The notes below the pieces were generated by a model. That model was not told the DNA's origin, ran no database searches, and worked only from the letters and a program-made list of their open reading frames with translations. Source: an uncultured Clostridia bacterium (GTDB lineage: Bacteria; Bacillota; Clostridia; Christensenellales; Borkfalkiaceae). Taken from it: a stretch of DNA of 64,000 nucleotides. Where the stretch lies: NCBI GenBank assembly GCA_947632195.1, contig CANROE010000007.1, forward strand, positions 1 to 64,000, read 5' to 3'. A program made the translations under genes and the position numbers. Shown here one piece after another: positions 1 to 64,000 of this stretch. The first letter of the stretch is position 1. Every line of letters starts with the position of its first letter.

Positions 1-41
1 GTTTGGCTTCCTCAAAGCTGATAGAGAAGCTCCAAAACGGC

Positions 42-2693
42 TTACTTCTTCTCCTTGCTTTGTTTGATAGCAGCCTGCGCTGCGGCAAGGCGCGCGATCG
101 GAACGCGGAAAGGCGAGCAGGAAACATAGGTGAGACCGATGTTGTGGCAGAACTCGATGGACGAAGGATCGCCGCCGTGCTCGCCGCAAATGCCGCAGTG
201 GAGCTCGGGACGGGTGCTCTTGCCAAGGTCGACCGCCATCTTCATCAGCTTGCCGACGCCGACCGTATCCAATCTCGCAAACGGATCGCTCTCGTAGATC
301 TTATTCGCATAGTATGCGGGAAGGAACTTGCCCGCGTCGTCACGGGAGAACCCGAACGTCATCTGCGTGAGGTCGTTCGTGCCGAAACAGAAGAACTCCG
401 CCTCTTTTGCGATTTCGTCTGCCGTGAGCGCCGCACGCGGGATCTCGATCATCGTACCAACTTCGTATTTGAGCTCTGCGCCCGCCGCCGCGATGACCTC
501 GTCCGCCGTCTTGACGACGATGTCCTTGACGAACTTCATCTCCTTGACTTCGCCCGTGAGCGGGATCATGATCTCGGGCACGACCTTCCAATCGGGATGT
601 TTCTTCTCGACCGCGATCGCCGCCTTGATGACCGCCTTCGTCTGCATGACCGCGATCTCGGGATAGGTGACGCAGAGACGGCACCCGCGATGACCCATCA
701 TCGGGTTGAATTCATGCAAATCGGAAATGATCTGCTTGATCTGTGCAACCGTCTTGCCCTGCGCCTTTGCGAGCGCCTCGATGTCCGCCTCCTCGGTGGG
801 AACGAACTCATGGAGCGGAGGATCGAGGAAACGGATGGTGACGGGATAGCCGCCGAGCGCCTCGAAGAGGCCCTCAAAGTCCGCCTGCTGCATGGGCTCG
901 ATCTTCGCGAGAGCTGCCTCTCTCTCCTCCACGGTGTCGGAGCAGATCATTTCGCGGAAGGCGCCGATCCTTGCGGGATCGAAGAACATGTGCTCGGTAC
1001 GGCAAAGGCCGATGCCCTGCGCGCCGAATGCCGCCGCCTGTTTTGCGTCCTTGGGGGTATCCGCGTTGGTGCGGACGCCGAGCGCCTTATACTTATCGGC
1101 AAGTTCCATGATCCGTCCGAAGTAGCCGCTGTTGGGATCTGCGGGAACGGTGGGAATGATGCAGTTATAGATGTTGCCGGTGGAGCCGTCGAGGGAAATG
1201 CCGTCGCCCTCGTGGTATGTCTTGCCCGCCAAGGTGAAGCATTTATTCTCCTCGTCCATCTTGATGTCGCCGCAGCCGGAGACGCAGCAGGTACCCATGC
1301 CGCGCGCCACGACCGCCGCGTGAGAGGTCTGGCCGCCGCGAACGGTGAGAATGCCCTGCGCAAACTTCATGCCCTCGATGTCCTCGGGAGAGGTTTCAAG
1401 GCGCACGAGCACGACTTTCTTCCCCTTCTTGCCCTCTTTCACGGCGTCCTCTGCGGTGAACACGATGGTACCCGCAGCCGCGCCGGGAGAGGCCGCAATG
1501 CCCTTGCCGACGACGTTGTTCTTGTCCGCCTCTTTCAAAGCCTTGGGGTCGAACTGAGGGTGAAGGAGCATGTCGAGGGACTTCGCGTCGATCTGCATGA
1601 GCGCCTCTTGCTCGGTGATCATGCCCTCGTCGATGAGGTCGCAGGCGATCTTGATGGCAGCCGCAGCCGTGCGCTTGCCGTTACGGGTTTGGAGCATGTA
1701 GAGTTTTTCGTTCTCGACGGTGAACTCCATGTCCTGCATGTCGTGATAGTGATTTTCAAGGGTGGTGCACACCTCCTGGAACTGCTTGTAGACGTCGGGG
1801 AACACCTGCGCCATCTGGGAGATGGGCATGGGAGTGCGGACGCCCGCGACCACGTCCTCGCCCTGTGCGTTGGTGAGGAATTCGCCCATGAGCCCCTTTT
1901 CGCCCGTGGCGGGGTTACGCGTGAACGCAACGCCCGTGCCGCAGTTGTCGCCCATGTTGCCGAACGCCATCATCTGCACGTTGACTGCGGTACCCCAGCT
2001 GTAAGGGATGTCGTGGTCCATACGGTAGACGTTTGCGCGGGGGTTGTCCCACGAACGGAACACCGCCTTGATCGCCTCGAAGAGCTGGACCTTGGGGTCG
2101 GAGGGGAAGTCGGTGCCGAGTTGTTTTTTGTATTCCGCTTTGAATTGGTTTGCAAGGGCCTTCAAATCGTCGGCGTTGAGTTCGACGTCCTGCGTGACCC
2201 CCTTCTTTTCCTTCATCTCGTCGATGAGCTTTTCAAAGTACTTCTTGCCGACTTCCATGACGACGTCGGAGAACATCTGGATGAATCTTCTGTAACAGTC
2301 CCAAGCCCAGCGGGGGTTGTTCGACTTCTTCGCGATGACTTCCACCACCTGCTCGTTGAGGCCGAGGTTCAAAATGGTGTCCATCATGCCGGGCATGGAT
2401 GCGCGCGCGCCCGAGCGGACGGAGACGAGGAGCGGGTTTTCGAGATCGCCGAACTTCTTGCCGGTGATGTGTTCCATCTTGTCGATGTACTCCATGATCT
2501 CTGCCTGGATCTCGGGGTTGATCTGTCTGCCGTCCTCATAATACTGGGTGCAGGCTTCGGTGGAAATGGTGAACCCCTGCGGGACGGGCAGACCGATGTT
2601 GGTCATCTCTGCAAGGTTTGCGCCCTTGCCGCCGAGGAGTTCGCGCATGTTCGCGTTACCTTCGGTGAAAAGATAACAGTACTTTTTTGCCAT
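42..2693 (-). CDS. ppdK: pyruvate, phosphate dikinase
   Basis: 883 aa; N-term FTEGNANMRELLGGKGANLAEM, GGQTSHAAVVARGMG phospho-His region, C-term PEP-binding domain. Confidence 0.97.
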   Translation of the reverse strand: MAKKYCYLFTEGNANMRELLGGKGANLAEMTNIGLPVPQGFTISTEACTQYYEDGRQINPEIQAEIMEYIDKMEHITGKKFGDLENPLLVSVRSGARASMPGMMDTILNLGLNEQVVEVIAKKSNNPRWAWDCYRRFIQMFSDVVMEVGKKYFEKLIDEMKEKKGVTQDVELNADDLKALANQFKAEYKKQLGTDFPSDPKVQLFEAIKAVFRSWDNPRANVYRMDHDIPYSWGTAVNVQMMAFGNMGDNCGTGVAFTRNPATGEKGLMGEFLTNAQGEDVVAGVRTPMPISQMAQVFPDVYKQFQEVCTTLENHYHDMQDMEFTVENEKLYMLQTRNGKRTAAAAIKIACDLIDEGMITEQEALMQIDAKSLDMLLHPQFDPKALKEADKNNVVGKGIAASPGAAAGTIVFTAEDAVKEGKKGKKVVLVRLETSPEDIEGMKFAQGILTVRGGQTSHAAVVARGMGTCCVSGCGDIKMDEENKCFTLAGKTYHEGDGISLDGSTGNIYNCIIPTVPADPNSGYFGRIMELADKYKALGVRTNADTPKDAKQAAAFGAQGIGLCRTEHMFFDPARIGAFREMICSDTVEEREAALAKIEPMQQADFEGLFEALGGYPVTIRFLDPPLHEFVPTEEADIEALAKAQGKTVAQIKQIISDLHEFNPMMGHRGCRLCVTYPEIAVMQTKAVIKAAIAVEKKHPDWKVVPEIMIPLTGEVKEMKFVKDIVVKTADEVIAAAGAELKYEVGTMIEIPRAALTADEIAKEAEFFCFGTNDLTQMTFGFSRDDAGKFLPAYYANKIYESDPFARLDTVGVGKLMKMAVDLGKSTRPELHCGICGEHGGDPSSIEFCHNIGLTYVSCSPFRVPIARLAAAQAAIKQSKEKK

Positions 2694-2803
2694 ATACTAT
2701 ATTCCTCCTAATGATTTGCGGTTTTTACTATTGCCTATTGTACACTATCTACGGGAAAATTTCAAGCCTTTCAAAGAAGATTTTTTCCGCAAACGGCAGA
2801 TAT

Positions 2804-3643
2804 TTACAGAAAAAGCGCCCTCTTTTTTTCAAAGATGAGGTCGGAAAGCGCCCCGAGCTGTGCGGGCGGGAGTGTCTCCCCCCGCGCGCCTTCGGGAACG
2901 GAGAGGGCGGAAAGCAATTCCCCCGCCTCCTCCCTCGAAAGGGAAAAGGCGTGCATGAGGTTGTTTTCGAGGGTCTTTCTCCTGTTGAGGAAGGCACAGC
3001 GCACCGTTTCGCGGAACGCCCTTTCGCTCCTGACCCCAAACCCGCCGCTCGTAAAGTCGATCTTGACGACCGCGCTGTCCACGTTCGGGCGGGGGGTGAA
3101 GAGGGTGCGGGAGACGAGACGGGTAACTTTGGCAGTTCCACGCCTTGCGATCGCCGCCGTCACCGCGCCGTAGTCGGAAGTACCCGCCTCACCGCAGAAC
3201 CTGCGCGCGACCTCCTCCTGCACCATCACCGTGAGCCCGAGGCAGGTTTTTCCTTCCTCCACGAACTTCATGACGACGGGCGTCGTGATGTAGTAGGGCA
3301 AATTGGCGACGACGAGGTATTCCCCGCCCAGCGTTTGTTCCACTTCGCGCAGATCTTCCCGCGAAAAGTCGCGGAACACGACTTCGGCGTTCTCGCACCC
3401 AGAAAGGGTCTCCGAAAGGACGGGTTGCAAACTTTTATCGATCTCGTAGGCGACGACCTTTTTTGCCCGCTCCGAGAGGGCACGGGTGAGCGCGCCCGCC
3501 CCCGCGCCGATTTCGAGTACGACCGTATTTTCGTTGACGCCCGCGTCCGAAACAATGGCGCGCAGAAGGTTCAAATCGGTGAGAAAGTTCTGACCGTATC
3601 GCTTTTTAAAGGTAAAATTGTATTTTGCAAGCCTTTCTTCCAT
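2804..3643 (-). CDS. rsmA: 16S rRNA (adenine-N6,N6) dimethyltransferase RsmA/KsgA
   Basis: KKRYGQNFL, VLEIGAGAGALT, NLPYYITTPV motifs; start at MEERLAKYNF chosen over the longer ORF. Confidence 0.95.
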   Translation of the reverse strand: MEERLAKYNFTFKKRYGQNFLTDLNLLRAIVSDAGVNENTVVLEIGAGAGALTRALSERAKKVVAYEIDKSLQPVLSETLSGCENAEVVFRDFSREDLREVEQTLGGEYLVVANLPYYITTPVVMKFVEEGKTCLGLTVMVQEEVARRFCGEAGTSDYGAVTAAIARRGTAKVTRLVSRTLFTPRPNVDSAVVKIDFTSGGFGVRSERAFRETVRCAFLNRRKTLENNLMHAFSLSREEAGELLSALSVPEGARGETLPPAQLGALSDLIFEKKRALFL

Positions 3644-3743
3644 GCTTTTCCTCCGATAACAGAGCGGTGCCTTGCGCATACTTTTTGCCGAGGGGACGAC
3701 CCTCCCCACAGATGAGAAAGGAGAGCCGAAAGGCTCTCTTTGT

Positions 3744-4505
3744 TTATGGTTTGAGTTTGGGAAAGAGCCGCGCGGCGTTCCCTTTGATCGCCTCGGACAT
3801 CTCGTAAAAAGTGACCCCCTTCAATTCCGCCAGCTTTTCCACGATGACGGGAATGTTGGAAGGGCTGTTCTTCTCCCCGCGAAAGGGGCTCAGATAGGGG
3901 CTGTCCGTCTCCGACAAAATGCGCTCCATGGGGCAGAGACGCACGCTTTCCACGGCACGTCTTGCATTTTTGAAACAGACGACGCCGCCGAAGGAAAAGT
4001 ATGCGCCGAGTTCGAGAAAGTCGGGAAGATTCTCCGCACCGTAGGAATAGCAGTGCATCAGAAACCCGCGCTCCGAGCGGCCGTAGTGCTCCCGCAGAAT
4101 GGCGAGCGTATCGGCACAGGCGTCCCGCGAGTGGATCTCAACGGGAAGGGAAAGTTCTTCGGCCATTACAAGTTGCGCTTCAAATGCCGCGCGCTGCGCC
4201 CGTTTGTCGGGGTCGGGATAGTGATAGTCGAGCCCGATCTCCCCCACCGCGACGCACTTCTCGTCCGCCGCCCATTCTTCGAGCGTCTCCACCGTCTCCC
4301 GCCCGAAATTTTCGAGCTCGGAGGGGTGCACGCCCACCGTAAAATAGCAACCGTTGTGCGTTTTGGCAAATTCCGCGTGCCATTTTGCATGTGCGAGGGT
4401 GTCCGCCGCGAGGATGACGGTATTCACCCCCGCCGCCTTGATCTTTTCCCACTCGGCGGGAAATTCGTACCCCTCCTCCGCGAAATGAGCGTGAACGTCG
4501 ATCAT
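3744..4505 (-). CDS. tatD: TatD family hydrolase/DNase
   Basis: MIDVHAHF, GEIGLDYHY, HSRDA, ETDSPYLSP motifs; overlaps the metG stop. Confidence 0.93.
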   Translation of the reverse strand: MIDVHAHFAEEGYEFPAEWEKIKAAGVNTVILAADTLAHAKWHAEFAKTHNGCYFTVGVHPSELENFGRETVETLEEWAADEKCVAVGEIGLDYHYPDPDKRAQRAAFEAQLVMAEELSLPVEIHSRDACADTLAILREHYGRSERGFLMHCYSYGAENLPDFLELGAYFSFGGVVCFKNARRAVESVRLCPMERILSETDSPYLSPFRGEKNSPSNIPVIVEKLAELKGVTFYEMSEAIKGNAARLFPKLKP

Positions 4506-6643
4506 CTGACCTTCGCCCCGCTTGCGATCGCCTTTTCGGGAGTGAGCAGCGTCAAATTCCCCTCTTCGTCCTCGGCGCAGAGGATCATGCCCTCGGACAG
4601 AACCCCGCAGAGCTTGACGGGCTTTAAGTTGGTGACGAGCACGACCCGCTTTCCCACCATCTCCTCGGGCGTGTAGAATTTTGCAATGCCCGAGACGACG
4701 GAGCGGGTCTCCTCCCCCACTTTCACCGTCTCATGTAGGAGTTTTTCGCTCTTTTTGACTTTCTCGCAGGCGATGACTTCGCCGATTTTCAGTTCGATCT
4801 TTCCGAAGTCGTCGATGGTGATTTGAGATTTCTCGGCTGCGCTCGAAATGACAGTGGGAGCGCCGCCCGCAGTCGCTGCGCTCGAAATGACAGTGGGAGC
4901 GCCGCCCGCAGTCGCTGCGCTCGAAATGACAGTGGGAGCGCCGCCCGCAGTCGCTGCGCTCGAAATGACAGAGGAGGCGCCGCCCTGCGTTCCCTTGTGG
5001 GCGGAACCACCCTCGCTTGGCTCCCCCTTGAGGGGGAGCTGCTCCGAAGGAGCTGAGGGAGTGTGAAGTTCTTTCACCAGCTTTTCCACGGCGGCGAGTT
5101 CCTTTGCAACGTCGATACGCGGGAAGATGGGCGGAAGTTTTTCTACCTTTGCGCCCGCTTGCAGATACCCGAAGGACACGCTTTCAAAGCCCATGTCCGC
5201 AGGGCAGGAGAAACTTTGCAGAATGAGAGAGGTCGCGCGCGTCAAGAACGGCTTTAAGAGGACGGCGCAGATACGGCAGACTTCGGCAAGATGATATAAA
5301 ACAGTGCCGAGCCGCTCCTTTTGGGCGGGGTCCTTCGCAAGGAGCCAGGGCGTCGTCTCGTCGATATACTTATTGGCGCGGCCTACGAGGGCGAAGATAT
5401 CTTCGAGCGCGTCGGGCGCATTGAGCCTGTCCATCGCGTCCTTGACCTTTGCAAACAGCCCGTTTGCCATCTCTTCGAGTTCGAGGTCGAGCGCAGTTCT
5501 CTCGCCGCAGGGCGGGAGGCCCTCGAAATTCTGCACGATCATTGCCGTCGTGCGGGAGACGAGATTGCCGAGGTCGTTGGCAAGGTCGGAATTCACCCGT
5601 TTCAAAAACCGCTCTGTGGTGTATTCGCCGTCGCTGCCGAAGGGAATTTCGCGGAGAAGGAAGTAGCGCACCGCGTCCGCGCCGTACCGCTTGACAAGTT
5701 CATAGGGGTCGGTGAGCTCGGGGCGAGCGTTTTCTTTGGACTTACTCAATTTTTCGCCGCCGATGAGCAGCCACCCGTGCCCGTAAATTTGCTTGGGGAG
5801 CGGCTCGCCGAGCGCCATCAAAATAGCGGGCCAGATGATGGCGTGGAAACGCACGATCTCCTTCCCCACCATGTGAAGATTTGCGGGCCAATATTTTTTG
5901 TAGAGCTCGCCGCGCTCAGAGCCGTACCCGAGCGCGGTGATGTAGTTGGAAAGGGCGTCGATCCACACATAAGCGGTGTGTTTTTCGTCGAAGGGCAGAG
6001 GCACTCCCCACTTCACCGTCGTGCGGGAGACGGAAAAGTCGTTGAGCCCCGCCTTTAAGAAGTTGTTCACCATCTCGTTGACGCGGGACTTGGGCTGCAA
6101 GAATTCGGGGTTCTTTTCGTAGTGCTCCAAGAGGGCGGGCGCATATTTGGAGAGGCGGAAAAAGTAGCTCTCCTCCTTTTGGAGGGTGACTTCTCTGCCG
6201 CAGTCGGGGCACTTGCCCTCTTTGAGCTGCGCCTCCGTCCAGAACGATTCGCACGGGGTACAGTAGTAGCCCTCGTATTCCGATTTATACACGTCGCCGC
6301 TTTCATAGAGTTTTTGGTAAATGCGCTGCACCGCCCGAACGTGGTCCTCGTCGGTGGTGCGGATAAAGCGGTTGTACTCGACGTCGAGGAGGTTCCACAT
6401 ATCTTTGAGCTCGGCGACGAGGGGGTCGATGAATTCGCGGGGGGTAATGCCCCGCTTGGCCGCCTCTTTTTCCACCTTTTGGCCGTGCTCGTCGGTGCCC
6501 GTGAGGAAGAACACGTCCTCCCCCATGAGCTTGTGGAAACGTGCGAGCGCGTCGCAGATGACCGTGGTGTAGCAATGCCCGATGTGCCAATTCCCACTGG
6601 GATAGTAGATGGGCGTGGTGATATAGTAGGGTTTCTTTGCCAT
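4502..6643 (-). CDS. metG: methionyl-tRNA synthetase with C-terminal tRNA-binding domain and a repeat-derived linker
   Basis: TTPIYYPSGNWHIGH, KLSKSKEN (KMSKS-like), C-term DFGKIELKIGEV EMAP-type domain. Confidence 0.96.
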   Translation of the reverse strand: MAKKPYYITTPIYYPSGNWHIGHCYTTVICDALARFHKLMGEDVFFLTGTDEHGQKVEKEAAKRGITPREFIDPLVAELKDMWNLLDVEYNRFIRTTDEDHVRAVQRIYQKLYESGDVYKSEYEGYYCTPCESFWTEAQLKEGKCPDCGREVTLQKEESYFFRLSKYAPALLEHYEKNPEFLQPKSRVNEMVNNFLKAGLNDFSVSRTTVKWGVPLPFDEKHTAYVWIDALSNYITALGYGSERGELYKKYWPANLHMVGKEIVRFHAIIWPAILMALGEPLPKQIYGHGWLLIGGEKLSKSKENARPELTDPYELVKRYGADAVRYFLLREIPFGSDGEYTTERFLKRVNSDLANDLGNLVSRTTAMIVQNFEGLPPCGERTALDLELEEMANGLFAKVKDAMDRLNAPDALEDIFALVGRANKYIDETTPWLLAKDPAQKERLGTVLYHLAEVCRICAVLLKPFLTRATSLILQSFSCPADMGFESVSFGYLQAGAKVEKLPPIFPRIDVAKELAAVEKLVKELHTPSAPSEQLPLKGEPSEGGSAHKGTQGGASSVISSAATAGGAPTVISSAATAGGAPTVISSAATAGGAPTVISSAAEKSQITIDDFGKIELKIGEVIACEKVKKSEKLLHETVKVGEETRSVVSGIAKFYTPEEMVGKRVVLVTNLKPVKLCGVLSEGMILCAEDEEGNLTLLTPEKAIASGAKVR
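4825..4987. repeat. repeat A-derived segment with a 39-bp tandem array (units at 4844, 4883, 4922, partial at 4961) inside metG
   Basis: GAGATTTCTCG...TCGAAATGACA matches the intergenic repeat A; 39-bp units encode (SSAATAGGAPTVI)n in frame. Confidence 0.9.
4998..5066. repeat. repeat B copy inside the metG reading frame
   Basis: CTTGGCTCCCCCTTGAGGGGGAGCTGCTCCGAAGGAGCTGAGGGAGTGTGA matches the intergenic copy at 34715-34765. Confidence 0.88.
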
Positions 6644-6710
6644 AAAATACCTCTTTTTTCCATTATAGCGCGAATCGCGCAAAAAGTAAAATTATTTTGC
6701 GGACAAACCC

Positions 6711-6739
6711 TTGCAAATTATTTTTCGCCGTGGTAGAAT
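6711..6739 (+). promoter_or_regulatory. SigA-type promoter for RNA copy 1
   Basis: TTGCAA-17-TAGAAT. Confidence 0.7.
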
Positions 6740-6743
6740 GAAA

Positions 6744-6832
6744 TTGCGACACAACCGAATACTAACAGAGCGAAGATACAACGGCATCGGTGTATCCTTA
6801 TCTCTATGTTCTGTTAGGGTTTTGTGTCGCAA
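6744..6832 (+). ncRNA. candidate structured leader/sRNA, copy 1
   Basis: nested stems: TTGCGACACAA/TTGTGTCGCAA (11 bp), CTAACAGA/TCTGTTAG (8 bp), GATACA/TGTATC. Confidence 0.72.
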
Positions 6833-6853
6833 CAATTCGGGGATACTCGAAGC

Positions 6854-6885
6854 GGGCGCCTCGAATTGAGGCGTCCTTATTTTTG
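6854..6885 (+). terminator. intrinsic terminator after RNA copy 1
   Basis: GGGCGCCTC-gaatt-GAGGCGTCC then TTATTTTT. Confidence 0.8.
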
Positions 6886-6894
6886 TATAAAGGA

Positions 6895-7075
6895 AAGCGA
6901 AACCCGCCAACGGAACCCCCTCCTCGGGAGGGGGACTAAGGGGATGGGTGATGTTTCCAAATGTCATGTCGAGCGAAGGCGTAAGCTGTAGTCGAGACAT
7001 CTCCACCGCATTGTAATAAGGCGAGATTTCTCCACTTCGCTCGTGGAGCTCGCTTCGGTCGAAATGACAGATTCA
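6895..7075. repeat. dispersed repeats (C-rich hairpin plus a full-length repeat A) in the 5' region of the BspA gene
   Basis: CCCCCTCCTCGGGAGGGGG hairpin; TGTCATGTCGAG..GAGACATCTC..GAGATTTCTCC..TCGAAATGACA. Confidence 0.8.
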
Positions 7076-7130
7076 AAACAGCGGGGCAAACAAACAATCA
7101 ACAATAAAATAAAAAAGGAGATAAAAACAA

Positions 7131-8441
7131 ATGAAACACAAATTTTTGGTAGTGCTCTTGGCGATCGTAGCGACGCTCTGTATGGCGTTCGGACTTTCGG
7201 CATGCGGCGAAGAGTCCGGAAAAGAGCCCGAAAAAGAGCAAGCCGACCTTTGGTCGATGGAACGCGTGTATGCCTCGGCGCAGGAGCTCGGGTTCAAAGG
7301 CACGCTCGAAGAACTCATCGCCATGTTCAAGGGCGAAAAGGGCGACCCCGGGCAGGACGGCAAAGACGGTAGGGACGGAATTGACGGGCAGGACGGCAAG
7401 GACGGTAAGGATGGAATTGACGGACAAGACGGACAGGACGGAAAAGACGGAATTGACGGACAAAACGGCATTGACGGGCTTGGCATTCAATCGCTCGAAA
7501 TAGATGAAAACGGGCACCTGAAAGTGACCCTCTCGGACGGTACGGTCAAAGACTTGGGCAAGATCACTGCGGAGAGCGAACCCCCCGCTGCGGAGGGCAC
7601 CGAAGGACTGCAATACCAAATACGCAAAGATGAAGAGGGCAACGAATATGCCGCCGTCATCGGGCTCGGTATGGCTTGGGACAGGGATATTGTGATCCCC
7701 TCCACCTTTCGCGGCTTGCCCGTGAAAGAAATCGGCCAATATGCATTTTACGGAAGTTATGATCCTCGCGTTTGGACTTTAACGAGCGTCTCAATTCCCG
7801 ACAGTGTGACAAAAATCGACAGTTGGGCGTTCCTTTGTTGTAGCGGGTTGACTTCGGTGACGATCGGCAGCGGCGTGACTTCGATCGTCAATGGCGCGTT
7901 TGGTTTTTGCAGTAAGCTGGCGGAAATAAACGTGGATCCCGACAATCAAACCTATCATGCACAAAATAATTGTTTGATCGAAACAGGGAGCAAAACTTTG
8001 GTTGTGGGTTGCAAGACAAGCATCATTCCAAATGACGGGGGCGTGACCGCGATCGGAAGTGAGGCGTTTCGGGGTTGTAGTGAATTGACTTCGATTGACA
8101 TTCCCGACAAAATAACCTCAATCGGAAATTATGCGTTTTATCATTGCTACGAATTGACTTCTGTAATCATTCCCGACAGCGTGACTTCAATCGGAGATTA
8201 TGCGTTCTTTAATTCGGGGTTGACTACAGTCACGATCGGCAGCGGCGTGACCTCGATCGGAGCAAATGCGTTTGTTGAATGTTGGCGTCTCCAAGAAGTT
8301 TATTTCAAAAACCCGAACGGGTGGAAAGCGTCGTACTATCCGGACATGTCGGACGCAGGAACTGTTTCGGGGCTTGAAGATCCCGCAACAGCGGCGGAAT
8401 ATTTGGGTTATTACGATTATTATTGGAAACGGGAAGATTGA
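7131..8441 (+). CDS. lipoprotein with collagen-like G-X-Y region and BspA-type leucine-rich repeats
   Basis: signal peptide with lipobox LSAC; GEKGDPGQDGKDGRDGIDG...; repeated TSIGDYAFxxCxxLTSVxIPDSV. Confidence 0.9.
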   Translation: MKHKFLVVLLAIVATLCMAFGLSACGEESGKEPEKEQADLWSMERVYASAQELGFKGTLEELIAMFKGEKGDPGQDGKDGRDGIDGQDGKDGKDGIDGQDGQDGKDGIDGQNGIDGLGIQSLEIDENGHLKVTLSDGTVKDLGKITAESEPPAAEGTEGLQYQIRKDEEGNEYAAVIGLGMAWDRDIVIPSTFRGLPVKEIGQYAFYGSYDPRVWTLTSVSIPDSVTKIDSWAFLCCSGLTSVTIGSGVTSIVNGAFGFCSKLAEINVDPDNQTYHAQNNCLIETGSKTLVVGCKTSIIPNDGGVTAIGSEAFRGCSELTSIDIPDKITSIGNYAFYHCYELTSVIIPDSVTSIGDYAFFNSGLTTVTIGSGVTSIGANAFVECWRLQEVYFKNPNGWKASYYPDMSDAGTVSGLEDPATAAEYLGYYDYYWKRED

Positions 8442-8454
8442 GCGGCGCACGCGG

Positions 8455-8680
8455 TTTCTTGCCCACCCCTCTTGGCGCCTCCTAAGGAGGAGCTGGCACC
8501 GTAGGTGACTGAGGTGGTGCAGAACAAAAGACACCACTCCCCCTATCCCCCCTCCCCTACCCCTCCCCCGCGCAAAGCGCGGGGGAGGGCAAAAGTAGTG
8601 ATGTGCGCGGGGGACAGCTGAATAGTAGAGATTTCTCCACTCCGCTCGCGTTGCTCGCTTCGGTCGAAATGACAGATAAT
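8455..8680. repeat. cluster of dispersed repeats (B-like, C-rich hairpin, half repeat A)
   Basis: GAGGAGCTGGCACCGTAGGTGACTGAGG; CCCCCGCGCAAAGCGCGGGGG; GAGATTTCTCCACTCCGCTCG..TCGAAATGACA. Confidence 0.75.
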
Positions 8681-8693
8681 ATCAGGGAAGACA

Positions 8694-8718
8694 AAACCCC
8701 CTCCGGCGGAGGGGGTTT
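8694..8718. terminator. hairpin downstream of the DUF1893 gene
   Basis: AAACCCCCTCCGGCGGAGGGGGTTT palindrome. Confidence 0.7.
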
Positions 8719-8731
8719 AAAAGTGGTGGGG

Positions 8732-9154
8732 TTACCCCGCAAGTTCCTTTAATTTTCTGCGGATCGCATTCAGTCCCTCCTGCGGGTCGGAAATGCCCTC
8801 GGTGGCAAGCTCCATGGGACACAAGCCCGTGCCCGCACGGTTGACGATCCGCTCCGCCGAAACATCGCAACTGTATGCGATTTTGTGCGCCTTGAACACC
8901 TCTTCGCCCGTGCGGCTCAGCACCTCGGCATGCACCTCTCTTGCGCCGAGCAGAACATACAAGAGCGCGGCGGTTCTGCCCACCACGCGGTCGGCACAGG
9001 AAAAGCCCGAAAGCGTTTTTCCCTCGTCTAAGAGCATGATAAGCGGCTTTACGCCCCGTTCCGTGCTCGTAGAAATCTCCTCTCCGCGCACAAAAACGCA
9101 GGTGAGCGCAGTGTTCTCCTTTAAAAGCGCCCTTGCCCGTTCCCTGTCATTCAT
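8732..9154 (-). CDS. DUF1893 domain-containing protein
   Basis: MNDRERARALLKENTALTCVFVRGEEISTSTERGVKPLIMLL...; SD GAGAAAG before ATG at 9154. Confidence 0.8.
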   Translation of the reverse strand: MNDRERARALLKENTALTCVFVRGEEISTSTERGVKPLIMLLDEGKTLSGFSCADRVVGRTAALLYVLLGAREVHAEVLSRTGEEVFKAHKIAYSCDVSAERIVNRAGTGLCPMELATEGISDPQEGLNAIRRKLKELAG

Positions 9155-9212
9155 GCTTTCTCCTCTGCGCCGCCCGATAGACGGGACTGCACCTTTTCCA
9201 TAAATATTTCCT

Positions 9213-10319
9213 TTATTCAAACTGTTTTGCAACCTGTTTCAAGAGTTTGCGGATTTCAAGGTGCTGCGGGCAGGACTTTTCGCACCTGCCGCACTCGATA
9301 CAGTCGCCCGCCTTTCCGCGCCCTGCGGTGTAGTTGCTGTAATATACGTTGCTGTTCCAATCTTTGTACAGCTTTTTTTGGTTCATGCAGGAGAAGAGAT
9401 CGGGAATGGAGATCTGCTTGGGGCAGCCGTCCGTGCAATAGCGGCAGGCGGTGCAGGGAATGAAGTCCTTGCCCGCAAGAATGGCGCGGACATGCAGGAC
9501 TGCCCGTTCTTCCTCCTCGGTGAGGGGCTGAAAATCTTTCATATAGGAGAGATTGTCTCTCATCTGCGCGCGATCGCTCATGCCCGAGAGCACCATGAAC
9601 ACCCCTTTCTGCTCCGCCGCAAAGCGGATGGCGTAGCTCGCGTTGCTGCCGCCGCCGAGGGCGCGGAACACCTTGTCCGCCTCGGGCGGGAGCTTGGCAA
9701 GATTCCCCCCCTTCACGGGCTCCATCACAATGACGGGCTTTCCGTGTTTTTGGCAGGTTTCGAGGCAGAGGCGGGACTGCACGCTGTGGCTCTCGTAGTC
9801 GGCATAGTTGAATTGGATCTGCACGACTTCGAGCTCGGGAAAATCGGTGAGAATGCGGTCGAGGACCGTCGCCTTGTCGTGGAAGGAGATGCCGACGTGC
9901 TTGATCTTGCCCTCCTCTTTGAGCTGAAAGGCCGTCTCGTAGGCGTTGCAGCGGCGGTATTTTTCGTAGTTGCCCGCATTCTGCGCGTGCATGAGGTAGA
10001 AATCGAAATAGTCCACGCCGCACAATTTGAGCTGGCTCTCGAAGAAGGGACGGACGTCCTCTTCCCTGCGGAAGAAATTTTCGGTGAGCTTATCGGTGAG
10101 GGAAAAGCTCTCGCGGGGGTGACGGGCGGCGACGCAGTCGCGGATGGCCGTTTCGCTCTTTCCGCCGAGATACCCGTGCGCCGTGTCGAAATAATTGAAC
10201 CCGTCCTTCAAAAATTCGTCCGCCATGTCGCAGAATTGGGGATAGTCCACCTCTTTGCCCGTCATGGGCAGACGCATACAGCCGAAACCCAGCTTGCCCG
10301 TTACTTTTTCAAAACTCAT
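9213..10319 (-). CDS. aldo/keto reductase with C-terminal 4Fe-4S cysteines
   Basis: KLGFGCMRLP, FDTAHGYLGGKSE, C-term CTACRYCTDGCPK and CIECGRCEKSCPQ. Confidence 0.93.
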   Translation of the reverse strand: MSFEKVTGKLGFGCMRLPMTGKEVDYPQFCDMADEFLKDGFNYFDTAHGYLGGKSETAIRDCVAARHPRESFSLTDKLTENFFRREEDVRPFFESQLKLCGVDYFDFYLMHAQNAGNYEKYRRCNAYETAFQLKEEGKIKHVGISFHDKATVLDRILTDFPELEVVQIQFNYADYESHSVQSRLCLETCQKHGKPVIVMEPVKGGNLAKLPPEADKVFRALGGGSNASYAIRFAAEQKGVFMVLSGMSDRAQMRDNLSYMKDFQPLTEEEERAVLHVRAILAGKDFIPCTACRYCTDGCPKQISIPDLFSCMNQKKLYKDWNSNVYYSNYTAGRGKAGDCIECGRCEKSCPQHLEIRKLLKQVAKQFE

Positions 10320-10424
10320 CTTCGCCCTCCTGTCGATTATAGATTTAATGATACCACAGTTTGATTATATCACAGCCGCGCAAAAAAATCAATGACAAGC
10401 AGGTGAAAATCGCTCCGCAAAATC

Positions 10425-10454
10425 TTGCAAAAATCAAAGTCGCTATGGTATAAT
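10425..10454 (+). promoter_or_regulatory. SigA-type promoter for RNA copy 2
   Basis: TTGCAA-18-TATAAT. Confidence 0.7.
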
Positions 10455-10460
10455 GGCTAT

Positions 10461-10557
10461 GCGTCTCAACAAAATAGGAAAAAATCGGATACAGCGGCTT
10501 AGTTGTATCCTAATTTCCTATGTATCCGGTATTGCCCATTTAGGGATGTTGAGACGC
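10461..10557 (+). ncRNA. candidate structured leader/sRNA, copy 2
   Basis: GCGTCTCAACA/TGTTGAGACGC (11 bp), ATAGGAAA/TTTCCTAT (8 bp), GGATACA/TGTATCC; same layout as copy 1 with different P1 and P2 sequences. Confidence 0.72.
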
Positions 10558-10581
10558 AAACCAACAGGGGTACTTATTTGC

Positions 10582-10612
10582 GGGCGTTCCCTTGTTTGGA
10601 ACGTCCTTATTT
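10582..10612 (+). terminator. intrinsic terminator after RNA copy 2
   Basis: GGGCGTTCC-cttgttt-GGAACGTCC then TTATTTTTT. Confidence 0.8.
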
Positions 10613-10642
10613 TTTGCTCGCGAAATAAAAGGAGACAAACTT

Positions 10643-12747
10643 ATGAAACACAAATTTTTGATCGTTTTTTTGGCGATCGCAGCGACCCTCTGCATGGCGT
10701 TCGGGTTAGTAGGTTGCGGAGAGGAACCCGAAAGAGAGCCCGAAAAAGAGCAAGCCGACCTTTGGTCGATGGAACGCGTGTATGCCTCGGCGCAAGAGCT
10801 CGGGTTCAAAGGCACGCTCGAAGAACTCATCGCAATGTTCAAGGGCGAAAAGGGCGACCCCGGTAAAGACGGCAAAGACGGAGAAAACGGCAAGGACGGC
10901 GCGCAGGGGCTCCAAGGTGAAAAGGGCGACCCCGGCAAAGACGGCAAAGACGGAGAAAACGGCAAGGACGGGCTCGGCATTGAATCGCTTGAAATAGATG
11001 AAAACGGTCACCTTGTGGTCACGCTTTCGGATGGCACCGTAAAAGATCTTGGAAAGGTGACCGCGGACGGTGCGGCTCCCGCCGAAGAGGGTACCGAGGG
11101 CTTACAATACCAAAAGCGCAAGGATGAAATGGGAAACGAATATGCCGCCGTCACGGGTCTCGGCACGGCGTGGGACACGGATATCGTGATTCCCTCCGTT
11201 TATCGGGGCTTGCCTGTCAAAGCGATCGGAGAATCGGCTTTCGACGCATCGTACGATCGAAGAGTTTCTTCTCTCACAAGTATTTCGATTCCACAAAACG
11301 TAATATCGATCGGAAACTATGCATTCGCGGGTTGCAGCGGGTTGACGGGCGCACTGAAACTTCCCGACAGCGTGATCTCGATCGGAAACGGTGTGTTCTC
11401 AGGTTGCAGCGGGTTGACTGAGATCAATATTCCCGAAAACGCGGTCTCGATCGGAAATGAAGCATTCCGCGGTTGTAGCAGATTGACGGGAGAACTGAAA
11501 ATCCCCGACAGTGTGATCTCGATCGGAGCGTATGCGTTTTCGGATTGCAACGGCTCGCTTTCGATCACCATCGGTAGCGGCATTACGGAAATCGGAGATT
11601 TTTCGTTCTATGATTGCGACGGGCTAACAAACATTTCCCTTCCCGACACCTTGACTGCGATCGGAGATTCTGCGTTCTATGATTGCGACAATTTGGCGGG
11701 GATCGCCATTCCCGAAAAGGTGACTGCGATCGGAACATTTGCGTTTTCGGATTGCAGCGCACTCGAACAGATCACGATCCCTCAAAACATGGCGACGATC
11801 GGGGATTCTACGTTCAAAGATTGCGGCGCGCTTACGACTGTAACTTGGAATGCAGAAAATTGCAAGACCGCATGGATAGACGGTCATCATGGTCCGATTT
11901 TCAACGGCTGTACCAATCTGAAAACACTTGTGCTTGGAAAAAGCGTAAAGATCATTTCGGAAGCCACGTTCTCGGGTTGCAGCGGGTTGACCGGTGAGTT
12001 GCAGATCCCGAACAATGTGATCTCGATCGAACCGTGGGCATTTGAGCTTTGCAACGGATTGACGTCTGTCACGATCGGAAGCGGCACAACCAAAATCGCA
12101 CAATATGTGTTCGTAGGTTGCAGCGGTTTGACTTCTGTCACAATCGGAAGTGGCGTGACCGAGATCTACAAGCAAGCATTCTCGGGTTGCAGTGCGCTTG
12201 AAAAAATTATTGTTGATGGCTCAAACCAAAATTTCAGCAGCCAAAACGGGATTTTGTATAACAAAAACAAAGACGAAATTTATTTGCTCCACCGATGATC
12301 AAAGGCGCCGTGGTTATCCCCGACAGCGTGACCGAAATCGGAGTACGCGCGTTCGTAGGTTGCAGCGCACTTGAACAGATCACGATCCCACAAAGCGTGA
12401 CTGTGATCGAAGATTCGGCGTTCGATGGTTGCAGCGCGCTTACAAGCGTGACCTTCGACGGTAAGAGCCGACTGACCAAGATCGGTAATTGGGCATTCCG
12501 CAGTTGCAGCGCGCTTGAACAGATCACGATCCCACAGAGCGTGACCCTGTTTGCGGTTGGGGTGTTTTCCGATTGCATAAGACTTCGCGAAGTGCATTTT
12601 GAAAACCCGAACGGTTGGTTTGTTTCTTGGTCTATTGACTTATCCCCAGGAGAGGGGCCCCTCACTTGGCTCGCGGACGCTTCGACCACGGCAAGCAATT
12701 TGAGATACGGAAGGTATAGCGAAGGAACTTTGTTCCGAAATGTTTGA
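10643..12747 (+). pseudogene. collagen-like/BspA-LRR lipoprotein split by a frameshift (ORFs 10643-12298 and 12295-12747)
   Basis: N-term nearly identical to the 7131 protein; LRR continues in the other frame directly after the stop (NKNKDEIYLLHR* / MIKGAVVIPDSVTEI). Confidence 0.8.
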
Positions 12748-12812
12748 CCTGGAAAAACTTGATTCCATTACAAAAGCGATGGGGTTCGCAAGCATTCCTC
12801 AAAGAAAACCAA

Positions 12813-12849
12813 GCGGCGGGGCGGGCGCAAATTGCGCCCGCCCCGCCGC
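12813..12849 (-). terminator. perfect 18-bp palindrome downstream of recO
   Basis: GCGGCGGGGCGGGCGCAA-A-TTGCGCCCGCCCCGCCGC, T-rich on the minus strand. Confidence 0.75.
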
Positions 12850-12884
12850 AATTCAATTCATAAAAATTTCTGCTTACACCTTAT

Positions 12885-13655
12885 TTACAGCATTCGCACA
12901 TATTCGGGCAGAGAAGAGAGCTCGCTGTCCGTTTGATAGGCAAAATAGGAATAGAGCAGACGAAGAGCGCGCTTTTCGCCGTCCCGCGTGCGCGGGGGAG
13001 CCTCGTAGCCCAGCGCCGCGCGGATGACATCGTAAGTAACGGCGCTCGCAGGCGTGCCCTTCTCCAAGGAAAAAGCACCGCGCTCCAAGTCGAAGAAGAG
13101 AGAGCTTATCCCCCTATCTGGAACAACTGAGGTGAGAACCCTTTCCCCCGCTTCGCGGGTACTTTCCCTTTCAGGGACAGCAAGAGTATCAACTCCCGTT
13201 ATAGGCAATTCGGCGCGGACGGGATAGCCCGCAAGGCGCAACGCGTTGAGCAAAAATGTAATCAGCGGGAACGCCGCATCCTCTACGCACATCCGCGAAA
13301 GCGCGGAGACCGCCGCCACGAGCAATTCCCCGCCCGGCATTTCCTCGTACATGAGTTTATCGCACGCCTCGCACACGACTGCCGCCGCGTAGTACTTTTC
13401 CACATCTTCACAGAGGGGGAAGAACCCGTCGTGCAGACTCGCCGAGGTCACCGTGTGCCGCCCCCCCTTTTCGGCGAATACATACTCCGCAAAACAAAAA
13501 GGCTGCGCCGCAAATCTGAGCCGCGCATTCGCCTTTTTTACCCCCTTCATGCAGGCGCCGATCTTGCCGCGCTCAGCAGTGAGAAGGGTCACCATTTTGT
13601 CGTTTTCGCCATAGTCGACTGCCTTCAACATGAGGGCGTCCGTCTTAAATTCCAT
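12885..13655 (-). CDS. recO: DNA repair protein RecO
   Basis: N-term DALMLKAVDYGENDKMVTLLTAERGKIGACMKGVKK; next to yqzL/era. Confidence 0.9.
   Translation of the reverse strand: MEFKTDALMLKAVDYGENDKMVTLLTAERGKIGACMKGVKKANARLRFAAQPFCFAEYVFAEKGGRHTVTSASLHDGFFPLCEDVEKYYAAAVVCEACDKLMYEEMPGGELLVAAVSALSRMCVEDAAFPLITFLLNALRLAGYPVRAELPITGVDTLAVPERESTREAGERVLTSVVPDRGISSLFFDLERGAFSLEKGTPASAVTYDVIRAALGYEAPPRTRDGEKRALRLLYSYFAYQTDSELSSLPEYVRML
13134..13185. repeat. repeat C copy inside recO
   Basis: reverse complement CTTGCTGTCCCTGAAAGGGAAAGTACCCGCGAAGCGGGGGAAAGGGTTCT matches the intergenic repeat at 58504-58562. Confidence 0.88.
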
Positions 13656-13657
13656 AC

Positions 13658-13774
13658 TCAGTCCTTTAACTGCTTGTATAACATGTAATAGGTGGGATTG
13701 CCCGTCTCTTCAAACATCTCCCACGCGATCTGTTTCGCGCTCCGCGCTTTGCGGAATTCGTCCTCTTTCATCAT
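13658..13774 (-). CDS. yqzL: YqzL family small protein (38 aa, absent from the ORF track)
   Basis: MMKEDEFRKARSAKQIAWEMFEETGNPTYYMLYKQLKD; YqzL-like, between era and recO. Confidence 0.85.
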   Translation of the reverse strand: MMKEDEFRKARSAKQIAWEMFEETGNPTYYMLYKQLKD

Positions 13775-13830
13775 CTTCCCCCTTCCCTTACAGTTTGGGA
13801 AGTTGAAGGGGGAACTATGCGCTAAGTTTT

Positions 13831-13868
13831 GCCGCCCGCCCCCGCGCGGGCGCGCGGGGGCGGGCGGC
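13831..13868. repeat. perfect GC-rich palindrome in the era-yqzL gap
   Basis: GCCGCCCGCCCCCGCGCG-gg-CGCGCGGGGGCGGGCGGC, no adjacent T-tract. Confidence 0.8.
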
Positions 13869-13873
13869 GACCT

Positions 13874-14764
13874 TTATTCCTCTTCCTTGACGTAGCCGAG
13901 CTCGCGGAGCATTCCGCCGCGATCCCGCCAATCTTCGCGCACTTTGACGTAAGTCGTTAAAAACACCTTTTTGCCCAAAAATTTTTCCATGTCCTGCCGC
14001 GCGAACGAGGCGACCTCTTTGAGCGCCTTGCCCTGCTTGCCGATCAAAATAGCCTTATGGTTCTGCTTTTCGCAGACGATGTCCAAATTCACCTCGACGA
14101 CGCCGTCGTCGCGCTCTTCAAAGGTATTGATGACGATCGCCACGCCGTGCGGGATCTCCTTGTCGTATTTGAGCAAGATTTTTTCCCGCATGATCTCCGA
14201 AATCATGAACCGCTCGCTCTTGTCCGAGACGATCCCCTCGGGATAGAGCGGTTCCCCCTCGGGCAATGCGGCAAAGATCGCCTCTTCGAGCCGTTTGAGG
14301 TTCTTCCCCTTGCGCGCGGACACGGGAAAAACGTCCGCCGTGACCCCCTCTTCAAACAGCATTTTGACGTCCTCGGGAATGCGCTCCTCGGGCATGATGT
14401 CGATCTTCGTATAGGCGATGAGCATGGGCAGCGAAAGTGCGGCGTACTTTTTCATGAGCGCGATGTCGCCCTCGGTGACACCCGCGTGCCCGTCGTGGAC
14501 GAACAAAATGACGTCCACGTCTTTACTCGTGTTCTCGGTGGTGCGCATCATGAGCCCCGTGAGCTCGTTGCGCTGTTTATAGATCCCCGGCGTGTCCGCA
14601 AAGACGATCTGTCCCTCCTCGCGGTTTACAATGCCCAAAATACGGTCCCGCGTGGTCTGCGGCTTGGGCGACGTGATGGCGATCTTCTCCCCCACCAGCA
14701 CGTTGATGAGGGTGCTTTTCCCCGCGTTTGCTTTGCCGATAACGGCTACCGTTCCGCTCTTCAT
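13874..14764 (-). CDS. era: GTPase Era
   Basis: GKANAGKSTLINVLVGEKIAITSPKPQTTRDRILGI, DTPG, C-terminal KH domain. Confidence 0.97.
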   Translation of the reverse strand: MKSGTVAVIGKANAGKSTLINVLVGEKIAITSPKPQTTRDRILGIVNREEGQIVFADTPGIYKQRNELTGLMMRTTENTSKDVDVILFVHDGHAGVTEGDIALMKKYAALSLPMLIAYTKIDIMPEERIPEDVKMLFEEGVTADVFPVSARKGKNLKRLEEAIFAALPEGEPLYPEGIVSDKSERFMISEIMREKILLKYDKEIPHGVAIVINTFEERDDGVVEVNLDIVCEKQNHKAILIGKQGKALKEVASFARQDMEKFLGKKVFLTTYVKVREDWRDRGGMLRELGYVKEEE

Positions 14765-15267
14765 TCTCGTATCAACCCCAATTTTTGCATGACGGATTCC
14801 TCTTTTTCGCGCATAGTTCTGCGCTCCTCCTCCGTCTCATGGTCGTACCCCAAACAGTGCAATACCCCGTGCACGGCGAGATAGCAAAGCTCCCGCCGAT
14901 AGGAATGCCCGTACTCTTCCGCCTGCTCCTTTGCCCGCTCTTTGCAGATGGCGACGCTGCCGAGATAGAGCCGCGCTCCCCGCCTTCTCCATGTCTTTCC
15001 CGCAGAGGGCTCCACGCAGTCGGCATGTTCGGCGGCAAAAATGGGCTCGCCCGCCTTGAAGTTGTCGGCGGGAAAACTCAATACGTCCGTCACTTTATCC
15101 ACTCCGCGTTCGCGTGCGTTGAGGGAACGGATCTCCACTTTGGAGACAAAGACAAGCTCCAAAAGGAGGGGGGCGTCGCTCTCGGCGAGCCCGCCGAGCG
15201 CCTTACAGAGCGCCCTCTGCTCCCTGCGGCTCAGACCGTCGCAATCCAGACAAAACTTACTTTTCAT
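14761..15267 (-). CDS. ybeY: endoribonuclease YbeY
   Basis: VTDVLSFPAD, HGVLHCLGYDHE. Confidence 0.95.
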   Translation of the reverse strand: MKSKFCLDCDGLSRREQRALCKALGGLAESDAPLLLELVFVSKVEIRSLNARERGVDKVTDVLSFPADNFKAGEPIFAAEHADCVEPSAGKTWRRRGARLYLGSVAICKERAKEQAEEYGHSYRRELCYLAVHGVLHCLGYDHETEEERRTMREKEESVMQKLGLIRE

Positions 15268-16810
15268 CTTTGTCCTCGTATTCGTCCTTGACAACTTCCC
15301 GCGCGCGGTTGAAACGGATGGAGGGATATTTCACCCTGTGATGGTGCACGCCGGAGAGCGCGTCCACCAAAGTCTCTTTGATCGTGGTGAGTTCGCGCAT
15401 GGTGATGTCGCAGTCGGCGAATTGGTCGAGATCCATCCGCTCTTCGATGATGGAACGGACGACCCGCTCGACGCTCTCGGGCGTTCTGTCCTTCATGGCG
15501 CGCGCCGCCGCCTCCGAAGCGTCCGCGATCATGATGATCGCCGCCGTCTTGCTGTGCGGGGTGGGCCCGAGATAGGAATAATCCTTGATGTTCGCGTCCC
15601 CGCCCGAGAGGCGCATTGCCTTGTCATAGAAGAACTTGATGGGCAGGGTGCCGTGATGTTCGCGCGCGACGTCCGCGATCTCCTTCGGCAGCCGCGCCGC
15701 CATCAAGAGGTCGTAGCCGTCCGTCGCATGCGAGCGGATGATGTCCGCCGAGAGTTCGGGGGTGAGTTCGTCGTGCAAGTTGTACCCCGATTGGTTCTCG
15801 GTGAAACAGTCGGGCTGTTTCAATTTCCCGACGTCGTGATAGTACGCCGCCGCACGGGCGAGTTCGGCATTTTCGCCGATGGCGATCGCGCAGGACTCGG
15901 CAAGCTGCGCCACAATGAGGGAGTGATTGAAGGTACCGGGCGCCTCCGTCCTCAGCCGCTTGATGAGGGGCACGTTCGCGCTCGTCAGTTCGCGCAGACG
16001 GAATACCGTGAGACGGTTGAAGGTAAATTCGAGCACCGGCAAGAAACAGAGCGTGAGCGCCGAGGAGAGGAAACAGCCCAAAATGCCGTACCCTGCGGAC
16101 GCGATATATGCGATCCAATTCGTCTGCGCCTGCACGTTGAACGCGGGGAGCTCCAAGAGCAAAATGATGACGACGGTGGGAATGGAGACAAAGGTGCCGA
16201 GGAGCAGCATCCCCCCGCGCGTTTTGACGTTCCCCGCCGTGAGCACCGCAAAGGTGCCGCATACAAAGCCGAGCATGAGCGAAAAATACACTTCCGCCTG
16301 CACGCCGCTGTCCGCGATCCCGGGAAGAGCCGTAAGTCCCGCCCCCGAAGATGCGAAGTTGTCCGCATAGGTATCGATCACGAAGATCAACAGCGAAAAC
16401 ACGAAGTTGAGCAAGATCGCCTGTCTGCGATTGAAGAGGAAGAGGCTCAACAGCGCAAGGAGCGCCATCGGGCGGGCAAATACGCTCACGAATCGCCCCA
16501 AAAGATAGCAGATCAGCACGGAAACGGTCATGAGCGAGAAAATGAGGAGCGCGTTTTTCGCCTGCGCCAGAAAGGCTCTGTCCTCGAAATAGTAGTAATA
16601 AAAGATGATGTAAAAGAGGAGCAGCACGCACACGCAGAGGGAGAGGAAGCGGGAAAAGTCGTTCGTAAAGTAGCTCTTCCAGCCTTCGGGATTGTTGATC
16701 ACGATCATCAGCCAGATAAAGAGAATGAACACGACGTAGCACAGCGCAAACACGAGCGCGCTGCGCAAAAGACTTGTTCCTCTTACCGGCTTTACAGCGT
16801 CAGATTTCAT
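15257..16810 (-). CDS. 7TM HD-domain phosphohydrolase (PgpH/YqfF-like), short form
   Basis: multiple TM segments then GTFNHSLIVAQLAE...YYHDVGK...HHGT; next to phoH and ybeY. Confidence 0.88.
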   Translation of the reverse strand: MKSDAVKPVRGTSLLRSALVFALCYVVFILFIWLMIVINNPEGWKSYFTNDFSRFLSLCVCVLLLFYIIFYYYYFEDRAFLAQAKNALLIFSLMTVSVLICYLLGRFVSVFARPMALLALLSLFLFNRRQAILLNFVFSLLIFVIDTYADNFASSGAGLTALPGIADSGVQAEVYFSLMLGFVCGTFAVLTAGNVKTRGGMLLLGTFVSIPTVVIILLLELPAFNVQAQTNWIAYIASAGYGILGCFLSSALTLCFLPVLEFTFNRLTVFRLRELTSANVPLIKRLRTEAPGTFNHSLIVAQLAESCAIAIGENAELARAAAYYHDVGKLKQPDCFTENQSGYNLHDELTPELSADIIRSHATDGYDLLMAARLPKEIADVAREHHGTLPIKFFYDKAMRLSGGDANIKDYSYLGPTPHSKTAAIIMIADASEAAARAMKDRTPESVERVVRSIIEERMDLDQFADCDITMRELTTIKETLVDALSGVHHHRVKYPSIRFNRAREVVKDEYEDKDEK

Positions 16811-17790
16811 CTCCTTTCTCCTTTGTTCTTTTTCTGCTCGTCCTTTTCGTAGGCGCGCACGATGCGCATGACGAGCGGATGGCGCACCACGTCCTTTTCG
16901 GTGAGGGTGATAACGGCGATCCCCTCCACGTCTTTGAGAATGGTCACCGCCTGTTTGAGCCCGCTCGTCTTGCCGTCGGGAAGGTCGGTCTGCGTCAAAT
17001 CGCCCGTCACCACCATCTTGCTCCCCTCGCCGAGGCGGGTCAGAAACATCTTCATCTGCTCGCGGGTGCAGTTCTGCGCCTCGTCCAAAATGACAAAGGC
17101 ATTGGAGAGCGTCCTGCCCCGCATATAGGCGAGCGGCGCGACTTCGATCGCCCCCTTTTCGAGCAGCTTTCCATACGTTTCGAGCCCGAACATCTCTTGC
17201 AGCGCGTCATAGAGCGGGCGGAGATAGGGATCGACCTTTGTCTGCAAGTCCCCCGGGAGGAACCCGAGCTTTTCGCCCGCCTCCACGGCGGGACGGGTAA
17301 GAATGATCTTCTCCGTCTCCTTGCTCTTGAAAGCGGCGACGGCGAGACAGACGGCAAGATAGGTCTTGCCCGTGCCCGCAGGTCCCACGCCGAAGGTGAC
17401 CGTGTTCTTCTTGATCGCGGTGACGTATTCCTTTTGCCCCACCGTCTTGCATTTGACGGGCTTTCCCCGCGAAGTGACGGCGACGATATCCTTCATCATG
17501 CCGCCAAAGTCCGCGCTCTTTCCCTCCTTTGCAAGTTCGAGGCAGTATAAAAGATTTCCTTTATCGATACTCTCCCCCGCGCCGAGAATGGAGAGCAGGC
17601 TCTCCACGACCGCCGCGCCGATCTCCGCGCGCTCGCCCTCGAAGGAGATCTTCGTTCCCTCTACATGGGCGGAGAGCCCCAGCTCACGCGTGATGAGATT
17701 GAGATTTTCGTCAAAAACCCCCAATATCTTGGCAAGCTTGTCCAGCTCGCCCGTTTCTACCGTAATGTTTCCCAAAACAATTCCTCTCAA
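16807..17790 (-). CDS. phoH: PhoH family ATPase
   Basis: GVGPAGTGKTYLAV, FVILDEAQNCTREQMKMFLTRLGEGSKMVVTGD. Confidence 0.95.
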   Translation of the reverse strand: MRGIVLGNITVETGELDKLAKILGVFDENLNLITRELGLSAHVEGTKISFEGERAEIGAAVVESLLSILGAGESIDKGNLLYCLELAKEGKSADFGGMMKDIVAVTSRGKPVKCKTVGQKEYVTAIKKNTVTFGVGPAGTGKTYLAVCLAVAAFKSKETEKIILTRPAVEAGEKLGFLPGDLQTKVDPYLRPLYDALQEMFGLETYGKLLEKGAIEVAPLAYMRGRTLSNAFVILDEAQNCTREQMKMFLTRLGEGSKMVVTGDLTQTDLPDGKTSGLKQAVTILKDVEGIAVITLTEKDVVRHPLVMRIVRAYEKDEQKKNKGERR

Positions 17791-18662
17791 TAAAAGTTGA
17801 GCGCCGCAGAGCGGAATGCCCTGCCCGTGACCGAATATCCCTGCTCCGTCGGGGTGAATTCGAGTTCGCTGTCCCCGCCGAAATCGAGGAGGGCTTGCGC
17901 CCGCGCCTCTTCCTCCGTGCCGCCGTACTCGGCCGAGACGGGATAGGATACGGTGACGCGCGCGATGACGACGACCTCACGCTCCTCCTCCCCATAGACC
18001 GCAAAGGGCCGGACGAGGACCTGTCCTTCTTCGACCTCCTCCCCCGCCGCCGCGCAGGGAGTGCCGCGCAGGACGACGAGCTCCTCGATTTTCCCCGCCG
18101 CAGGGGAGAGCAGCGCAGTGCCCGCAAGGGGAGAGCGTTCGTCGCTCACCCAGACTTCCACGGTCAACACCCCGCCCGAGGCGCGCATTTCGCAAAAGCT
18201 GACGTTCGGGAGGGAGAGAATTTCCGCCGTGCAGGGCGTAAAGTTACGGGGCAGCGCAGAGAGGGGCTTGATCCCCTTTTCGGAGAGGACGGCGCGCACC
18301 TCCCGCTCATAGTATGCCCCGCTGCCCACCACCTCGATACGGAGGACGCGGCTTTGAAACCCCGTCACGCAGAGGGCGAACAGGAGAGCGCCCGCAAGGA
18401 GCCCGATGTGCGCGAGACATTTTTTGTACACAGAAACAAGTCCGCGTGCGCGCACTTCAACGATATTATAGCACGAACCGCGCAAAATTGCAAAAACTTT
18501 TTCACAGTCTTTGCGGGCAACTTCAAAAGAGAGGCCGTTTTTTCCCTCTCTTTTGACGGCAGAGACTGCGACCCCCGCCCGTGCGAGCTTATCCGCCGCC
18601 CGCTCCGCGCTCAAAGAAGTGAGGGTGATACGCACTCTCCCCCATTGACGCAAAAATTTCAT
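17787..18662 (-). CDS. yqfD: sporulation protein YqfD
   Basis: MKFLRQWGRVRITLTS..., one TM, position between yqfC and phoH. Confidence 0.85.
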   Translation of the reverse strand: MKFLRQWGRVRITLTSLSAERAADKLARAGVAVSAVKREGKNGLSFEVARKDCEKVFAILRGSCYNIVEVRARGLVSVYKKCLAHIGLLAGALLFALCVTGFQSRVLRIEVVGSGAYYEREVRAVLSEKGIKPLSALPRNFTPCTAEILSLPNVSFCEMRASGGVLTVEVWVSDERSPLAGTALLSPAAGKIEELVVLRGTPCAAAGEEVEEGQVLVRPFAVYGEEEREVVVIARVTVSYPVSAEYGGTEEEARAQALLDFGGDSELEFTPTEQGYSVTGRAFRSAALNFY

Positions 18663-18910
18663 AGCTTTTCCACCTTGAAAATTTCGCCCTTGACGGCGGC
18701 GTCTCCCCCGCCGTACTTGCCGAGAGAGAGATCCCTCCCCTCCACGCGCACGCCCCCCTTTCTGCCGCGCAGGACGATGAGGGAAGTTGTGAAGGTATCG
18801 AGCCGTTTGACGTTTTGAAAGTATCCGCCCTGCCCCTCGACGACGGTGTACTGCACACAATTTCCCACTTCCGCGCCGAGCGATTTTACGATCTCCGCAA
18901 AGAATCTCAT
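18659..18910 (-). CDS. yqfC: YqfC/YabP family sporulation protein
   Basis: 83 aa, upstream of yqfD. Confidence 0.78.
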   Translation of the reverse strand: MRFFAEIVKSLGAEVGNCVQYTVVEGQGGYFQNVKRLDTFTTSLIVLRGRKGGVRVEGRDLSLGKYGGGDAAVKGEIFKVEKL

Positions 18911-18961
18911 ATTCCCTATTTTATGCGTGCGGGGAGCGGAAAATAACGGGATAAAAACAAG

Positions 18962-19001
18962 GCGGGCGGGGGCGCTTCTTTTACGAAACGCCCCCGCCCG
19001 C
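18962..19001. repeat. GC-rich palindrome D1 at the 3' end of the BspA gene; probable terminator
   Basis: GCGGGCGGGGGCG-CTTCTTTTACGAAA-CGCCCCCGCCCGC; T-rich on the minus strand. Confidence 0.8.
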
Positions 19002-19021
19002 AGCGGAAAATCGGCGATCTC

Positions 19022-21706
19022 CTAAGTTTTCGGTTTTTCCCATTCCTCCGCTTTGTTCTCTTCGCTATAATGCCACCAATGGCCGCTTTCTTTCCATTGC
19101 TCCTGCGTCGGCGCAGTTTCGGAGTAATAATACAACAAATCGGCGGAAATGTTTGAACTTCCCTTGACCTTTTTCCACTCGGACACATCGCCCGCATAGC
19201 ATATGGCTTGAAGCTTATTGCAATTCATAAAACATTTTCCCCCGATTTCAACCATCTCCTTCGGTAAAAACACTCTTTTCAAATTGCTTTCCGCGAATGC
19301 GTATTGATAGATCGCATACTCTTTCCCGCCCGGAGACTTCTGCGGAAGCGCGATCTCTTCCTCCTCGCCTATGTAAGCGAGAAGCAAACATTCCTCTTCC
19401 GTCTCATAAAAAAGAAATCCGTCTTTGACGATCTGTCTGCTCTCCCCCGCTGCTTGATAAACATTTCTGGCATATTCCGCGACCCTGCCGTTTCCGCTCT
19501 CCCCTCCTGTTACGGAAAGAGCGGAGCGGTTATACACCTCTATCAACTTATAGCAATTCCCAAAGGCGCTTTCCCCTACCTTTGCGGTCCCGCTGCCGAG
19601 AGTGACCGACGTTAAATTGAGACAATTATAAAACGCTTCTTTGCCGATCTCCGTCACACTGTCCGGTATTTCAACGTGCAGAAGGCCACCGCAATTATGA
19701 AAGGCTCCTTCGCCGATCACGGTCAAACGATTGCCAAATTCAACGTTCAAAAGGTTGCTGCAATTATAAAACGCCTCTTTGCCGATCTCCGTCACCCCCT
19801 CGCCGAGGGTGACGTTTTTCAAGTCATCGCGCCCGTAAAAGGCTTTTTGATAGACGGCATAGTCTTTCCCGTCGGGCGAATGATCGGGCAGGGAAAGCTC
19901 CGCTGCATTCCCGTAATAGTCGAGCAAAACCGCCCCTTTCTCATCTTCGTAGAAAAGGGTCTCTTCGGCGGTGACCGTCTGTCTGCTGCTCTCGTCGGCC
20001 AAATAAACGGCTTTCGCATACAGACAAACTTTCCCGTTCTTTTCCTCCCCCTTTTGAAGCGTCAATCCGGAACGGTTCCACACTTCCACCAAACGGTAAC
20101 AATTCTCAAACGCATCGGAGCCGATCTCTTTGACCCCGCTTCCGATCTTTGCTTGCGTGATCCTGACGCAACCGTTGAATGCCGAACTCCCGATTTTTGT
20201 TACACGGTCGGGCACCGTGATACTTCTAAGTGAAACGCAAGAAACAAAAGTGCTGTTTCCGATCTCTTCTATGCCTTCCGGTAGCACGATCTCTTCCAAT
20301 GCGCGACAACCCGCAAACGCCGACTCGCCGATCTCCGTCACTCCCTGCGGAAACGCAATTCCCGTGAGCGAGCTGCAATCGGAAAACGCGCTCCTGCCGA
20401 TTTTCGCTATGCTGTCCGGAAGAGTCACGGAAGTAAGGTTTTTTGCACCCGAAAAGGCAGACGCGCCAATCTCCTCCCCGCTTGTCAAAACCACCTTTTC
20501 CAGATTCGCCTTGGTGATCAACGGAATGACAGAGGTGGGCATTGTCGCTGTTTTTATCTTGTCGCAGCCATAAAAGATTTGGTCTCCGATCCAAGTCACG
20601 CTGTCGGGGATGACGATTTGCTCAAGATTGCTGCAACAGTAAAATACAGATCTCCCGAATTTTACTACGCCGCCGAAAATTTGTATGGACATAAGCCCAT
20701 CGCAACCTGAAAACGCCTCTTGCCCGATGTATAAAGTTTCCTCGGAGATGGAAAGCGAAGAGATCGCTTCGCAGCCGTAAGCGGCTTTATCGGCGATCAA
20801 CCTCGTTCCCTCTTCAAGCGTAAATTCTCCCTTCGCGGAGTTTTTCGCTTTCAGCAGACAGCCGTCGAGATAGAGCGCACCGTTGCGCCAATTTGCCGGA
20901 TCGTTATAAAATGCAGTATCCCAAAAAACGTCCTCTCCGATACTTTTTACACTTTGCGGAATGGAGAATGTATCCAGCGAGCTACAGCCGAAAAACGCAT
21001 ACCCTCCAAGCGATATAACTTTTTCCGGAATAAATATATTCTTGAGAGAATCACAGTATTGGAAGGCATAGCGGCCGACGGAAACCACACTTTCGGGCAG
21101 CGTGACTTCGGAAAGCGAACTGCAATAGGAAAAGGCATATGCTCTGATTTCGGCGATCCCCTCGCCGAGCGTCACTTCGGAAAGTTGTTCACATCCCGAA
21201 AAAACGTTCCACCTAAGTTCTCCGACGCTCCCGGGAATGTCTGCCTGCGTTAAATTTTTGCAGGCGCGGAAGGCGTTGTCACCCAGGGAGACCACGCTGT
21301 CGGGAAGCGTAATGCCCGTTAAACCGCTCTCCGAAAAAGCGTGATTGCCGATGAGCGTCACGCTGTCGGGAATTTCGATCTCCGTCAAGCCCTTGCAACC
21401 CGAAAATGCGTTCGGTCCGATCCATGTGATACTTTGCGGAATAGTGACGCGGGTGATCTGCCCGCAGCCCGAAAAAGCCTCTTTCCCGATCCTTGTAACG
21501 GGCTTTTCTTCAAACCTTTCCGGAATTACGATTTCCGCCCCTTCATAAGTTCCGATTCCGCAAACCGTATATCCATCCTCTTGCTCTTGCAGGCAAAGTC
21601 CGCTTTCGGTGTAAACCGTTCTTGTTTTTTGGGCGCAGGCGGAAAGACCGAGCCCAGCAGCCGCAATCAGAAAAAATAGCGAAAAAATAATAATTTTATT
21701 CTTCAT
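19022..21706 (-). CDS. BspA-type leucine-rich repeat lipoprotein (894 aa)
   Basis: lipobox LSAC; many LRR_5 units such as IGKEAFSGCGQITRVTIPQSI; SD GGAGG. Confidence 0.92.
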   Translation of the reverse strand: MKNKIIIFSLFFLIAAAGLGLSACAQKTRTVYTESGLCLQEQEDGYTVCGIGTYEGAEIVIPERFEEKPVTRIGKEAFSGCGQITRVTIPQSITWIGPNAFSGCKGLTEIEIPDSVTLIGNHAFSESGLTGITLPDSVVSLGDNAFRACKNLTQADIPGSVGELRWNVFSGCEQLSEVTLGEGIAEIRAYAFSYCSSLSEVTLPESVVSVGRYAFQYCDSLKNIFIPEKVISLGGYAFFGCSSLDTFSIPQSVKSIGEDVFWDTAFYNDPANWRNGALYLDGCLLKAKNSAKGEFTLEEGTRLIADKAAYGCEAISSLSISEETLYIGQEAFSGCDGLMSIQIFGGVVKFGRSVFYCCSNLEQIVIPDSVTWIGDQIFYGCDKIKTATMPTSVIPLITKANLEKVVLTSGEEIGASAFSGAKNLTSVTLPDSIAKIGRSAFSDCSSLTGIAFPQGVTEIGESAFAGCRALEEIVLPEGIEEIGNSTFVSCVSLRSITVPDRVTKIGSSAFNGCVRITQAKIGSGVKEIGSDAFENCYRLVEVWNRSGLTLQKGEEKNGKVCLYAKAVYLADESSRQTVTAEETLFYEDEKGAVLLDYYGNAAELSLPDHSPDGKDYAVYQKAFYGRDDLKNVTLGEGVTEIGKEAFYNCSNLLNVEFGNRLTVIGEGAFHNCGGLLHVEIPDSVTEIGKEAFYNCLNLTSVTLGSGTAKVGESAFGNCYKLIEVYNRSALSVTGGESGNGRVAEYARNVYQAAGESRQIVKDGFLFYETEEECLLLAYIGEEEEIALPQKSPGGKEYAIYQYAFAESNLKRVFLPKEMVEIGGKCFMNCNKLQAICYAGDVSEWKKVKGSSNISADLLYYYSETAPTQEQWKESGHWWHYSEENKAEEWEKPKT

Positions 21707-21725
21707 GTTTCCTCCGTATAAATTG

Positions 21726-21778
21726 ATTATATGCTAATAATAATTAGAAGTCAAGCAAAAAACACTAATTATTATTAG
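21726..21778. promoter_or_regulatory. divergent promoter/operator: minus-strand TTGACT-17-TATAAT with operators CTAATAATAATTAG (21734-21747) and CTAATTATTATTAG (21765-21778)
   Basis: operators are exact reverse complements; one lies between -35 and -10 of the BspA promoter. Confidence 0.85.
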
Positions 21779-21787
21779 AATGATTTT

Positions 21788-22012
21788 ATGGAGGAGTTCA
21801 ACAGGACGCTGTTTGCGGAGCGCTTGAAAGAGTTGCGCACGGAAAAAAACATCGGGCAAAACGCCCTTGCCAAGGCGCTGAATTTGAGCAACGCCTCCGT
21901 AAGTTATTGGGAGACAGGCAAACAAGTGCCCTCTGCGGAAGTGATTTATAAGCTCGCGCGGTTTTTTGACGTGAGCGCGGATTTTTTGCTTGGATTAAAG
22001 GAAGATTATTGA
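21788..22012 (+). CDS. XRE-family helix-turn-helix regulator
   Basis: FAERLKELRTEKNIGQNALAKALNLSNASVSYWETGKQVPSAEVIYKLARFFDVSADFLLGL. Confidence 0.95.
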   Translation: MEEFNRTLFAERLKELRTEKNIGQNALAKALNLSNASVSYWETGKQVPSAEVIYKLARFFDVSADFLLGLKEDY

Positions 22013-22020
22013 TTTTTTTC

Positions 22021-22058
22021 GCAGGCGGGGCGTTTCTTTTACGAAACGCCCCGCCTGC
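22021..22058. repeat. GC-rich palindrome D2 after the XRE gene
   Basis: GCAGGCGGGGCGTTTC-ttttac-GAAACGCCCCGCCTGC; shares the TTCTTTTACGAA core with D1. Confidence 0.85.
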
Positions 22059-22090
22059 GGCCTCATTTATGGAACGAACGCAAAAAATAA

Positions 22091-22118
22091 GCGCCTTCCG
22101 AGGGGAAGGCGCTCTTTA
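22091..22118. terminator. terminator hairpin
   Basis: GCGCCTTCC-gagg-GGAAGGCGC then TCTTTATT. Confidence 0.7.
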
Positions 22119-22139
22119 TTCAACCAATTCAGCTGAAAA

Positions 22140-23162
22140 TTACAGCTCGGCGAAGTACTTGATGGTGCGGACCATCTGAGAAGTGTAGGAGTTCTCGTTG
22201 TCGTACCAAGCGACGACCTGTACCTGATAGGTGTCGTCGTCGATCTTCGTGACCATCGTCTGGGTGGCGTCGAAAATGGAGCCGTGGGTCTCGCCGATGA
22301 TGTCGGAGGAGACGAGCTGTTCTTCGGTGTAGCCGAAGGATGCGGAAGCGGCGGCCTTCATAGCGGCGTTGATGCTCTCTTTCGTAACGTCCTTGCCCTT
22401 GACGACTGCAACCAAAATCGTGGTGGAGCCGGTGGGAACGGGCACGCGCTGTGCGGAGCCGATGAGCTTTCCTTTGAGCTCGGGAATGACGAGACCGATC
22501 GCCTTTGCAGCGCCCGTGGAGTTGGGAACGATGTTGACGGCTGCAGCGCGCGCTCTTCTCAAATCACCCTTTCTGTGAGGTCCGTCGAGCACCATCTGGT
22601 CGCCCGTGAACGCATGGACGGTGGTCATGATGCCGCTGACGATGGGATATGCATTGTTGAGCGTATATGCCATGGGAGCAAGGCAGTTGGTGGTGCAGGA
22701 AGCTGCGGAGATGATGGTGTCGGCAGCGGTGAGTTTCTTCTCATTGACGCCATAGACGATGGTGGGAAGATCGTTGCCCGCAGGAGCGGAAATGACGACC
22801 TTCTTTGCACCTGCGTCGATGTGCGCCTGGCTCTTTTCCTTGGAGCAATAGAACCCCGTGCATTCGAGCACGACGTCTACGCCGATCTCCTTCCAGGGAA
22901 GGTTGACCGCGTCCTTCTCTTTGTAGATGGTGATGGTCTTGCCGCAGACGGTGATGGTGCCCGCTTCGTCGTCCGCCGAGACGGTATCCGCATGTTCATA
23001 TCTGCCCTGTGCGGAGTCATACTTCAAGAGGTGTGCGAGCATGGTGGGGCTGGTGAGGTCGTTGATGGCGACGATCTCATACCCTTCCGCGCCGAACATC
23101 TGGCGGAACGCGAGGCGGCCGATGCGGCCGAATCCGTTGATTGCAACTCTTACATTTGCCAT
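22140..23162 (-). CDS. gap: type I glyceraldehyde-3-phosphate dehydrogenase
   Basis: [42 protein letters not shown]. Confidence 0.98.
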
Positions 23163-23380
23163 AATAAAAAATCCTCCGATATGGCTTCCCTTTCCGAGAC
23201 GCCTATTTTCACGCTAACATTCTAACACACTTTTTTTTGTCCGTCAAGATTCTTTTGGCAATTTTTTCTTTTTTTGTATGACTTGCAACGCCGCGTCCGA
23301 CAAAATATCGCCGAAATATACAAAAAACGGCGGACGCAAGCAAGAGCGGAGGGCATAGCATAGCGGCGGAGGTAATCGTT

Positions 23381-24004
23381 ATGCAACTTTCTTTGCTCCC
23401 CGGAAAACCCGTTTTCTCCCGCGAGGGGAAAGAGCTCGGGTATGTGAAATGCGCATACATATGCAAAAATCAAAGAGATTTAGCCTGCCTCGTCTGCGTT
23501 GACGGCGAGGAAGAGGAATTTATTCTGCCCGCAAAGGAGCTCACCTTCTCCGATGACAAAGTCTGCGCGGGGAAAGCCCGCCTCAAAGCGCCTTCGGGGC
23601 TCCCCTGCCCCGTCGGAAAGGCGGTGTTCGACCGAGAGGGGCGTTTTCTCGGCCGCTGCAACGGCTACGACACGGACGGTACGCTCTCGGTGTGGAACGG
23701 GGGCGCACAGACGCTGCCCGCCGCCCGCATTTGTCTGGGGGACGCGGTCATTGCCGCTTTCCCCTCCCAAAGAGAGAAAAAAGTGGCCCGCACTGCGCAA
23801 AACGCAATACGGGTCGATAAAAAGGACAAAAGAACTGACGATGTGGCGTCCGGACGGGAGGAGTTCGGCGTGCTCGGACGGCAGGTAAAAAAGCCCGTGG
23901 AGGGCGTTGCGGCGCCCGGGGAGACGGTGACCCCCGCCACCTTAAAGCGGGCGCGGGAAAACAACAAACTTTTGGAGCTCGCCGCAAATACGCTCACGCA
24001 ATGA
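23381..24004 (+). CDS. hypothetical protein, two PRC-barrel-like repeats
   Basis: GKPVFSREGKELGYVK and GKAVFDREGRFLGR; SD GGAGG. Confidence 0.55.
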   Translation: MQLSLLPGKPVFSREGKELGYVKCAYICKNQRDLACLVCVDGEEEEFILPAKELTFSDDKVCAGKARLKAPSGLPCPVGKAVFDREGRFLGRCNGYDTDGTLSVWNGGAQTLPAARICLGDAVIAAFPSQREKKVARTAQNAIRVDKKDKRTDDVASGREEFGVLGRQVKKPVEGVAAPGETVTPATLKRARENNKLLELAANTLTQ

Positions 24005-24053
24005 GCGCTTTCCGCCGCTCCGTCCGCTCGCCCAAAAAGGACGGGCGGCTTTT

Positions 24054-24713
24054 TTATGCGCCGTAACGGGCGCGGTATTCCTTCATCGCGGAGAGATACT
24101 CTCTCCCCCCGATGACTCCCTCTTCGATGGCCCCGATGATGTCCTCCGCCGTGACGATGGAATAGACGGGAACGCCGTAGGCCTCATACACTTCTTCGAC
24201 GGCGGACTTCTCCCCCGTCCCCTTCTCCTGCCGGTCGACGGAGATGATCATGGCGGCGATGTTGACCTTCGCCTCCTGTTCGAGCTTGGGCAGAATTTCG
24301 CGGAACGCCTTGCCCGAAGTCATCACGTCCTCGATGAGACAGACGCTGTCGCCGTCGCTAAGGGGGTGTCCCACGAACAGGCCGCCCTCGCCGTGATCCT
24401 TTGCCTCTTTCCGGTCGAAACAGAATCCCACGTCCACGCCGTGGCGCTCCGCAAGCGCGATGGCGGTGGATACGGCGAGCGGGATCCCCTTATACGCGGG
24501 CCCGACGAGCACGTCCGCCTCTATGCCGTGCGCCGAATAGCACTCGGCGTAGTATTCCCCGAGGCGGGCGATCTGGCTGCCCGTGCGGTATTTCCCCGTA
24601 TTGATGAAATAGGGCGCCTTTCTTCCGCTCTTTAAGGTGAAGTCCCCGAACAGGAGCACCTCGTTTTCCACCATGAATTTGATAAACCGTTGCTTATAAT
24701 TCAGCATAAACAC
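24054..24713 (-). CDS. pyrE: orotate phosphoribosyltransferase
   Basis: LKSGRKAPYFINTGKYRTG, VCLIEDVMTSGKA. Confidence 0.95.
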   Translation of the reverse strand: MFMLNYKQRFIKFMVENEVLLFGDFTLKSGRKAPYFINTGKYRTGSQIARLGEYYAECYSAHGIEADVLVGPAYKGIPLAVSTAIALAERHGVDVGFCFDRKEAKDHGEGGLFVGHPLSDGDSVCLIEDVMTSGKAFREILPKLEQEAKVNIAAMIISVDRQEKGTGEKSAVEEVYEAYGVPVYSIVTAEDIIGAIEEGVIGGREYLSAMKEYRARYGA

Positions 24714-24716
24714 TCC

Positions 24717-25628
24717 TCAGCCGTTCATTTTGACCGCGCCCACGAGGTCGGAAATGCGCTCCACACCGTGGTAATCGCACCATTTTTCCATACCGTCTAT
24801 GATTTTGGGGCAGGCAAGGGCGTCGGTAAAGTTCTGCGTGCCCACCTCGACGGCAGTCGCGCCCGCCATGAGAAACTCGATCGCGTCCTCGGCGGTGACG
24901 ATCCCCCCCATGCCGACGACGGGGATACTCACCGCATGGGCGGCCTCGTACACCATGCGCACGGCGATGGGCTTGATGCCCGCGCCAGAAACGCCGCCCG
25001 TGTTGTTTGCAAGAAGGGGGCGCCGCTTTTCGATGTCGATGACCATGCCCGTGAAGGTGTTGACGAGGGAAATTCCGTCCGCGCCGCCTCGTTCCGCCGC
25101 CCGCGCATTCTCGGCAATGTTCTCCACGTTGGGGGAGAGTTTTACGAGGAGCGGCGTGCGCTTTAATGCGCTTTTTGCAATACGGGTGACGTTTTCCACG
25201 TTTTCGGGTCTGACGCCGAGCGCCATTCCCCCGCATTTGACGTTGGGGCAGGAGATGTTGAGTTCGACAAAATCGACGAGCTCGTCGAGCCGCGCGCAGA
25301 TGGTTCCGTACTCCTCCGTCTCCCGTCCCGCGACGTTCGCGATGACGCGGGTCTTGCCTTTCAGCCACGCCAGATCGTGCTCGATGAAGTGCCCGACGCC
25401 GGGGTTTTGCAGCCCAACGGCGTTGAGAATGACGCCCCTGCTCTCCGCAATGCGGGGCACGGGGTTGCCGAGGCGGGGTTCAAGGGTGAGGCCCTTGGTG
25501 CACACCGCGCCGAGTATGGAAATATCGTACAGTTCGTTGAATTCCCGCCCGAATCCGAAGGTGCCCGAGGCGGGAATGACGGGGTTTTTGAGTTCCACGC
25601 CGCAAAGGTTTACCCGAAGATCGCTCAT
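24717..25628 (-). CDS. pyrD: dihydroorotate dehydrogenase, catalytic subunit (1B type)
   Basis: NPVIPASGTFGFG, ELNISCPNVKCGG, paired with pyrK. Confidence 0.96.
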   Translation of the reverse strand: MSDLRVNLCGVELKNPVIPASGTFGFGREFNELYDISILGAVCTKGLTLEPRLGNPVPRIAESRGVILNAVGLQNPGVGHFIEHDLAWLKGKTRVIANVAGRETEEYGTICARLDELVDFVELNISCPNVKCGGMALGVRPENVENVTRIAKSALKRTPLLVKLSPNVENIAENARAAERGGADGISLVNTFTGMVIDIEKRRPLLANNTGGVSGAGIKPIAVRMVYEAAHAVSIPVVGMGGIVTAEDAIEFLMAGATAVEVGTQNFTDALACPKIIDGMEKWCDYHGVERISDLVGAVKMNG

Positions 25629-26374
25629 AAATTCACCTCGCCGATCCCGAACACGGGACCGTCTTTACAGACGCGGGCGTGTTCTCCATTTGTAAGCTCG
25701 CATACGCACACGAGACATGCCCCCACGCCGCAACCCATGCGCTCTTCGAGGGAGACAAAGGTGGGGATATTCCGCCCCGCCACCGCGCTTTTGAGGGCGC
25801 GCAGCATGGGCGTGGGGCCGCAGGAGAGAATGACGTCCGGCTTGACCCTGTCGATGTTCTCCATCAACGCCTGCACGGCGGTCCCGCGATAGCCGACCGA
25901 GCCGTCGTCCGTTGCGATGACGAGCTCCTTTGCCCGCTGCATTTCATATTGCATGCAGAGCGCCGCTTTGTTGCGGAACCCCATATAGGCGTAAATTTCC
26001 TTTTTTTCAACGTATTCGCGGATGACGGAGATGAGGGGAAAAATGCCCACGCCGCCGCCCACAAGTGCGACCCGTTTTTCCTTTTCTTCCACGAAAAAGC
26101 CGTTGCCGAGAGGGAGGAGCACGGAAATTTTCTCTCCGCGTTCGCGCGCGGCGAGCCGCCGCGTTCCCTCGCCCTTCAAACGGTAGCAGACGGTGACCCG
26201 CTCCCCCTCCGCCTTACAGACGGCAAGGGGACGGCGGAGCGGAAAGCCCTCCACGCCGACCATGGCAAATTGCCCCGCCCGCACGGGGGGTATCTCCTCC
26301 GCGCCGAAGGTGAGAGAAAAAATTTCTTCGGCGATCTTTTTGTTTTCGAGAACGGTTGCGGTCAGTTCGCGCAT
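25625..26374 (-). CDS. pyrK: dihydroorotate dehydrogenase electron transfer subunit
   Basis: RRPLAVCK, ALVGGGVGIFPLI, ERMGCGVGACLVCVC. Confidence 0.95.
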   Translation of the reverse strand: MRELTATVLENKKIAEEIFSLTFGAEEIPPVRAGQFAMVGVEGFPLRRPLAVCKAEGERVTVCYRLKGEGTRRLAARERGEKISVLLPLGNGFFVEEKEKRVALVGGGVGIFPLISVIREYVEKKEIYAYMGFRNKAALCMQYEMQRAKELVIATDDGSVGYRGTAVQALMENIDRVKPDVILSCGPTPMLRALKSAVAGRNIPTFVSLEERMGCGVGACLVCVCELTNGEHARVCKDGPVFGIGEVNL

Positions 26375-27243
26375 ATTTCCCCCAAGACGGACCTAAGGTC
26401 CGCCCGCATTTGGAGCGCCGCCGCCCGCGCCGCCCCGTCGTAAGTTCCCCCGCGCGTCCGGTAAGCGCACAGGATCCCGCGCGAGTTGTTGACGATCCCG
26501 CCCATGCCCCCTCTTAAAAAGCAGTTTTTAAGCATTTCGGCGTTCCCGCCCTGCGCGCCGTAGCCGGGGATCAAAAAGAAGGTATGGGGAAGGCGGGCGC
26601 GCAAGATCTTCGCCTCCTCGGGATAGGTCGCCCCGACCACCGCGCCCACGCGCGAATAGCCGTATTTGCCGCAGCTGTCTTTCCCCCATTCCGAGACCAT
26701 GTCACCCATGCACTCATACACGGTGCGCCCGTCTTGAAGGCGCAGGTTTTGCAGCTCGCCCGAGGAGGGGTTGCTCGTTTTGACGAGGACGAAAATGCCG
26801 CGATCGTTCTTTTCGCATTCCTCGATAAAGGGGGAAATGCCGTCCGTGCCGAGATAGCCGTTGACGGTGAGAAGGTCGCAGCAATTCTCCTCGCCCAAGA
26901 ATGCCTTCGCGTATTGCGCCGCCGTCGCGCCGATGTCGTTCCGCTTTGCGTCCGCGATGACGACGAGCCCCCGCTCCCTTGCGTAGCGGCAGGTTTTCGC
27001 AAAGCAGGAAAGACCGAAAGAGCCGAGCACCTCGTAGTAGGCGATCTGTACCTTGACGGCGGGTACGATGTCGTACACCGCGTCGATGATCTTTTTGTTG
27101 AATGCAAAGACGGCCTCCGCCATGCCCTCCGCGCCCGAAACATGCTGCATTTCCTCGGGGAGATAGTCGAAAGAGGTATCTAGCCCCACGCAGGTGGGGT
27201 TTTGGGTCTCTACAATTTTTTCGATGAGGGTATCTACGATCAT
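26362..27243 (-). CDS. pyrF: orotidine-5'-phosphate decarboxylase (long type)
   Basis: PTCVGLDTSFDYLP, VIADAKRNDIG; start MIVDTLIEKI. Confidence 0.93.
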   Translation of the reverse strand: MIVDTLIEKIVETQNPTCVGLDTSFDYLPEEMQHVSGAEGMAEAVFAFNKKIIDAVYDIVPAVKVQIAYYEVLGSFGLSCFAKTCRYARERGLVVIADAKRNDIGATAAQYAKAFLGEENCCDLLTVNGYLGTDGISPFIEECEKNDRGIFVLVKTSNPSSGELQNLRLQDGRTVYECMGDMVSEWGKDSCGKYGYSRVGAVVGATYPEEAKILRARLPHTFFLIPGYGAQGGNAEMLKNCFLRGGMGGIVNNSRGILCAYRTRGGTYDGAARAAALQMRADLRSVLGEICAN

Positions 27244-28511
27244 GCCTTGCTCCCCTTTGAAAGAGAATATTTCACGTCGCCGTCCACGACGGTATAAATT
27301 ACTTTTCCGAACACTTCTCTCCCGCCGAAGGGGGTATTCTTGCCCTTGCTGACAAACTCTGCGGGGTCTATCTTCCAATTTTGGTTGAGGTCGACGATCG
27401 TGAGGTCTGCGGGCGCGCCGACTTTGAGCTCCCCGCCCTCCAAATTCAGGATATGCGCGGGATTTGCGCTCATCTTCTCGGCAAGCTCCGTGAGTGTGAG
27501 CGCGCCCGTCTTGACAAGTTGGGTGTAGGAGAGGGCGAAACTCGTCTCTAAGCCGCTGATACCGAATGCGGCGAGATCGTACTCCACCCGCTTGTCGTCC
27601 TCGTGATGAGGGGCGTGGTCGGTGACGATACAATCGAGGGTGCCGTCTTTGAGCCCCTCGATGATCGCAAGGCGGTCCTTCTCCTCTCTGAGCGGAGGAT
27701 TGACCTTGGTATTGGTATCGAACGTTCTGATGACGTCGTCGGTGAGGGTAAAGTAATGGGGGCAGGTCTCGGCGGTGACCTTCACCCCCCGCGCCTTTGC
27801 CTCGCGGATGAGCTGCACGCCGCTGTATGTGGACACATGGCAGATGTGCACGGGCAGATGAAGGCTCTCGGCAAGACACAGTTCGCGGGCGATGACGATG
27901 TCCTCCGCCGCGCGCAAACTCCCTTTGAGCCCCGCGACCGTCGCATTGTATCCCTCGTTGACGACCCCGCCGCTTGCAAGCGATGCGTCCTCGCAGTGGC
28001 AGAGGCACTTTAAGCCGAAATCGCTCGCATACAGCATGGCGTTTGCCATGAGCTTGGTATCGGCAACGCTCTTGCCGTCCTCGGAGAGGGCGACGATCCC
28101 CGCCGCCTTCATGCCGCCGATCGCGGCAAGCTCCTCCCCCTTCTGACCCTTGGTGATGGCTCCGATGGGGTGCACCTTGCACAGCCCCGCCTCTTTTGCC
28201 CGCGCCTTGATGTAGGCGACGACCACTTTGTTATCGACGACAGGGTTTGTATTTGGCATGCAGCAGATTTGCGTGAACCCGCCCTTGACGGCGGCGCGGC
28301 TGCCGCTTAATATATCCTCTTTCTTTTCAAAGCCGGGCTCGCGCAGGTGGACGTGCATATCGATGAGCCCGGGGAAAATGGTGTACCCCGTGCAGTCGAT
28401 CTCGTCTCCCTCGCCCGCCGTTCCGATCGCAGAGATTTTTCCGTTTTCCACGGTGACGTCCGCGCGGACGACGCCCTCTTTGAGTACAAGTTCCGCATTT
28501 TTCAAAATCAT
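27240..28511 (-). CDS. pyrC: dihydroorotase
   Basis: FPGLIDMHVHLREPGFEKKEDI, DHAPH. Confidence 0.97.
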   Translation of the reverse strand: MILKNAELVLKEGVVRADVTVENGKISAIGTAGEGDEIDCTGYTIFPGLIDMHVHLREPGFEKKEDILSGSRAAVKGGFTQICCMPNTNPVVDNKVVVAYIKARAKEAGLCKVHPIGAITKGQKGEELAAIGGMKAAGIVALSEDGKSVADTKLMANAMLYASDFGLKCLCHCEDASLASGGVVNEGYNATVAGLKGSLRAAEDIVIARELCLAESLHLPVHICHVSTYSGVQLIREAKARGVKVTAETCPHYFTLTDDVIRTFDTNTKVNPPLREEKDRLAIIEGLKDGTLDCIVTDHAPHHEDDKRVEYDLAAFGISGLETSFALSYTQLVKTGALTLTELAEKMSANPAHILNLEGGELKVGAPADLTIVDLNQNWKIDPAEFVSKGKNTPFGGREVFGKVIYTVVDGDVKYSLSKGSKA

Positions 28512-29425
28512 ACGCTACCTCCCGCAAGAAGAGACAGGACCGCCATGCGCACCGAAAGCCCCGAAAGGACCTGATCTTCAATATAGCTCTGCGCTCCGTC
28601 TATGACTGCGCTCGTGAGCTCCACCCCCCTGTTGACGGGACCGGGGTGCAAAACGATCGCGCCCTTTTTCGCATGAGACAAAATTTGTTCATCCACGCCG
28701 TAATACTTTGCATACTCGCCGAGGGAGGGAAAATTGCCCGCCTTTTGCCGTTCGAGCTGGATCCGCAGCCCCATCACGGCGTCAACTCCCTCCACCGCCT
28801 CCTCGCGGGAAGTGCAGAGAATGGCGCCCTCCCGCTCCAAGCCCTCGGGCATGAGCGTTTTGGGGGCGAACAGCCTTACCTCCGCGCCGAGCTTTGTAAG
28901 CCCGTATAAGTTGCTCTTTGCAACGCGGGAATGGCGGATGTCCCCCAAAATGGCGACCTTTAAGCCCTTGATATCCCCGTAGTGTTCCTTTAACGTGAGC
29001 ATATCGAGAAGGGCCTGCGTGGGGTGTTCGTGAATGCCGTCGCCGCCGTTTATGACGTGCGCCTTCACCGTCTCCGCGAGCAGTTTGGGCGCGCCGCCCA
29101 TGGGGTGGCGGATGACGATGAAGTCATTTTTCATCGCGTCGAGGGTCTTTCCCGTGTCGACGAGGGTCTCCCCCTTCTGCACGGAGGAAGTCGCCACCGA
29201 GATATTGACGGTCTGCGCCCCCAAGTACTTTGCCGCGAGCTCGAAACTCGTTCGGGTGCGGGTGCTGTTCTCGTAGAAGAGAATAACGACCGACTTTCCT
29301 TCAAGCGCGGAGAACTGCTTTTCTCCCCGCTTTAAGGCGGCCTTGAAGGAAAGCCCCAAACCGAGAATTTCCCCGATCTCTTCCGCCGACAAGTCATAGA
29401 GCCCCAATAAGTCTTTTTTGTTCAC
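28508..29425 (-). CDS. pyrB: aspartate carbamoyltransferase, GTG start
   Basis: FYENSTRTRTSFELAAKYLG, HPTQALLDMLT; GTG at 29425 after GGGAGC; no ATG fits. Confidence 0.93.
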   Translation of the reverse strand: MNKKDLLGLYDLSAEEIGEILGLGLSFKAALKRGEKQFSALEGKSVVILFYENSTRTRTSFELAAKYLGAQTVNISVATSSVQKGETLVDTGKTLDAMKNDFIVIRHPMGGAPKLLAETVKAHVINGGDGIHEHPTQALLDMLTLKEHYGDIKGLKVAILGDIRHSRVAKSNLYGLTKLGAEVRLFAPKTLMPEGLEREGAILCTSREEAVEGVDAVMGLRIQLERQKAGNFPSLGEYAKYYGVDEQILSHAKKGAIVLHPGPVNRGVELTSAVIDGAQSYIEDQVLSGLSVRMAVLSLLAGGSV

Positions 29426-29448
29426 GCTATTTGCTCCCGAAATGGTTT

Positions 29449-30144
29449 TCAGCAGATCTGCGTCAAGGTGAAGTGCAGCTTGTCGCAGGAGGTGAGGTAG
29501 TATAAAATGCCGTTCTTTTCGCATTTGAGCGGGAAATATCCCGCGCCGTGGAGGTGTCCGAACACGACCTTGTCCGCCCTGTTCTCCTCGAACAGTCCGG
29601 TGAACACGGTGTCCTCCAACTTGACGTTGAAGGGGGGATAGTGAATGAGCACGATGAGCTCGTCCCCCTCGCTCCGCACCTTTTGGACCTCTTTGAAGGC
29701 GAGTTTGAACCGCTCCCCCTCGCGCAGGTAGAGCGCCATGTCGTGCTCGGTGAAATCCGCGCTGCCGGGGCATGTCCAGCCGCGCGAACCCGCGATGACG
29801 TATTTGCCGAGCTTGATACAGTCGTTCTGCAAGAAGTGGAAGGTATCATCGGGCGCGGAGGCGCGCACATGGGAAATGGCGCTCCACCAGAAGTCATGAT
29901 TGCCCCGAATGAACACTTTTTGTCCTTTGAGCGGTGCGAGCGATCTGAGGTCGAACGCCCCCTCTTCCAGATACATGCCCCACGAGGTATCTCCCCCGAT
30001 GAGGACGATATCTTCATCGGAGACTTTTTGCTCCCAATCGGCTTTGATTTTTTCAAAATGCCCCTCCCAGCCCGGGCCGAACACGTCCATCGGCTTGTTC
30101 ATGAGCCCCGAGAGGTGCAGATCGCTCACCGCAAACACCTTCAT
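29449..30144 (-). CDS. metallophosphoesterase
   Basis: FAVSDLHLSG, GGDTSWG, IRGNHDFWW, GHLHG. Confidence 0.92.
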   Translation of the reverse strand: MKVFAVSDLHLSGLMNKPMDVFGPGWEGHFEKIKADWEQKVSDEDIVLIGGDTSWGMYLEEGAFDLRSLAPLKGQKVFIRGNHDFWWSAISHVRASAPDDTFHFLQNDCIKLGKYVIAGSRGWTCPGSADFTEHDMALYLREGERFKLAFKEVQKVRSEGDELIVLIHYPPFNVKLEDTVFTGLFEENRADKVVFGHLHGAGYFPLKCEKNGILYYLTSCDKLHFTLTQIC

Positions 30145-30224
30145 ACCGAAGGCATTATAGCATAAACGCCCAAACTTGGCAAGCGTTAGAGCGGGGTGCC
30201 GACAGAAACCCTTGCTGTCCCAAA

Positions 30225-30362
30225 ATGTCATTTCGAGCGGCGCATTCTCAAATTGTCATTTCGACCGAAACGAGCAACGCGAGCGAAGTGGAGAAATCTC
30301 GCCTTTATTAAAATGCGGTAGAGACCCATTCGACTCCGCTTCGCTCCGCTCAACATGACGTA
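30225..30362. repeat. repeat A, full-length copy plus partial
   Basis: TGTCATTTCGACCGAAACGAGCAACGCGAGCGAAGTGGAGAAATCTCG...CAACATGACG. Confidence 0.85.
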
Positions 30363-30434
30363 TTTTAGAATACCGTTACGCTACCCTCACTGCCCCCGCC
30401 TTGACAAAAATTTCCCAAAAGTTTATACTTTTCG

Positions 30435-30460
30435 TGAGTAATTTTCCATTTTCATCCGTC
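30435..30460 (+). promoter_or_regulatory. candidate ECF-type sigma promoter (autoregulatory)
   Basis: TGAGTAATTTT...CGTCTTATTTG; first element to CGTC is 22 bp, identical to 59007-59032. Confidence 0.7.
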
Positions 30461-30482
30461 TTATTTGCGTAGGAGGTGCACG

Positions 30483-31037
30483 ATGACAGAAAACGGTGAA
30501 AGTAGCTACCGCCGCTATCTGCAAGGCGATCCCAACGCGCTCGAAGAACTCGTGCGCGCATACAGCGATGGGCTCACCCAATACGCCTACCTCTATGTGC
30601 GCAACTATGCTGCCGCCGAGGACGTCATGGAGGACTCCTTCGCCGCGCTCATTTTAAAGCGCAGACAGCTCCCCGACACGCTGCATTTTAAGGCGTATCT
30701 TTATAAAATCGCCAAAAATAAGTGTCTCGACTATCTGCGCTCCAAACGCCACGCGGAGCTCTCCCTCACGGGCTATGAAGAGGCGCTCGTCCGCGAGAAC
30801 GCCGAGCGCACCGCAGTCAACCGTATGCGGGACAGGCAGGTGTTCAAAGCCCTGCAAAGGCTGCCCAAGGACTACCGCGACGTGCTCTACTTCTCCTATT
30901 TTGACGGCTACAAGATCGCCGAGATCTGCGAGATGACGGGAAAAAGCCGCAAAAAGGTGTACAACCTCCTCGCGAGGGCCAAAACCGCCCTCAAAGAAAT
31001 TCTCTTAAAGGAAGGATTCGGCTATGATGACCTATGA
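30483..31037 (+). CDS. sigma-70 family (ECF-type) RNA polymerase sigma factor
   Basis: YLYVRNYAAAEDVMEDSFAALI (region 2), LPKDYRDVLYFSYFDGYKIAEICEMTGKSRKKVYNLLARAKTAL (region 4); SD GGAGG. Confidence 0.92.
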   Translation: MTENGESSYRRYLQGDPNALEELVRAYSDGLTQYAYLYVRNYAAAEDVMEDSFAALILKRRQLPDTLHFKAYLYKIAKNKCLDYLRSKRHAELSLTGYEEALVRENAERTAVNRMRDRQVFKALQRLPKDYRDVLYFSYFDGYKIAEICEMTGKSRKKVYNLLARAKTALKEILLKEGFGYDDL

Positions 31038-33000
31038 TAATTACGACAAACGGGTGGATAAAATTCTCGAAAAGGCGGACGCGGAGAAGAAACGGAAAAA
31101 GAAACTCAGGATCGCGCTCATCTCCGCCTTCTCCACAGTGGCGGTGTACCTCCTTGCCCTCAATCTGACCCTCTTTGTCCCCTACACCGTCGGCGGATAC
31201 GACCTTTCCGCCTATGCGGGGAGCGAATATTACGCCCTCATGGACGAGATCGGCTCCCTCAACTGCTCCAAACCCCGCAAAACAAACAATTTGGAAAAGC
31301 TCGCGGAAATGGCGCTCGCCCCCCTCTTCGGCGGCGGCTACGCCGCGCCCGATGTCGACGAAGACGGAAATATACCCGAGTCGCCCTCCTCGGGCGGAAT
31401 TATCGTCGAAGAGGACCCGCCCACCTCGGACGAACACTATGAGGAAGTGACGAACAACCAGGTTGAAGGCGTTGTGGAGGGCGACCTCTTGAAACGGAGC
31501 GACAAATACCTCTACTATCTGAGTTATGTCCCCGCGACCCATTATATAAATGATGTCCTCGCAGACGAAAACGGGGAGCCCATCTTGGACGAAAACGGCG
31601 ACAAGCAGGTTTTGCCCGACCGTACCGACCCCGCCAAACTCATCCTCAATATTTACGCCATAAACGGCGAAAAAGTGAAAACGTATGAGATTTCGGACGA
31701 TTTCTACGCCTACAACGGCTACGGCGAGCGGCGGGAGATGTATTTGACCGAGGACTGCACCAAACTTCTCATCCTCGTCCCCTACTACGACACAGACGCG
31801 AAGGCGCTCTTTACCCGCATTCTCGGGATCGACGTCTCCGACCCTTCCTCTCCCCGCGAATTTGCAAAGGTCTCCGTCTCGGGCGACTACGTCTCCTCCC
31901 GCCTCGTGGGGAATACGCTACTTCTCGTCAGCAACTTTACGGTGAGAAGAGACCCCGACTTTGCAGAACAAAAACAATATCTGCCCGCAGTGGACGGAGA
32001 AATTCTGCCCATGGAGAACATCGTTCTGCCCGAAAGCCCGACAAGTGCGCGCTATACCGTGATCACTTCCTTTGCGGCGGACGTTTTGACCGCCAACGCG
32101 AGCCTTGCCTACTTCGACTTCTCGGAGGAAGTTTACGTCTCGGCAGAGAACATCTACACCACGCGGTCCTATCGCAAGGCATTTGAATTTGAATATGAGG
32201 TAGTCAACGGCCCTGACAAATACTACCGCAACATGACGGAGATCGCCCGCACCGCATACGACGGCAGGAGTCTTACCTACTGCGGCGAGATGACGGCGTT
32301 CGGCAGCATCGTCGACCAATATTCCCTCGACGAACACAAGGGCGTTCTTCGCGTCGTGACGACGGGCGACGAGCCGACCTGCAACCTCTACTGCTTCGAC
32401 CTTTCAAACTTCAAGCAAATCGCCGCCGTGGAGGACTTTGCGCCCGAGGGCGAGAGCGTGAAATCGGTGCGCTTTGACGGAGACACCGCCTATGTCTGCA
32501 CGGCGAAAGTGACATACTATGAGGTGCTCGACCCCGTGTTCGAGTTCGATCTGAGCGATTACAGCCACATCACTTACAAGCACACGGGCACGATCCCGGG
32601 GTATTCTTTGAGCCTTATCAAGTTTTTCGACGGGACGCTGCTCGGAATCGGCTATGGGGACGGGTTCGACGAACTCAAAATAGAAGTTTACGCCTCGGAC
32701 GAAGAGAAGGTGACCTCGCTTTGCGAATTTAAGCTGGCGGCGGAGTTTTCCTCCCGATTCAAAGCCTACTTCATCGACGCGGAGAGCGGGCTCGTTGGCT
32801 TGCAAGTGGGCGCGGACGGCGAACATAAGAGCGGGTATCTCTTGCTGCGGTTTGACGGCTACAACCTCGTGGAACTTATGACGGTGGAGGACGTCGGCGC
32901 ACAGCCCGATGACGCCCGTGCCTGCTATGTGAACGGCACGCTGTACATCTTCGGCCACACGAATACCGGCGAATGCGTTTTGAAGATGGTTGAGGTATGA
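31024..33000 (+). CDS. membrane-anchored beta-propeller protein (COG4880-like)
   Basis: short cytosolic N-term, TM at ~28-55, then NQVEGVVEGDLLKRSDKYLYYLS...; overlaps the sigma gene by 14 bp. Confidence 0.82.
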   Translation: MMTYDNYDKRVDKILEKADAEKKRKKKLRIALISAFSTVAVYLLALNLTLFVPYTVGGYDLSAYAGSEYYALMDEIGSLNCSKPRKTNNLEKLAEMALAPLFGGGYAAPDVDEDGNIPESPSSGGIIVEEDPPTSDEHYEEVTNNQVEGVVEGDLLKRSDKYLYYLSYVPATHYINDVLADENGEPILDENGDKQVLPDRTDPAKLILNIYAINGEKVKTYEISDDFYAYNGYGERREMYLTEDCTKLLILVPYYDTDAKALFTRILGIDVSDPSSPREFAKVSVSGDYVSSRLVGNTLLLVSNFTVRRDPDFAEQKQYLPAVDGEILPMENIVLPESPTSARYTVITSFAADVLTANASLAYFDFSEEVYVSAENIYTTRSYRKAFEFEYEVVNGPDKYYRNMTEIARTAYDGRSLTYCGEMTAFGSIVDQYSLDEHKGVLRVVTTGDEPTCNLYCFDLSNFKQIAAVEDFAPEGESVKSVRFDGDTAYVCTAKVTYYEVLDPVFEFDLSDYSHITYKHTGTIPGYSLSLIKFFDGTLLGIGYGDGFDELKIEVYASDEEKVTSLCEFKLAAEFSSRFKAYFIDAESGLVGLQVGADGEHKSGYLLLRFDGYNLVELMTVEDVGAQPDDARACYVNGTLYIFGHTNTGECVLKMVEV

Positions 33001-33017
33001 GGTAATTTTTCTCTTTT

Positions 33018-33345
33018 CCTTGCCCACCCTCGAGGGGTGGGTGGCACGCGCAACGCGAGTGACGGAAGGGGTGTTGCATAATTAGAAATGACACCCCCTC
33101 AGTCACTTCGTGACAGCTCCCCCTCAAGGGGCAGCCAAGTAAAGCCTTTCCTAAATTACGTCACTCTGCCCCGCCCGCACGTTCTATGTTGTCGAAGGGC
33201 GGCACGAGCCGCAGGCGAAGTAGCGTAGTCGATACATCTCTACCTTAGTTTGTATAATGTGAGATTTCTCCACGCGCTACGCTTGGTCGAAATGACATAG
33301 TATTTTAAATTGTCATGTCGAGCGTAGTCGAGACATCTCATCCTT
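33018..33345. repeat. repeat B (33018-33140) and repeat A (33180-33345) cluster
   Basis: CCCACCCTCGAGGGGTGGG..GTCACTTCGTGACAGCTCCCCCTCAAGGGG; GATTTCTCC..TCGAAATGACA; TGTCATGTCGAG..GAGACATCTC. Confidence 0.85.
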
Positions 33346-33383
33346 AGTTTTCATTAAGAAACGAAGACTACCAAACCTCATAC

Positions 33384-33416
33384 GAAAAAGCCTCCCGAAA
33401 ACGGGAGGCTTTGTGT
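33384..33416 (-). terminator. terminator of rplU-rpmA
   Basis: AAAGCCTCCCGAAAACGGGAGGCTTT hairpin. Confidence 0.75.
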
Positions 33417-33698
33417 TTACGCTTCTTTTACTTCTTCAATGACTGCCTGCTTTTTGTCTCTGCCCAAACGCTTGAAACGGACGACACCGTCCTTCAAAGC
33501 AAACAGGGTATCGTCGCCGCCGATGCCGACGTTCTCACCGGGATGGATCTTCGTGCCGCGCTGGCGGACAATGATCGTGCCCGCGTGTACGAGCTGGCCG
33601 TCCTGCCGCTTGACGCCGAGGCGCTTTGCGTTACTGTCTCTGCCGTTGTGCGAAGAGCCGGTACCCTTTTTATGAGCGAATAATGCGATAAAAAACAT
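33417..33698 (-). CDS. rpmA: 50S ribosomal protein L27
   Basis: [41 protein letters not shown]. Confidence 0.97.
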
Positions 33699-33751
33699 TT
33701 TTCTTTCTCCTTTTTTGAAAAATTCTCGGGCAAATGCCCCTTTGCGGCAGA

Positions 33752-34057
33752 TCAGAGCGTGATGCTCTCGATCTTGACCTGCGTGAACGGTTGACGGTGA
33801 CCTTGCTTTTTGCGCTCGTTCTTCTTGGACTTGTACTTAAAGACGATGATCTTTTTGAACTTATCCTGCGCTTCGACTTTTGCGGTGACTTTTGCGCCCT
33901 CGGCTTCCTTGCCGACCTTCACGCCGTCGTCTCCGCCCACCATGAGCACGTTGAAAGTGACTTCGTCGCCCACATTTGCCTTGAGCTTTTCCACTCTCAC
34001 CACGTCGCCCTCGGAAACCTTATACTGCTTTCCGCCGTTTTCGATGATCGCGTACAT
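33752..34057 (-). CDS. rplU: 50S ribosomal protein L21
   Basis: [25 protein letters not shown]. Confidence 0.97.
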
Positions 34058-34148
34058 TTTCTGTACCTCCTTATAGGTCTCGCAAGGCATCTTAGGCGGC
34101 TCTCTGTTTCAAAAACGCTTTGTGCCCGTCCTTAGCGACTCGTTATCC
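34058..34148 (-). ncRNA. probable L21 leader RNA
   Basis: ~85-nt leader downstream of minus-strand TTGACA-17-TAAATT, directly before rplU; identity not tested by covariance model. Confidence 0.45.
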
Positions 34149-34233
34149 AATTTATCACAGGACAAGGGAAATGTCAAGCGGTTTTGCATAGGAAACGCAA
34201 TTTTTCTCAAACTACCCTCAAAGGAGACAAATT

Positions 34234-34677
34234 ATGGCTTTCAAAAAGAGCGAAGAGATACTTTCGGAGGTCCACCGCAACTGTCAGCTTGCGCTGCAAT
34301 CGATTTCGGACATTCTGCCCGAGGCGGAGGACGGCGACGTGAGAGAGGAACTTCTGCGCCAGCACGACGAATACGAGCACATGTGCGGAAGAGCGGCGAT
34401 CCTCGCAAAGGACAAGAACATCGAACTCAAAGATCCGGGACCCATTAAAAAGGCGATGATGTGGAGCAGCATTAAAATGAGCACCATGACGGACAATTCC
34501 CGCGCGCATATTTCGGAGATGATGGCGCAGGGCACCGTGATGGGAATTACGGCGATCAAATCGAGCCTTGCGGACATGAGCGACGAGGAAGAGGACGAGG
34601 ATATCCGCAAACTCGCCGAGGACGTGCTGCAAATGGAAGAACGCTTTGAAGAAATTTGGAAGAAACTGATAAAGTAG
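34234..34677 (+). CDS. hypothetical helical protein
   Basis: 147 aa, AUG with upstream AAAGGAGA; no family recognised. Confidence 0.6.
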   Translation: MAFKKSEEILSEVHRNCQLALQSISDILPEAEDGDVREELLRQHDEYEHMCGRAAILAKDKNIELKDPGPIKKAMMWSSIKMSTMTDNSRAHISEMMAQGTVMGITAIKSSLADMSDEEEDEDIRKLAEDVLQMEERFEEIWKKLIK

Positions 34678-34699
34678 TTTCGCACAATTCTTTGCTCGT

Positions 34700-35120
34700 G
34701 CCACCCCTTGGCTCCCCCTTGGAGGGGGAGCTGTCACCGCAGGTGACTGAGGGGGTGTCACTTCGGAAATAATTGTGCGAGGAAACCTTCCTCCTGCATC
34801 AACCGAGTTGCTCTCTCATTCGCTATGCTCAAACAATAAGCCGTAAGCATGCGGCAAATTGTGGGCGCTGCCGCAGGGGCGCCCTGCTCCGCGCAGTGGA
34901 TTTATTCACGAAAAATCTTTTGCTTGCGCACATAGTGTTGGAACGCAAAACGCCTTTCCAAAAATGTCATGTCGAGCCACCGAGGAACGAGGTGTGTCGA
35001 GACATCTCATCCGCATTATAACAAGGCGAGATTTCTCGACTCCACTTCGTTCCGCTCGAAATGACAGATGAAGAAACGCGGGGCGAAATGACAGATGAAG
35101 AAACACCGGGCGAAATGACA
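34700..35120. repeat. repeat B (34712-34765) and repeat A (34965-35120)
   Basis: GGCTCCCCCTTGGAGGGGGAGCTGTCACCGCAGGTGACTGAGGGGGTGTC; TGTCATGTCGAG..TCGAAATGACA with two extra GAAATGACAGATGAAGAAAC units. Confidence 0.85.
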
Positions 35121-35142
35121 ATTAGCAACGCAAAACAAAATC

Positions 35143-35184
35143 AATCTGCGGCGCCGAGGGCAAAAGCCCTCGGCGCCGCAGATT
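35143..35184 (-). terminator. strong palindromic terminator of thrC
   Basis: AATCTGCGGCGCCGAGGGC-aaaa-GCCCTCGGCGCCGCAGATT. Confidence 0.8.
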
Positions 35185-35197
35185 ATTTCTCTTTCCT

Positions 35198-36694
35198 TCA
35201 TTCTCCAATAAAATTCAGCACTTCTTCAAAAATTTTATCGGGAGACACCACCGTTTTAAAGCGCGGCGGCTTGTAGCGGAGCGCCTTCAAACTCTCGGGC
35301 ACCTTCATTGCCGTGATGAGATGAATGCGCTTGATTCCCTTGAAACTGTCCTTCACATCGTTGCCTGTGAGCGCATAATACACCGCCTGCGGGAATTTAT
35401 AGGGGCTCGCCGTGCTCACCACCACCATGGGACGCTGCTCGGCGTTCGTATCCTCGGCGCGCTTGCGGCAATAGCTGCGCGCAACGTGCATCGCCACCCC
35501 CGTGTGCGTATCGAGCGGATAGTTGAATTCCTCAAAGAACTCATAGACGCACTCCACCGTGTCCTCTTCGTTTGCATAGCCCGCAAAGAAGGTCGCCCCG
35601 AGCGCTTTCAGCTCCTCGGCACGGATGGAATACCGCCCCGGATTGGCAAGCGAGCGCATGCGCTCGACGGTGAGCGCGCTGTCTCTGCCCGAGATCTCGA
35701 AGATCAGCCGCTCCAAATTGGACGACACCAGAATGTCCATCGAGGGAGACATCGTACGGAAGAAGGGACGCTTTTTGTCGTACGTTCCCTTGTTGAAAAA
35801 GTCGGTGAGCACGTTGTTGCGGTTGGAGGCGCACACGAGGGTCCCGACGGGAAGTCCCATACGTTTTGCATAATAGCCCGCCAGAATGTTGCCGAAATTG
35901 CCCGTGGGCACGGCAAAGTCCACACGATCGCCCTGTGCGATCTGCCCTGAACTCACAAGGTCGCAATAGGCGGAGAAGTAGTAAGCGATCTGCGGCACGA
36001 GGCGGCCGATGTTGATACTGTTTGCGGAGGAGAGTACGACCCCCCTCTCTTTGAGCTTGTCCCTCATTTCCTGCGAGCGGAAGATCTTCTTCACCGCCGC
36101 CTGGCAGTCGTCGAAGTTGCCCTTGACGCCGACCACGTCGACATTGTCGCCGTCCTGCGTCACCATCTGCAATTTCTGCATTTTGGACACCCCTTCCTCG
36201 GGGTAGAATACGGCGACTTTTACGCCTGGCGCGTCGCGGAACCCTTCAAGCGCAGCTTTGCCCGTATCGCCGCTCGTGGCGGCAAGAACGAGGACTTCCT
36301 CCTTCACGCCGAGCAGATCGCAGCTTTTGCGCAGAAGATACGGGAGCACGCAGAGCGCCATGTCCTTGAAGGCGCAGGTGGGGCCGTGGAAGAGTTCCAA
36401 AAGAAAGAGCCCCTCCTCGATTTTAACGAGCGGCGCGGGGTCGTCGCTTTCAAACTGTGCGTAAGCGGTCTCCAAAGCGTGCAAGAGCTCATCGGGCGGG
36501 AACTCGTCGAAAAATTTTGCAATGATGAATGCGGCGCGTTCGGGGTAGCTCATGCCGAGCATGGCGCTTAGTTCCTCTGCGGAAACGGACGGAATGACCT
36601 CGGGAACGAAGAGCCCGCCGCCTTCCGCCATTCCGCGCACGATCGCCTCGGGGGCTGAGACCGCCGCGCCCCCTCTTGTGTTGATAAATTTCAT
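35198..36694 (-). CDS. thrC: threonine synthase
   Basis: HGPTCAFKDMA, VLAATSGDTGKAALEGF, NSINIGRLVPQ. Confidence 0.96.
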   Translation of the reverse strand: MKFINTRGGAAVSAPEAIVRGMAEGGGLFVPEVIPSVSAEELSAMLGMSYPERAAFIIAKFFDEFPPDELLHALETAYAQFESDDPAPLVKIEEGLFLLELFHGPTCAFKDMALCVLPYLLRKSCDLLGVKEEVLVLAATSGDTGKAALEGFRDAPGVKVAVFYPEEGVSKMQKLQMVTQDGDNVDVVGVKGNFDDCQAAVKKIFRSQEMRDKLKERGVVLSSANSINIGRLVPQIAYYFSAYCDLVSSGQIAQGDRVDFAVPTGNFGNILAGYYAKRMGLPVGTLVCASNRNNVLTDFFNKGTYDKKRPFFRTMSPSMDILVSSNLERLIFEISGRDSALTVERMRSLANPGRYSIRAEELKALGATFFAGYANEEDTVECVYEFFEEFNYPLDTHTGVAMHVARSYCRKRAEDTNAEQRPMVVVSTASPYKFPQAVYYALTGNDVKDSFKGIKRIHLITAMKVPESLKALRYKPPRFKTVVSPDKIFEEVLNFIGE

Positions 36695-36867
36695 GATCCC
36701 TCCATATTTTTCTCTTTTTACATGCCTAAACCGTCCCGACGCGCGGGACGGCTCAATATGAATTTTTTCGGACGTTATTAGGCCGCCCCGTAGGTGGGCA
36801 GAACCCTTGCTGCCCCGCGTGGGCGGGTTTTTGCAAGCGAAATGAACTGAAATGGGGCGTATTTATT

Positions 36868-37002
36868 CTGTCATTTCGTCCCGCGTTTCTTCATCTGTCA
36901 TTTCGAGCGGAACAAAGTGGAGTCGAGAAATCTCGCCTTGTTTATCATGCGGATGAGCTGTCTCGACTGCGGCTAACGCCTTCGCTCGACATGACATTTA
37001 AA
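36868..37002. repeat. repeat A, full-length
   Basis: TGTCATTTCGAGCGGAACAAAGTGGAGTCGAGAAATCTCG...CTCGACATGACA. Confidence 0.85.
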
Positions 37003-37061
37003 GAATGGCTTCGATGGTTTCCCAAATTACTGCGCCAGCAAAAGATTTTTCGTGAACTTTC

Positions 37062-37469
37062 TCAGATATATTTCTTCGCGAATTCGGGGAGTTCTTCCTC
37101 GGTGCAGCTGCATGTGACAAAGAGTTGCAGGTTGCGCATGTCCGCCACTTTTTCAAGCATGTAGAAGATCTGCGCCATGTCCTTGATGGCCTTGCCCGCA
37201 ATGCGCGCTACGCCGTCTACAAACACATACTCGTTGTCGTAGCTGCCCGCGATCACGCCCTTGATAAAGCCGCAGAGCGCATCCTCGCCCGCCACATTAT
37301 AATCGGTAACATCGATAAAACGCACCTCGCGCTTTAAATCGTACATGTAACGCTTAGTGTCTGTGATGAAAACCAAATGCCCCTTGGCAACGGCCACCGC
37401 GTCGTTCGCAGCGTCGATGATCCTCTTCGTTTTTCCGCTCCCTTTGGGTCCGCATATGATTTTGATCAT
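37062..37469 (-). CDS. P-loop ATP-binding protein, hypothetical
   Basis: MIKIICGPKGSGKTKRI Walker A; start at 37469. Confidence 0.6.
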   Translation of the reverse strand: MIKIICGPKGSGKTKRIIDAANDAVAVAKGHLVFITDTKRYMYDLKREVRFIDVTDYNVAGEDALCGFIKGVIAGSYDNEYVFVDGVARIAGKAIKDMAQIFYMLEKVADMRNLQLFVTCSCTEEELPEFAKKYI

Positions 37470-37608
37470 GATAACCTCCTGATGCGCCTTTAGCGCCTTT
37501 GATATTTCTATTGTAACAAGTTTCGGAAAACTTTTCAAGAGGTTTTTGAAAAATTTTTTCCTCAATTTATCACTTGCCGCCATTGTGGCGGCAGACGCCC
37601 TTTGCCGC

Positions 37609-38808
37609 TCAGGAAAGGCTCATCAAAAAGGCGTCGATACGGTCGAGCCCTTCGAGCATGTCCCGCATGGAGAGGGAATAGCTCAGCCGCACGCAGTCGT
37701 CCGCACCGAACGCCTTCCCCGGCACCACGGCGACCTTTGCGGCATCCAGGAGACAGTCGGCAAAGTCCACCGAATCGTTGATTTGCTTGCTGCCGAAACT
37801 CTTGCCGTACACCCCGCCGACGACGAGCATGGCATAAAACGCTCCCTCGGGAATGATGACGTACACGTTCTGCATGTCCGAAATGCGCTCGATCATTTTG
37901 AGCCGCCGCCGCGAAAACCGCGCCACCATCTCCTCTACCGACGCCTCGGGCGAGTTGAGCGCTTTCAGCGTGGCGTACTGCGCGATGGTGTTGGGGTTGC
38001 TCGTGGCGTGGCTCTGGAAGGAGTCGATCGCCCTTGCAACGTCGGGGGGCGCGGCGAGATAGCCGATCCGCCAGCCCGTCATCGCGTACGTCTTGGAGAC
38101 GCCGTTCACCGTGATTGTCATCTCCTTCATCTTGGGCGAGCATGCCGCAAAGGAAAAGGGTTTTGTTTCCCCGTATACGAGTTTTTCGTAGATCTCGTCG
38201 GAGAGCACAAAGATGCCCGCCTCCTCGCACACCTTGGCGAGGGCGCGCACCTCCTTCTCCGAATACACCGCGCCCGTGGGGTTGCAGGGGGAGTTGAAGA
38301 TAAAAAGTTTGGTCTTTTCCGTGATCGCCCCTTTGAGCTGTTCGGGGGTGATTTTGAAGTTGTTCTTCTTGTGCGCCTGCACAAAGACGGGCACGCCGCC
38401 GCAGCACTTGACGACTTCGGGATAGGTGAGCCAATAGGGCGCGGGGATAATGACCTCGTCCCCCTCGTTGATAAGGGCGAAACAGACGTTGAAAATGGAG
38501 TGTTTCGCGCCGTTTGAAACGATGATCTGCGAGGGTTCGTATTCGAGCCCGTTGTCGCGGCGGAATTTACTGCAAATGGCGCGGCGGAGCTCCAAGAGAC
38601 CGGAAGAGGGCGTGTATTTGGTACAGCCCCTGTCGAGCGCCTCTTTCGCGGCGTCGACGATATGTTCGGGGGTGGAGAAGTCGGGCTCTCCCACGCCGAA
38701 GTTGATAACATCCTCCCCCGCCGCCTTCATCGCCTTTGCCTTGGCGCTGACGGAAAGGGTGAGAGAGGGAGAGATCGTGCCGATCCGCTTTGCGATTCTG
38801 CCTGTCAT
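37609..38808 (-). CDS. pyridoxal phosphate-dependent aspartate aminotransferase
   Basis: INFGVGEPDFSTPEHI, NGVSKTYAMTGWRIGYLAAP. Confidence 0.93.
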   Translation of the reverse strand: MTGRIAKRIGTISPSLTLSVSAKAKAMKAAGEDVINFGVGEPDFSTPEHIVDAAKEALDRGCTKYTPSSGLLELRRAICSKFRRDNGLEYEPSQIIVSNGAKHSIFNVCFALINEGDEVIIPAPYWLTYPEVVKCCGGVPVFVQAHKKNNFKITPEQLKGAITEKTKLFIFNSPCNPTGAVYSEKEVRALAKVCEEAGIFVLSDEIYEKLVYGETKPFSFAACSPKMKEMTITVNGVSKTYAMTGWRIGYLAAPPDVARAIDSFQSHATSNPNTIAQYATLKALNSPEASVEEMVARFSRRRLKMIERISDMQNVYVIIPEGAFYAMLVVGGVYGKSFGSKQINDSVDFADCLLDAAKVAVVPGKAFGADDCVRLSYSLSMRDMLEGLDRIDAFLMSLS

Positions 38809-38824
38809 ACAAACTCCTTTTGCG

Positions 38825-39886
38825 TTATTCGGATTCGGTGAGCCTGCGTTCGCGGTCCGCACGGGCGAGCGCGTCGATCATTCCGTCGAGATCGCCCGCG
38901 AGAAAGCTCTCCATGTTGTGGACGCTGAGCCCGATCCTGTGATCGGTGATACGGCTCTGGGGGAAGTTATAGGTGCGGATCCGCTCGCTCCTGTCCCCCG
39001 TGCCCACGAGGCTCTTTCTGTTTTGTGCCTCCGCGTTGTCCTGGCGGCTCCTGTAATAGTCGTAGAGGCGCGCTTTGAGCACACGGTAGGCTTTTTCCTT
39101 GTTTTTGAGCTGGCTGCGCTCGTCCTGGCAGGTGACGACGATGCCCGTCGGAAAGTGGGTGAGGCGGATGGCGGTCTCCGTCTTGTTGACTTTTTGTCCG
39201 CCCGCGCCCGAGGAGCGGTAGAGGTCCACCCGCACGTCCTTTTCGTCGATCTCGACTTCGAGGTCCTCCGCCTCGGGGAGGACGGCGACGGTCGCGGTGG
39301 AGGTGTGGATACGGCCCTGCGATTCCGTCTCGGGTACCCGCTGCACGCGGTGCACGCCGCTCTCGTATTTGAGCCGTCCGTAGGCGCCCTTGCCGCTGAT
39401 GTTGACGATCGCCTCCTTCATGCCGCCGAGTTCGGTCTCGTTGACGTCGACGACTTCCCACTTGAAACGGCGGCGTTCGCAATAACTCTGGTACATGCGG
39501 TAGAGATCGTAGACAAAGAGCGCCGCTTCCTCTCCCCCCGCGCCTGCGCGAAGTTCAAGGGTACAGCCGCGCTCATCCCGTTTGTCCTTTGGAAGCAGGA
39601 GCAAGCGAAGTTCCTCTTGGAGGGAAGAGAGCCGCTCTTTGCAGGCGTAGCCCTCCTCCAAGAGGAGATCTTTCATCTCCCCCGTCTCATTTTCCGCCTC
39701 GGAAAACGCGCCGTTCATCTCCCGCTCCGCCGCAAGACAGGCGGAATATTTTTGCGCGATCTCCTCGATCTCGGCGCGCTCTTTGGAGATCCTCGTCCAC
39801 TCCTCCATGTCCGCAAGGACGAGAGGGTCAGACAGTTTCTCCCCGAGCGCGATATATTTGTCGTAAATGTCTTTTACTTTATCCAT
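38825..39886 (-). CDS. prfA: peptide chain release factor 1
   Basis: ELRAGAGGEEA, VHRVQRVPETESQGRIHTSTATVAVLPE, SSGAGGQ. Confidence 0.97.
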   Translation of the reverse strand: MDKVKDIYDKYIALGEKLSDPLVLADMEEWTRISKERAEIEEIAQKYSACLAAEREMNGAFSEAENETGEMKDLLLEEGYACKERLSSLQEELRLLLLPKDKRDERGCTLELRAGAGGEEAALFVYDLYRMYQSYCERRRFKWEVVDVNETELGGMKEAIVNISGKGAYGRLKYESGVHRVQRVPETESQGRIHTSTATVAVLPEAEDLEVEIDEKDVRVDLYRSSGAGGQKVNKTETAIRLTHFPTGIVVTCQDERSQLKNKEKAYRVLKARLYDYYRSRQDNAEAQNRKSLVGTGDRSERIRTYNFPQSRITDHRIGLSVHNMESFLAGDLDGMIDALARADRERRLTESE

Positions 39887-39929
39887 ATTGAGAAGTTCAG
39901 GGAATGCGGCAGACAACAAGGAAATCTGC

Positions 39930-40400
39930 TCTCACGCTGTCCCTCGCGCGGTTCGCGCGGGGGAAAGTACCCGAGTGAAACGAGGGGGAAAGGGGGGATT
40001 CCCTTGCTGTCCCTGAAAGGGAAAGTGGCATGAGCGGAGCGAATGCCGAAAGGGTTTTTGCAAAGTCTCGGAAAACCCCTCAGTCACTCACTACGTTCGT
40101 GACAGCTCCCCTATGAGGGGCGCCAAGTGGTGCCCCCTCCCCTACCCCTCCCCCGCTTACGCGAGGGCGGGCAAGAATTCTGTTCCCCAATGACTGCGCG
40201 TTGGAAAACCACGCTTTTCCATAAGCGCCCACAATTTGCCGCATACCTGCGGCTTATTGTCTGACAAGGCGAATGAGAGGTTGAGTAGGTTAAGACGATA
40301 ATGTACGTTTCCTCACGGCGTTTATTTTCGGCCGACACCCCTTCCGTCTCCTTCGGAGACACCCACCCCTCCAAGGGGTGGGCAAGGGGGGAGGAAGAAA
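39930..40400. repeat. repeats C (39935-40065), B (40075-40140) and B-like hairpin (40330-40395)
   Basis: CTGTCCCTCGCGCGGTTCGCGCGGGGGAAAGTACCCGAG; CTGTCCCTGAAAGGGAAAGTGGCATGAGCGGAGCGAATGCC; CACCCACCCCTCCAAGGGGTGGG. Confidence 0.85.
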
Positions 40401-40417
40401 AGAAACGCGTGAATAAC

Positions 40418-42238
40418 TCAAAATACGATCTTCACAACTCTCTCTTTCCCGCTCAAATCTTTCACAACCATCGCATAGTCGCACTTGGAGAAAATTTTGA
40501 GAATGTCCCGCGCCTGGTTTTCGCCGCACTCCAAAATGAGCATTCCGCCCCGCACGATGTAACGGTTGATCTTGCTCGCGATACGGCGGTAAAATTCGAG
40601 GCCGTCCTCCCCGCCGTCAAGCGCCAAATGCGGCTCGAAATCGCGCACCTCCCGTTGAAGAGACGGGATCTCCGACGTCTTGATGTAGGGCGGATTCGCC
40701 GTGATCAAATTGTACTTTCCGCGCACGTTCTCGAAAAGATCGCTCTTGAAAAGATTTACATTCGCCTTGTTCATACGCACGTTTTTGCGCGCCACTTCCA
40801 AAGCGTCGTCCGAAATATCCACCGCCGTCACAGAGACGTTCCTGTCCTTTGCGCACTCGCACGCGACGGCGATCGCGATCGCGCCGCTGCCCGTGCACAG
40901 ATCGAGCATCTTGTCTCCCTCCGAGAGGGCGGCGATCGCCTGCTGCACCAGAATTTCCGTCTCGGGACGGGGAATGAGCACCCGCTCGTCCACCTCGATC
41001 CGGTAGCCGTAAAATTCGGTGTTGCCGAAGATGTACCAGAGCGGTTTTCCCGTGAGCCGCTCCTCGTAGAGCGCCAGAATTTGTCCGCACTCCTTTTGTG
41101 TGATGACCCGCTCCGTTTTGAGCTCGCTGCGGGGCACGTTCAACGTGAGAGACAGGATCCACTCGGCGTCCGCCTCGTCGATCCCCTTCTCCGCAAAGTG
41201 CTTTTTCATCATCGTCTGCAATTTGGAGAGCTTTGTCTCCGTGACAAACGTCTTTTCGGGCGATTCGGGGTCCGCGTCCATATCGAGCACCTTCTGAAAC
41301 GCCATGATGGCGCATTCGATCATCTCGTCGGTGGGCTCCTTTGTGGTGAGCTTTTGAAGAAGATACCCGGGCGCTTTGAGCGGGAACACGATGGGACTCT
41401 GAATTTTTGCGAGCAGGCGCAGCACCTCATAGGAGACTGCCGCGACGATGGGCAAAAAGACGAGCTTGATGAGAAATACCAGCGCAAAGTCGAGAGCTTC
41501 GAGCCCTGTCTGGATCCTGCTGCCCACGAGCCAGCCGACCAGCGAGAACAAAATGATGGAGATGAACATCACGATGAAGAGGAAGGTCGTGCCGCACCTG
41601 TCGTGCAAGCGGGAACAGCTCTTCACGTTCTCCACGGTGAGCGGAAGGCCGTATTCGTAGCAGTTGATGGTCTTATGCTCCGCGCCGTGATAGCAATAGG
41701 TCTCCCTGAGGGACTTGAAAAGCAGGGTGAAGAGAATGTAACAGATAAACACGACGAGACGGAACCCGCCTTCGAGCAGATAATACCACAGCCCGTGCGC
41801 GGGGATATAGTCGGGCGCCGCGTCGGAGATCATGTTGGTAAAGAGCTGGGGCAAAAACAAAAAAAGGACGAGCGCAATGATCACGCCGAGCCCCGTGGCA
41901 ACGGCGGTGACGATATCCGATACGCTCACTTTCCATTTTTCCGCCACCCATTTATTGAGTTTGGGCGGCGCCTCATCCTCGACGATGGCGACCTCCGAAC
42001 TTCTCAGAAGCGCCTGCATCCCCCCCACCAACGAGAGCACGAAATTGACGATCCCGCGCAAAAAGACGACGCGCATCCATTTCTTCCGCGCCTCCGGAGG
42101 GGTGATACGCTTGGCCTCCATTTGGAGCTGTCCGTTGTCGTCGCGCACCACGGTCGCCATGCCGCTCTTCCCGCGCATCATGACGCCCTGTATCACCGCT
42201 TGCCCGCCGATGTAAGTAATGTTTGTCTTTTTCTTCAT
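40418..42238 (-). CDS. prmC: fused DUF1385 membrane protein and PrmC release factor glutamine methyltransferase
   Basis: N-term GGQAVIQGVMMRGKSGMATVVR (DUF1385); C-term LIPRPETEILV, LDLCTGSGAIAIAVA, ITANPPYIKTSEI. Confidence 0.9.
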   Translation of the reverse strand: MKKKTNITYIGGQAVIQGVMMRGKSGMATVVRDDNGQLQMEAKRITPPEARKKWMRVVFLRGIVNFVLSLVGGMQALLRSSEVAIVEDEAPPKLNKWVAEKWKVSVSDIVTAVATGLGVIIALVLFLFLPQLFTNMISDAAPDYIPAHGLWYYLLEGGFRLVVFICYILFTLLFKSLRETYCYHGAEHKTINCYEYGLPLTVENVKSCSRLHDRCGTTFLFIVMFISIILFSLVGWLVGSRIQTGLEALDFALVFLIKLVFLPIVAAVSYEVLRLLAKIQSPIVFPLKAPGYLLQKLTTKEPTDEMIECAIMAFQKVLDMDADPESPEKTFVTETKLSKLQTMMKKHFAEKGIDEADAEWILSLTLNVPRSELKTERVITQKECGQILALYEERLTGKPLWYIFGNTEFYGYRIEVDERVLIPRPETEILVQQAIAALSEGDKMLDLCTGSGAIAIAVACECAKDRNVSVTAVDISDDALEVARKNVRMNKANVNLFKSDLFENVRGKYNLITANPPYIKTSEIPSLQREVRDFEPHLALDGGEDGLEFYRRIASKINRYIVRGGMLILECGENQARDILKIFSKCDYAMVVKDLSGKERVVKIVF

Positions 42239-42306
42239 TTCCTTCCGCCGCTTTCAAACAACCAGAAAATAGCAAAACAGCCCCGCATTCGTGAGGCCGG
42301 AGTGCA

Positions 42307-42510
42307 TTAGATACCGTATCTTTTCTTGAACTTGTCTACGCGTCCGCCGGTATCCACGAGCTTCTGTCTGCCCGTAAAGAACGGATGGCACTTGCTGCAA
42401 ATATCCACTTTGAGAACTTCCACGTCCTTGGTGGTGCCCGTCTTAAAAGTCTCGCCGCAGGCGCAGACAACCGTCACCTCATGATACTTGGGATGAATGC
42501 CGTCTTTCAT
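42307..42510 (-). CDS. rpmE: 50S ribosomal protein L31, zinc-binding type
   Basis: [28 protein letters not shown]...[30 protein letters not shown]. Confidence 0.96.
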
Positions 42511-42686
42511 AATCAAACACCTCACAAAAAAATCTTAGGCGCATGCTTTCCAAACATGTACGCAAACCTTATTATAGCGATTTTTTCGTTGCTCGTCAAC
42601 TGATTTTTCTTTGCATTTGCAAAAACTTGCCCTTGCGCCGAAATTTTTCCTTTTTCGCGCAAAAGACAGGTATTTTTGAAAATCGC

Positions 42687-42715
42687 TTGCAAAACAGGCG
42701 CGGTTGCGGTATAAT
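42687..42715 (+). promoter_or_regulatory. SigA-type promoter
   Basis: TTGCAA-17-TATAAT. Confidence 0.7.
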
Positions 42716-42753
42716 ATGATAGAATATAGCGGAAACCAAGAAGAGGAGCCGAT

Positions 42754-43758
42754 ATGAACGTTTGGAAGCTGACCGCAGCGGGCAATCTTGTAATGGCCGA
42801 AGAGGACCTCGTTCCCGAAGAGGGGAAACGGCGCGTCCGCGTCACCAAGGTGTTCGTCACCCATGAGGACGCTCTTTTGTGCCGGGGCAAGAGAAAAATC
42901 AGATACCCCCTTATCCCCGGGCGGTTTGCGACGGGCGTGATCAGCGACGAAGGCAGCGCGCTCTTCCCCAAGGGAACGCGCGTTCTTCTGCATTCCTATC
43001 TCCCCGCGCTCGACACGGGGACGCAAAAACGCTCCTTCACCGAGGACGATTTCCGCATTCTCGGAAAGACATGCGACGGATTCCTGCGCGATTTCGTGTA
43101 TGCGGGCGAGGACGAAATGACCCTTCTGCCCGACTCTGTCAACGATGAAAAAGCGCTGCTCTTGTACCATATTGCCCTTGCGCAGGCCACCGTGGACGCG
43201 CTCGACGTCAAGCGGGGGGAACACATCGCGGTCATCGGCGGGGACATGCTCGGCTTTTTCGTCGCCCGCCTCCTCATCTACCGCCAGGCGGCGCCCATTC
43301 TCATCGATTCCCGCAGAGACAGGCTGGATTTCGCAAGAATGCGCGGCGTCTACTATACCTCCCCCACCGACGGGAGCCTGATGGGGCTGGTCGGCACCGT
43401 CACGGGCGGACGGCTTGCGGACGGCGTCGTCTTTGTCACCGATTCGGGTGAGACGGACGTCTCCCTCGCCGTCTCCGTCTGCGCGCAGGACAAACACCTC
43501 GTATTCTGCGGCACAGGCGAGGACGCCTTCCCGCTCGACATTGCAAGCGTCATCAAAAAACGGCTGTCCGTGCACGGCGTTTCGGACGGGACGGAGAACC
43601 TCGAAACGGCGATCAACCTCGTCGCCAACAAGAGCGTGGATCTGTCCTCCTTCCGTTTCCTCACCTTCCGCCCCGACAAGATGGTATCCCTTTTGAGCGA
43701 GCTCGCCGAACATCCCGACCGTCCCTCGGACGAAATTTGTATCATCAACTTGCTTTGA
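42754..43758 (+). CDS. medium-chain dehydrogenase/reductase-like protein
   Basis: LIPGRFATGVI, RGEHIAVIGGDMLGFFVARLL Rossmann region. Confidence 0.78.
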   Translation: MNVWKLTAAGNLVMAEEDLVPEEGKRRVRVTKVFVTHEDALLCRGKRKIRYPLIPGRFATGVISDEGSALFPKGTRVLLHSYLPALDTGTQKRSFTEDDFRILGKTCDGFLRDFVYAGEDEMTLLPDSVNDEKALLLYHIALAQATVDALDVKRGEHIAVIGGDMLGFFVARLLIYRQAAPILIDSRRDRLDFARMRGVYYTSPTDGSLMGLVGTVTGGRLADGVVFVTDSGETDVSLAVSVCAQDKHLVFCGTGEDAFPLDIASVIKKRLSVHGVSDGTENLETAINLVANKSVDLSSFRFLTFRPDKMVSLLSELAEHPDRPSDEICIINLL

Positions 43759-43780
43759 TCTCTCCGTCTGCGTTCTACAT

Positions 43781-45181
43781 ATGCTGCGCAGACGTCTTTT
43801 GCGCAGGCTGTTTCCGTGCGGCCTCGCGCTCTTTCTTCTCCTCGGAGCGGGGATATTTCTCGCCGTAAAATTGCCTGCGGCGCTTGCCCCCATCGCGGCG
43901 GGAGAACGTGTGCTCTCCCTGTGCGCGGCGCTCTATATTCTCGCCCGTTCGCCCGCAGAATGCAAAACGTATCGACTTTTGCTGCTTACGGTGCCGTGGT
44001 TGGGCGGGATTTTTTGCTTTTTTCTGCGCGGGGAGACCCCTCCTCCCCCCGCTGCCCGCGTGCCGCTCGGGACGGGCAGGATGACGGCGTTCGCCTCGCT
44101 GGCGGCCGCAGGGGGAATGCGCTCCGGCTGCGCCGCACATGCGGAATACTTTCCGACGGGCGCGGCGATGTATCCGCGCCTGCTCGCCGACCTGCGCGCC
44201 GCAAAAAAAGAGATCTTCCTCGACTACTACATTCTTGCGCGGGGAAAGTTTTTTGATGACGTATTGCAAATTTTGGAGGAAAAAGCGGAAAAAGGGCTGA
44301 GCGTCAAACTGATCTACGACGATTTCGGCTGCGCGAAACTGCCGCGCAAGTTTGCCCGCAGGCTGCGGGCGCGGGGGATTGCCGCAACGGTATTCGGGCC
44401 GCTCCGTCCCTTCGCTCTCTCACGGCTGAATGCGCGCGACCACCGCAAACTCGCCCTCATCGACCGCACGGCCGCCTACTTGGGCGGCGTCAACCTTGCG
44501 GACGAGTACATCGGCGAAAAGATCCGTTTCGGGCATTGGAAGGACACGGCGGTGCGACTGAGCGGGGACGTCTGCGCGCAGTTTGCCCTCCTCTTCGGCG
44601 AAAAGACGGCTCCTGCGGAGCCCCCTTCTGCGGACGCTCTCCCAAACGCCCTTCCCTGCGTCCCCTTTGCGGACGGCGCGGGCACGGCGCAACGGACGGG
44701 GGAAGAGGTACTCTTCCGGTTCGTCTCCTCCGCAGAAGAGACCCTTGAAATCTGCACTCCCTATTTCGTGCCGAGCGAACGGCTGCTCTACGCCCTGCAA
44801 AACGCGGCGCGCGCGGGCGTGAAAGTACGGCTCATGCTCCCCCATATCCCCGACAAGCGGAGCGTGCTCCTTCTCTCCCGCCACTATGCGCGCAAACTGC
44901 TCGCCGCAGGCGGGGAGGCGCGGGAGTACACGGCGGGGTTTTTGCACGCCAAGAGCATGACGGCGGACGGGAAATACGCCTATCTCGGCTCTTACAACCT
45001 CGACCGCCGCAGCCTCTTTACGCAGGCGGAGTGCGGGGCGGTGCTCGAAAGCGCCTCCTTTGCCGCCGACGCCGTGCGGGATTTCGACGAGATCTGGAAA
45101 ACGGGCTCCCCCATCGCCAAGGAAAAGCCCGCCGAAAAATTGTTGCGCATTCTGCTCCTGCCGTTTGCGCCGTGGATATAA
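43781..45181 (+). CDS. cardiolipin synthase-like phospholipase D family protein
   Basis: two HKD motifs HRKLALID and HAKSMTAD; N-terminal TM segments. Confidence 0.9.
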   Translation: MLRRRLLRRLFPCGLALFLLLGAGIFLAVKLPAALAPIAAGERVLSLCAALYILARSPAECKTYRLLLLTVPWLGGIFCFFLRGETPPPPAARVPLGTGRMTAFASLAAAGGMRSGCAAHAEYFPTGAAMYPRLLADLRAAKKEIFLDYYILARGKFFDDVLQILEEKAEKGLSVKLIYDDFGCAKLPRKFARRLRARGIAATVFGPLRPFALSRLNARDHRKLALIDRTAAYLGGVNLADEYIGEKIRFGHWKDTAVRLSGDVCAQFALLFGEKTAPAEPPSADALPNALPCVPFADGAGTAQRTGEEVLFRFVSSAEETLEICTPYFVPSERLLYALQNAARAGVKVRLMLPHIPDKRSVLLLSRHYARKLLAAGGEAREYTAGFLHAKSMTADGKYAYLGSYNLDRRSLFTQAECGAVLESASFAADAVRDFDEIWKTGSPIAKEKPAEKLLRILLLPFAPWI

Positions 45182-45183
45182 AG

Positions 45184-45978
45184 ATGATAAAATTGATCGC
45201 GACCGACCTCGACGGCACTCTGCTCGACGACGAAAAGCGGATGCCGCAGGAAATTTTCGGGCTCATCGGACAACTTCACGAGAGAGGGATCCTCTTCGCC
45301 CCCGCTAGCGGGCGGCAATACGCCAATCTCAAAACCCTCTTTGCCCCCGTCTGGGACAAACTGCTCTTCATCTGCGAGAACGGCGCGCTCGTGAAATATC
45401 GCGGCAAGACGCTTTGGCTCGACCCCGTGCCCGAGGACTGCGTACGGGACGCCCTGCAAGCGATCCGCGCCATTCCCCGCGTCTATCCCATGCTCTGCGG
45501 AGAGAACTGCGCATACATAGAAAACGGCGAAGAGCCCTTCTCTTCCTACGCCCATTTCGCCTACACCAACTGCGAGCGGGTGGAAGCGCTCGAACAGGTC
45601 CTCGGACGGGAAAAGATCTGCAAGATCGCGGTGTACGACGAACTGCCCGCCTCCGAGCATTGCCTCAGGCTCCTGCCCTCCCGTCTGCCCGCCCTGCGCA
45701 CGGCGATCTCGGGCTTTGATTGGGTGGACGTCTCCGCCCCCACCGCCGACAAGGGAAGGGCCATCGACTTTATCCGCGCTCATTTCGGCTTCAAGCGGGA
45801 GGAGTGCGCCGCGTTCGGCGACCATATGAACGACTACGAAATGCTCCTTTCGTGCGGCTATTCCTATGTGACCGAAAACGCCTATCCCCCCTTGAAAACG
45901 CATATCCCGAACGTCATTCCCTCGAACAACGAGAAGGGCGTTCTGCAAAAGATCAAAGAACTCATGGAGGACGCATGA
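45184..45978 (+). CDS. Cof-type HAD hydrolase
   Basis: LIATDLDGTLLDDEKRMP, GRAIDFIRAHFG, AAFGDHMNDYEML. Confidence 0.93.
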   Translation: MIKLIATDLDGTLLDDEKRMPQEIFGLIGQLHERGILFAPASGRQYANLKTLFAPVWDKLLFICENGALVKYRGKTLWLDPVPEDCVRDALQAIRAIPRVYPMLCGENCAYIENGEEPFSSYAHFAYTNCERVEALEQVLGREKICKIAVYDELPASEHCLRLLPSRLPALRTAISGFDWVDVSAPTADKGRAIDFIRAHFGFKREECAAFGDHMNDYEMLLSCGYSYVTENAYPPLKTHIPNVIPSNNEKGVLQKIKELMEDA

Positions 45979-46511
45979 AATATCTCATCGCATCGGACAT
46001 TCACGGCTCGGCATACTATTGCCGCCTCTTGAAGGAACGCGCGGAGGAGGAGGCCCCCGATAAGATCCTTCTTCTCGGCGACCTTCTGTACCACGGCGCG
46101 CGCAACCCCCTGCCGCCCGAATATTCCACCCTCGGCTGCGCGGAAATTCTCAACGGCATGAAAGAAAAACTGTTGTGCGTCAAAGGCAACTGCGACAGCG
46201 ACGTGGACACCCTCGTGCTCGACTTCCCCATCGGCGCGGACTATTGCATACTTCCCCTCCCGAACGGCAGGACGGCGGTGTTTACCCACGGACACAACAC
46301 GCCCGCCCGCCTCAAAAAGGGAGACGTGCTCTTTAACGGGCATTTCCATGTGCCCGCCTTCGAGGAGCGGGAAAACTGCACCTATGTGAACTGCGGGTCG
46401 GTGTCCATTCCGAAGGAAGATTCCCCCCATTCCTATCTGGTTTTGGAAGGGCTTTCCCTTGCTTGGAAGAAGGTGGAAAACGGGGAAATTTATATGCGTG
46501 CGAATTTGTAA
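45975..46511 (+). CDS. yfcE: phosphodiesterase, YfcE/MJ0936 family
   Basis: IASDIHGS, LLGDLLYHG, VKGNCDSD, THGH, GHFH. Confidence 0.92.
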   Translation: MKYLIASDIHGSAYYCRLLKERAEEEAPDKILLLGDLLYHGARNPLPPEYSTLGCAEILNGMKEKLLCVKGNCDSDVDTLVLDFPIGADYCILPLPNGRTAVFTHGHNTPARLKKGDVLFNGHFHVPAFEERENCTYVNCGSVSIPKEDSPHSYLVLEGLSLAWKKVENGEIYMRANL

Positions 46512-46539
46512 AAATTCCGCGAAAATTTTCGCCAACCTC

Positions 46540-46568
46540 TTGACATTTCCCCCGAAAGCGTGTAGAAT
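46540..46568 (+). promoter_or_regulatory. SigA-type promoter
   Basis: TTGACA-17-TAGAAT. Confidence 0.75.
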
Positions 46569-46597
46569 GATACTATCAAAATAAAGGAGAAATGATT

Positions 46598-46828
46598 ATG
46601 GCTACATGGTTTAACAAACAAAGCAGACTTGTTCAGATCATCTTGCTTTTGATCCCTTTTGTCAACTGGGTCGTTGAGATCCTCGTCAGATGGTCGGCGT
46701 TCCTGAAAACGAAGAGCATTGTAACGTTGGTCGTTGCGATCCTTTGCACCTTCTTCGGGCTTGCATTCGGCTGGATCGACCTCATCTGGTGCCTGCTCTT
46801 CAAGCATCTCATCTTTGCAAACGCATAA
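46598..46828 (+). CDS. small hydrophobic membrane protein, paralog 1
   Basis: MATWFNKQSRLVQIILLLIPFVNWVVEILVRWSAFLKTKS... Confidence 0.8.
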   Translation: MATWFNKQSRLVQIILLLIPFVNWVVEILVRWSAFLKTKSIVTLVVAILCTFFGLAFGWIDLIWCLLFKHLIFANA

Positions 46829-46894
46829 AAGAACAAAAGCGGCCCGCTCAACCCGAGCGGGTCTTTTTTGTTGCGCGAAAGAAGGAGCAAGAAA

Positions 46895-47425
46895 GGCTGT
46901 CCCTCGCGCGTTCCGCGCGGGGGAGAGTACCCGAACGCAGTGAGAGGGAAGGGGAGGGATTCCCTTGCTGTCCCTCGCGCGAAACGCGCGGGGGAAAGTG
47001 GCGCGTAAGCGCCCAAAGGGGGGACGACATTCTTCGCCAGTCCCAATCTGTCATTTCGAGCGGAACGAAGTGGAGTCGAGAAATCTCGCCTTGTTATAAT
47101 GCGGTAGAGATGTCTCCACTTCGGTACTTCGCCTTTGGCTCGTGCCGCCCTTAGACAACATAGAACGTGCGGGCGGGGCGACATGACATTTGGGAATGGT
47201 TTTCATTTTTTCCTTGCTGTCCCTGAAAGGGAAAGTGGCATGAGCGGAGCGAATGCCGAAAGGGTTCTGCAAGGTCTCTGAAAACCCCTCAGTCTCGGCT
47301 GGCGCCTCGCCAGCTCCCCTGCAAGGGGCGCCAAGTGGTGCCCCCTTCCCTACCCCCCCCCAACAAGTCGGGGGCAGCTTGAATTGCCCTCCCCTCGCGC
47401 TGCGGGGGCAGCTTTTGGTGACATA
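46895..47425. repeat. cluster of repeats C, A, C and B between two paralogous small genes
   Basis: CTGTCCCTCGCGCGTTCCGCGCGGGGGAGAGTACCCGAACG; TGTCATTTCGAGCGGAACGAAGTGGAGTCGAGAAATCTCG..CGACATGACA; CTGTCCCTGAAAGGGAAAGTGGCATGAGCGG; CCAGCTCCCCTGCAAGGGGCGCC. Confidence 0.85.
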
Positions 47426-47461
47426 TTTGCGCAAAAAAGTACAAAAAATTTTGTCATTCGG

Positions 47462-47490
47462 TTGACTTTCCGCCGCAAAGTGTGTAGAAT
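47462..47490 (+). promoter_or_regulatory. SigA-type promoter
   Basis: TTGACT-17-TAGAAT. Confidence 0.75.
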
Positions 47491-47524
47491 AATAGCAAAA
47501 GAAAAAATAAGGAGATGAAATTAT

Positions 47525-47764
47525 ATGAATTTCGACACTTGGTTCCATAACCAAAACAAACTTGTACAGATCATTTTGCTTATCATTCCCTTCGTCGGCT
47601 GGATCCTCGACCTCCTCGTCCGCTGGTCCGCCTTCCTGAAAAAGCAGACGACCGTCAACCTCATTATGGCGCTCGTCATCACCATCTTCGGCGGATTCTG
47701 GATCCTCACCATCCTCGACGCCGTCATGATCGCACTCAACAACAAACTCTTCCTCGAAGAATAA
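47525..47764 (+). CDS. small hydrophobic membrane protein, paralog 2
   Basis: MNFDTWFHNQNKLVQIILLIIPFVGWILDLLVRWSAFLKKQT... Confidence 0.8.
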   Translation: MNFDTWFHNQNKLVQIILLIIPFVGWILDLLVRWSAFLKKQTTVNLIMALVITIFGGFWILTILDAVMIALNNKLFLEE

Positions 47765-47827
47765 CAAAGACATGCAAAAGGGCTCCCGCGCGGAGCCCTT
47801 TTTGCGTGCCGTAAAATACGAAAAAGA

Positions 47828-48880
47828 TCAAAGATCGAACGCGATGGCGGTAATATCGTCGTCGAACGCGCCGCAGAATTCCCGCAGCGCCTCTTTCAGC
47901 CGTTCGATGAACCGCTCCGCGCCCGCGCTCTTTTGCAAAATGCTCTCCACCCGTTCGAGCCCGAACTGTTCCCCCTTGTCGTTGCGGCTCTCGATCACGC
48001 CGTCGGTGAGCAGCACGAGAATGTCCCCTCGGCGGTAGGAGATCGTCCTGTCCTCATAGCCGAAGTCGGGGATCCAATTCGAGACGGGGGGCGCGCTCAT
48101 CACGATCTCGTCGATCCCCGCGTCGCTTTTGAGAAGCAGGGGCGCGTTGTGCCCCGCCACGCAGTAGCGGACCCGCCGCTCCTCCTCTTCAATGCGCACG
48201 GCCGCCGCCGTGATGTACGAACGCTCGTCGAGATTGAGTTCGCGGTACTTTTTGCTCAGCGTCCTGAGCGCCTTTGCGGGAGAGGGCTCGCTCCTGTCCC
48301 ACCCCGCTTTGACGAACGCGGAGAGCATGCCCGCCGAAATGCCCTTGCCCGACACGTCGGCAAGGAGCCCCATCGTGCAGTTCCCCTGCAAATAGACGTC
48401 GGGAAGATCCCCGCCGATCTCGCGGCAGGGCTCGAACATAAAGGAGTAGGGCACGCCGCCGAAGGGCGTCGCGGGCGGGAGAAGGCGCTGCTGGATGTCC
48501 TGCGCGGAGTACATTTCCCGCGCGATCTCCGTCTCATAAGAGCCGTCCACCACCCCTAAATACAGCTTGCCGAGGGGCTGCACCTTGATGCGCAGGGGCA
48601 CGTTCTCCCCCGCCGCGTTGCGCAGGACGACGAGACGGAAGGCGAGCCCGTGATTGGCGATCGCCTCCTGAAAGAGGGCGCGCATGGGACAGAAGGCGCA
48701 CTTTTCGCCGCCGCCGCAGTCCGCCTCCGCACAGCCGATGGCGTCCTTTAACGTGCCTTTGCCCTTGGACATCGGAAAATAGTCCCGAAACGCGCGGCTT
48801 GCATAGCGCACTCTGAGATTTTTGTCCACCACGATCGCCGCCGTGGGCAGATTGTTGAGAATGTTTCGGTAGAGATTCAT
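47828..48880 (-). CDS. SpoIIE-type PP2C phosphatase with N-terminal PAS domain
   Basis: PAS NLPTAAIVVDKNLRVRYASRAFRDYF; GLLADVSGKGISAGMLSAF; GDILVLLTDGVIESRND. Confidence 0.9.
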   Translation of the reverse strand: MNLYRNILNNLPTAAIVVDKNLRVRYASRAFRDYFPMSKGKGTLKDAIGCAEADCGGGEKCAFCPMRALFQEAIANHGLAFRLVVLRNAAGENVPLRIKVQPLGKLYLGVVDGSYETEIAREMYSAQDIQQRLLPPATPFGGVPYSFMFEPCREIGGDLPDVYLQGNCTMGLLADVSGKGISAGMLSAFVKAGWDRSEPSPAKALRTLSKKYRELNLDERSYITAAAVRIEEEERRVRYCVAGHNAPLLLKSDAGIDEIVMSAPPVSNWIPDFGYEDRTISYRRGDILVLLTDGVIESRNDKGEQFGLERVESILQKSAGAERFIERLKEALREFCGAFDDDITAIAFDL

Positions 48881-48881
48881 A

Positions 48882-49742
48882 CTATCCCCTGAACATTTTG
48901 AGCGCCCCGTGAACGATCTCCGCGCGGAAAGAGCTGCTCTCGTGGAGTTCGCCGTCGTATTGGGCGGTGAAGGGCGGCTCCATCTCCAATACGGCCTCGC
49001 GGCACAGAATGTGGCGGGCGTACGGCAGGGAGAGCACCTTCCCGCGCATGAGCTTGATGAGCGGGACAAGTTTGTGCTTGGGGCACTCCACATAGACGAG
49101 TTCGAGTTGTCCGTCGTCGATCTTTGCGGGCGGGCAGATGGGAATGCCGCCTCCGAAACGGCTCCCGTTGCACACGGCGGCGAGGAGAAAGTTGCCCTCT
49201 TCGCTCCCGCCGTTTGCGGAAATTTTCATCTTCAACCCGCCGAACTTGCGCAGCGAGGTGAGCAGGGAAAGAAAATATTTGCTCTTGGCGCGGAAGTGTT
49301 TCATGCGCTCGCAGCGGAGAAGAATATCCACGTCGATCCCCACGCCCGCGATGTTGAGGCTGCGCAGCCCGTTTGAAAAGGAGAGATAGTCGGTAAAGAC
49401 GGGCTCCTTCCCCAAAATGAGGTCGAGCGCTTTGATCCCCTGCGGAATGCCCGCTGCGGCCGCAAAGTCGTTGCCCGTCCCCGCAGGGATCAGCCCGAGC
49501 GTACACGCCGCAGGGTCTTTGAGCCCGCACAGCACGCCGTTCAGCGTGCCGTCTCCGCCCACCACGACGATGATAGGCGATCCGTCCGAGGCGGAAATTT
49601 TCGCCGCAAGCTCCCCGCCCTCCCCCTTATGGGAGGTGACGAAAAAACGGTAAGGGAGCTTTTCGCGCTCCATGCGCGCCTTGATCTCTTCAAACAGTTT
49701 TGCCTTCTTCCCCTTTAAGGGTTTTGCGATAAAGTAAAACAT
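48882..49742 (-). CDS. diacylglycerol/lipid kinase family protein (YegS/BmrU-like)
   Basis: VVVGGDGTLNGVLCGL, LGLIPAGTGNDFA. Confidence 0.93.
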   Translation of the reverse strand: MFYFIAKPLKGKKAKLFEEIKARMEREKLPYRFFVTSHKGEGGELAAKISASDGSPIIVVVGGDGTLNGVLCGLKDPAACTLGLIPAGTGNDFAAAAGIPQGIKALDLILGKEPVFTDYLSFSNGLRSLNIAGVGIDVDILLRCERMKHFRAKSKYFLSLLTSLRKFGGLKMKISANGGSEEGNFLLAAVCNGSRFGGGIPICPPAKIDDGQLELVYVECPKHKLVPLIKLMRGKVLSLPYARHILCREAVLEMEPPFTAQYDGELHESSSFRAEIVHGALKMFRG

Positions 49743-49856
49743 ATTTCCCCCGCAAAACTTTTCCGCGTATCATTATACAACATTCCGCGAAGAATTGCAA
49801 TTTGTTTTGAAAGCTGGTATAATATTCTTCACGGAAATCTTTTTTCCGCCGATAAT

Positions 49857-51206
49857 ATGATGAAACCGACCATTCCCGAAAACTTGATCGCGCTCGCAAA
49901 CGCCTGCGAAAAGCCGCTCTATCTCGTGGGCGGGAGCGTGAGAGACTTTCTCTGCGGCTGTCCCATCACCCCCCGCACCGACTTCGACCTCGCCTCCCCC
50001 ATGCCCGAAGAGGAGCTCCTCGCCGCCGCACGCAGCTGCGGTTTTACCGTGACCTCCGTCTACCGCAACACGGGCACCGTAAAACTTGCCGACCCCCAAA
50101 ACATCGGCTACGAGTTCACCCGTTTCCGCTCTGACAAATATGTGCGCGGCATGCACTCCCCTGCGGAGATCACCTTCACCGAGGACATCTTCACCGACGC
50201 CCGCCGCCGCGATTTTTGCGCAAACGCCGTCTATTACGACCTCAAAAGACAGGAATTTGCCGACCCGCTCGGCGGCATTGCCGACATCGGCAAAAAGATC
50301 CTGCGCACCGTCGCGCCCGCCTCCAAGGTGTTCGGCGAGGACGGGCTCAGGCTCATGCGGCTCGCCCGTATCGCCGCCCAGACGGGCTTTTCTCCCGATG
50401 AAGAGTGCCTCGCGGGGGCAAAGGAGCACTGCGCGCTCATCCGAGACATCGTGCCCGAGCGCATCTTTTCCGAGCTCATGCTCCTTCTGCGGGCGGACGA
50501 AAAACACGAGGATAGGACGGCAGTCTATCGCGGGCTGTGCATTCTGCGGGACACGGGGGTCCTCAAAGAGATCCTGCCCGAACTCGCCCTCGGCGAGGGA
50601 ATGGCGCAGCGGCCCCAATTCCACGACCACGACGTTCTGGAACACTCCCTGCGCTGTGCGATGTACGCGCCCGCCGAGGTCCGCCTTGCCGCCCTTCTGC
50701 ACGACGTGGGAAAGCCCTATTGCTATCTCCGCGACGGGAATTATCACGCCCACGCCGAGGAGGGAGAACGGCTCGCGCGGGACATTCTCACCCGCTTGAA
50801 AGCCCCAAAAAAACTCACGGAGGAGGTCTGCGCCCTCGTGCGGCTGCATATGCGGGACTACGACCTCTGCATGCGGGAGGGAAAACTCCGCGCCGAGTTT
50901 GTGGAAAATTATCCCCTCCTCCCCAAACTCTTCCTCATCAAACAGGCGGACTATTCCGCCTGCAAGGACGATCTTTCGGAGGCGCCCGTGCTGAAAAAAT
51001 GGCGGGCGCTGCTCGAAAAAATGGAGAGCGAGGGCGTACCCTTCACCCTCTCCGCGCTCGCCGTGAACGGCGACGACCTGCTCGCCGCAGGCGTTCCCCC
51101 GCAGGACGTGGGCAAAACGCTGCACGGGTTGCTGCTCCGCTGCGCGCAGGACGGCAGGCTGAATACGCGGGAAAAACTGTTAAAACACCTCGCTAAGGAC
51201 AAATAA
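49857..51206 (+). CDS. cca: CCA tRNA nucleotidyltransferase with HD domain
   Basis: LYLVGGSVRDFLCG, RRRDFCANAVYYD, DGLRLMRLARIAAQTGF, LHDVGKP; promoter TTGCAA-17-TATAAT at 49795-49823. Confidence 0.92.
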   Translation: MMKPTIPENLIALANACEKPLYLVGGSVRDFLCGCPITPRTDFDLASPMPEEELLAAARSCGFTVTSVYRNTGTVKLADPQNIGYEFTRFRSDKYVRGMHSPAEITFTEDIFTDARRRDFCANAVYYDLKRQEFADPLGGIADIGKKILRTVAPASKVFGEDGLRLMRLARIAAQTGFSPDEECLAGAKEHCALIRDIVPERIFSELMLLLRADEKHEDRTAVYRGLCILRDTGVLKEILPELALGEGMAQRPQFHDHDVLEHSLRCAMYAPAEVRLAALLHDVGKPYCYLRDGNYHAHAEEGERLARDILTRLKAPKKLTEEVCALVRLHMRDYDLCMREGKLRAEFVENYPLLPKLFLIKQADYSACKDDLSEAPVLKKWRALLEKMESEGVPFTLSALAVNGDDLLAAGVPPQDVGKTLHGLLLRCAQDGRLNTREKLLKHLAKDK

Positions 51207-51261
51207 AATGCGCCGCACCCCCGAATTTTTACGAATTTTGCGCAAACCCGCCAAAAACGCG

Positions 51262-51290
51262 TTGACTTGTCCGCAAAAATAGTGTAAAAT
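51262..51290 (+). promoter_or_regulatory. SigA-type promoter of rpsF-ssb-rpsR
   Basis: TTGACT-17-TAAAAT. Confidence 0.75.
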
Positions 51291-51299
51291 AATGGAACA

Positions 51300-51340
51300 A
51301 ACCTTGCGTGCCCTTTGCGGTACGCCGAATAGACCGGGAG
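51300..51340 (+). promoter_or_regulatory. possible S6:S18 autoregulatory leader
   Basis: TGCGGTACGCCGAATAGACCGG resembles the S6:S18 binding element and is in the expected place; not tested by covariance model. Confidence 0.4.
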
Positions 51341-51349
51341 GTGAAAAAA

Positions 51350-51634
51350 ATGCAAAAGTACGAAATGCTCATTCTCCTCAACAGCGAGTTGACGGAAGAG
51401 GCGAGAGAGGCGGAGCTCGGAAAGTATTCCAAGATCGTCTCCGACATGGGCGGGACTGTGGAGTCCTTCGACAAATGGGGCGTGAAAAAGACGACCTATC
51501 CCATCAAATTCAAGTCGGACGCTTTCTACGCATTGATGACATTCGTCGCGGACGGACCCGTCGTTGCAGAGCTTGACCGTATTGCGGGCATCTCGGGCGA
51601 CTGCCTTCGCCGCATGATCACGAAAATCAACTGA
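51350..51634 (+). CDS. rpsF: 30S ribosomal protein S6
   Basis: MQKYEMLILLNSELTEEAREAELGKY. Confidence 0.96.
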   Translation: MQKYEMLILLNSELTEEAREAELGKYSKIVSDMGGTVESFDKWGVKKTTYPIKFKSDAFYALMTFVADGPVVAELDRIAGISGDCLRRMITKIN

Positions 51635-51646
51635 CAAGAGGCAAGT

Positions 51647-52075
51647 ATGAACAAGGTGTTTTTGATCGGTAATCTCACGCGCGATCCCGAACTCACCGAG
51701 ACGGCGGGCGGGGTGAGCGTGTGCCACTTTGCGATTGCGGTAAACCGCAACTACACGGGCTCCGACGGCGAGCGCCAGACGGACTTTTTTAACGTGACCG
51801 CATGGCGCGGACTTGCCGACACCGTGGCGCGCTATACCAAAAAGGGCAACAAAGTGGCGGTGACGGGCAGTATCCAGATCCGCAACTACGAGGACAACCA
51901 GGGCCAGCGCCGCACGGCGGTGGACGTGATCGCTCAGGACATCGAGTTCCTCACCGCGAGAAACAGCGGATCGGACGAGTACGATCCCTCCGTTTCATCC
52001 GCACCCGCAGGCGCGCCTGCCAAAAAGAAACCCACCTTGCAGTCGTTTGACGACGACGGCGACATTCCGTTCTGA
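51647..52075 (+). CDS. ssb: single-stranded DNA-binding protein
   Basis: MNKVFLIGNLTRDPEL, C-term DDDGDIPF. Confidence 0.98.
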   Translation: MNKVFLIGNLTRDPELTETAGGVSVCHFAIAVNRNYTGSDGERQTDFFNVTAWRGLADTVARYTKKGNKVAVTGSIQIRNYEDNQGQRRTAVDVIAQDIEFLTARNSGSDEYDPSVSSAPAGAPAKKKPTLQSFDDDGDIPF

Positions 52076-52115
52076 AAAACGGGACCATTTCTAAATCATC
52101 AAGGAGAATTTCATC

Positions 52116-52520
52116 ATGGAAGAGAATGAAAACGTCGAAACGGTAGAAGAGACAACCGCGGCGGAAGTCCCCGCAGAAGAGCCCGCAGCAGAGCCCGTGG
52201 CGGAGACCGCAGCGGAGACCGTAGCGCCTGCGGAAAACGAGGCGGCTCCCGAACAGGAGGAGAGAACGCGCGAGCGCGGCGAACGCCCCGCAAAGAAAGG
52301 CTTTAAAAAGCAGAATTTCAAAAAGGTGTGCCTTTTCTGCCAGGAAAAGACGGCAAAGATCGACTATAAGGACGTCGGCAAGCTGCGCAAGTACGTTGCG
52401 GAAGGCGGAAAGATTTTGCCCCGCAGAATGACGGGCACCTGCGCCAAGCACCAGAGAGAGCTTGCGATCGCGATCAAGCGCGCGCGCATTGCCGCCCTCC
52501 TGCCGTTCAAAGCCGACTAA
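52116..52520 (+). CDS. rpsR: 30S ribosomal protein S18 with acidic N-terminal extension
   Basis: [63 protein letters not shown]. Confidence 0.96.
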
Positions 52521-52579
52521 ACGGACACAAATTACTATGCTAAGCACAAATAAAAGCACTCCCAAGCGGAGTGCTTTTG

Positions 52580-52807
52580 TTATTGTCCGTCATATTTTAT
52601 CCCATATTCATCTTCCAGCCCAAGAAGATGATCGGCAGAAACGGAGAAAATTTCGCAGAGCTTTTTAAGGCTCGTAATATCCGGTTCCGTTCTCCCCTGT
52701 TCCCACGACGCATAACAATTCGGAGAAACTTGCAACCGTAAATAGACGTCTTTTTGCGTCATGCCCCGCGATTTTCGGATCTCTTTGAGTTGCAAGTGAA
52801 ATTCCAT
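52580..52807 (-). CDS. XRE-family helix-turn-helix regulator
   Basis: LKEIRKSRGMTQKDVYLRLQVSPNCYASWEQGRTEPDITSLKKLCEIFSVSADHLLGL. Confidence 0.94.
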   Translation of the reverse strand: MEFHLQLKEIRKSRGMTQKDVYLRLQVSPNCYASWEQGRTEPDITSLKKLCEIFSVSADHLLGLEDEYGIKYDGQ

Positions 52808-52827
52808 GCTATAATTTTAACCATTTC

Positions 52828-52891
52828 CTACCCAAAACGGGTTGACACTACCCAATTTAAGTAGTATAATGCATGTACACAGTTTGGGTAG
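52828..52891. promoter_or_regulatory. promoter TTGACA(52842)-17-TATAAT(52865) with CTACCCAA/TTGGGTAG operator half-sites at 52828, 52848 and 52883
   Basis: consensus promoter; CTACCCAATTTAAGTAG fills the spacer exactly. Confidence 0.82.
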
Positions 52892-52924
52892 AAACCCATT
52901 GTAAATTCAAAAGGAGAAAGATTT

Positions 52925-53479
52925 ATGAAAGATTTTTCGGCAAAAAAGGCAGTTTTGGCGAGCGTCGCTTCCCTTGCGGCATTGATGATGTTGGTTGGAC
53001 TTTATATTCCGTTGGGATTCAGCACTGACGGTCTCGGCGGCCATTACGATGGAATTTACATGCTCTATTATTTCAATTATTACATTTTTTCCGCCGAATC
53101 GCAGATTCTGCGGTTTATGGCAATGGGGTTTGAGTGCTATATGCAACTGTTGTGTTCCATCGTTCTGGTCACGGTCAACATTGTCGGAATTTTCTGCTTT
53201 TCCCGCAAAACAAGCGGGCGAATCGCCTTAATCAGCGTTCTTATTGCGATCGTTTTTTCTTGTGCTTATATGTTCGAGGGTCTCTTTTTTGGGCGGGACA
53301 TAAAAGGAAATCGAATCCTTACATACTCCTATTTGCTCCCTATCATCACCGCCGTGATCGCGGCTGCTTTCTTGATCTGCAAATTTGCGATCAAAGAGAA
53401 AAACGTACCCGCAGAAACTGTTAACTCGCTTGACGCGGAAACGAAAAAAGAGGAAGAAACATCCTCCTCGGAAAATTAA
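52925..53479 (+). CDS. hypothetical multi-TM membrane protein
   Basis: 184 aa with about four hydrophobic segments, SD AAGGAG. Confidence 0.7.
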   Translation: MKDFSAKKAVLASVASLAALMMLVGLYIPLGFSTDGLGGHYDGIYMLYYFNYYIFSAESQILRFMAMGFECYMQLLCSIVLVTVNIVGIFCFSRKTSGRIALISVLIAIVFSCAYMFEGLFFGRDIKGNRILTYSYLLPIITAVIAAAFLICKFAIKEKNVPAETVNSLDAETKKEEETSSSEN

Positions 53480-53604
53480 AAACTTTCAAAACGCTCCCAC
53501 GTCGGGAGCGTCCATAGGGAATCGCAAAACAACGGCGGGGAAGATTCCCCGCCGTTTTTAAATGATCTTTTATCGCGTTTCGCCCATACCTTTCCGTTGC
53601 TCCG

Positions 53605-54522
53605 TCAATCCATGTAGTCTTGAAAGCTGTTTTCAAGTTGCGTTTTGACGGCTGCTTTGAGCGCGGCGGTCACATCGAACGCACCGCCGATTTTCGCCGT
53701 CTCTTTTGCGTAATCCCCCCTTTCAAAGGCAAGATCGTAGGCTAAGCGGAAACTTTTATAGTAGTTGAGCTCCGCGCTGAAATACGGGTCGGGCTGAATG
53801 AACATACTGTTATACGCCCGAATGATACCCGAGATCGGCACGCCGTAAGCGTTCTCGTCCAATGCCGCCCAGTTATCGCATTGATACTTCCATGTCTTTT
53901 GGAACTCTGCTTTGACCTCTTTCAAGGCGCGCTCTTCCGCTGCGCTCAGAGGCTTGAAGTCCCGCATAAAGCCCGTGTTTTCTTCGACCTGCGAAAGATC
54001 GCTCATACCGGAGAGAACGGCGAGTACGCCCTCGCGCGAGGCAGAAAACCGAATAGCAAAGCTCGCGGGAGAGGCGTCCCCATCAATCTCTTTGAGGATA
54101 TGCTCCGCGCCCGTTGGCACGCGGGCAAGCGCGCCGCCCTTTACGGGCTCCATGACAATGACACGCTTTCCGTGCTTGCGGATCACTTCGTAGCACATTT
54201 TCGACTGAATGAAGGGTTCTTCCCAATCGTAATAGTTCAAAACGATCTGCACGGCGTCCACCTCGGGGTGCTCGGTTAGAATTTGATCGAGGTGCTCCGC
54301 GTCGTCGTGAGATAGTAGTCAAAGTATTCCACCCCGCACTTTTCAAGCTGTTCGTTGAAAATTTCTTCCACTCTGCCTTCTGCGGGCATTTGGAAGGTGG
54401 GAAATTTGCTCTAAAAAGAGGTCTACCATTTTCTTGAATTGTTCCATGTCGATGTCGGCCCCGCTAACGCTATTTAGCGGCAGCCGCATGAGTCCGAATC
54501 CCAATTTTTTGATTTCACGCAT
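53605..54522 (-). pseudogene. aldo/keto reductase remnant with two internal deletions
   Basis: MREIKKLGFGLMRLPL (54522), then out-of-frame QMPAEGRVEEIFNEQLEKCGVEYFDYYL, then DDAEHLDQILTEHPEVDAVQIVLNYYDW... Confidence 0.8.
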
Positions 54523-54537
54523 TGTCGTTTTCTCCTT

Positions 54538-55164
54538 TTATTGCTCGGCGCCGGCGTTTAAGTATGGCTTCATCATTGCGGGCAGAAACATGGTGCAGAA
54601 CGTTTTGGTGCGCTCCTCGAAACTGTATGCTCCGCCCGACATATCCCAGCAGAGCATTTCGCCGTAAATGACGTCCGTCAGGGCGTCCGAAAGCGCGCCG
54701 ATCGGCGTGTCCTCTTTGAGTTCGCCCCGTTCGACACCCATTTTTATGATCCCTTTCATGGAATCGGCGTCTTTGCGGAGTTTTTCCCTGTCGTAGGGGC
54801 TGCCCACGAGATCGGGGTCTACGGTATTGCGCACCCACTCCTGGCAGAGTTTGAGCCCGTCCCGTTCGATATGTCCCGAAAAAGTGACCATATAAAATGC
54901 CAGCCGATCCATAAACGAGCCGACGTAGCTTTGCGCCTCTTCGTAAATTTCACGAAACATATCGTGGCTGATCGCAAATACCACATCCTCCTTGCGCTTG
55001 AAATAGGTATAAAACGTCCCGTTTGAAACGCCGCATGCCTTTGTGATCTCCTCGATCGAGGTATTGACGAGCCCCTTTTCGCGGATGATTCTCTTTGCCG
55101 CCTCCAACAGTTTCCTCTTCGTCTCCAAAGCGGCGATCTTTCTGTTCGTCATTTTTTCGGACAT
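54538..55164 (-). CDS. TetR/AcrR family regulator
   Basis: RKLLEAAKRIIREKGLVNTSIEEITKACGVSNGTFYTYFKRKEDVV. Confidence 0.94.
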   Translation of the reverse strand: MSEKMTNRKIAALETKRKLLEAAKRIIREKGLVNTSIEEITKACGVSNGTFYTYFKRKEDVVFAISHDMFREIYEEAQSYVGSFMDRLAFYMVTFSGHIERDGLKLCQEWVRNTVDPDLVGSPYDREKLRKDADSMKGIIKMGVERGELKEDTPIGALSDALTDVIYGEMLCWDMSGGAYSFEERTKTFCTMFLPAMMKPYLNAGAEQ

Positions 55165-55170
55165 GCTTAA

Positions 55171-55749
55171 TTATTCCTTGTCCTTTATAAGGAGCAGGCG
55201 CAGTCCCATAACAATAAAGGGTACGATGACGGCCTGTAAAACCATGCCCAAAAGTCCCGTCTGGATCTGCGACCAGACCGTTGCCGCCGAGAGAGGAGAA
55301 ACGCTCTGGAAAATGGCGGCTATCGTGAGGAACACGAGCCTGCCTGCGACCTGCGCAAGGAGTACTGCAGGGAACGCCATCCAGCCGTTTTGGGCAATGT
55401 GGCGCGAAAACAGTCCCGAAACCGCCCCGAAAACCGCGAGTTCTGCAATCATATAGGGCAGACGAATTGCAGCGGGCATGGGATTGCCGGCAAGCGAAGT
55501 GATCGCAAAACTGATGACGGGGGAAAGGATACCGACGCCCAACCCCCATTTCCAGCCGAGCAGGCACCCGCCGAGAAGGATCGGCAGATACATGGGCAGC
55601 CATTGAACGCCGCCGGGCGCGCCGAGCACGAGATGAATGAGCTGCGGAAGAACTACCGCAAGTGCGATGACACCCAGCGAAATAAGCGTTTTTACCGTGA
55701 TTTTCACACGGAGAGCCACGCTGTGACGCGAAAGAACTTGTTCGATCAT
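55171..55749 (-). CDS. ECF transporter S component-like membrane protein
   Basis: 192 aa, ~6 hydrophobic segments, MYLPILLGGCLLGWKWGLGVGILSPVISFAIT. Confidence 0.7.
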   Translation of the reverse strand: MIEQVLSRHSVALRVKITVKTLISLGVIALAVVLPQLIHLVLGAPGGVQWLPMYLPILLGGCLLGWKWGLGVGILSPVISFAITSLAGNPMPAAIRLPYMIAELAVFGAVSGLFSRHIAQNGWMAFPAVLLAQVAGRLVFLTIAAIFQSVSPLSAATVWSQIQTGLLGMVLQAVIVPFIVMGLRLLLIKDKE

Positions 55750-55796
55750 GATATATTACCTCCGATTTTTACTTTTTCGTTTTTTCTGCTATGGTA

Positions 55797-56966
55797 TTAT
55801 AGGCACATTCTGAAAATCGCTTCCACGTCCTGAGCGTTAAGCGGCTTGAATCCTTGCAACGTCCCGCCGCCACAGGCTTTTTGCGCCATAACGGAGAAAT
55901 TGCTGTCGTCAATGCCGAGTTCGGTGAGCGTGCTTTGCAAACCGAGCGTATGGAAGAAGAAGTCGGAAAGGGCGTCGATCGCGGCATTTGCACCGTCTGT
56001 ATCCGAGAGCGACGTATCTATGCTGAAAACATCCACACCGAATTTTTTGATTTGCGGGGCGGTATTCTCGTCCAACACATATTTGAGCCACCGAGGGGTC
56101 AAAATCGCAAGTCCGAGACCGTGCGTAATATCATAAAACGCGGAAAGCTCATGCTCCATCATATGGCAGGAGACATCTTGGTCTATCCCTGCGGCAACAA
56201 AGTCGTTCAATGCCCAGGAAGATGCCCACATGAGATTTGCGCGCGCCTCGTAGTTGTCGGGAGTTTCGAGTGCGATCGGAGCGTACTTGACGACCGTCTT
56301 GATGAGCTCTGTTATAACGCGGTCGATAAAATCCATTTTGGGCTGCATTGTAAAGTAGAAACTGTCAAAGACGTGCGAAAGAATATCCACGCTGCCGCAA
56401 GCCGTCTGAAATTTACTGACCGAATAGGTGTTTTCGGGGTTCAAAAAGGACGCTTTGGGCTGCAACAGCGGGCTGAGAATGGCAAGTTTTTCATGCGTCT
56501 GCATATTCGAGATCACGCCGCCGCAATCCATTTCGGAGCCTGTCGCCGCAAGCGTGAGAACGGTGACGATCGGCAATGCGTTTACGACGGAAGCCGTACC
56601 TTTTACCAGATCCCAAGCGTCGCCGTCGTAATATGTTGCCGCAGCGATCGCCTTTGTGCAGTCTATGGTAGAGCCGCCGCCGACCGCGAGCAGAACGTCG
56701 ATCTTGTTTTGTTTGCAGATTTCCGCGCCTCGGTTGACGGTCGTATGACGGGGATTGGGTTCCACGCCCGAAAGTTCAAAACATTCCAGCCCCGCCTCCG
56801 CAATTTCTTTCAGCACTTTCTCATAAAGTCCGATTCTCTTGATCGAGCCGCCGCCGTAGACGAGAAGGACTCTTTGCCCGTACTTTTTGAGTTCTTCCCC
56901 GAGATTTTTCAGTTGATCCTTGCCAAAATAAACCTTTGTGGTGTTTTGAAAAACAAAATCGTTCAT
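55797..56966 (-). CDS. iron-containing alcohol dehydrogenase
   Basis: FQNTTKVYFGKDQL, VGGGSTIDCTKAIA, MEHELSAFYDITHGLGLAI. Confidence 0.94.
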   Translation of the reverse strand: MNDFVFQNTTKVYFGKDQLKNLGEELKKYGQRVLLVYGGGSIKRIGLYEKVLKEIAEAGLECFELSGVEPNPRHTTVNRGAEICKQNKIDVLLAVGGGSTIDCTKAIAAATYYDGDAWDLVKGTASVVNALPIVTVLTLAATGSEMDCGGVISNMQTHEKLAILSPLLQPKASFLNPENTYSVSKFQTACGSVDILSHVFDSFYFTMQPKMDFIDRVITELIKTVVKYAPIALETPDNYEARANLMWASSWALNDFVAAGIDQDVSCHMMEHELSAFYDITHGLGLAILTPRWLKYVLDENTAPQIKKFGVDVFSIDTSLSDTDGANAAIDALSDFFFHTLGLQSTLTELGIDDSNFSVMAQKACGGGTLQGFKPLNAQDVEAIFRMCL

Positions 56967-57099
56967 TTTAAGTCTCCTTTTTGATTCTTCGATTTGATTA
57001 TACCACATTCACTGAATGAAAGTCAATGATTTTCATTCACCTATATAAAAAATTTTCTTGTCCGCGACTTTTCGGTAGGATAAGCGTCGGAGCGTATTT

Positions 57100-58314
57100 T
57101 TAAATTCCGCCCGGGGGCGGGGATTGGGTCGGTTTCTCTTCTGGCAGTTTGTTCTCCCCCAAGAGCGTTGCGGGCTTGATCGCGCCGTCGCCGAATTTTT
57201 CGCGGATCTTGTCGAGCGCGCCCTCCACCTTGCGCCGCTTGGGATCGCTCCCAAAAAAGGAGAGCTGGCAAGGGCTGTCCGCACTTTCGAGATGAATGGC
57301 GCTCACCGTGAGCGCGCGAATGGTCTTTTGCCAACCGTAGCGCGTTTTCAAGAGCTCGGTGGCGGCCTTGGAAAGATCGGCGGCGCACTGCGTGGGGCCC
57401 GACAGCAGCTGCTGCCACGATTCAAAATGCAGATCGCTGTCCCGCACCGTCACCTGGATCCCCCGCGCCTGCAAGTTGAGACAGCGCAGCTTTTGCCCGA
57501 TGTCCTGCGTGAGCGCGACGAATACTACGTTCGCCTCCTCGATGTTGGTAAGGTCGGCAACGCAGGTAATGCCGTGCCCCACCGACTTGACCTCTTCCTC
57601 CTCCCCCACTTTGGCGACGGGAGAATCGTCCAGCCCGTTGGCATACTTTTGCAGCGTTTCGCCGTTCTTGCCGAACTTGCGCGCGATGAAAGCGGGCGGG
57701 GCCTTTGCAAGATCGCCGATGTTGACAATGCCGAACGTCTTTAATTTTTCGGTGGTCGCCCGTCCGCAGAAGAGAAGGTCGGAACAGGGCAATTTCCACA
57801 CCGTGTTTTTGAAATCTTCGCGGGTGATCTCGGTGACAGCGTCGGGTTTTTTCATGTCCGAGCCCAGCTTGGCGAAAACCTTGTTGAAACTCACCCCCAC
57901 GCTCACCGTGATACCGAGCTCTCTCTTCACAACGGCGCGGAGCTCGTCGGCAATGGCGCGCGGGGACATGGGACAGCCCGTGACGTCCAGCCAGCACTCA
58001 TCGAGGCCGTAGCCCTCCACGCGGTCGGTGTAGCGCTCGTAAATTTCGTGCAGACGGCGGGAGAATTTGGCGTAGATGTCGTGATGGGGCGGCACGATGA
58101 CGAGGTCGGGGCAGAGCCGCTGCGCCTGCCAATTCGCCATGCCCGTCTTGACCCCCATCCGCTTGGCGAGCTCCGATTTTGCGAGCACGATGCCGTGGCG
58201 GTTTTCCGCCGCCCCGCACACCGCCACCGCCCGACCTTTGAGCTCGGGATGGAGCGCCGCCTCCACCGAGGCATAGAACGCGTTTGCGTCGCTGTGTAGA
58301 ATCGCTCTGTCCAT
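57100..58314 (-). CDS. dinB: DNA polymerase IV (Y family)
   Basis: ILHSDANAFYASVEAALHPELKG, YGLDECWLDVT, VSVGVSFNKVFAKLGSDMKKPD. Confidence 0.94.
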   Translation of the reverse strand: MDRAILHSDANAFYASVEAALHPELKGRAVAVCGAAENRHGIVLAKSELAKRMGVKTGMANWQAQRLCPDLVIVPPHHDIYAKFSRRLHEIYERYTDRVEGYGLDECWLDVTGCPMSPRAIADELRAVVKRELGITVSVGVSFNKVFAKLGSDMKKPDAVTEITREDFKNTVWKLPCSDLLFCGRATTEKLKTFGIVNIGDLAKAPPAFIARKFGKNGETLQKYANGLDDSPVAKVGEEEEVKSVGHGITCVADLTNIEEANVVFVALTQDIGQKLRCLNLQARGIQVTVRDSDLHFESWQQLLSGPTQCAADLSKAATELLKTRYGWQKTIRALTVSAIHLESADSPCQLSFFGSDPKRRKVEGALDKIREKFGDGAIKPATLLGENKLPEEKPTQSPPPGGI

Positions 58315-58424
58315 GTCTCCATTATAAAACAAACGTTTGAATTTGTCAAGCGTCCTGCGTGCCCGAAACTCCCCTTTCCCTTGACAAAATGCCCGAATTA
58401 TGGTATGGTTAGGGTGAGGATATT

Positions 58425-58980
58425 TTTCCTCTCCCGCTGTCCCCTGCGGAGCGGCATGGTGAGGCTCTCTCGCTGTCCCCCGCAGAGCGGGGTGGGGAGG
58501 GGCTTGCTGTCCCTGAAAGGGAAAGTACCCGAGTGAAAAGAGGGGGAAAGGGTTCCTTGCTGTCCCCCGCAGAGCGGCATGGCCCTATACTGTCATGCTT
58601 CCCCGCGCACATGTTCCTAATATGTCATTTCGAGCGGAGCCGCAGGCGAAGTCGAGAAATCTCACATTATTAACACTAAGGTAGAGATGTCTCCACTTCG
58701 GTACTTCGTCGCTGGCGCTCCTCGTGCCGCGCTTAGAGAATCAGAACTGCGCGCGGGGCGGAATGACGCGCGCGGGGCGGGATGACAATTTGGAAATGGG
58801 TTACGCATATGACCTGCCCCCACTTGTGGGGGCGGGTGGCGAACGCAGTGAGACAGGTGGGGGTAAAAATGCGGAGCCCCCTTTCGGCACTGCGTGCCAC
58901 TTTCCCCCGCTTATGCGGGGGACAGCAAAACCTCCACCGCCTCCTTCGTCGGCACCCACCCCTCAATGGGCGGGCAAGTA
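58425..58980. repeat. cluster of repeats C (58430-58585), A (58620-58790) and B-like (58815-58980)
   Basis: CTTGCTGTCCCTGAAAGGGAAAGTACCCGAG; TGTCATTTCGAGCGGAGCCGCAGGCGAAGTCGAGAAATCTC; CACCCACCCCTCAATGGGCGGGCAAG. Confidence 0.83.
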
Positions 58981-59006
58981 ACCTCTTTAAATCTTTCCGC
59001 ATTTAG

Positions 59007-59032
59007 TGAGTAATTTTTGCCTTTCGCACGTC
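59007..59032 (+). promoter_or_regulatory. candidate ECF-type sigma promoter
   Basis: TGAGTAATTTTT...CGTCTTATTTG, same 22-bp offset as 30435-30460. Confidence 0.68.
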
Positions 59033-59080
59033 TTATTTGTGTAAGGGACATTTATCATCAATTCCAAAAGGAGGACTCCC

Positions 59081-60280
59081 ATGAAAGATACGACCCGCAC
59101 CCTGCTGTTTGCCCTCTATACGGCGCTCAAAATCGTGCTCCTCATTTTGACGGCATTCTTCTTTTTCTTCTTTTACCTCTTCATCGCGCGAACATTCCCC
59201 ACGAATATCTACTATCTCTCCTACCTCCTCATTCCCTTTACCCTCCTGCTCTTTACGGCGTGGCTGCTCCCCAAGGGAAAGGTAAGAAAGGGGTTTTTGT
59301 GGAGCGTGCTTGCCCTCTTCCTTGCGGGCGCGATCGCCCTCTCCTCCTGTCTCGGCTACAACGCCTACCTCGGCTCCATCACGATTCCCATGCCTGCGGA
59401 CGGCGCCATCGACCCCTACGAATACCTCGCCTTCGACAAAACTTCCAAAATTGCCCGCCTCGGAAAACCCGCCTCTCTCCGCTTTTCCGCTGAGCAGAAT
59501 TTGCCCGTCCTCGACGGCGCGGCGGCGTTCTTCCCACTCTATTCCTCCTTCGTGGAGGCGGTCTACCCCGAAGAAGTGTGCAAGCTCAACGATAGGACGA
59601 GCCCCTACCGCTACAACAACACGCGCGGCGCGTACAGCAGTCTTGCCCAAAAGGACGCGGACATTCTCTTCGCCTTCGGGCCCGACGACGAGCAGAAGGC
59701 CTACGCCGAGGAGCAGGGCGTGGAATACGAGCTCATCCCCATCGGCTACGAGGGGTTCGTCTTTTTCACCAACTCCAAAAACCCCGTGAAGGACCTGACC
59801 GAAGAGCAAATTCGCGGCATTTACGCAGGACGGGTGACGAATTGGAAGGAGCTCGGCGGCAAGAACGAGAAAATTCAGCCCTTCCAGCGCAACAAGGGGA
59901 GCGGCAGCCAGACCGCGCTTGCCGCGTTTATGGGGGACATCCCCCTCATGGATCCGCCCACCGACCTTGTGAACAGCTTTATGTGGGGGATCATCGAGAA
60001 GGTCTCCGACTATAAGAATTACGGCGGGGCGATCGGGTTTTCCTTCCGCCAATACGCCGAGGAACTTGTGGGGAACGAGAACATCTCCTTCCTCTCGGTG
60101 AACGGTGTGCAGCCCACCCTCGAAAACATCGTGAGCGGGGCCTACCCCGTTCGCATGCCCTTCTATGCCGCAGTGCGCAAGGGGGAACGCACCGCAGAGA
60201 TGGACGCGTTTCTGAATTGGATCCTCTCCGAGGAGGGGCAGAGCCTCGTTTCCGCCTCGGGCTATGCGCCTGTAAATTGA
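59081..60280 (+). CDS. PstS-like substrate-binding protein with three N-terminal TM segments
   Basis: LTEEQIRGIYAGRVTNWKELGGKNEKIQPFQRNKGSGSQTAL. Confidence 0.85.
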   Translation: MKDTTRTLLFALYTALKIVLLILTAFFFFFFYLFIARTFPTNIYYLSYLLIPFTLLLFTAWLLPKGKVRKGFLWSVLALFLAGAIALSSCLGYNAYLGSITIPMPADGAIDPYEYLAFDKTSKIARLGKPASLRFSAEQNLPVLDGAAAFFPLYSSFVEAVYPEEVCKLNDRTSPYRYNNTRGAYSSLAQKDADILFAFGPDDEQKAYAEEQGVEYELIPIGYEGFVFFTNSKNPVKDLTEEQIRGIYAGRVTNWKELGGKNEKIQPFQRNKGSGSQTALAAFMGDIPLMDPPTDLVNSFMWGIIEKVSDYKNYGGAIGFSFRQYAEELVGNENISFLSVNGVQPTLENIVSGAYPVRMPFYAAVRKGERTAEMDAFLNWILSEEGQSLVSASGYAPVN

Positions 60281-60291
60281 AGGGATTATGG

Positions 60292-60325
60292 GGCGCCGAG
60301 GGCGGCTTTTGCCGCCCTCGGCGCC
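60292..60325 (+). terminator. palindromic terminator
   Basis: GGCGCCGAGGGCGGC-tttt-GCCGCCCTCGGCGCC then TTTTATATT. Confidence 0.82.
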
Positions 60326-60336
60326 TTTTATATTCC

Positions 60337-60365
60337 TTGACAAAACGCTTTGCCTGTGCTATTCT
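60337..60365 (+). promoter_or_regulatory. SigA-type promoter 6 bp from the ATG of the TetM-like gene
   Basis: TTGACA-17-TATTCT. Confidence 0.7.
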
Positions 60366-60371
60366 TTTTTT

Positions 60372-62264
60372 ATGAAACAGCTGAACGTCGGCATTTTTGC
60401 GCACATCGACGCGGGAAAAACCACCCTCACCGAGCGCCTCTTGTATGAGGCGGGGGTGTTGCGCGCCCTCGGCAGCGTGGACGAGGGGACGGGGTTTACC
60501 GACTTTTTGGAAGTAGAACGCCGTCGCGGCATATCCGTGCGGGACGCCACCGTCACCTTCCGCTACGGTGATACGACCGTCAACCTCATCGACACGCCAG
60601 GGCACGCCGACTTTTTCGAGGAGACCGAACTCGCCCTGACCGCCGCAGACGTTGCGGTGCTCGTGCTCTCCGCGCGCGAAGGGGTGGAGGCGCAGACGGA
60701 ACTTCTGCTCGACGCCCTGAAACGGCGCAAACTCCCCCTCCTCGTGTTTGTGAATAAGTGCGATCTGGAAGGGATCGACCTCAAAAAACTCAATACAGGT
60801 ATCAAAAAAGCCCTCCCCTGCGAGGCTCTGCCGTGGGAGCGGTCTTTTTCGGACGGCTTTACCGAAAACGCCGTGACGGCGCTCGGCGACGAAAATCTGC
60901 TCGAAGAATATCTTAGCGGCACGCTGGCAAGAGAGCGGCTTTTCACCGAGCTCACCCGCGCCTGTTCTTCGGCGAAGATCGCGCCCATGCTCTTCGGCAG
61001 CGCAAAGACGGGCGACGGGGTGAAGGAACTTTTGGAAACGCTCTGCTCCTTTTACGACTTTCCCGCAGAGGAAAACGCCCCCTTTTCGGCGTTCGTCTAT
61101 CAGGTGGAGCACCGTAAAAATCTCGGAAAACTTGCGCACGTCCGCGTATTTACGGGAAAACTCGGCGTGCGGGAGGACGTTTTCAACCGCCGCACCGAGA
61201 GCCTCTTTAAGGCGGCGCAATTAAAGCGCATCAAGGGGGAGAAATACGCCGACGCGCCCTCCCTTGCGGCGGGAGAGACGGGCGCGGTGCTCGGGCTTTC
61301 GGATGTGCGGGCGGGCGACTTTCTCGGCGCGCCCCCGCCCGTCGCGCCCCTGCACCTGTTCACCCCCTATCTGCGCGTGAAAGTGACCCCGTGCGACGAA
61401 GAAGTTCTCCCCGCGCTCAAAGCGGCGCTCGAAGAGCTCTCGGACGAATCTCCCCTCCTCGCCCTCGAATGGCGGAAGGAAAAGCGGGAGCTGACCGTTG
61501 CCGCCTCGGGAAGGGTGCAGACGGAGATCTTAAAAGAGACCCTCTTGACCCGTTTCGGCATTCGGGCGGACGTGAGCGCGCCCTCCGTGATCTACCGCGA
61601 GACCCCCGCGCGGGCGGGCTACGGGTTCGAGGCGTACACCATGCCCAAGCCCTGCTGGGCGGTGGTGAAATTTTACATTGAGCCGCTGCCCCGTGGGAGC
61701 GGGTTCGTGTATGAGAGCGTCGCGCCCGAAAAGCACATTGCCTACCGCTATCAGGAGCATGTAAAGACGGCGACGGCGCAAACGCTCGGACAGGGGCTGA
61801 AAGGGTGGCAGGTGACCGACCTCAAAGTGACCCTCGTGGACGGCGAGCACCATGTGCAGCATACCCATCCGCTCGACTTTTTCACGGCGACCCCCATGGG
61901 CATTATGGACGGGCTGAGAAATTGCGGCACGATCCTGTTGGAGCCCGTGCTCGAAGTGAAGGTGACCGCGCCCGAGACTGCGCTCGGGAAGGTGGCGGGA
62001 GAGCTCTCCGCGCGGCGGGGAACGCTCGGCGACCCGACCTTCGGCGAGGGGAAATTCACGCTCTCGGCGCAGGTGCCTGCGGAGGAGACGTTTGACCTCG
62101 GCGAAAAGATCGCCGCCCTCACGGGAGGGCGGGGAAGTTATTCGGCGCGGCTTTTGGGGTACTTCCCCTGCCCCGAAGGGCACGGACGGGAGCGCGAACG
62201 GGTGGGCGTGGACCCCCTCGACCGCTCCCTCTGGATCCTGCACTGCCGCGGCGCGTATAAGTGA
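60372..62264 (+). CDS. TetM/TetW-like ribosome-protection GTPase (EF-G family)
   Basis: VGIFAHIDAGKTTLTERLLYEAG, ERRRGISVRDA, DTPGHADFFEE, VNKCDLEG. Confidence 0.9.
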   Translation: MKQLNVGIFAHIDAGKTTLTERLLYEAGVLRALGSVDEGTGFTDFLEVERRRGISVRDATVTFRYGDTTVNLIDTPGHADFFEETELALTAADVAVLVLSAREGVEAQTELLLDALKRRKLPLLVFVNKCDLEGIDLKKLNTGIKKALPCEALPWERSFSDGFTENAVTALGDENLLEEYLSGTLARERLFTELTRACSSAKIAPMLFGSAKTGDGVKELLETLCSFYDFPAEENAPFSAFVYQVEHRKNLGKLAHVRVFTGKLGVREDVFNRRTESLFKAAQLKRIKGEKYADAPSLAAGETGAVLGLSDVRAGDFLGAPPPVAPLHLFTPYLRVKVTPCDEEVLPALKAALEELSDESPLLALEWRKEKRELTVAASGRVQTEILKETLLTRFGIRADVSAPSVIYRETPARAGYGFEAYTMPKPCWAVVKFYIEPLPRGSGFVYESVAPEKHIAYRYQEHVKTATAQTLGQGLKGWQVTDLKVTLVDGEHHVQHTHPLDFFTATPMGIMDGLRNCGTILLEPVLEVKVTAPETALGKVAGELSARRGTLGDPTFGEGKFTLSAQVPAEETFDLGEKIAALTGGRGSYSARLLGYFPCPEGHGRERERVGVDPLDRSLWILHCRGAYK

Positions 62265-62340
62265 GCATGCGCTTGTAAATAGAACTTGCGGGCGGGGCAG
62301 CATGACGCTTTATCGGTATTGCAGGTGCCCCGATCATAAC

Positions 62341-62373
62341 GCGGCGGCGCGGACATTCTGTCCGCGCCGCCGC
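62341..62373. terminator. bidirectional hairpin between convergent genes
   Basis: GCGGCGGCGCGGACA-ttc-TGTCCGCGCCGCCGC. Confidence 0.75.
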
Positions 62374-62385
62374 TTTCACCTCATT

Positions 62386-63375
62386 CTAAAAAATATCCTT
62401 TTCCACGGGGGTGTAGAAGAGCTGTTCTACCTGCGCAACCTCTTTGGTCTGCGCCAAAATCCACATCAGCTTGGCAACGGCGCATTCGAGCGTCATGTTG
62501 CGCGCTTCAAGGACCCGCCCGCACGCTTTGAGCCGCCGCCCCACCTCGTAGCTTTCGAGAGAACTCCCCTCCCGCTCCACCTGCGTGGAGACGACGACCG
62601 TCTTTCCCTTTGCAAGAAACGCTTTGAGCTTTTCAAAAAATTCGCCGTTGGCGTAGTTGGGCAGCCCGCCCGAGCCGAACGTCTCCAAAATCAGCCCGTC
62701 GCAGTGCTCCGAGAGATAGTCGAGAATGTCCGCCCTAAGCCCGGGGAACATTTTCAGCACAAAGATGTCCGGGTCGAGGGCGTGGAAAAAGCTGACCGCC
62801 CGCTTGGGCTCTTCGCGGAGATAATAGACGGGCTTGCCGTCTCGCAAGACGCCGATCTCGGGGAAATCCACGCTCGAAAAGGCGTTGTAGCTGCGGGTGC
62901 GGGTCTTTTTGGCGCGCGTGCCCAAAATGATGTTCCCGTCGAACACGACCTTCACCCCCGCCGCGTTGTCGTCGGCGCAGTAGGAAAAGGCGTCGATGAG
63001 GTTCTTGCGGGCGTCCGTATCCCGCAGATACACCGACTTCTGCGACCCCGTGAGCACGATGGGCTTGGGGCTCGATTGGATGAGATAGGAGAGCGCCGCC
63101 GCCGTGTACGCCATCGTATCCGTGCCGTGGGTGACGACGAATCCGTCGTACTTTTGATAATTTTCCTCGACGATGCGGGCGATTTCCAGCCAATGGGCGT
63201 AGTAGACGTTGGTGCTGTCGAGATTGAAGGGTTGCAGCTCCGTCACGCGGCAGAGCTCCGCGATCTCGGGCACGCTCGCGAGCAATTCTGCGGAAGTGAG
63301 GGCGGGGGCAAGTCCCTCGCCGCTGTTTTTGGAGGCGATCGTGCCCCCCGTTGCGATCATGAGAATGTGTTTCAA
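62386..63375 (-). CDS. ansA: type I L-asparaginase
   Basis: MKHILMIATGGTIASKNSGEGLAP, VVTHGTDTMAYTAAALSYL. Confidence 0.94.
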   Translation of the reverse strand: MKHILMIATGGTIASKNSGEGLAPALTSAELLASVPEIAELCRVTELQPFNLDSTNVYYAHWLEIARIVEENYQKYDGFVVTHGTDTMAYTAAALSYLIQSSPKPIVLTGSQKSVYLRDTDARKNLIDAFSYCADDNAAGVKVVFDGNIILGTRAKKTRTRSYNAFSSVDFPEIGVLRDGKPVYYLREEPKRAVSFFHALDPDIFVLKMFPGLRADILDYLSEHCDGLILETFGSGGLPNYANGEFFEKLKAFLAKGKTVVVSTQVEREGSSLESYEVGRRLKACGRVLEARNMTLECAVAKLMWILAQTKEVAQVEQLFYTPVEKDIF

Positions 63376-63941
63376 CGCAGTTTCTCCTTTAATAGCATAG
63401 CGGTCTCTTCGCCGATCTGCTCCGCCGCGCCTTTCTCTCCCCGCAGGAGGGAATAGAGCAGGCGGAACGCCCTTTCCCCCTCCCCGCCGAAGAGGAGCAC
63501 CCCGCCCGCCGCACGGGCGATCTCTTCATAGAGCGCGGGATCGTCCGCAGGAAGGCTGAGCGTCTTGGTTATGCCGTACGCCGCAATGTCCGTCCTGTCC
63601 TTGAGAAGAGTTTTTGAAAGCACCAGCCGTCCGTATGGGGTGTAGTGCTTTTCGTCGTAGCGCACGCCGCCGAATTCGAGCAGTTCCGTCTCCCCCAAGA
63701 GCAGCTTGCGCGCGCCGAATTTGGCCGTTACGCCCTTGATGAGCCTCAGATCGTAAGGGGCGTTTTCCTCCGTCGCCGAGAGCGTCTTTTCCACCCGCGC
63801 CGCCTGCAACCTGTCGTGCGCGCCGACGGGCGCGAGCACCCGCTCCCCCTCTTTCAAGGGGATCGCGGACTGATACCAATACACCCTGTCTTTGAGGTTC
63901 GGGTCCTCGGTAAAGCGCAGGGCCGCAAAGTCGTACTTCAT
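63372..63941 (-). CDS. hypothetical protein
   Basis: 189 aa, starts within the upstream CDS stop (ATGA overlap). Confidence 0.65.
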   Translation of the reverse strand: MKYDFAALRFTEDPNLKDRVYWYQSAIPLKEGERVLAPVGAHDRLQAARVEKTLSATEENAPYDLRLIKGVTAKFGARKLLLGETELLEFGGVRYDEKHYTPYGRLVLSKTLLKDRTDIAAYGITKTLSLPADDPALYEEIARAAGGVLLFGGEGERAFRLLYSLLRGEKGAAEQIGEETAMLLKEKLR

Positions 63942-64000
63942 TGCCCGAGCCCTTGTCTGGACACGGACAGCACGTCCGCGATCTGCCGCCGCACGAACTG
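63938..64000 (-). CDS. C-terminal end of a CDS cut by the window edge
   Basis: open frame ...QFVRRQIADVLSVSRQGLGQ* with ATGA overlap to the next gene. Confidence 0.5.
   Translation of the reverse strand, partial: QFVRRQIADVLSVSRQGLGQ

Follow-up and report, generated by a model that had tools for sequence, protein, structure and literature searches.

What kind of RNA, if any, is encoded by the stretch of DNA that precedes a collagen-like, BspA-type lipoprotein gene in an uncultured Clostridia bacterium, and does it control that gene? The stretch lies in the window, by which we mean the whole 64,000 nucleotides of DNA that were analysed. The original prediction had placed here a promoter, three nested stems (P1, P2, and P3), a terminator, and a complementarity between CAATTCG (6833–6839) and CGAATTG (6862–6868), and each of these was found at its position (Table 1). 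The terminator stem spans 6854–6876 and is followed by TTATTTTT at 6877–6884. The RNA from 6742 to 6890 had a computed fold energy of −60.1 kcal/mol (z = −7.5), which none of 200 shuffled sequences equalled. Within the window, a perfect 11-bp inverted repeat that encloses one of 8 bp is confined to this element (copy 1) and a second one (copy 2).

Table 1. Positions of the leader copies, their parts, and the genes that follow them in the window
Feature	Position	Strand	Remarks
Promoter of copy 1, sigma-A-type	6711–6739	+	TTGCAA 6711–6716, 17 nt, TAGAAT 6734–6739
P1 5′ arm	6744–6754	+	Predicted transcript start at base of arm; class-wide consensus TGCGNCACAA
J1/2 with conserved AATA	6755–6761	+	Candidate sensor part, on the basis of sequence conservation
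P2 5′ arm	6762–6769	+	
P3 5′ strand (strand 1)	6775–6780	+	Local P3 partner
P3 loop and 3′ strand (strand 2)	6783–6797	+	Pairs with strand 1 or linker; P3 3′ arm itself 6791–6796
P2 3′ arm	6810–6817	+	
P1 3′ arm	6822–6832	+	
Linker (strand 3), CAATTCGGGGATACTCGAAGC	6833–6853	+	Pairs with strand 2 or strand 4
Terminator 5′ arm and loop (strand 4)	6854–6868	+	Antiterminator: 6859–6868 with 6833–6842
Terminator 3′ arm (strand 5) and T-rich tail	6868–6884	+	
Gene downstream of copy 1	7131–8441	+	Lipoprotein with collagen repeats and BspA-type leucine-rich repeats
Promoter of copy 2	10425–10454	+	TTGCAA, 18 nt, TATAAT
Copy 2 of leader RNA	10458–10615	+	Plan as in copy 1; additional sequence between P2 and P1 3′ arms
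Gene downstream of copy 2	10643–12298	+	BspA-type lipoprotein; start codon 27 nt past element

Copies of the leader and their distribution

The source genome holds four copies of the leader, the two in the window and two on other contigs (C1 and C24). All four stand ahead of genes for predicted secreted proteins or lipoproteins: BspA-type/collagen lipoproteins in two cases, a lipoprotein bearing Listeria-Bacteroides repeats in another, and a secreted protein that matches no Pfam family in the last. Copy 1 is separated from its gene by 245 nt, and a genome-wide repeat sits in this gap. This short intergenic repeat, which contains CTTCGGTCGAAATGACA, is present at 7053–7069, between the leader and the gene, and again at 8658–8674; 82 occurrences were counted in the genome at ≤1 mismatch, compared with none for the reversed control pattern. 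At the end of the gene behind copy 2, a second frame with BspA-type repeats (12295–12747) starts at 12295, before the stop at 12298; a frameshift or an assembly error may have divided this gene in two.

The first covariance model was built from two copies and used to search 37 genomes of the genus and 24 genomes of other families. The RNA was present in 30 of the 37 genus genomes, where its copy number ranged up to 11; the other families gave only one weak match (E = 0.04). The restriction to one genus that this model suggested was rejected, as a second model (R2), built from 55 sequences, showed it to be a limit of the first. P2 was left out of R2 because its variable length prevents column alignment, and its pairing was judged by eye. 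With this second model, the leader was found in 95 of 397 genomes (36 of 142 genera) of the order sample and in 56 of 394 genomes (35 of 223 genera) of the class sample. The phylum sample of 400 genomes, which doubles as a negative control, yielded at E ≤ 1e-4 the source genome as the sole match and none outside the class. Exact-pattern scans did not find the leader in viral contigs, and a distant DNA search with a class-level copy gave no match in phage and plasmid records. Among the matches listed by pattern scan, the named records all came from uncultured Clostridia in the 'Lapin' MAG series. An origin in rabbit gut is taken from this name, and the listing says nothing about other hosts.

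Some members of the family have features of their own. Two near-identical leaders in L050 (3074–3214 and 4935–5075) lie 1.86 kb apart, each ahead of its own lipoprotein gene, which suggests that the pair arose by duplication of leader plus gene. The copies of L023, L028, L060, L062, L069, and L076 lie near contig ends. Repeated leader-gene units that interrupt assembly would give such positions, and the copy numbers per genome would then be lower bounds. L303, L311, L312, L125, and L126 have a CGCATTACATA-like segment that lies after P3 and before the P2 3′ arm. They possibly form a subclass, and in three of them the linker pairing is unusually long (−18 to −25 kcal/mol).

No Rfam family had been recognized in the original prediction, and the Rfam 15 search bore this out: neither the window nor any of sixteen class-level loci reached a family's gathering score, and permissive searches of the window and of distant members returned only scores under the family cut-offs. 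6S RNA, SRP RNA, and tmRNA likewise gave no Rfam covariance match. The leader thus belongs to no Rfam 15 family, which is not the same as being absent from the literature. No description of it was found there, with supplementary tables outside the scope of the search. Candidate RNAs from human microbiomes were described by Fremin and Bhatt 2021 (PMC8040213), and these resemble the present leader in being discovered by covariation ahead of genes in gut bacteria. Its main text mentions neither lipoprotein leaders nor pseudoknots; an overlap through its supplementary list is not excluded.

Competing pairings and covariation

Covariation was strong in P1. When all column pairs were ranked without bias, P1 took the first six places; pairs of the antiterminator, of the terminator, and of the helix between P3 and linker came next, mixed with some unpaired ones. 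Across 55 distinct sequences, 92.4% of the cells of P1, P3, and terminator were paired, compared with 39–53% in slid versions, and 141 cells were altered on both sides, compared with a shuffled mean of 43 (0 of 500 shuffles equalled it). This signal was carried by P1 and the terminator; P3 itself was not above its shuffles.

The 5′ part of the linker (CAATTCGGGG in copy 1) is complementary to the terminator 5′ arm and loop. Each linker was paired either with its own terminator or with swapped ones. In the genus, the own pairing reached −13.6 kcal/mol compared with −8.3 kcal/mol for swapped pairings, and 117 of 117 copies beat the swapped median. The corresponding values were −15.6 and −9.2 kcal/mol (59 of 59) in the other genera and families of the order, and −14.8 and −9.4 kcal/mol (36 of 36) in other lineages of the class; no permutation was equally good in the order or the class. 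Therefore, the claim that the terminator and antiterminator folds are mutually exclusive, originally drawn from one sequence, is backed by compensatory change in the genus, order, and class tiers.

A second exclusive pairing, which the original prediction had missed, joins P3 to the linker. In the genus, the P3′ sequence GTATCC is paired with the linker sequence GGATAC in 97.7% of cells and covaries with it, whereas its pairing with the local P3 partner is found in 77.9% of cells, with no excess over shuffles. In distant members, the P3/linker stretch covaries as a whole, for example TAAAAGCGTATGCCC with GGGCAATACGTTTTT. Own pairings of the P3 region with the linker were again stronger than swapped ones in the order (−16.1 compared with −11.5 kcal/mol, 58 of 59) and in the class (−15.9 compared with −11.0 kcal/mol, 35 of 36), with no permutation equally good in either. 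The difference was smaller in the genus (−17.1 compared with −15.7, 90 of 117), in which these strands hardly vary. For a longer helix that takes in the P3 loop (GGCAT with ATGC), support is moderate in the genus and clearer in the order and class, in which the loop changes along with the linker. Since the pairing of strands 2 and 3 (2:3) connects a hairpin enclosed by P1 with sequence beyond P1, it forms a pseudoknot. Taken together, the pairings 2:3 and 3:4 both covary at the three levels of genus, order, and class. The minimum-energy automatic split of linker and terminator failed where the predicted fold was the antiterminator, and fixed windows were used for the swap tests. The swap and shuffle tests are inflated by sequence relatedness; the three tiers nevertheless agree, and their switching strands have little sequence in common.

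The stretches conserved as sequence throughout the class are P1 (TGCGNCACAA), the AATA that follows it, and AACAAT after P1. A17, T18, and A19 of AATA are 85–100% conserved in the genus and class tiers, and A19 is at 66% in the order tier. Conservation is concentrated in P1 and AAUA, and sequence varies freely in P2 and the switching strands. From this we infer, without having shown it, that P1, the AAUA internal loop, and P2 may act as a riboswitch-like sensor, for which neither a ligand nor a protein partner is known. The same pattern would also be compatible with an RNA-binding protein that recognizes P1 and the AAUA loop and tips the strand exchange, as in LicT/SacY and PyrR systems, since a conserved helix sequence next to an internal loop suits a protein. 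This protein-dependent attenuation is a possibility that we hold only tentatively: the leader has no Rfam match to known protein-binding leaders, and the downstream genes are not of a single operon type with its own regulator.

Promoters, downstream genes, and reading frames

A promoter of the form TTGNNN-16..18-TANNNT was present near the element start in 179 of 192 distinct copies, compared with 9 of 192 shuffled ones. The spacer was 17 nt in 166 of the 192 copies, and the −10 box ended 3 or 4 nt ahead of the element in 171. With this near-fixed promoter position, transcription should begin at the base of P1, although no expression data are available. With an intrinsic terminator between promoter and gene, and a conserved antiterminator that excludes it, the element has the sequence features of an intrinsic-terminator attenuator leader, for which regulated read-through in cells would be predicted.

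The next start codon lies ≤50 nt past the element in 129 of 195 copies and ≤130 nt past it in 153 of 195; copy 1 of the window is an exception. The counts come from a simple ORF picker, with contig ends included, and about 40 of the 195 copies have no nearby start codon. They bear on whether the element is instead a stand-alone small RNA that merely happens to lie ahead of genes, an alternative that the original prediction had raised as an abundant sRNA. The element does have its own promoter and strong terminator, and about a fifth of the copies lack a start codon within 130 nt. Nevertheless, the close start codons in most copies make a plain sRNA improbable: the closest cases leave no room for another promoter, and the covarying antiterminator pairing would serve no purpose in such an RNA.

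Among the 132 downstream proteins scanned, 37 have BspA-type leucine-rich repeats, 14 a zinc ribbon, and 9 Listeria-Bacteroides repeats, and the rest are mixed. By a crude rule, 40 of 76 downstream proteins in the genus are lipoprotein-like, and for other genera and families the count is 12 of 43; for comparison, the rule accepts 5 of 52 when applied to the longest ORFs of the window, a stretch that contains leader genes as well. The downstream genes show a clear envelope bias in the genus; beyond the genus, this bias is weaker.

Attenuation through a translated leader peptide, as in trp leaders, would follow an identical strand logic. It is scarcely credible here, because there is no conserved reading frame among 212 copies, and ATG frames of ≥8 codons with a Shine-Dalgarno-like sequence are rarer (8 of 212) than on the reverse strand (37 of 212). 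A T-box was also judged unlikely, since the motif TGGNACC is absent from all 212 copies and no Rfam T-box match was obtained.

Proposed mechanism and relation to known systems

We consider it highly probable that the element acts as a 5′ leader RNA, regulating transcription of the following gene by strand exchange, with the P1/AAUA/P2 sensor being inferred and expression data lacking. The alternative pairings, their conservation, and the position ahead of genes are supported by comparison of sequences alone. The attenuator-like reading of the original prediction is upheld and extended; an Rfam match and a lack of covariation were both tested for, and neither occurred.

In the proposed mechanism, RNA polymerase would begin at the base of P1, and P1, P2, and the P3 hairpin would fold first. 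If the emerging linker pairs with the P3 loop and 3′ strand (2:3), the terminator (4:5) would form and halt transcription ahead of the ribosome-binding site. If the linker instead remains free until the terminator 5′ arm emerges, it would form the 3:4 antiterminator, and transcription would go on. Two sets of pairings are free of conflict, with 1:2 and 3:4 predicted to be the ON state and 2:3 and 4:5 the OFF state; this assignment follows from the intrinsic terminator being part of the latter set.

The computed energies in copy 1 were −7.0 kcal/mol for P3, −17.4 kcal/mol for 2:3 (without pseudoknot cost), −14.8 kcal/mol for the antiterminator, and −17.9 kcal/mol for the terminator. With helices of comparable strength, the fold could tip either way. 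This similarity would also suit an attenuator without any signal molecule, in which the balance of helices alone senses temperature, an ion, or the elongation rate, but we regard this as unlikely because it leaves the class-wide conservation of P1 and AAUA unexplained. Under strand exchange governed by a sensor, P1, the AAUA internal loop, and P2 would bind a diffusible signal that tips the balance, as inferred from the conservation there. The signal would most likely be a small molecule or, alternatively, a protein. Of the criteria for a riboswitch, that of a conserved folded domain coupled to an expression platform is fulfilled, as P1 and AAUA are conserved in sequence and the platform covaries. 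It is conceivable, though far from established, that the leader represents a riboswitch class absent from Rfam 15 and spread over several Clostridia lineages, with small-molecule sensing, pseudoknot strand exchange, and a regulon of surface lipoproteins and membrane proteins.

If the proposal is true, one unrecognized leader RNA, present in as many as 11 copies per genome, governs many surface-protein genes across much of the gut Clostridia, in uncultured bacteria for which few regulators are known. Because the element is defined, its ON and OFF folds are predicted with testable compensatory mutations, and its regulon is outlined, the search for the signal can start directly.

Several known systems share parts of this design. 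T-box leaders are likewise antitermination leaders common in Clostridia, but they differ from the present leader in preceding amino-acid genes. The trp and phe leader attenuators have the same chain of competing pairings (1:2, 2:3, 3:4, 4:5), and one class-level copy scored 32.9 bits with Phe_leader (RF01859), under its 55-bit cut-off. Unlike them, the leader described here has no leader peptide, precedes non-biosynthetic genes, and carries a P1-P2 folded domain in front. Riboswitches of Bacillota that attenuate transcription through intrinsic terminators, such as the purine and SAM-I classes, are similar in being 5′ leaders in which a folded domain comes first, antiterminator and terminator are exclusive, and the gene follows closely. 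In contrast to these, the present leader has no known ligand or Rfam match and switches through pairing of an apical hairpin with a linker outside P1, that is, through a pseudoknot. The c-di-GMP riboswitch families are in Rfam, yet do not match the leader; like it, they occur in Clostridia as multi-copy leaders and, in some species, stand ahead of surface-protein genes.
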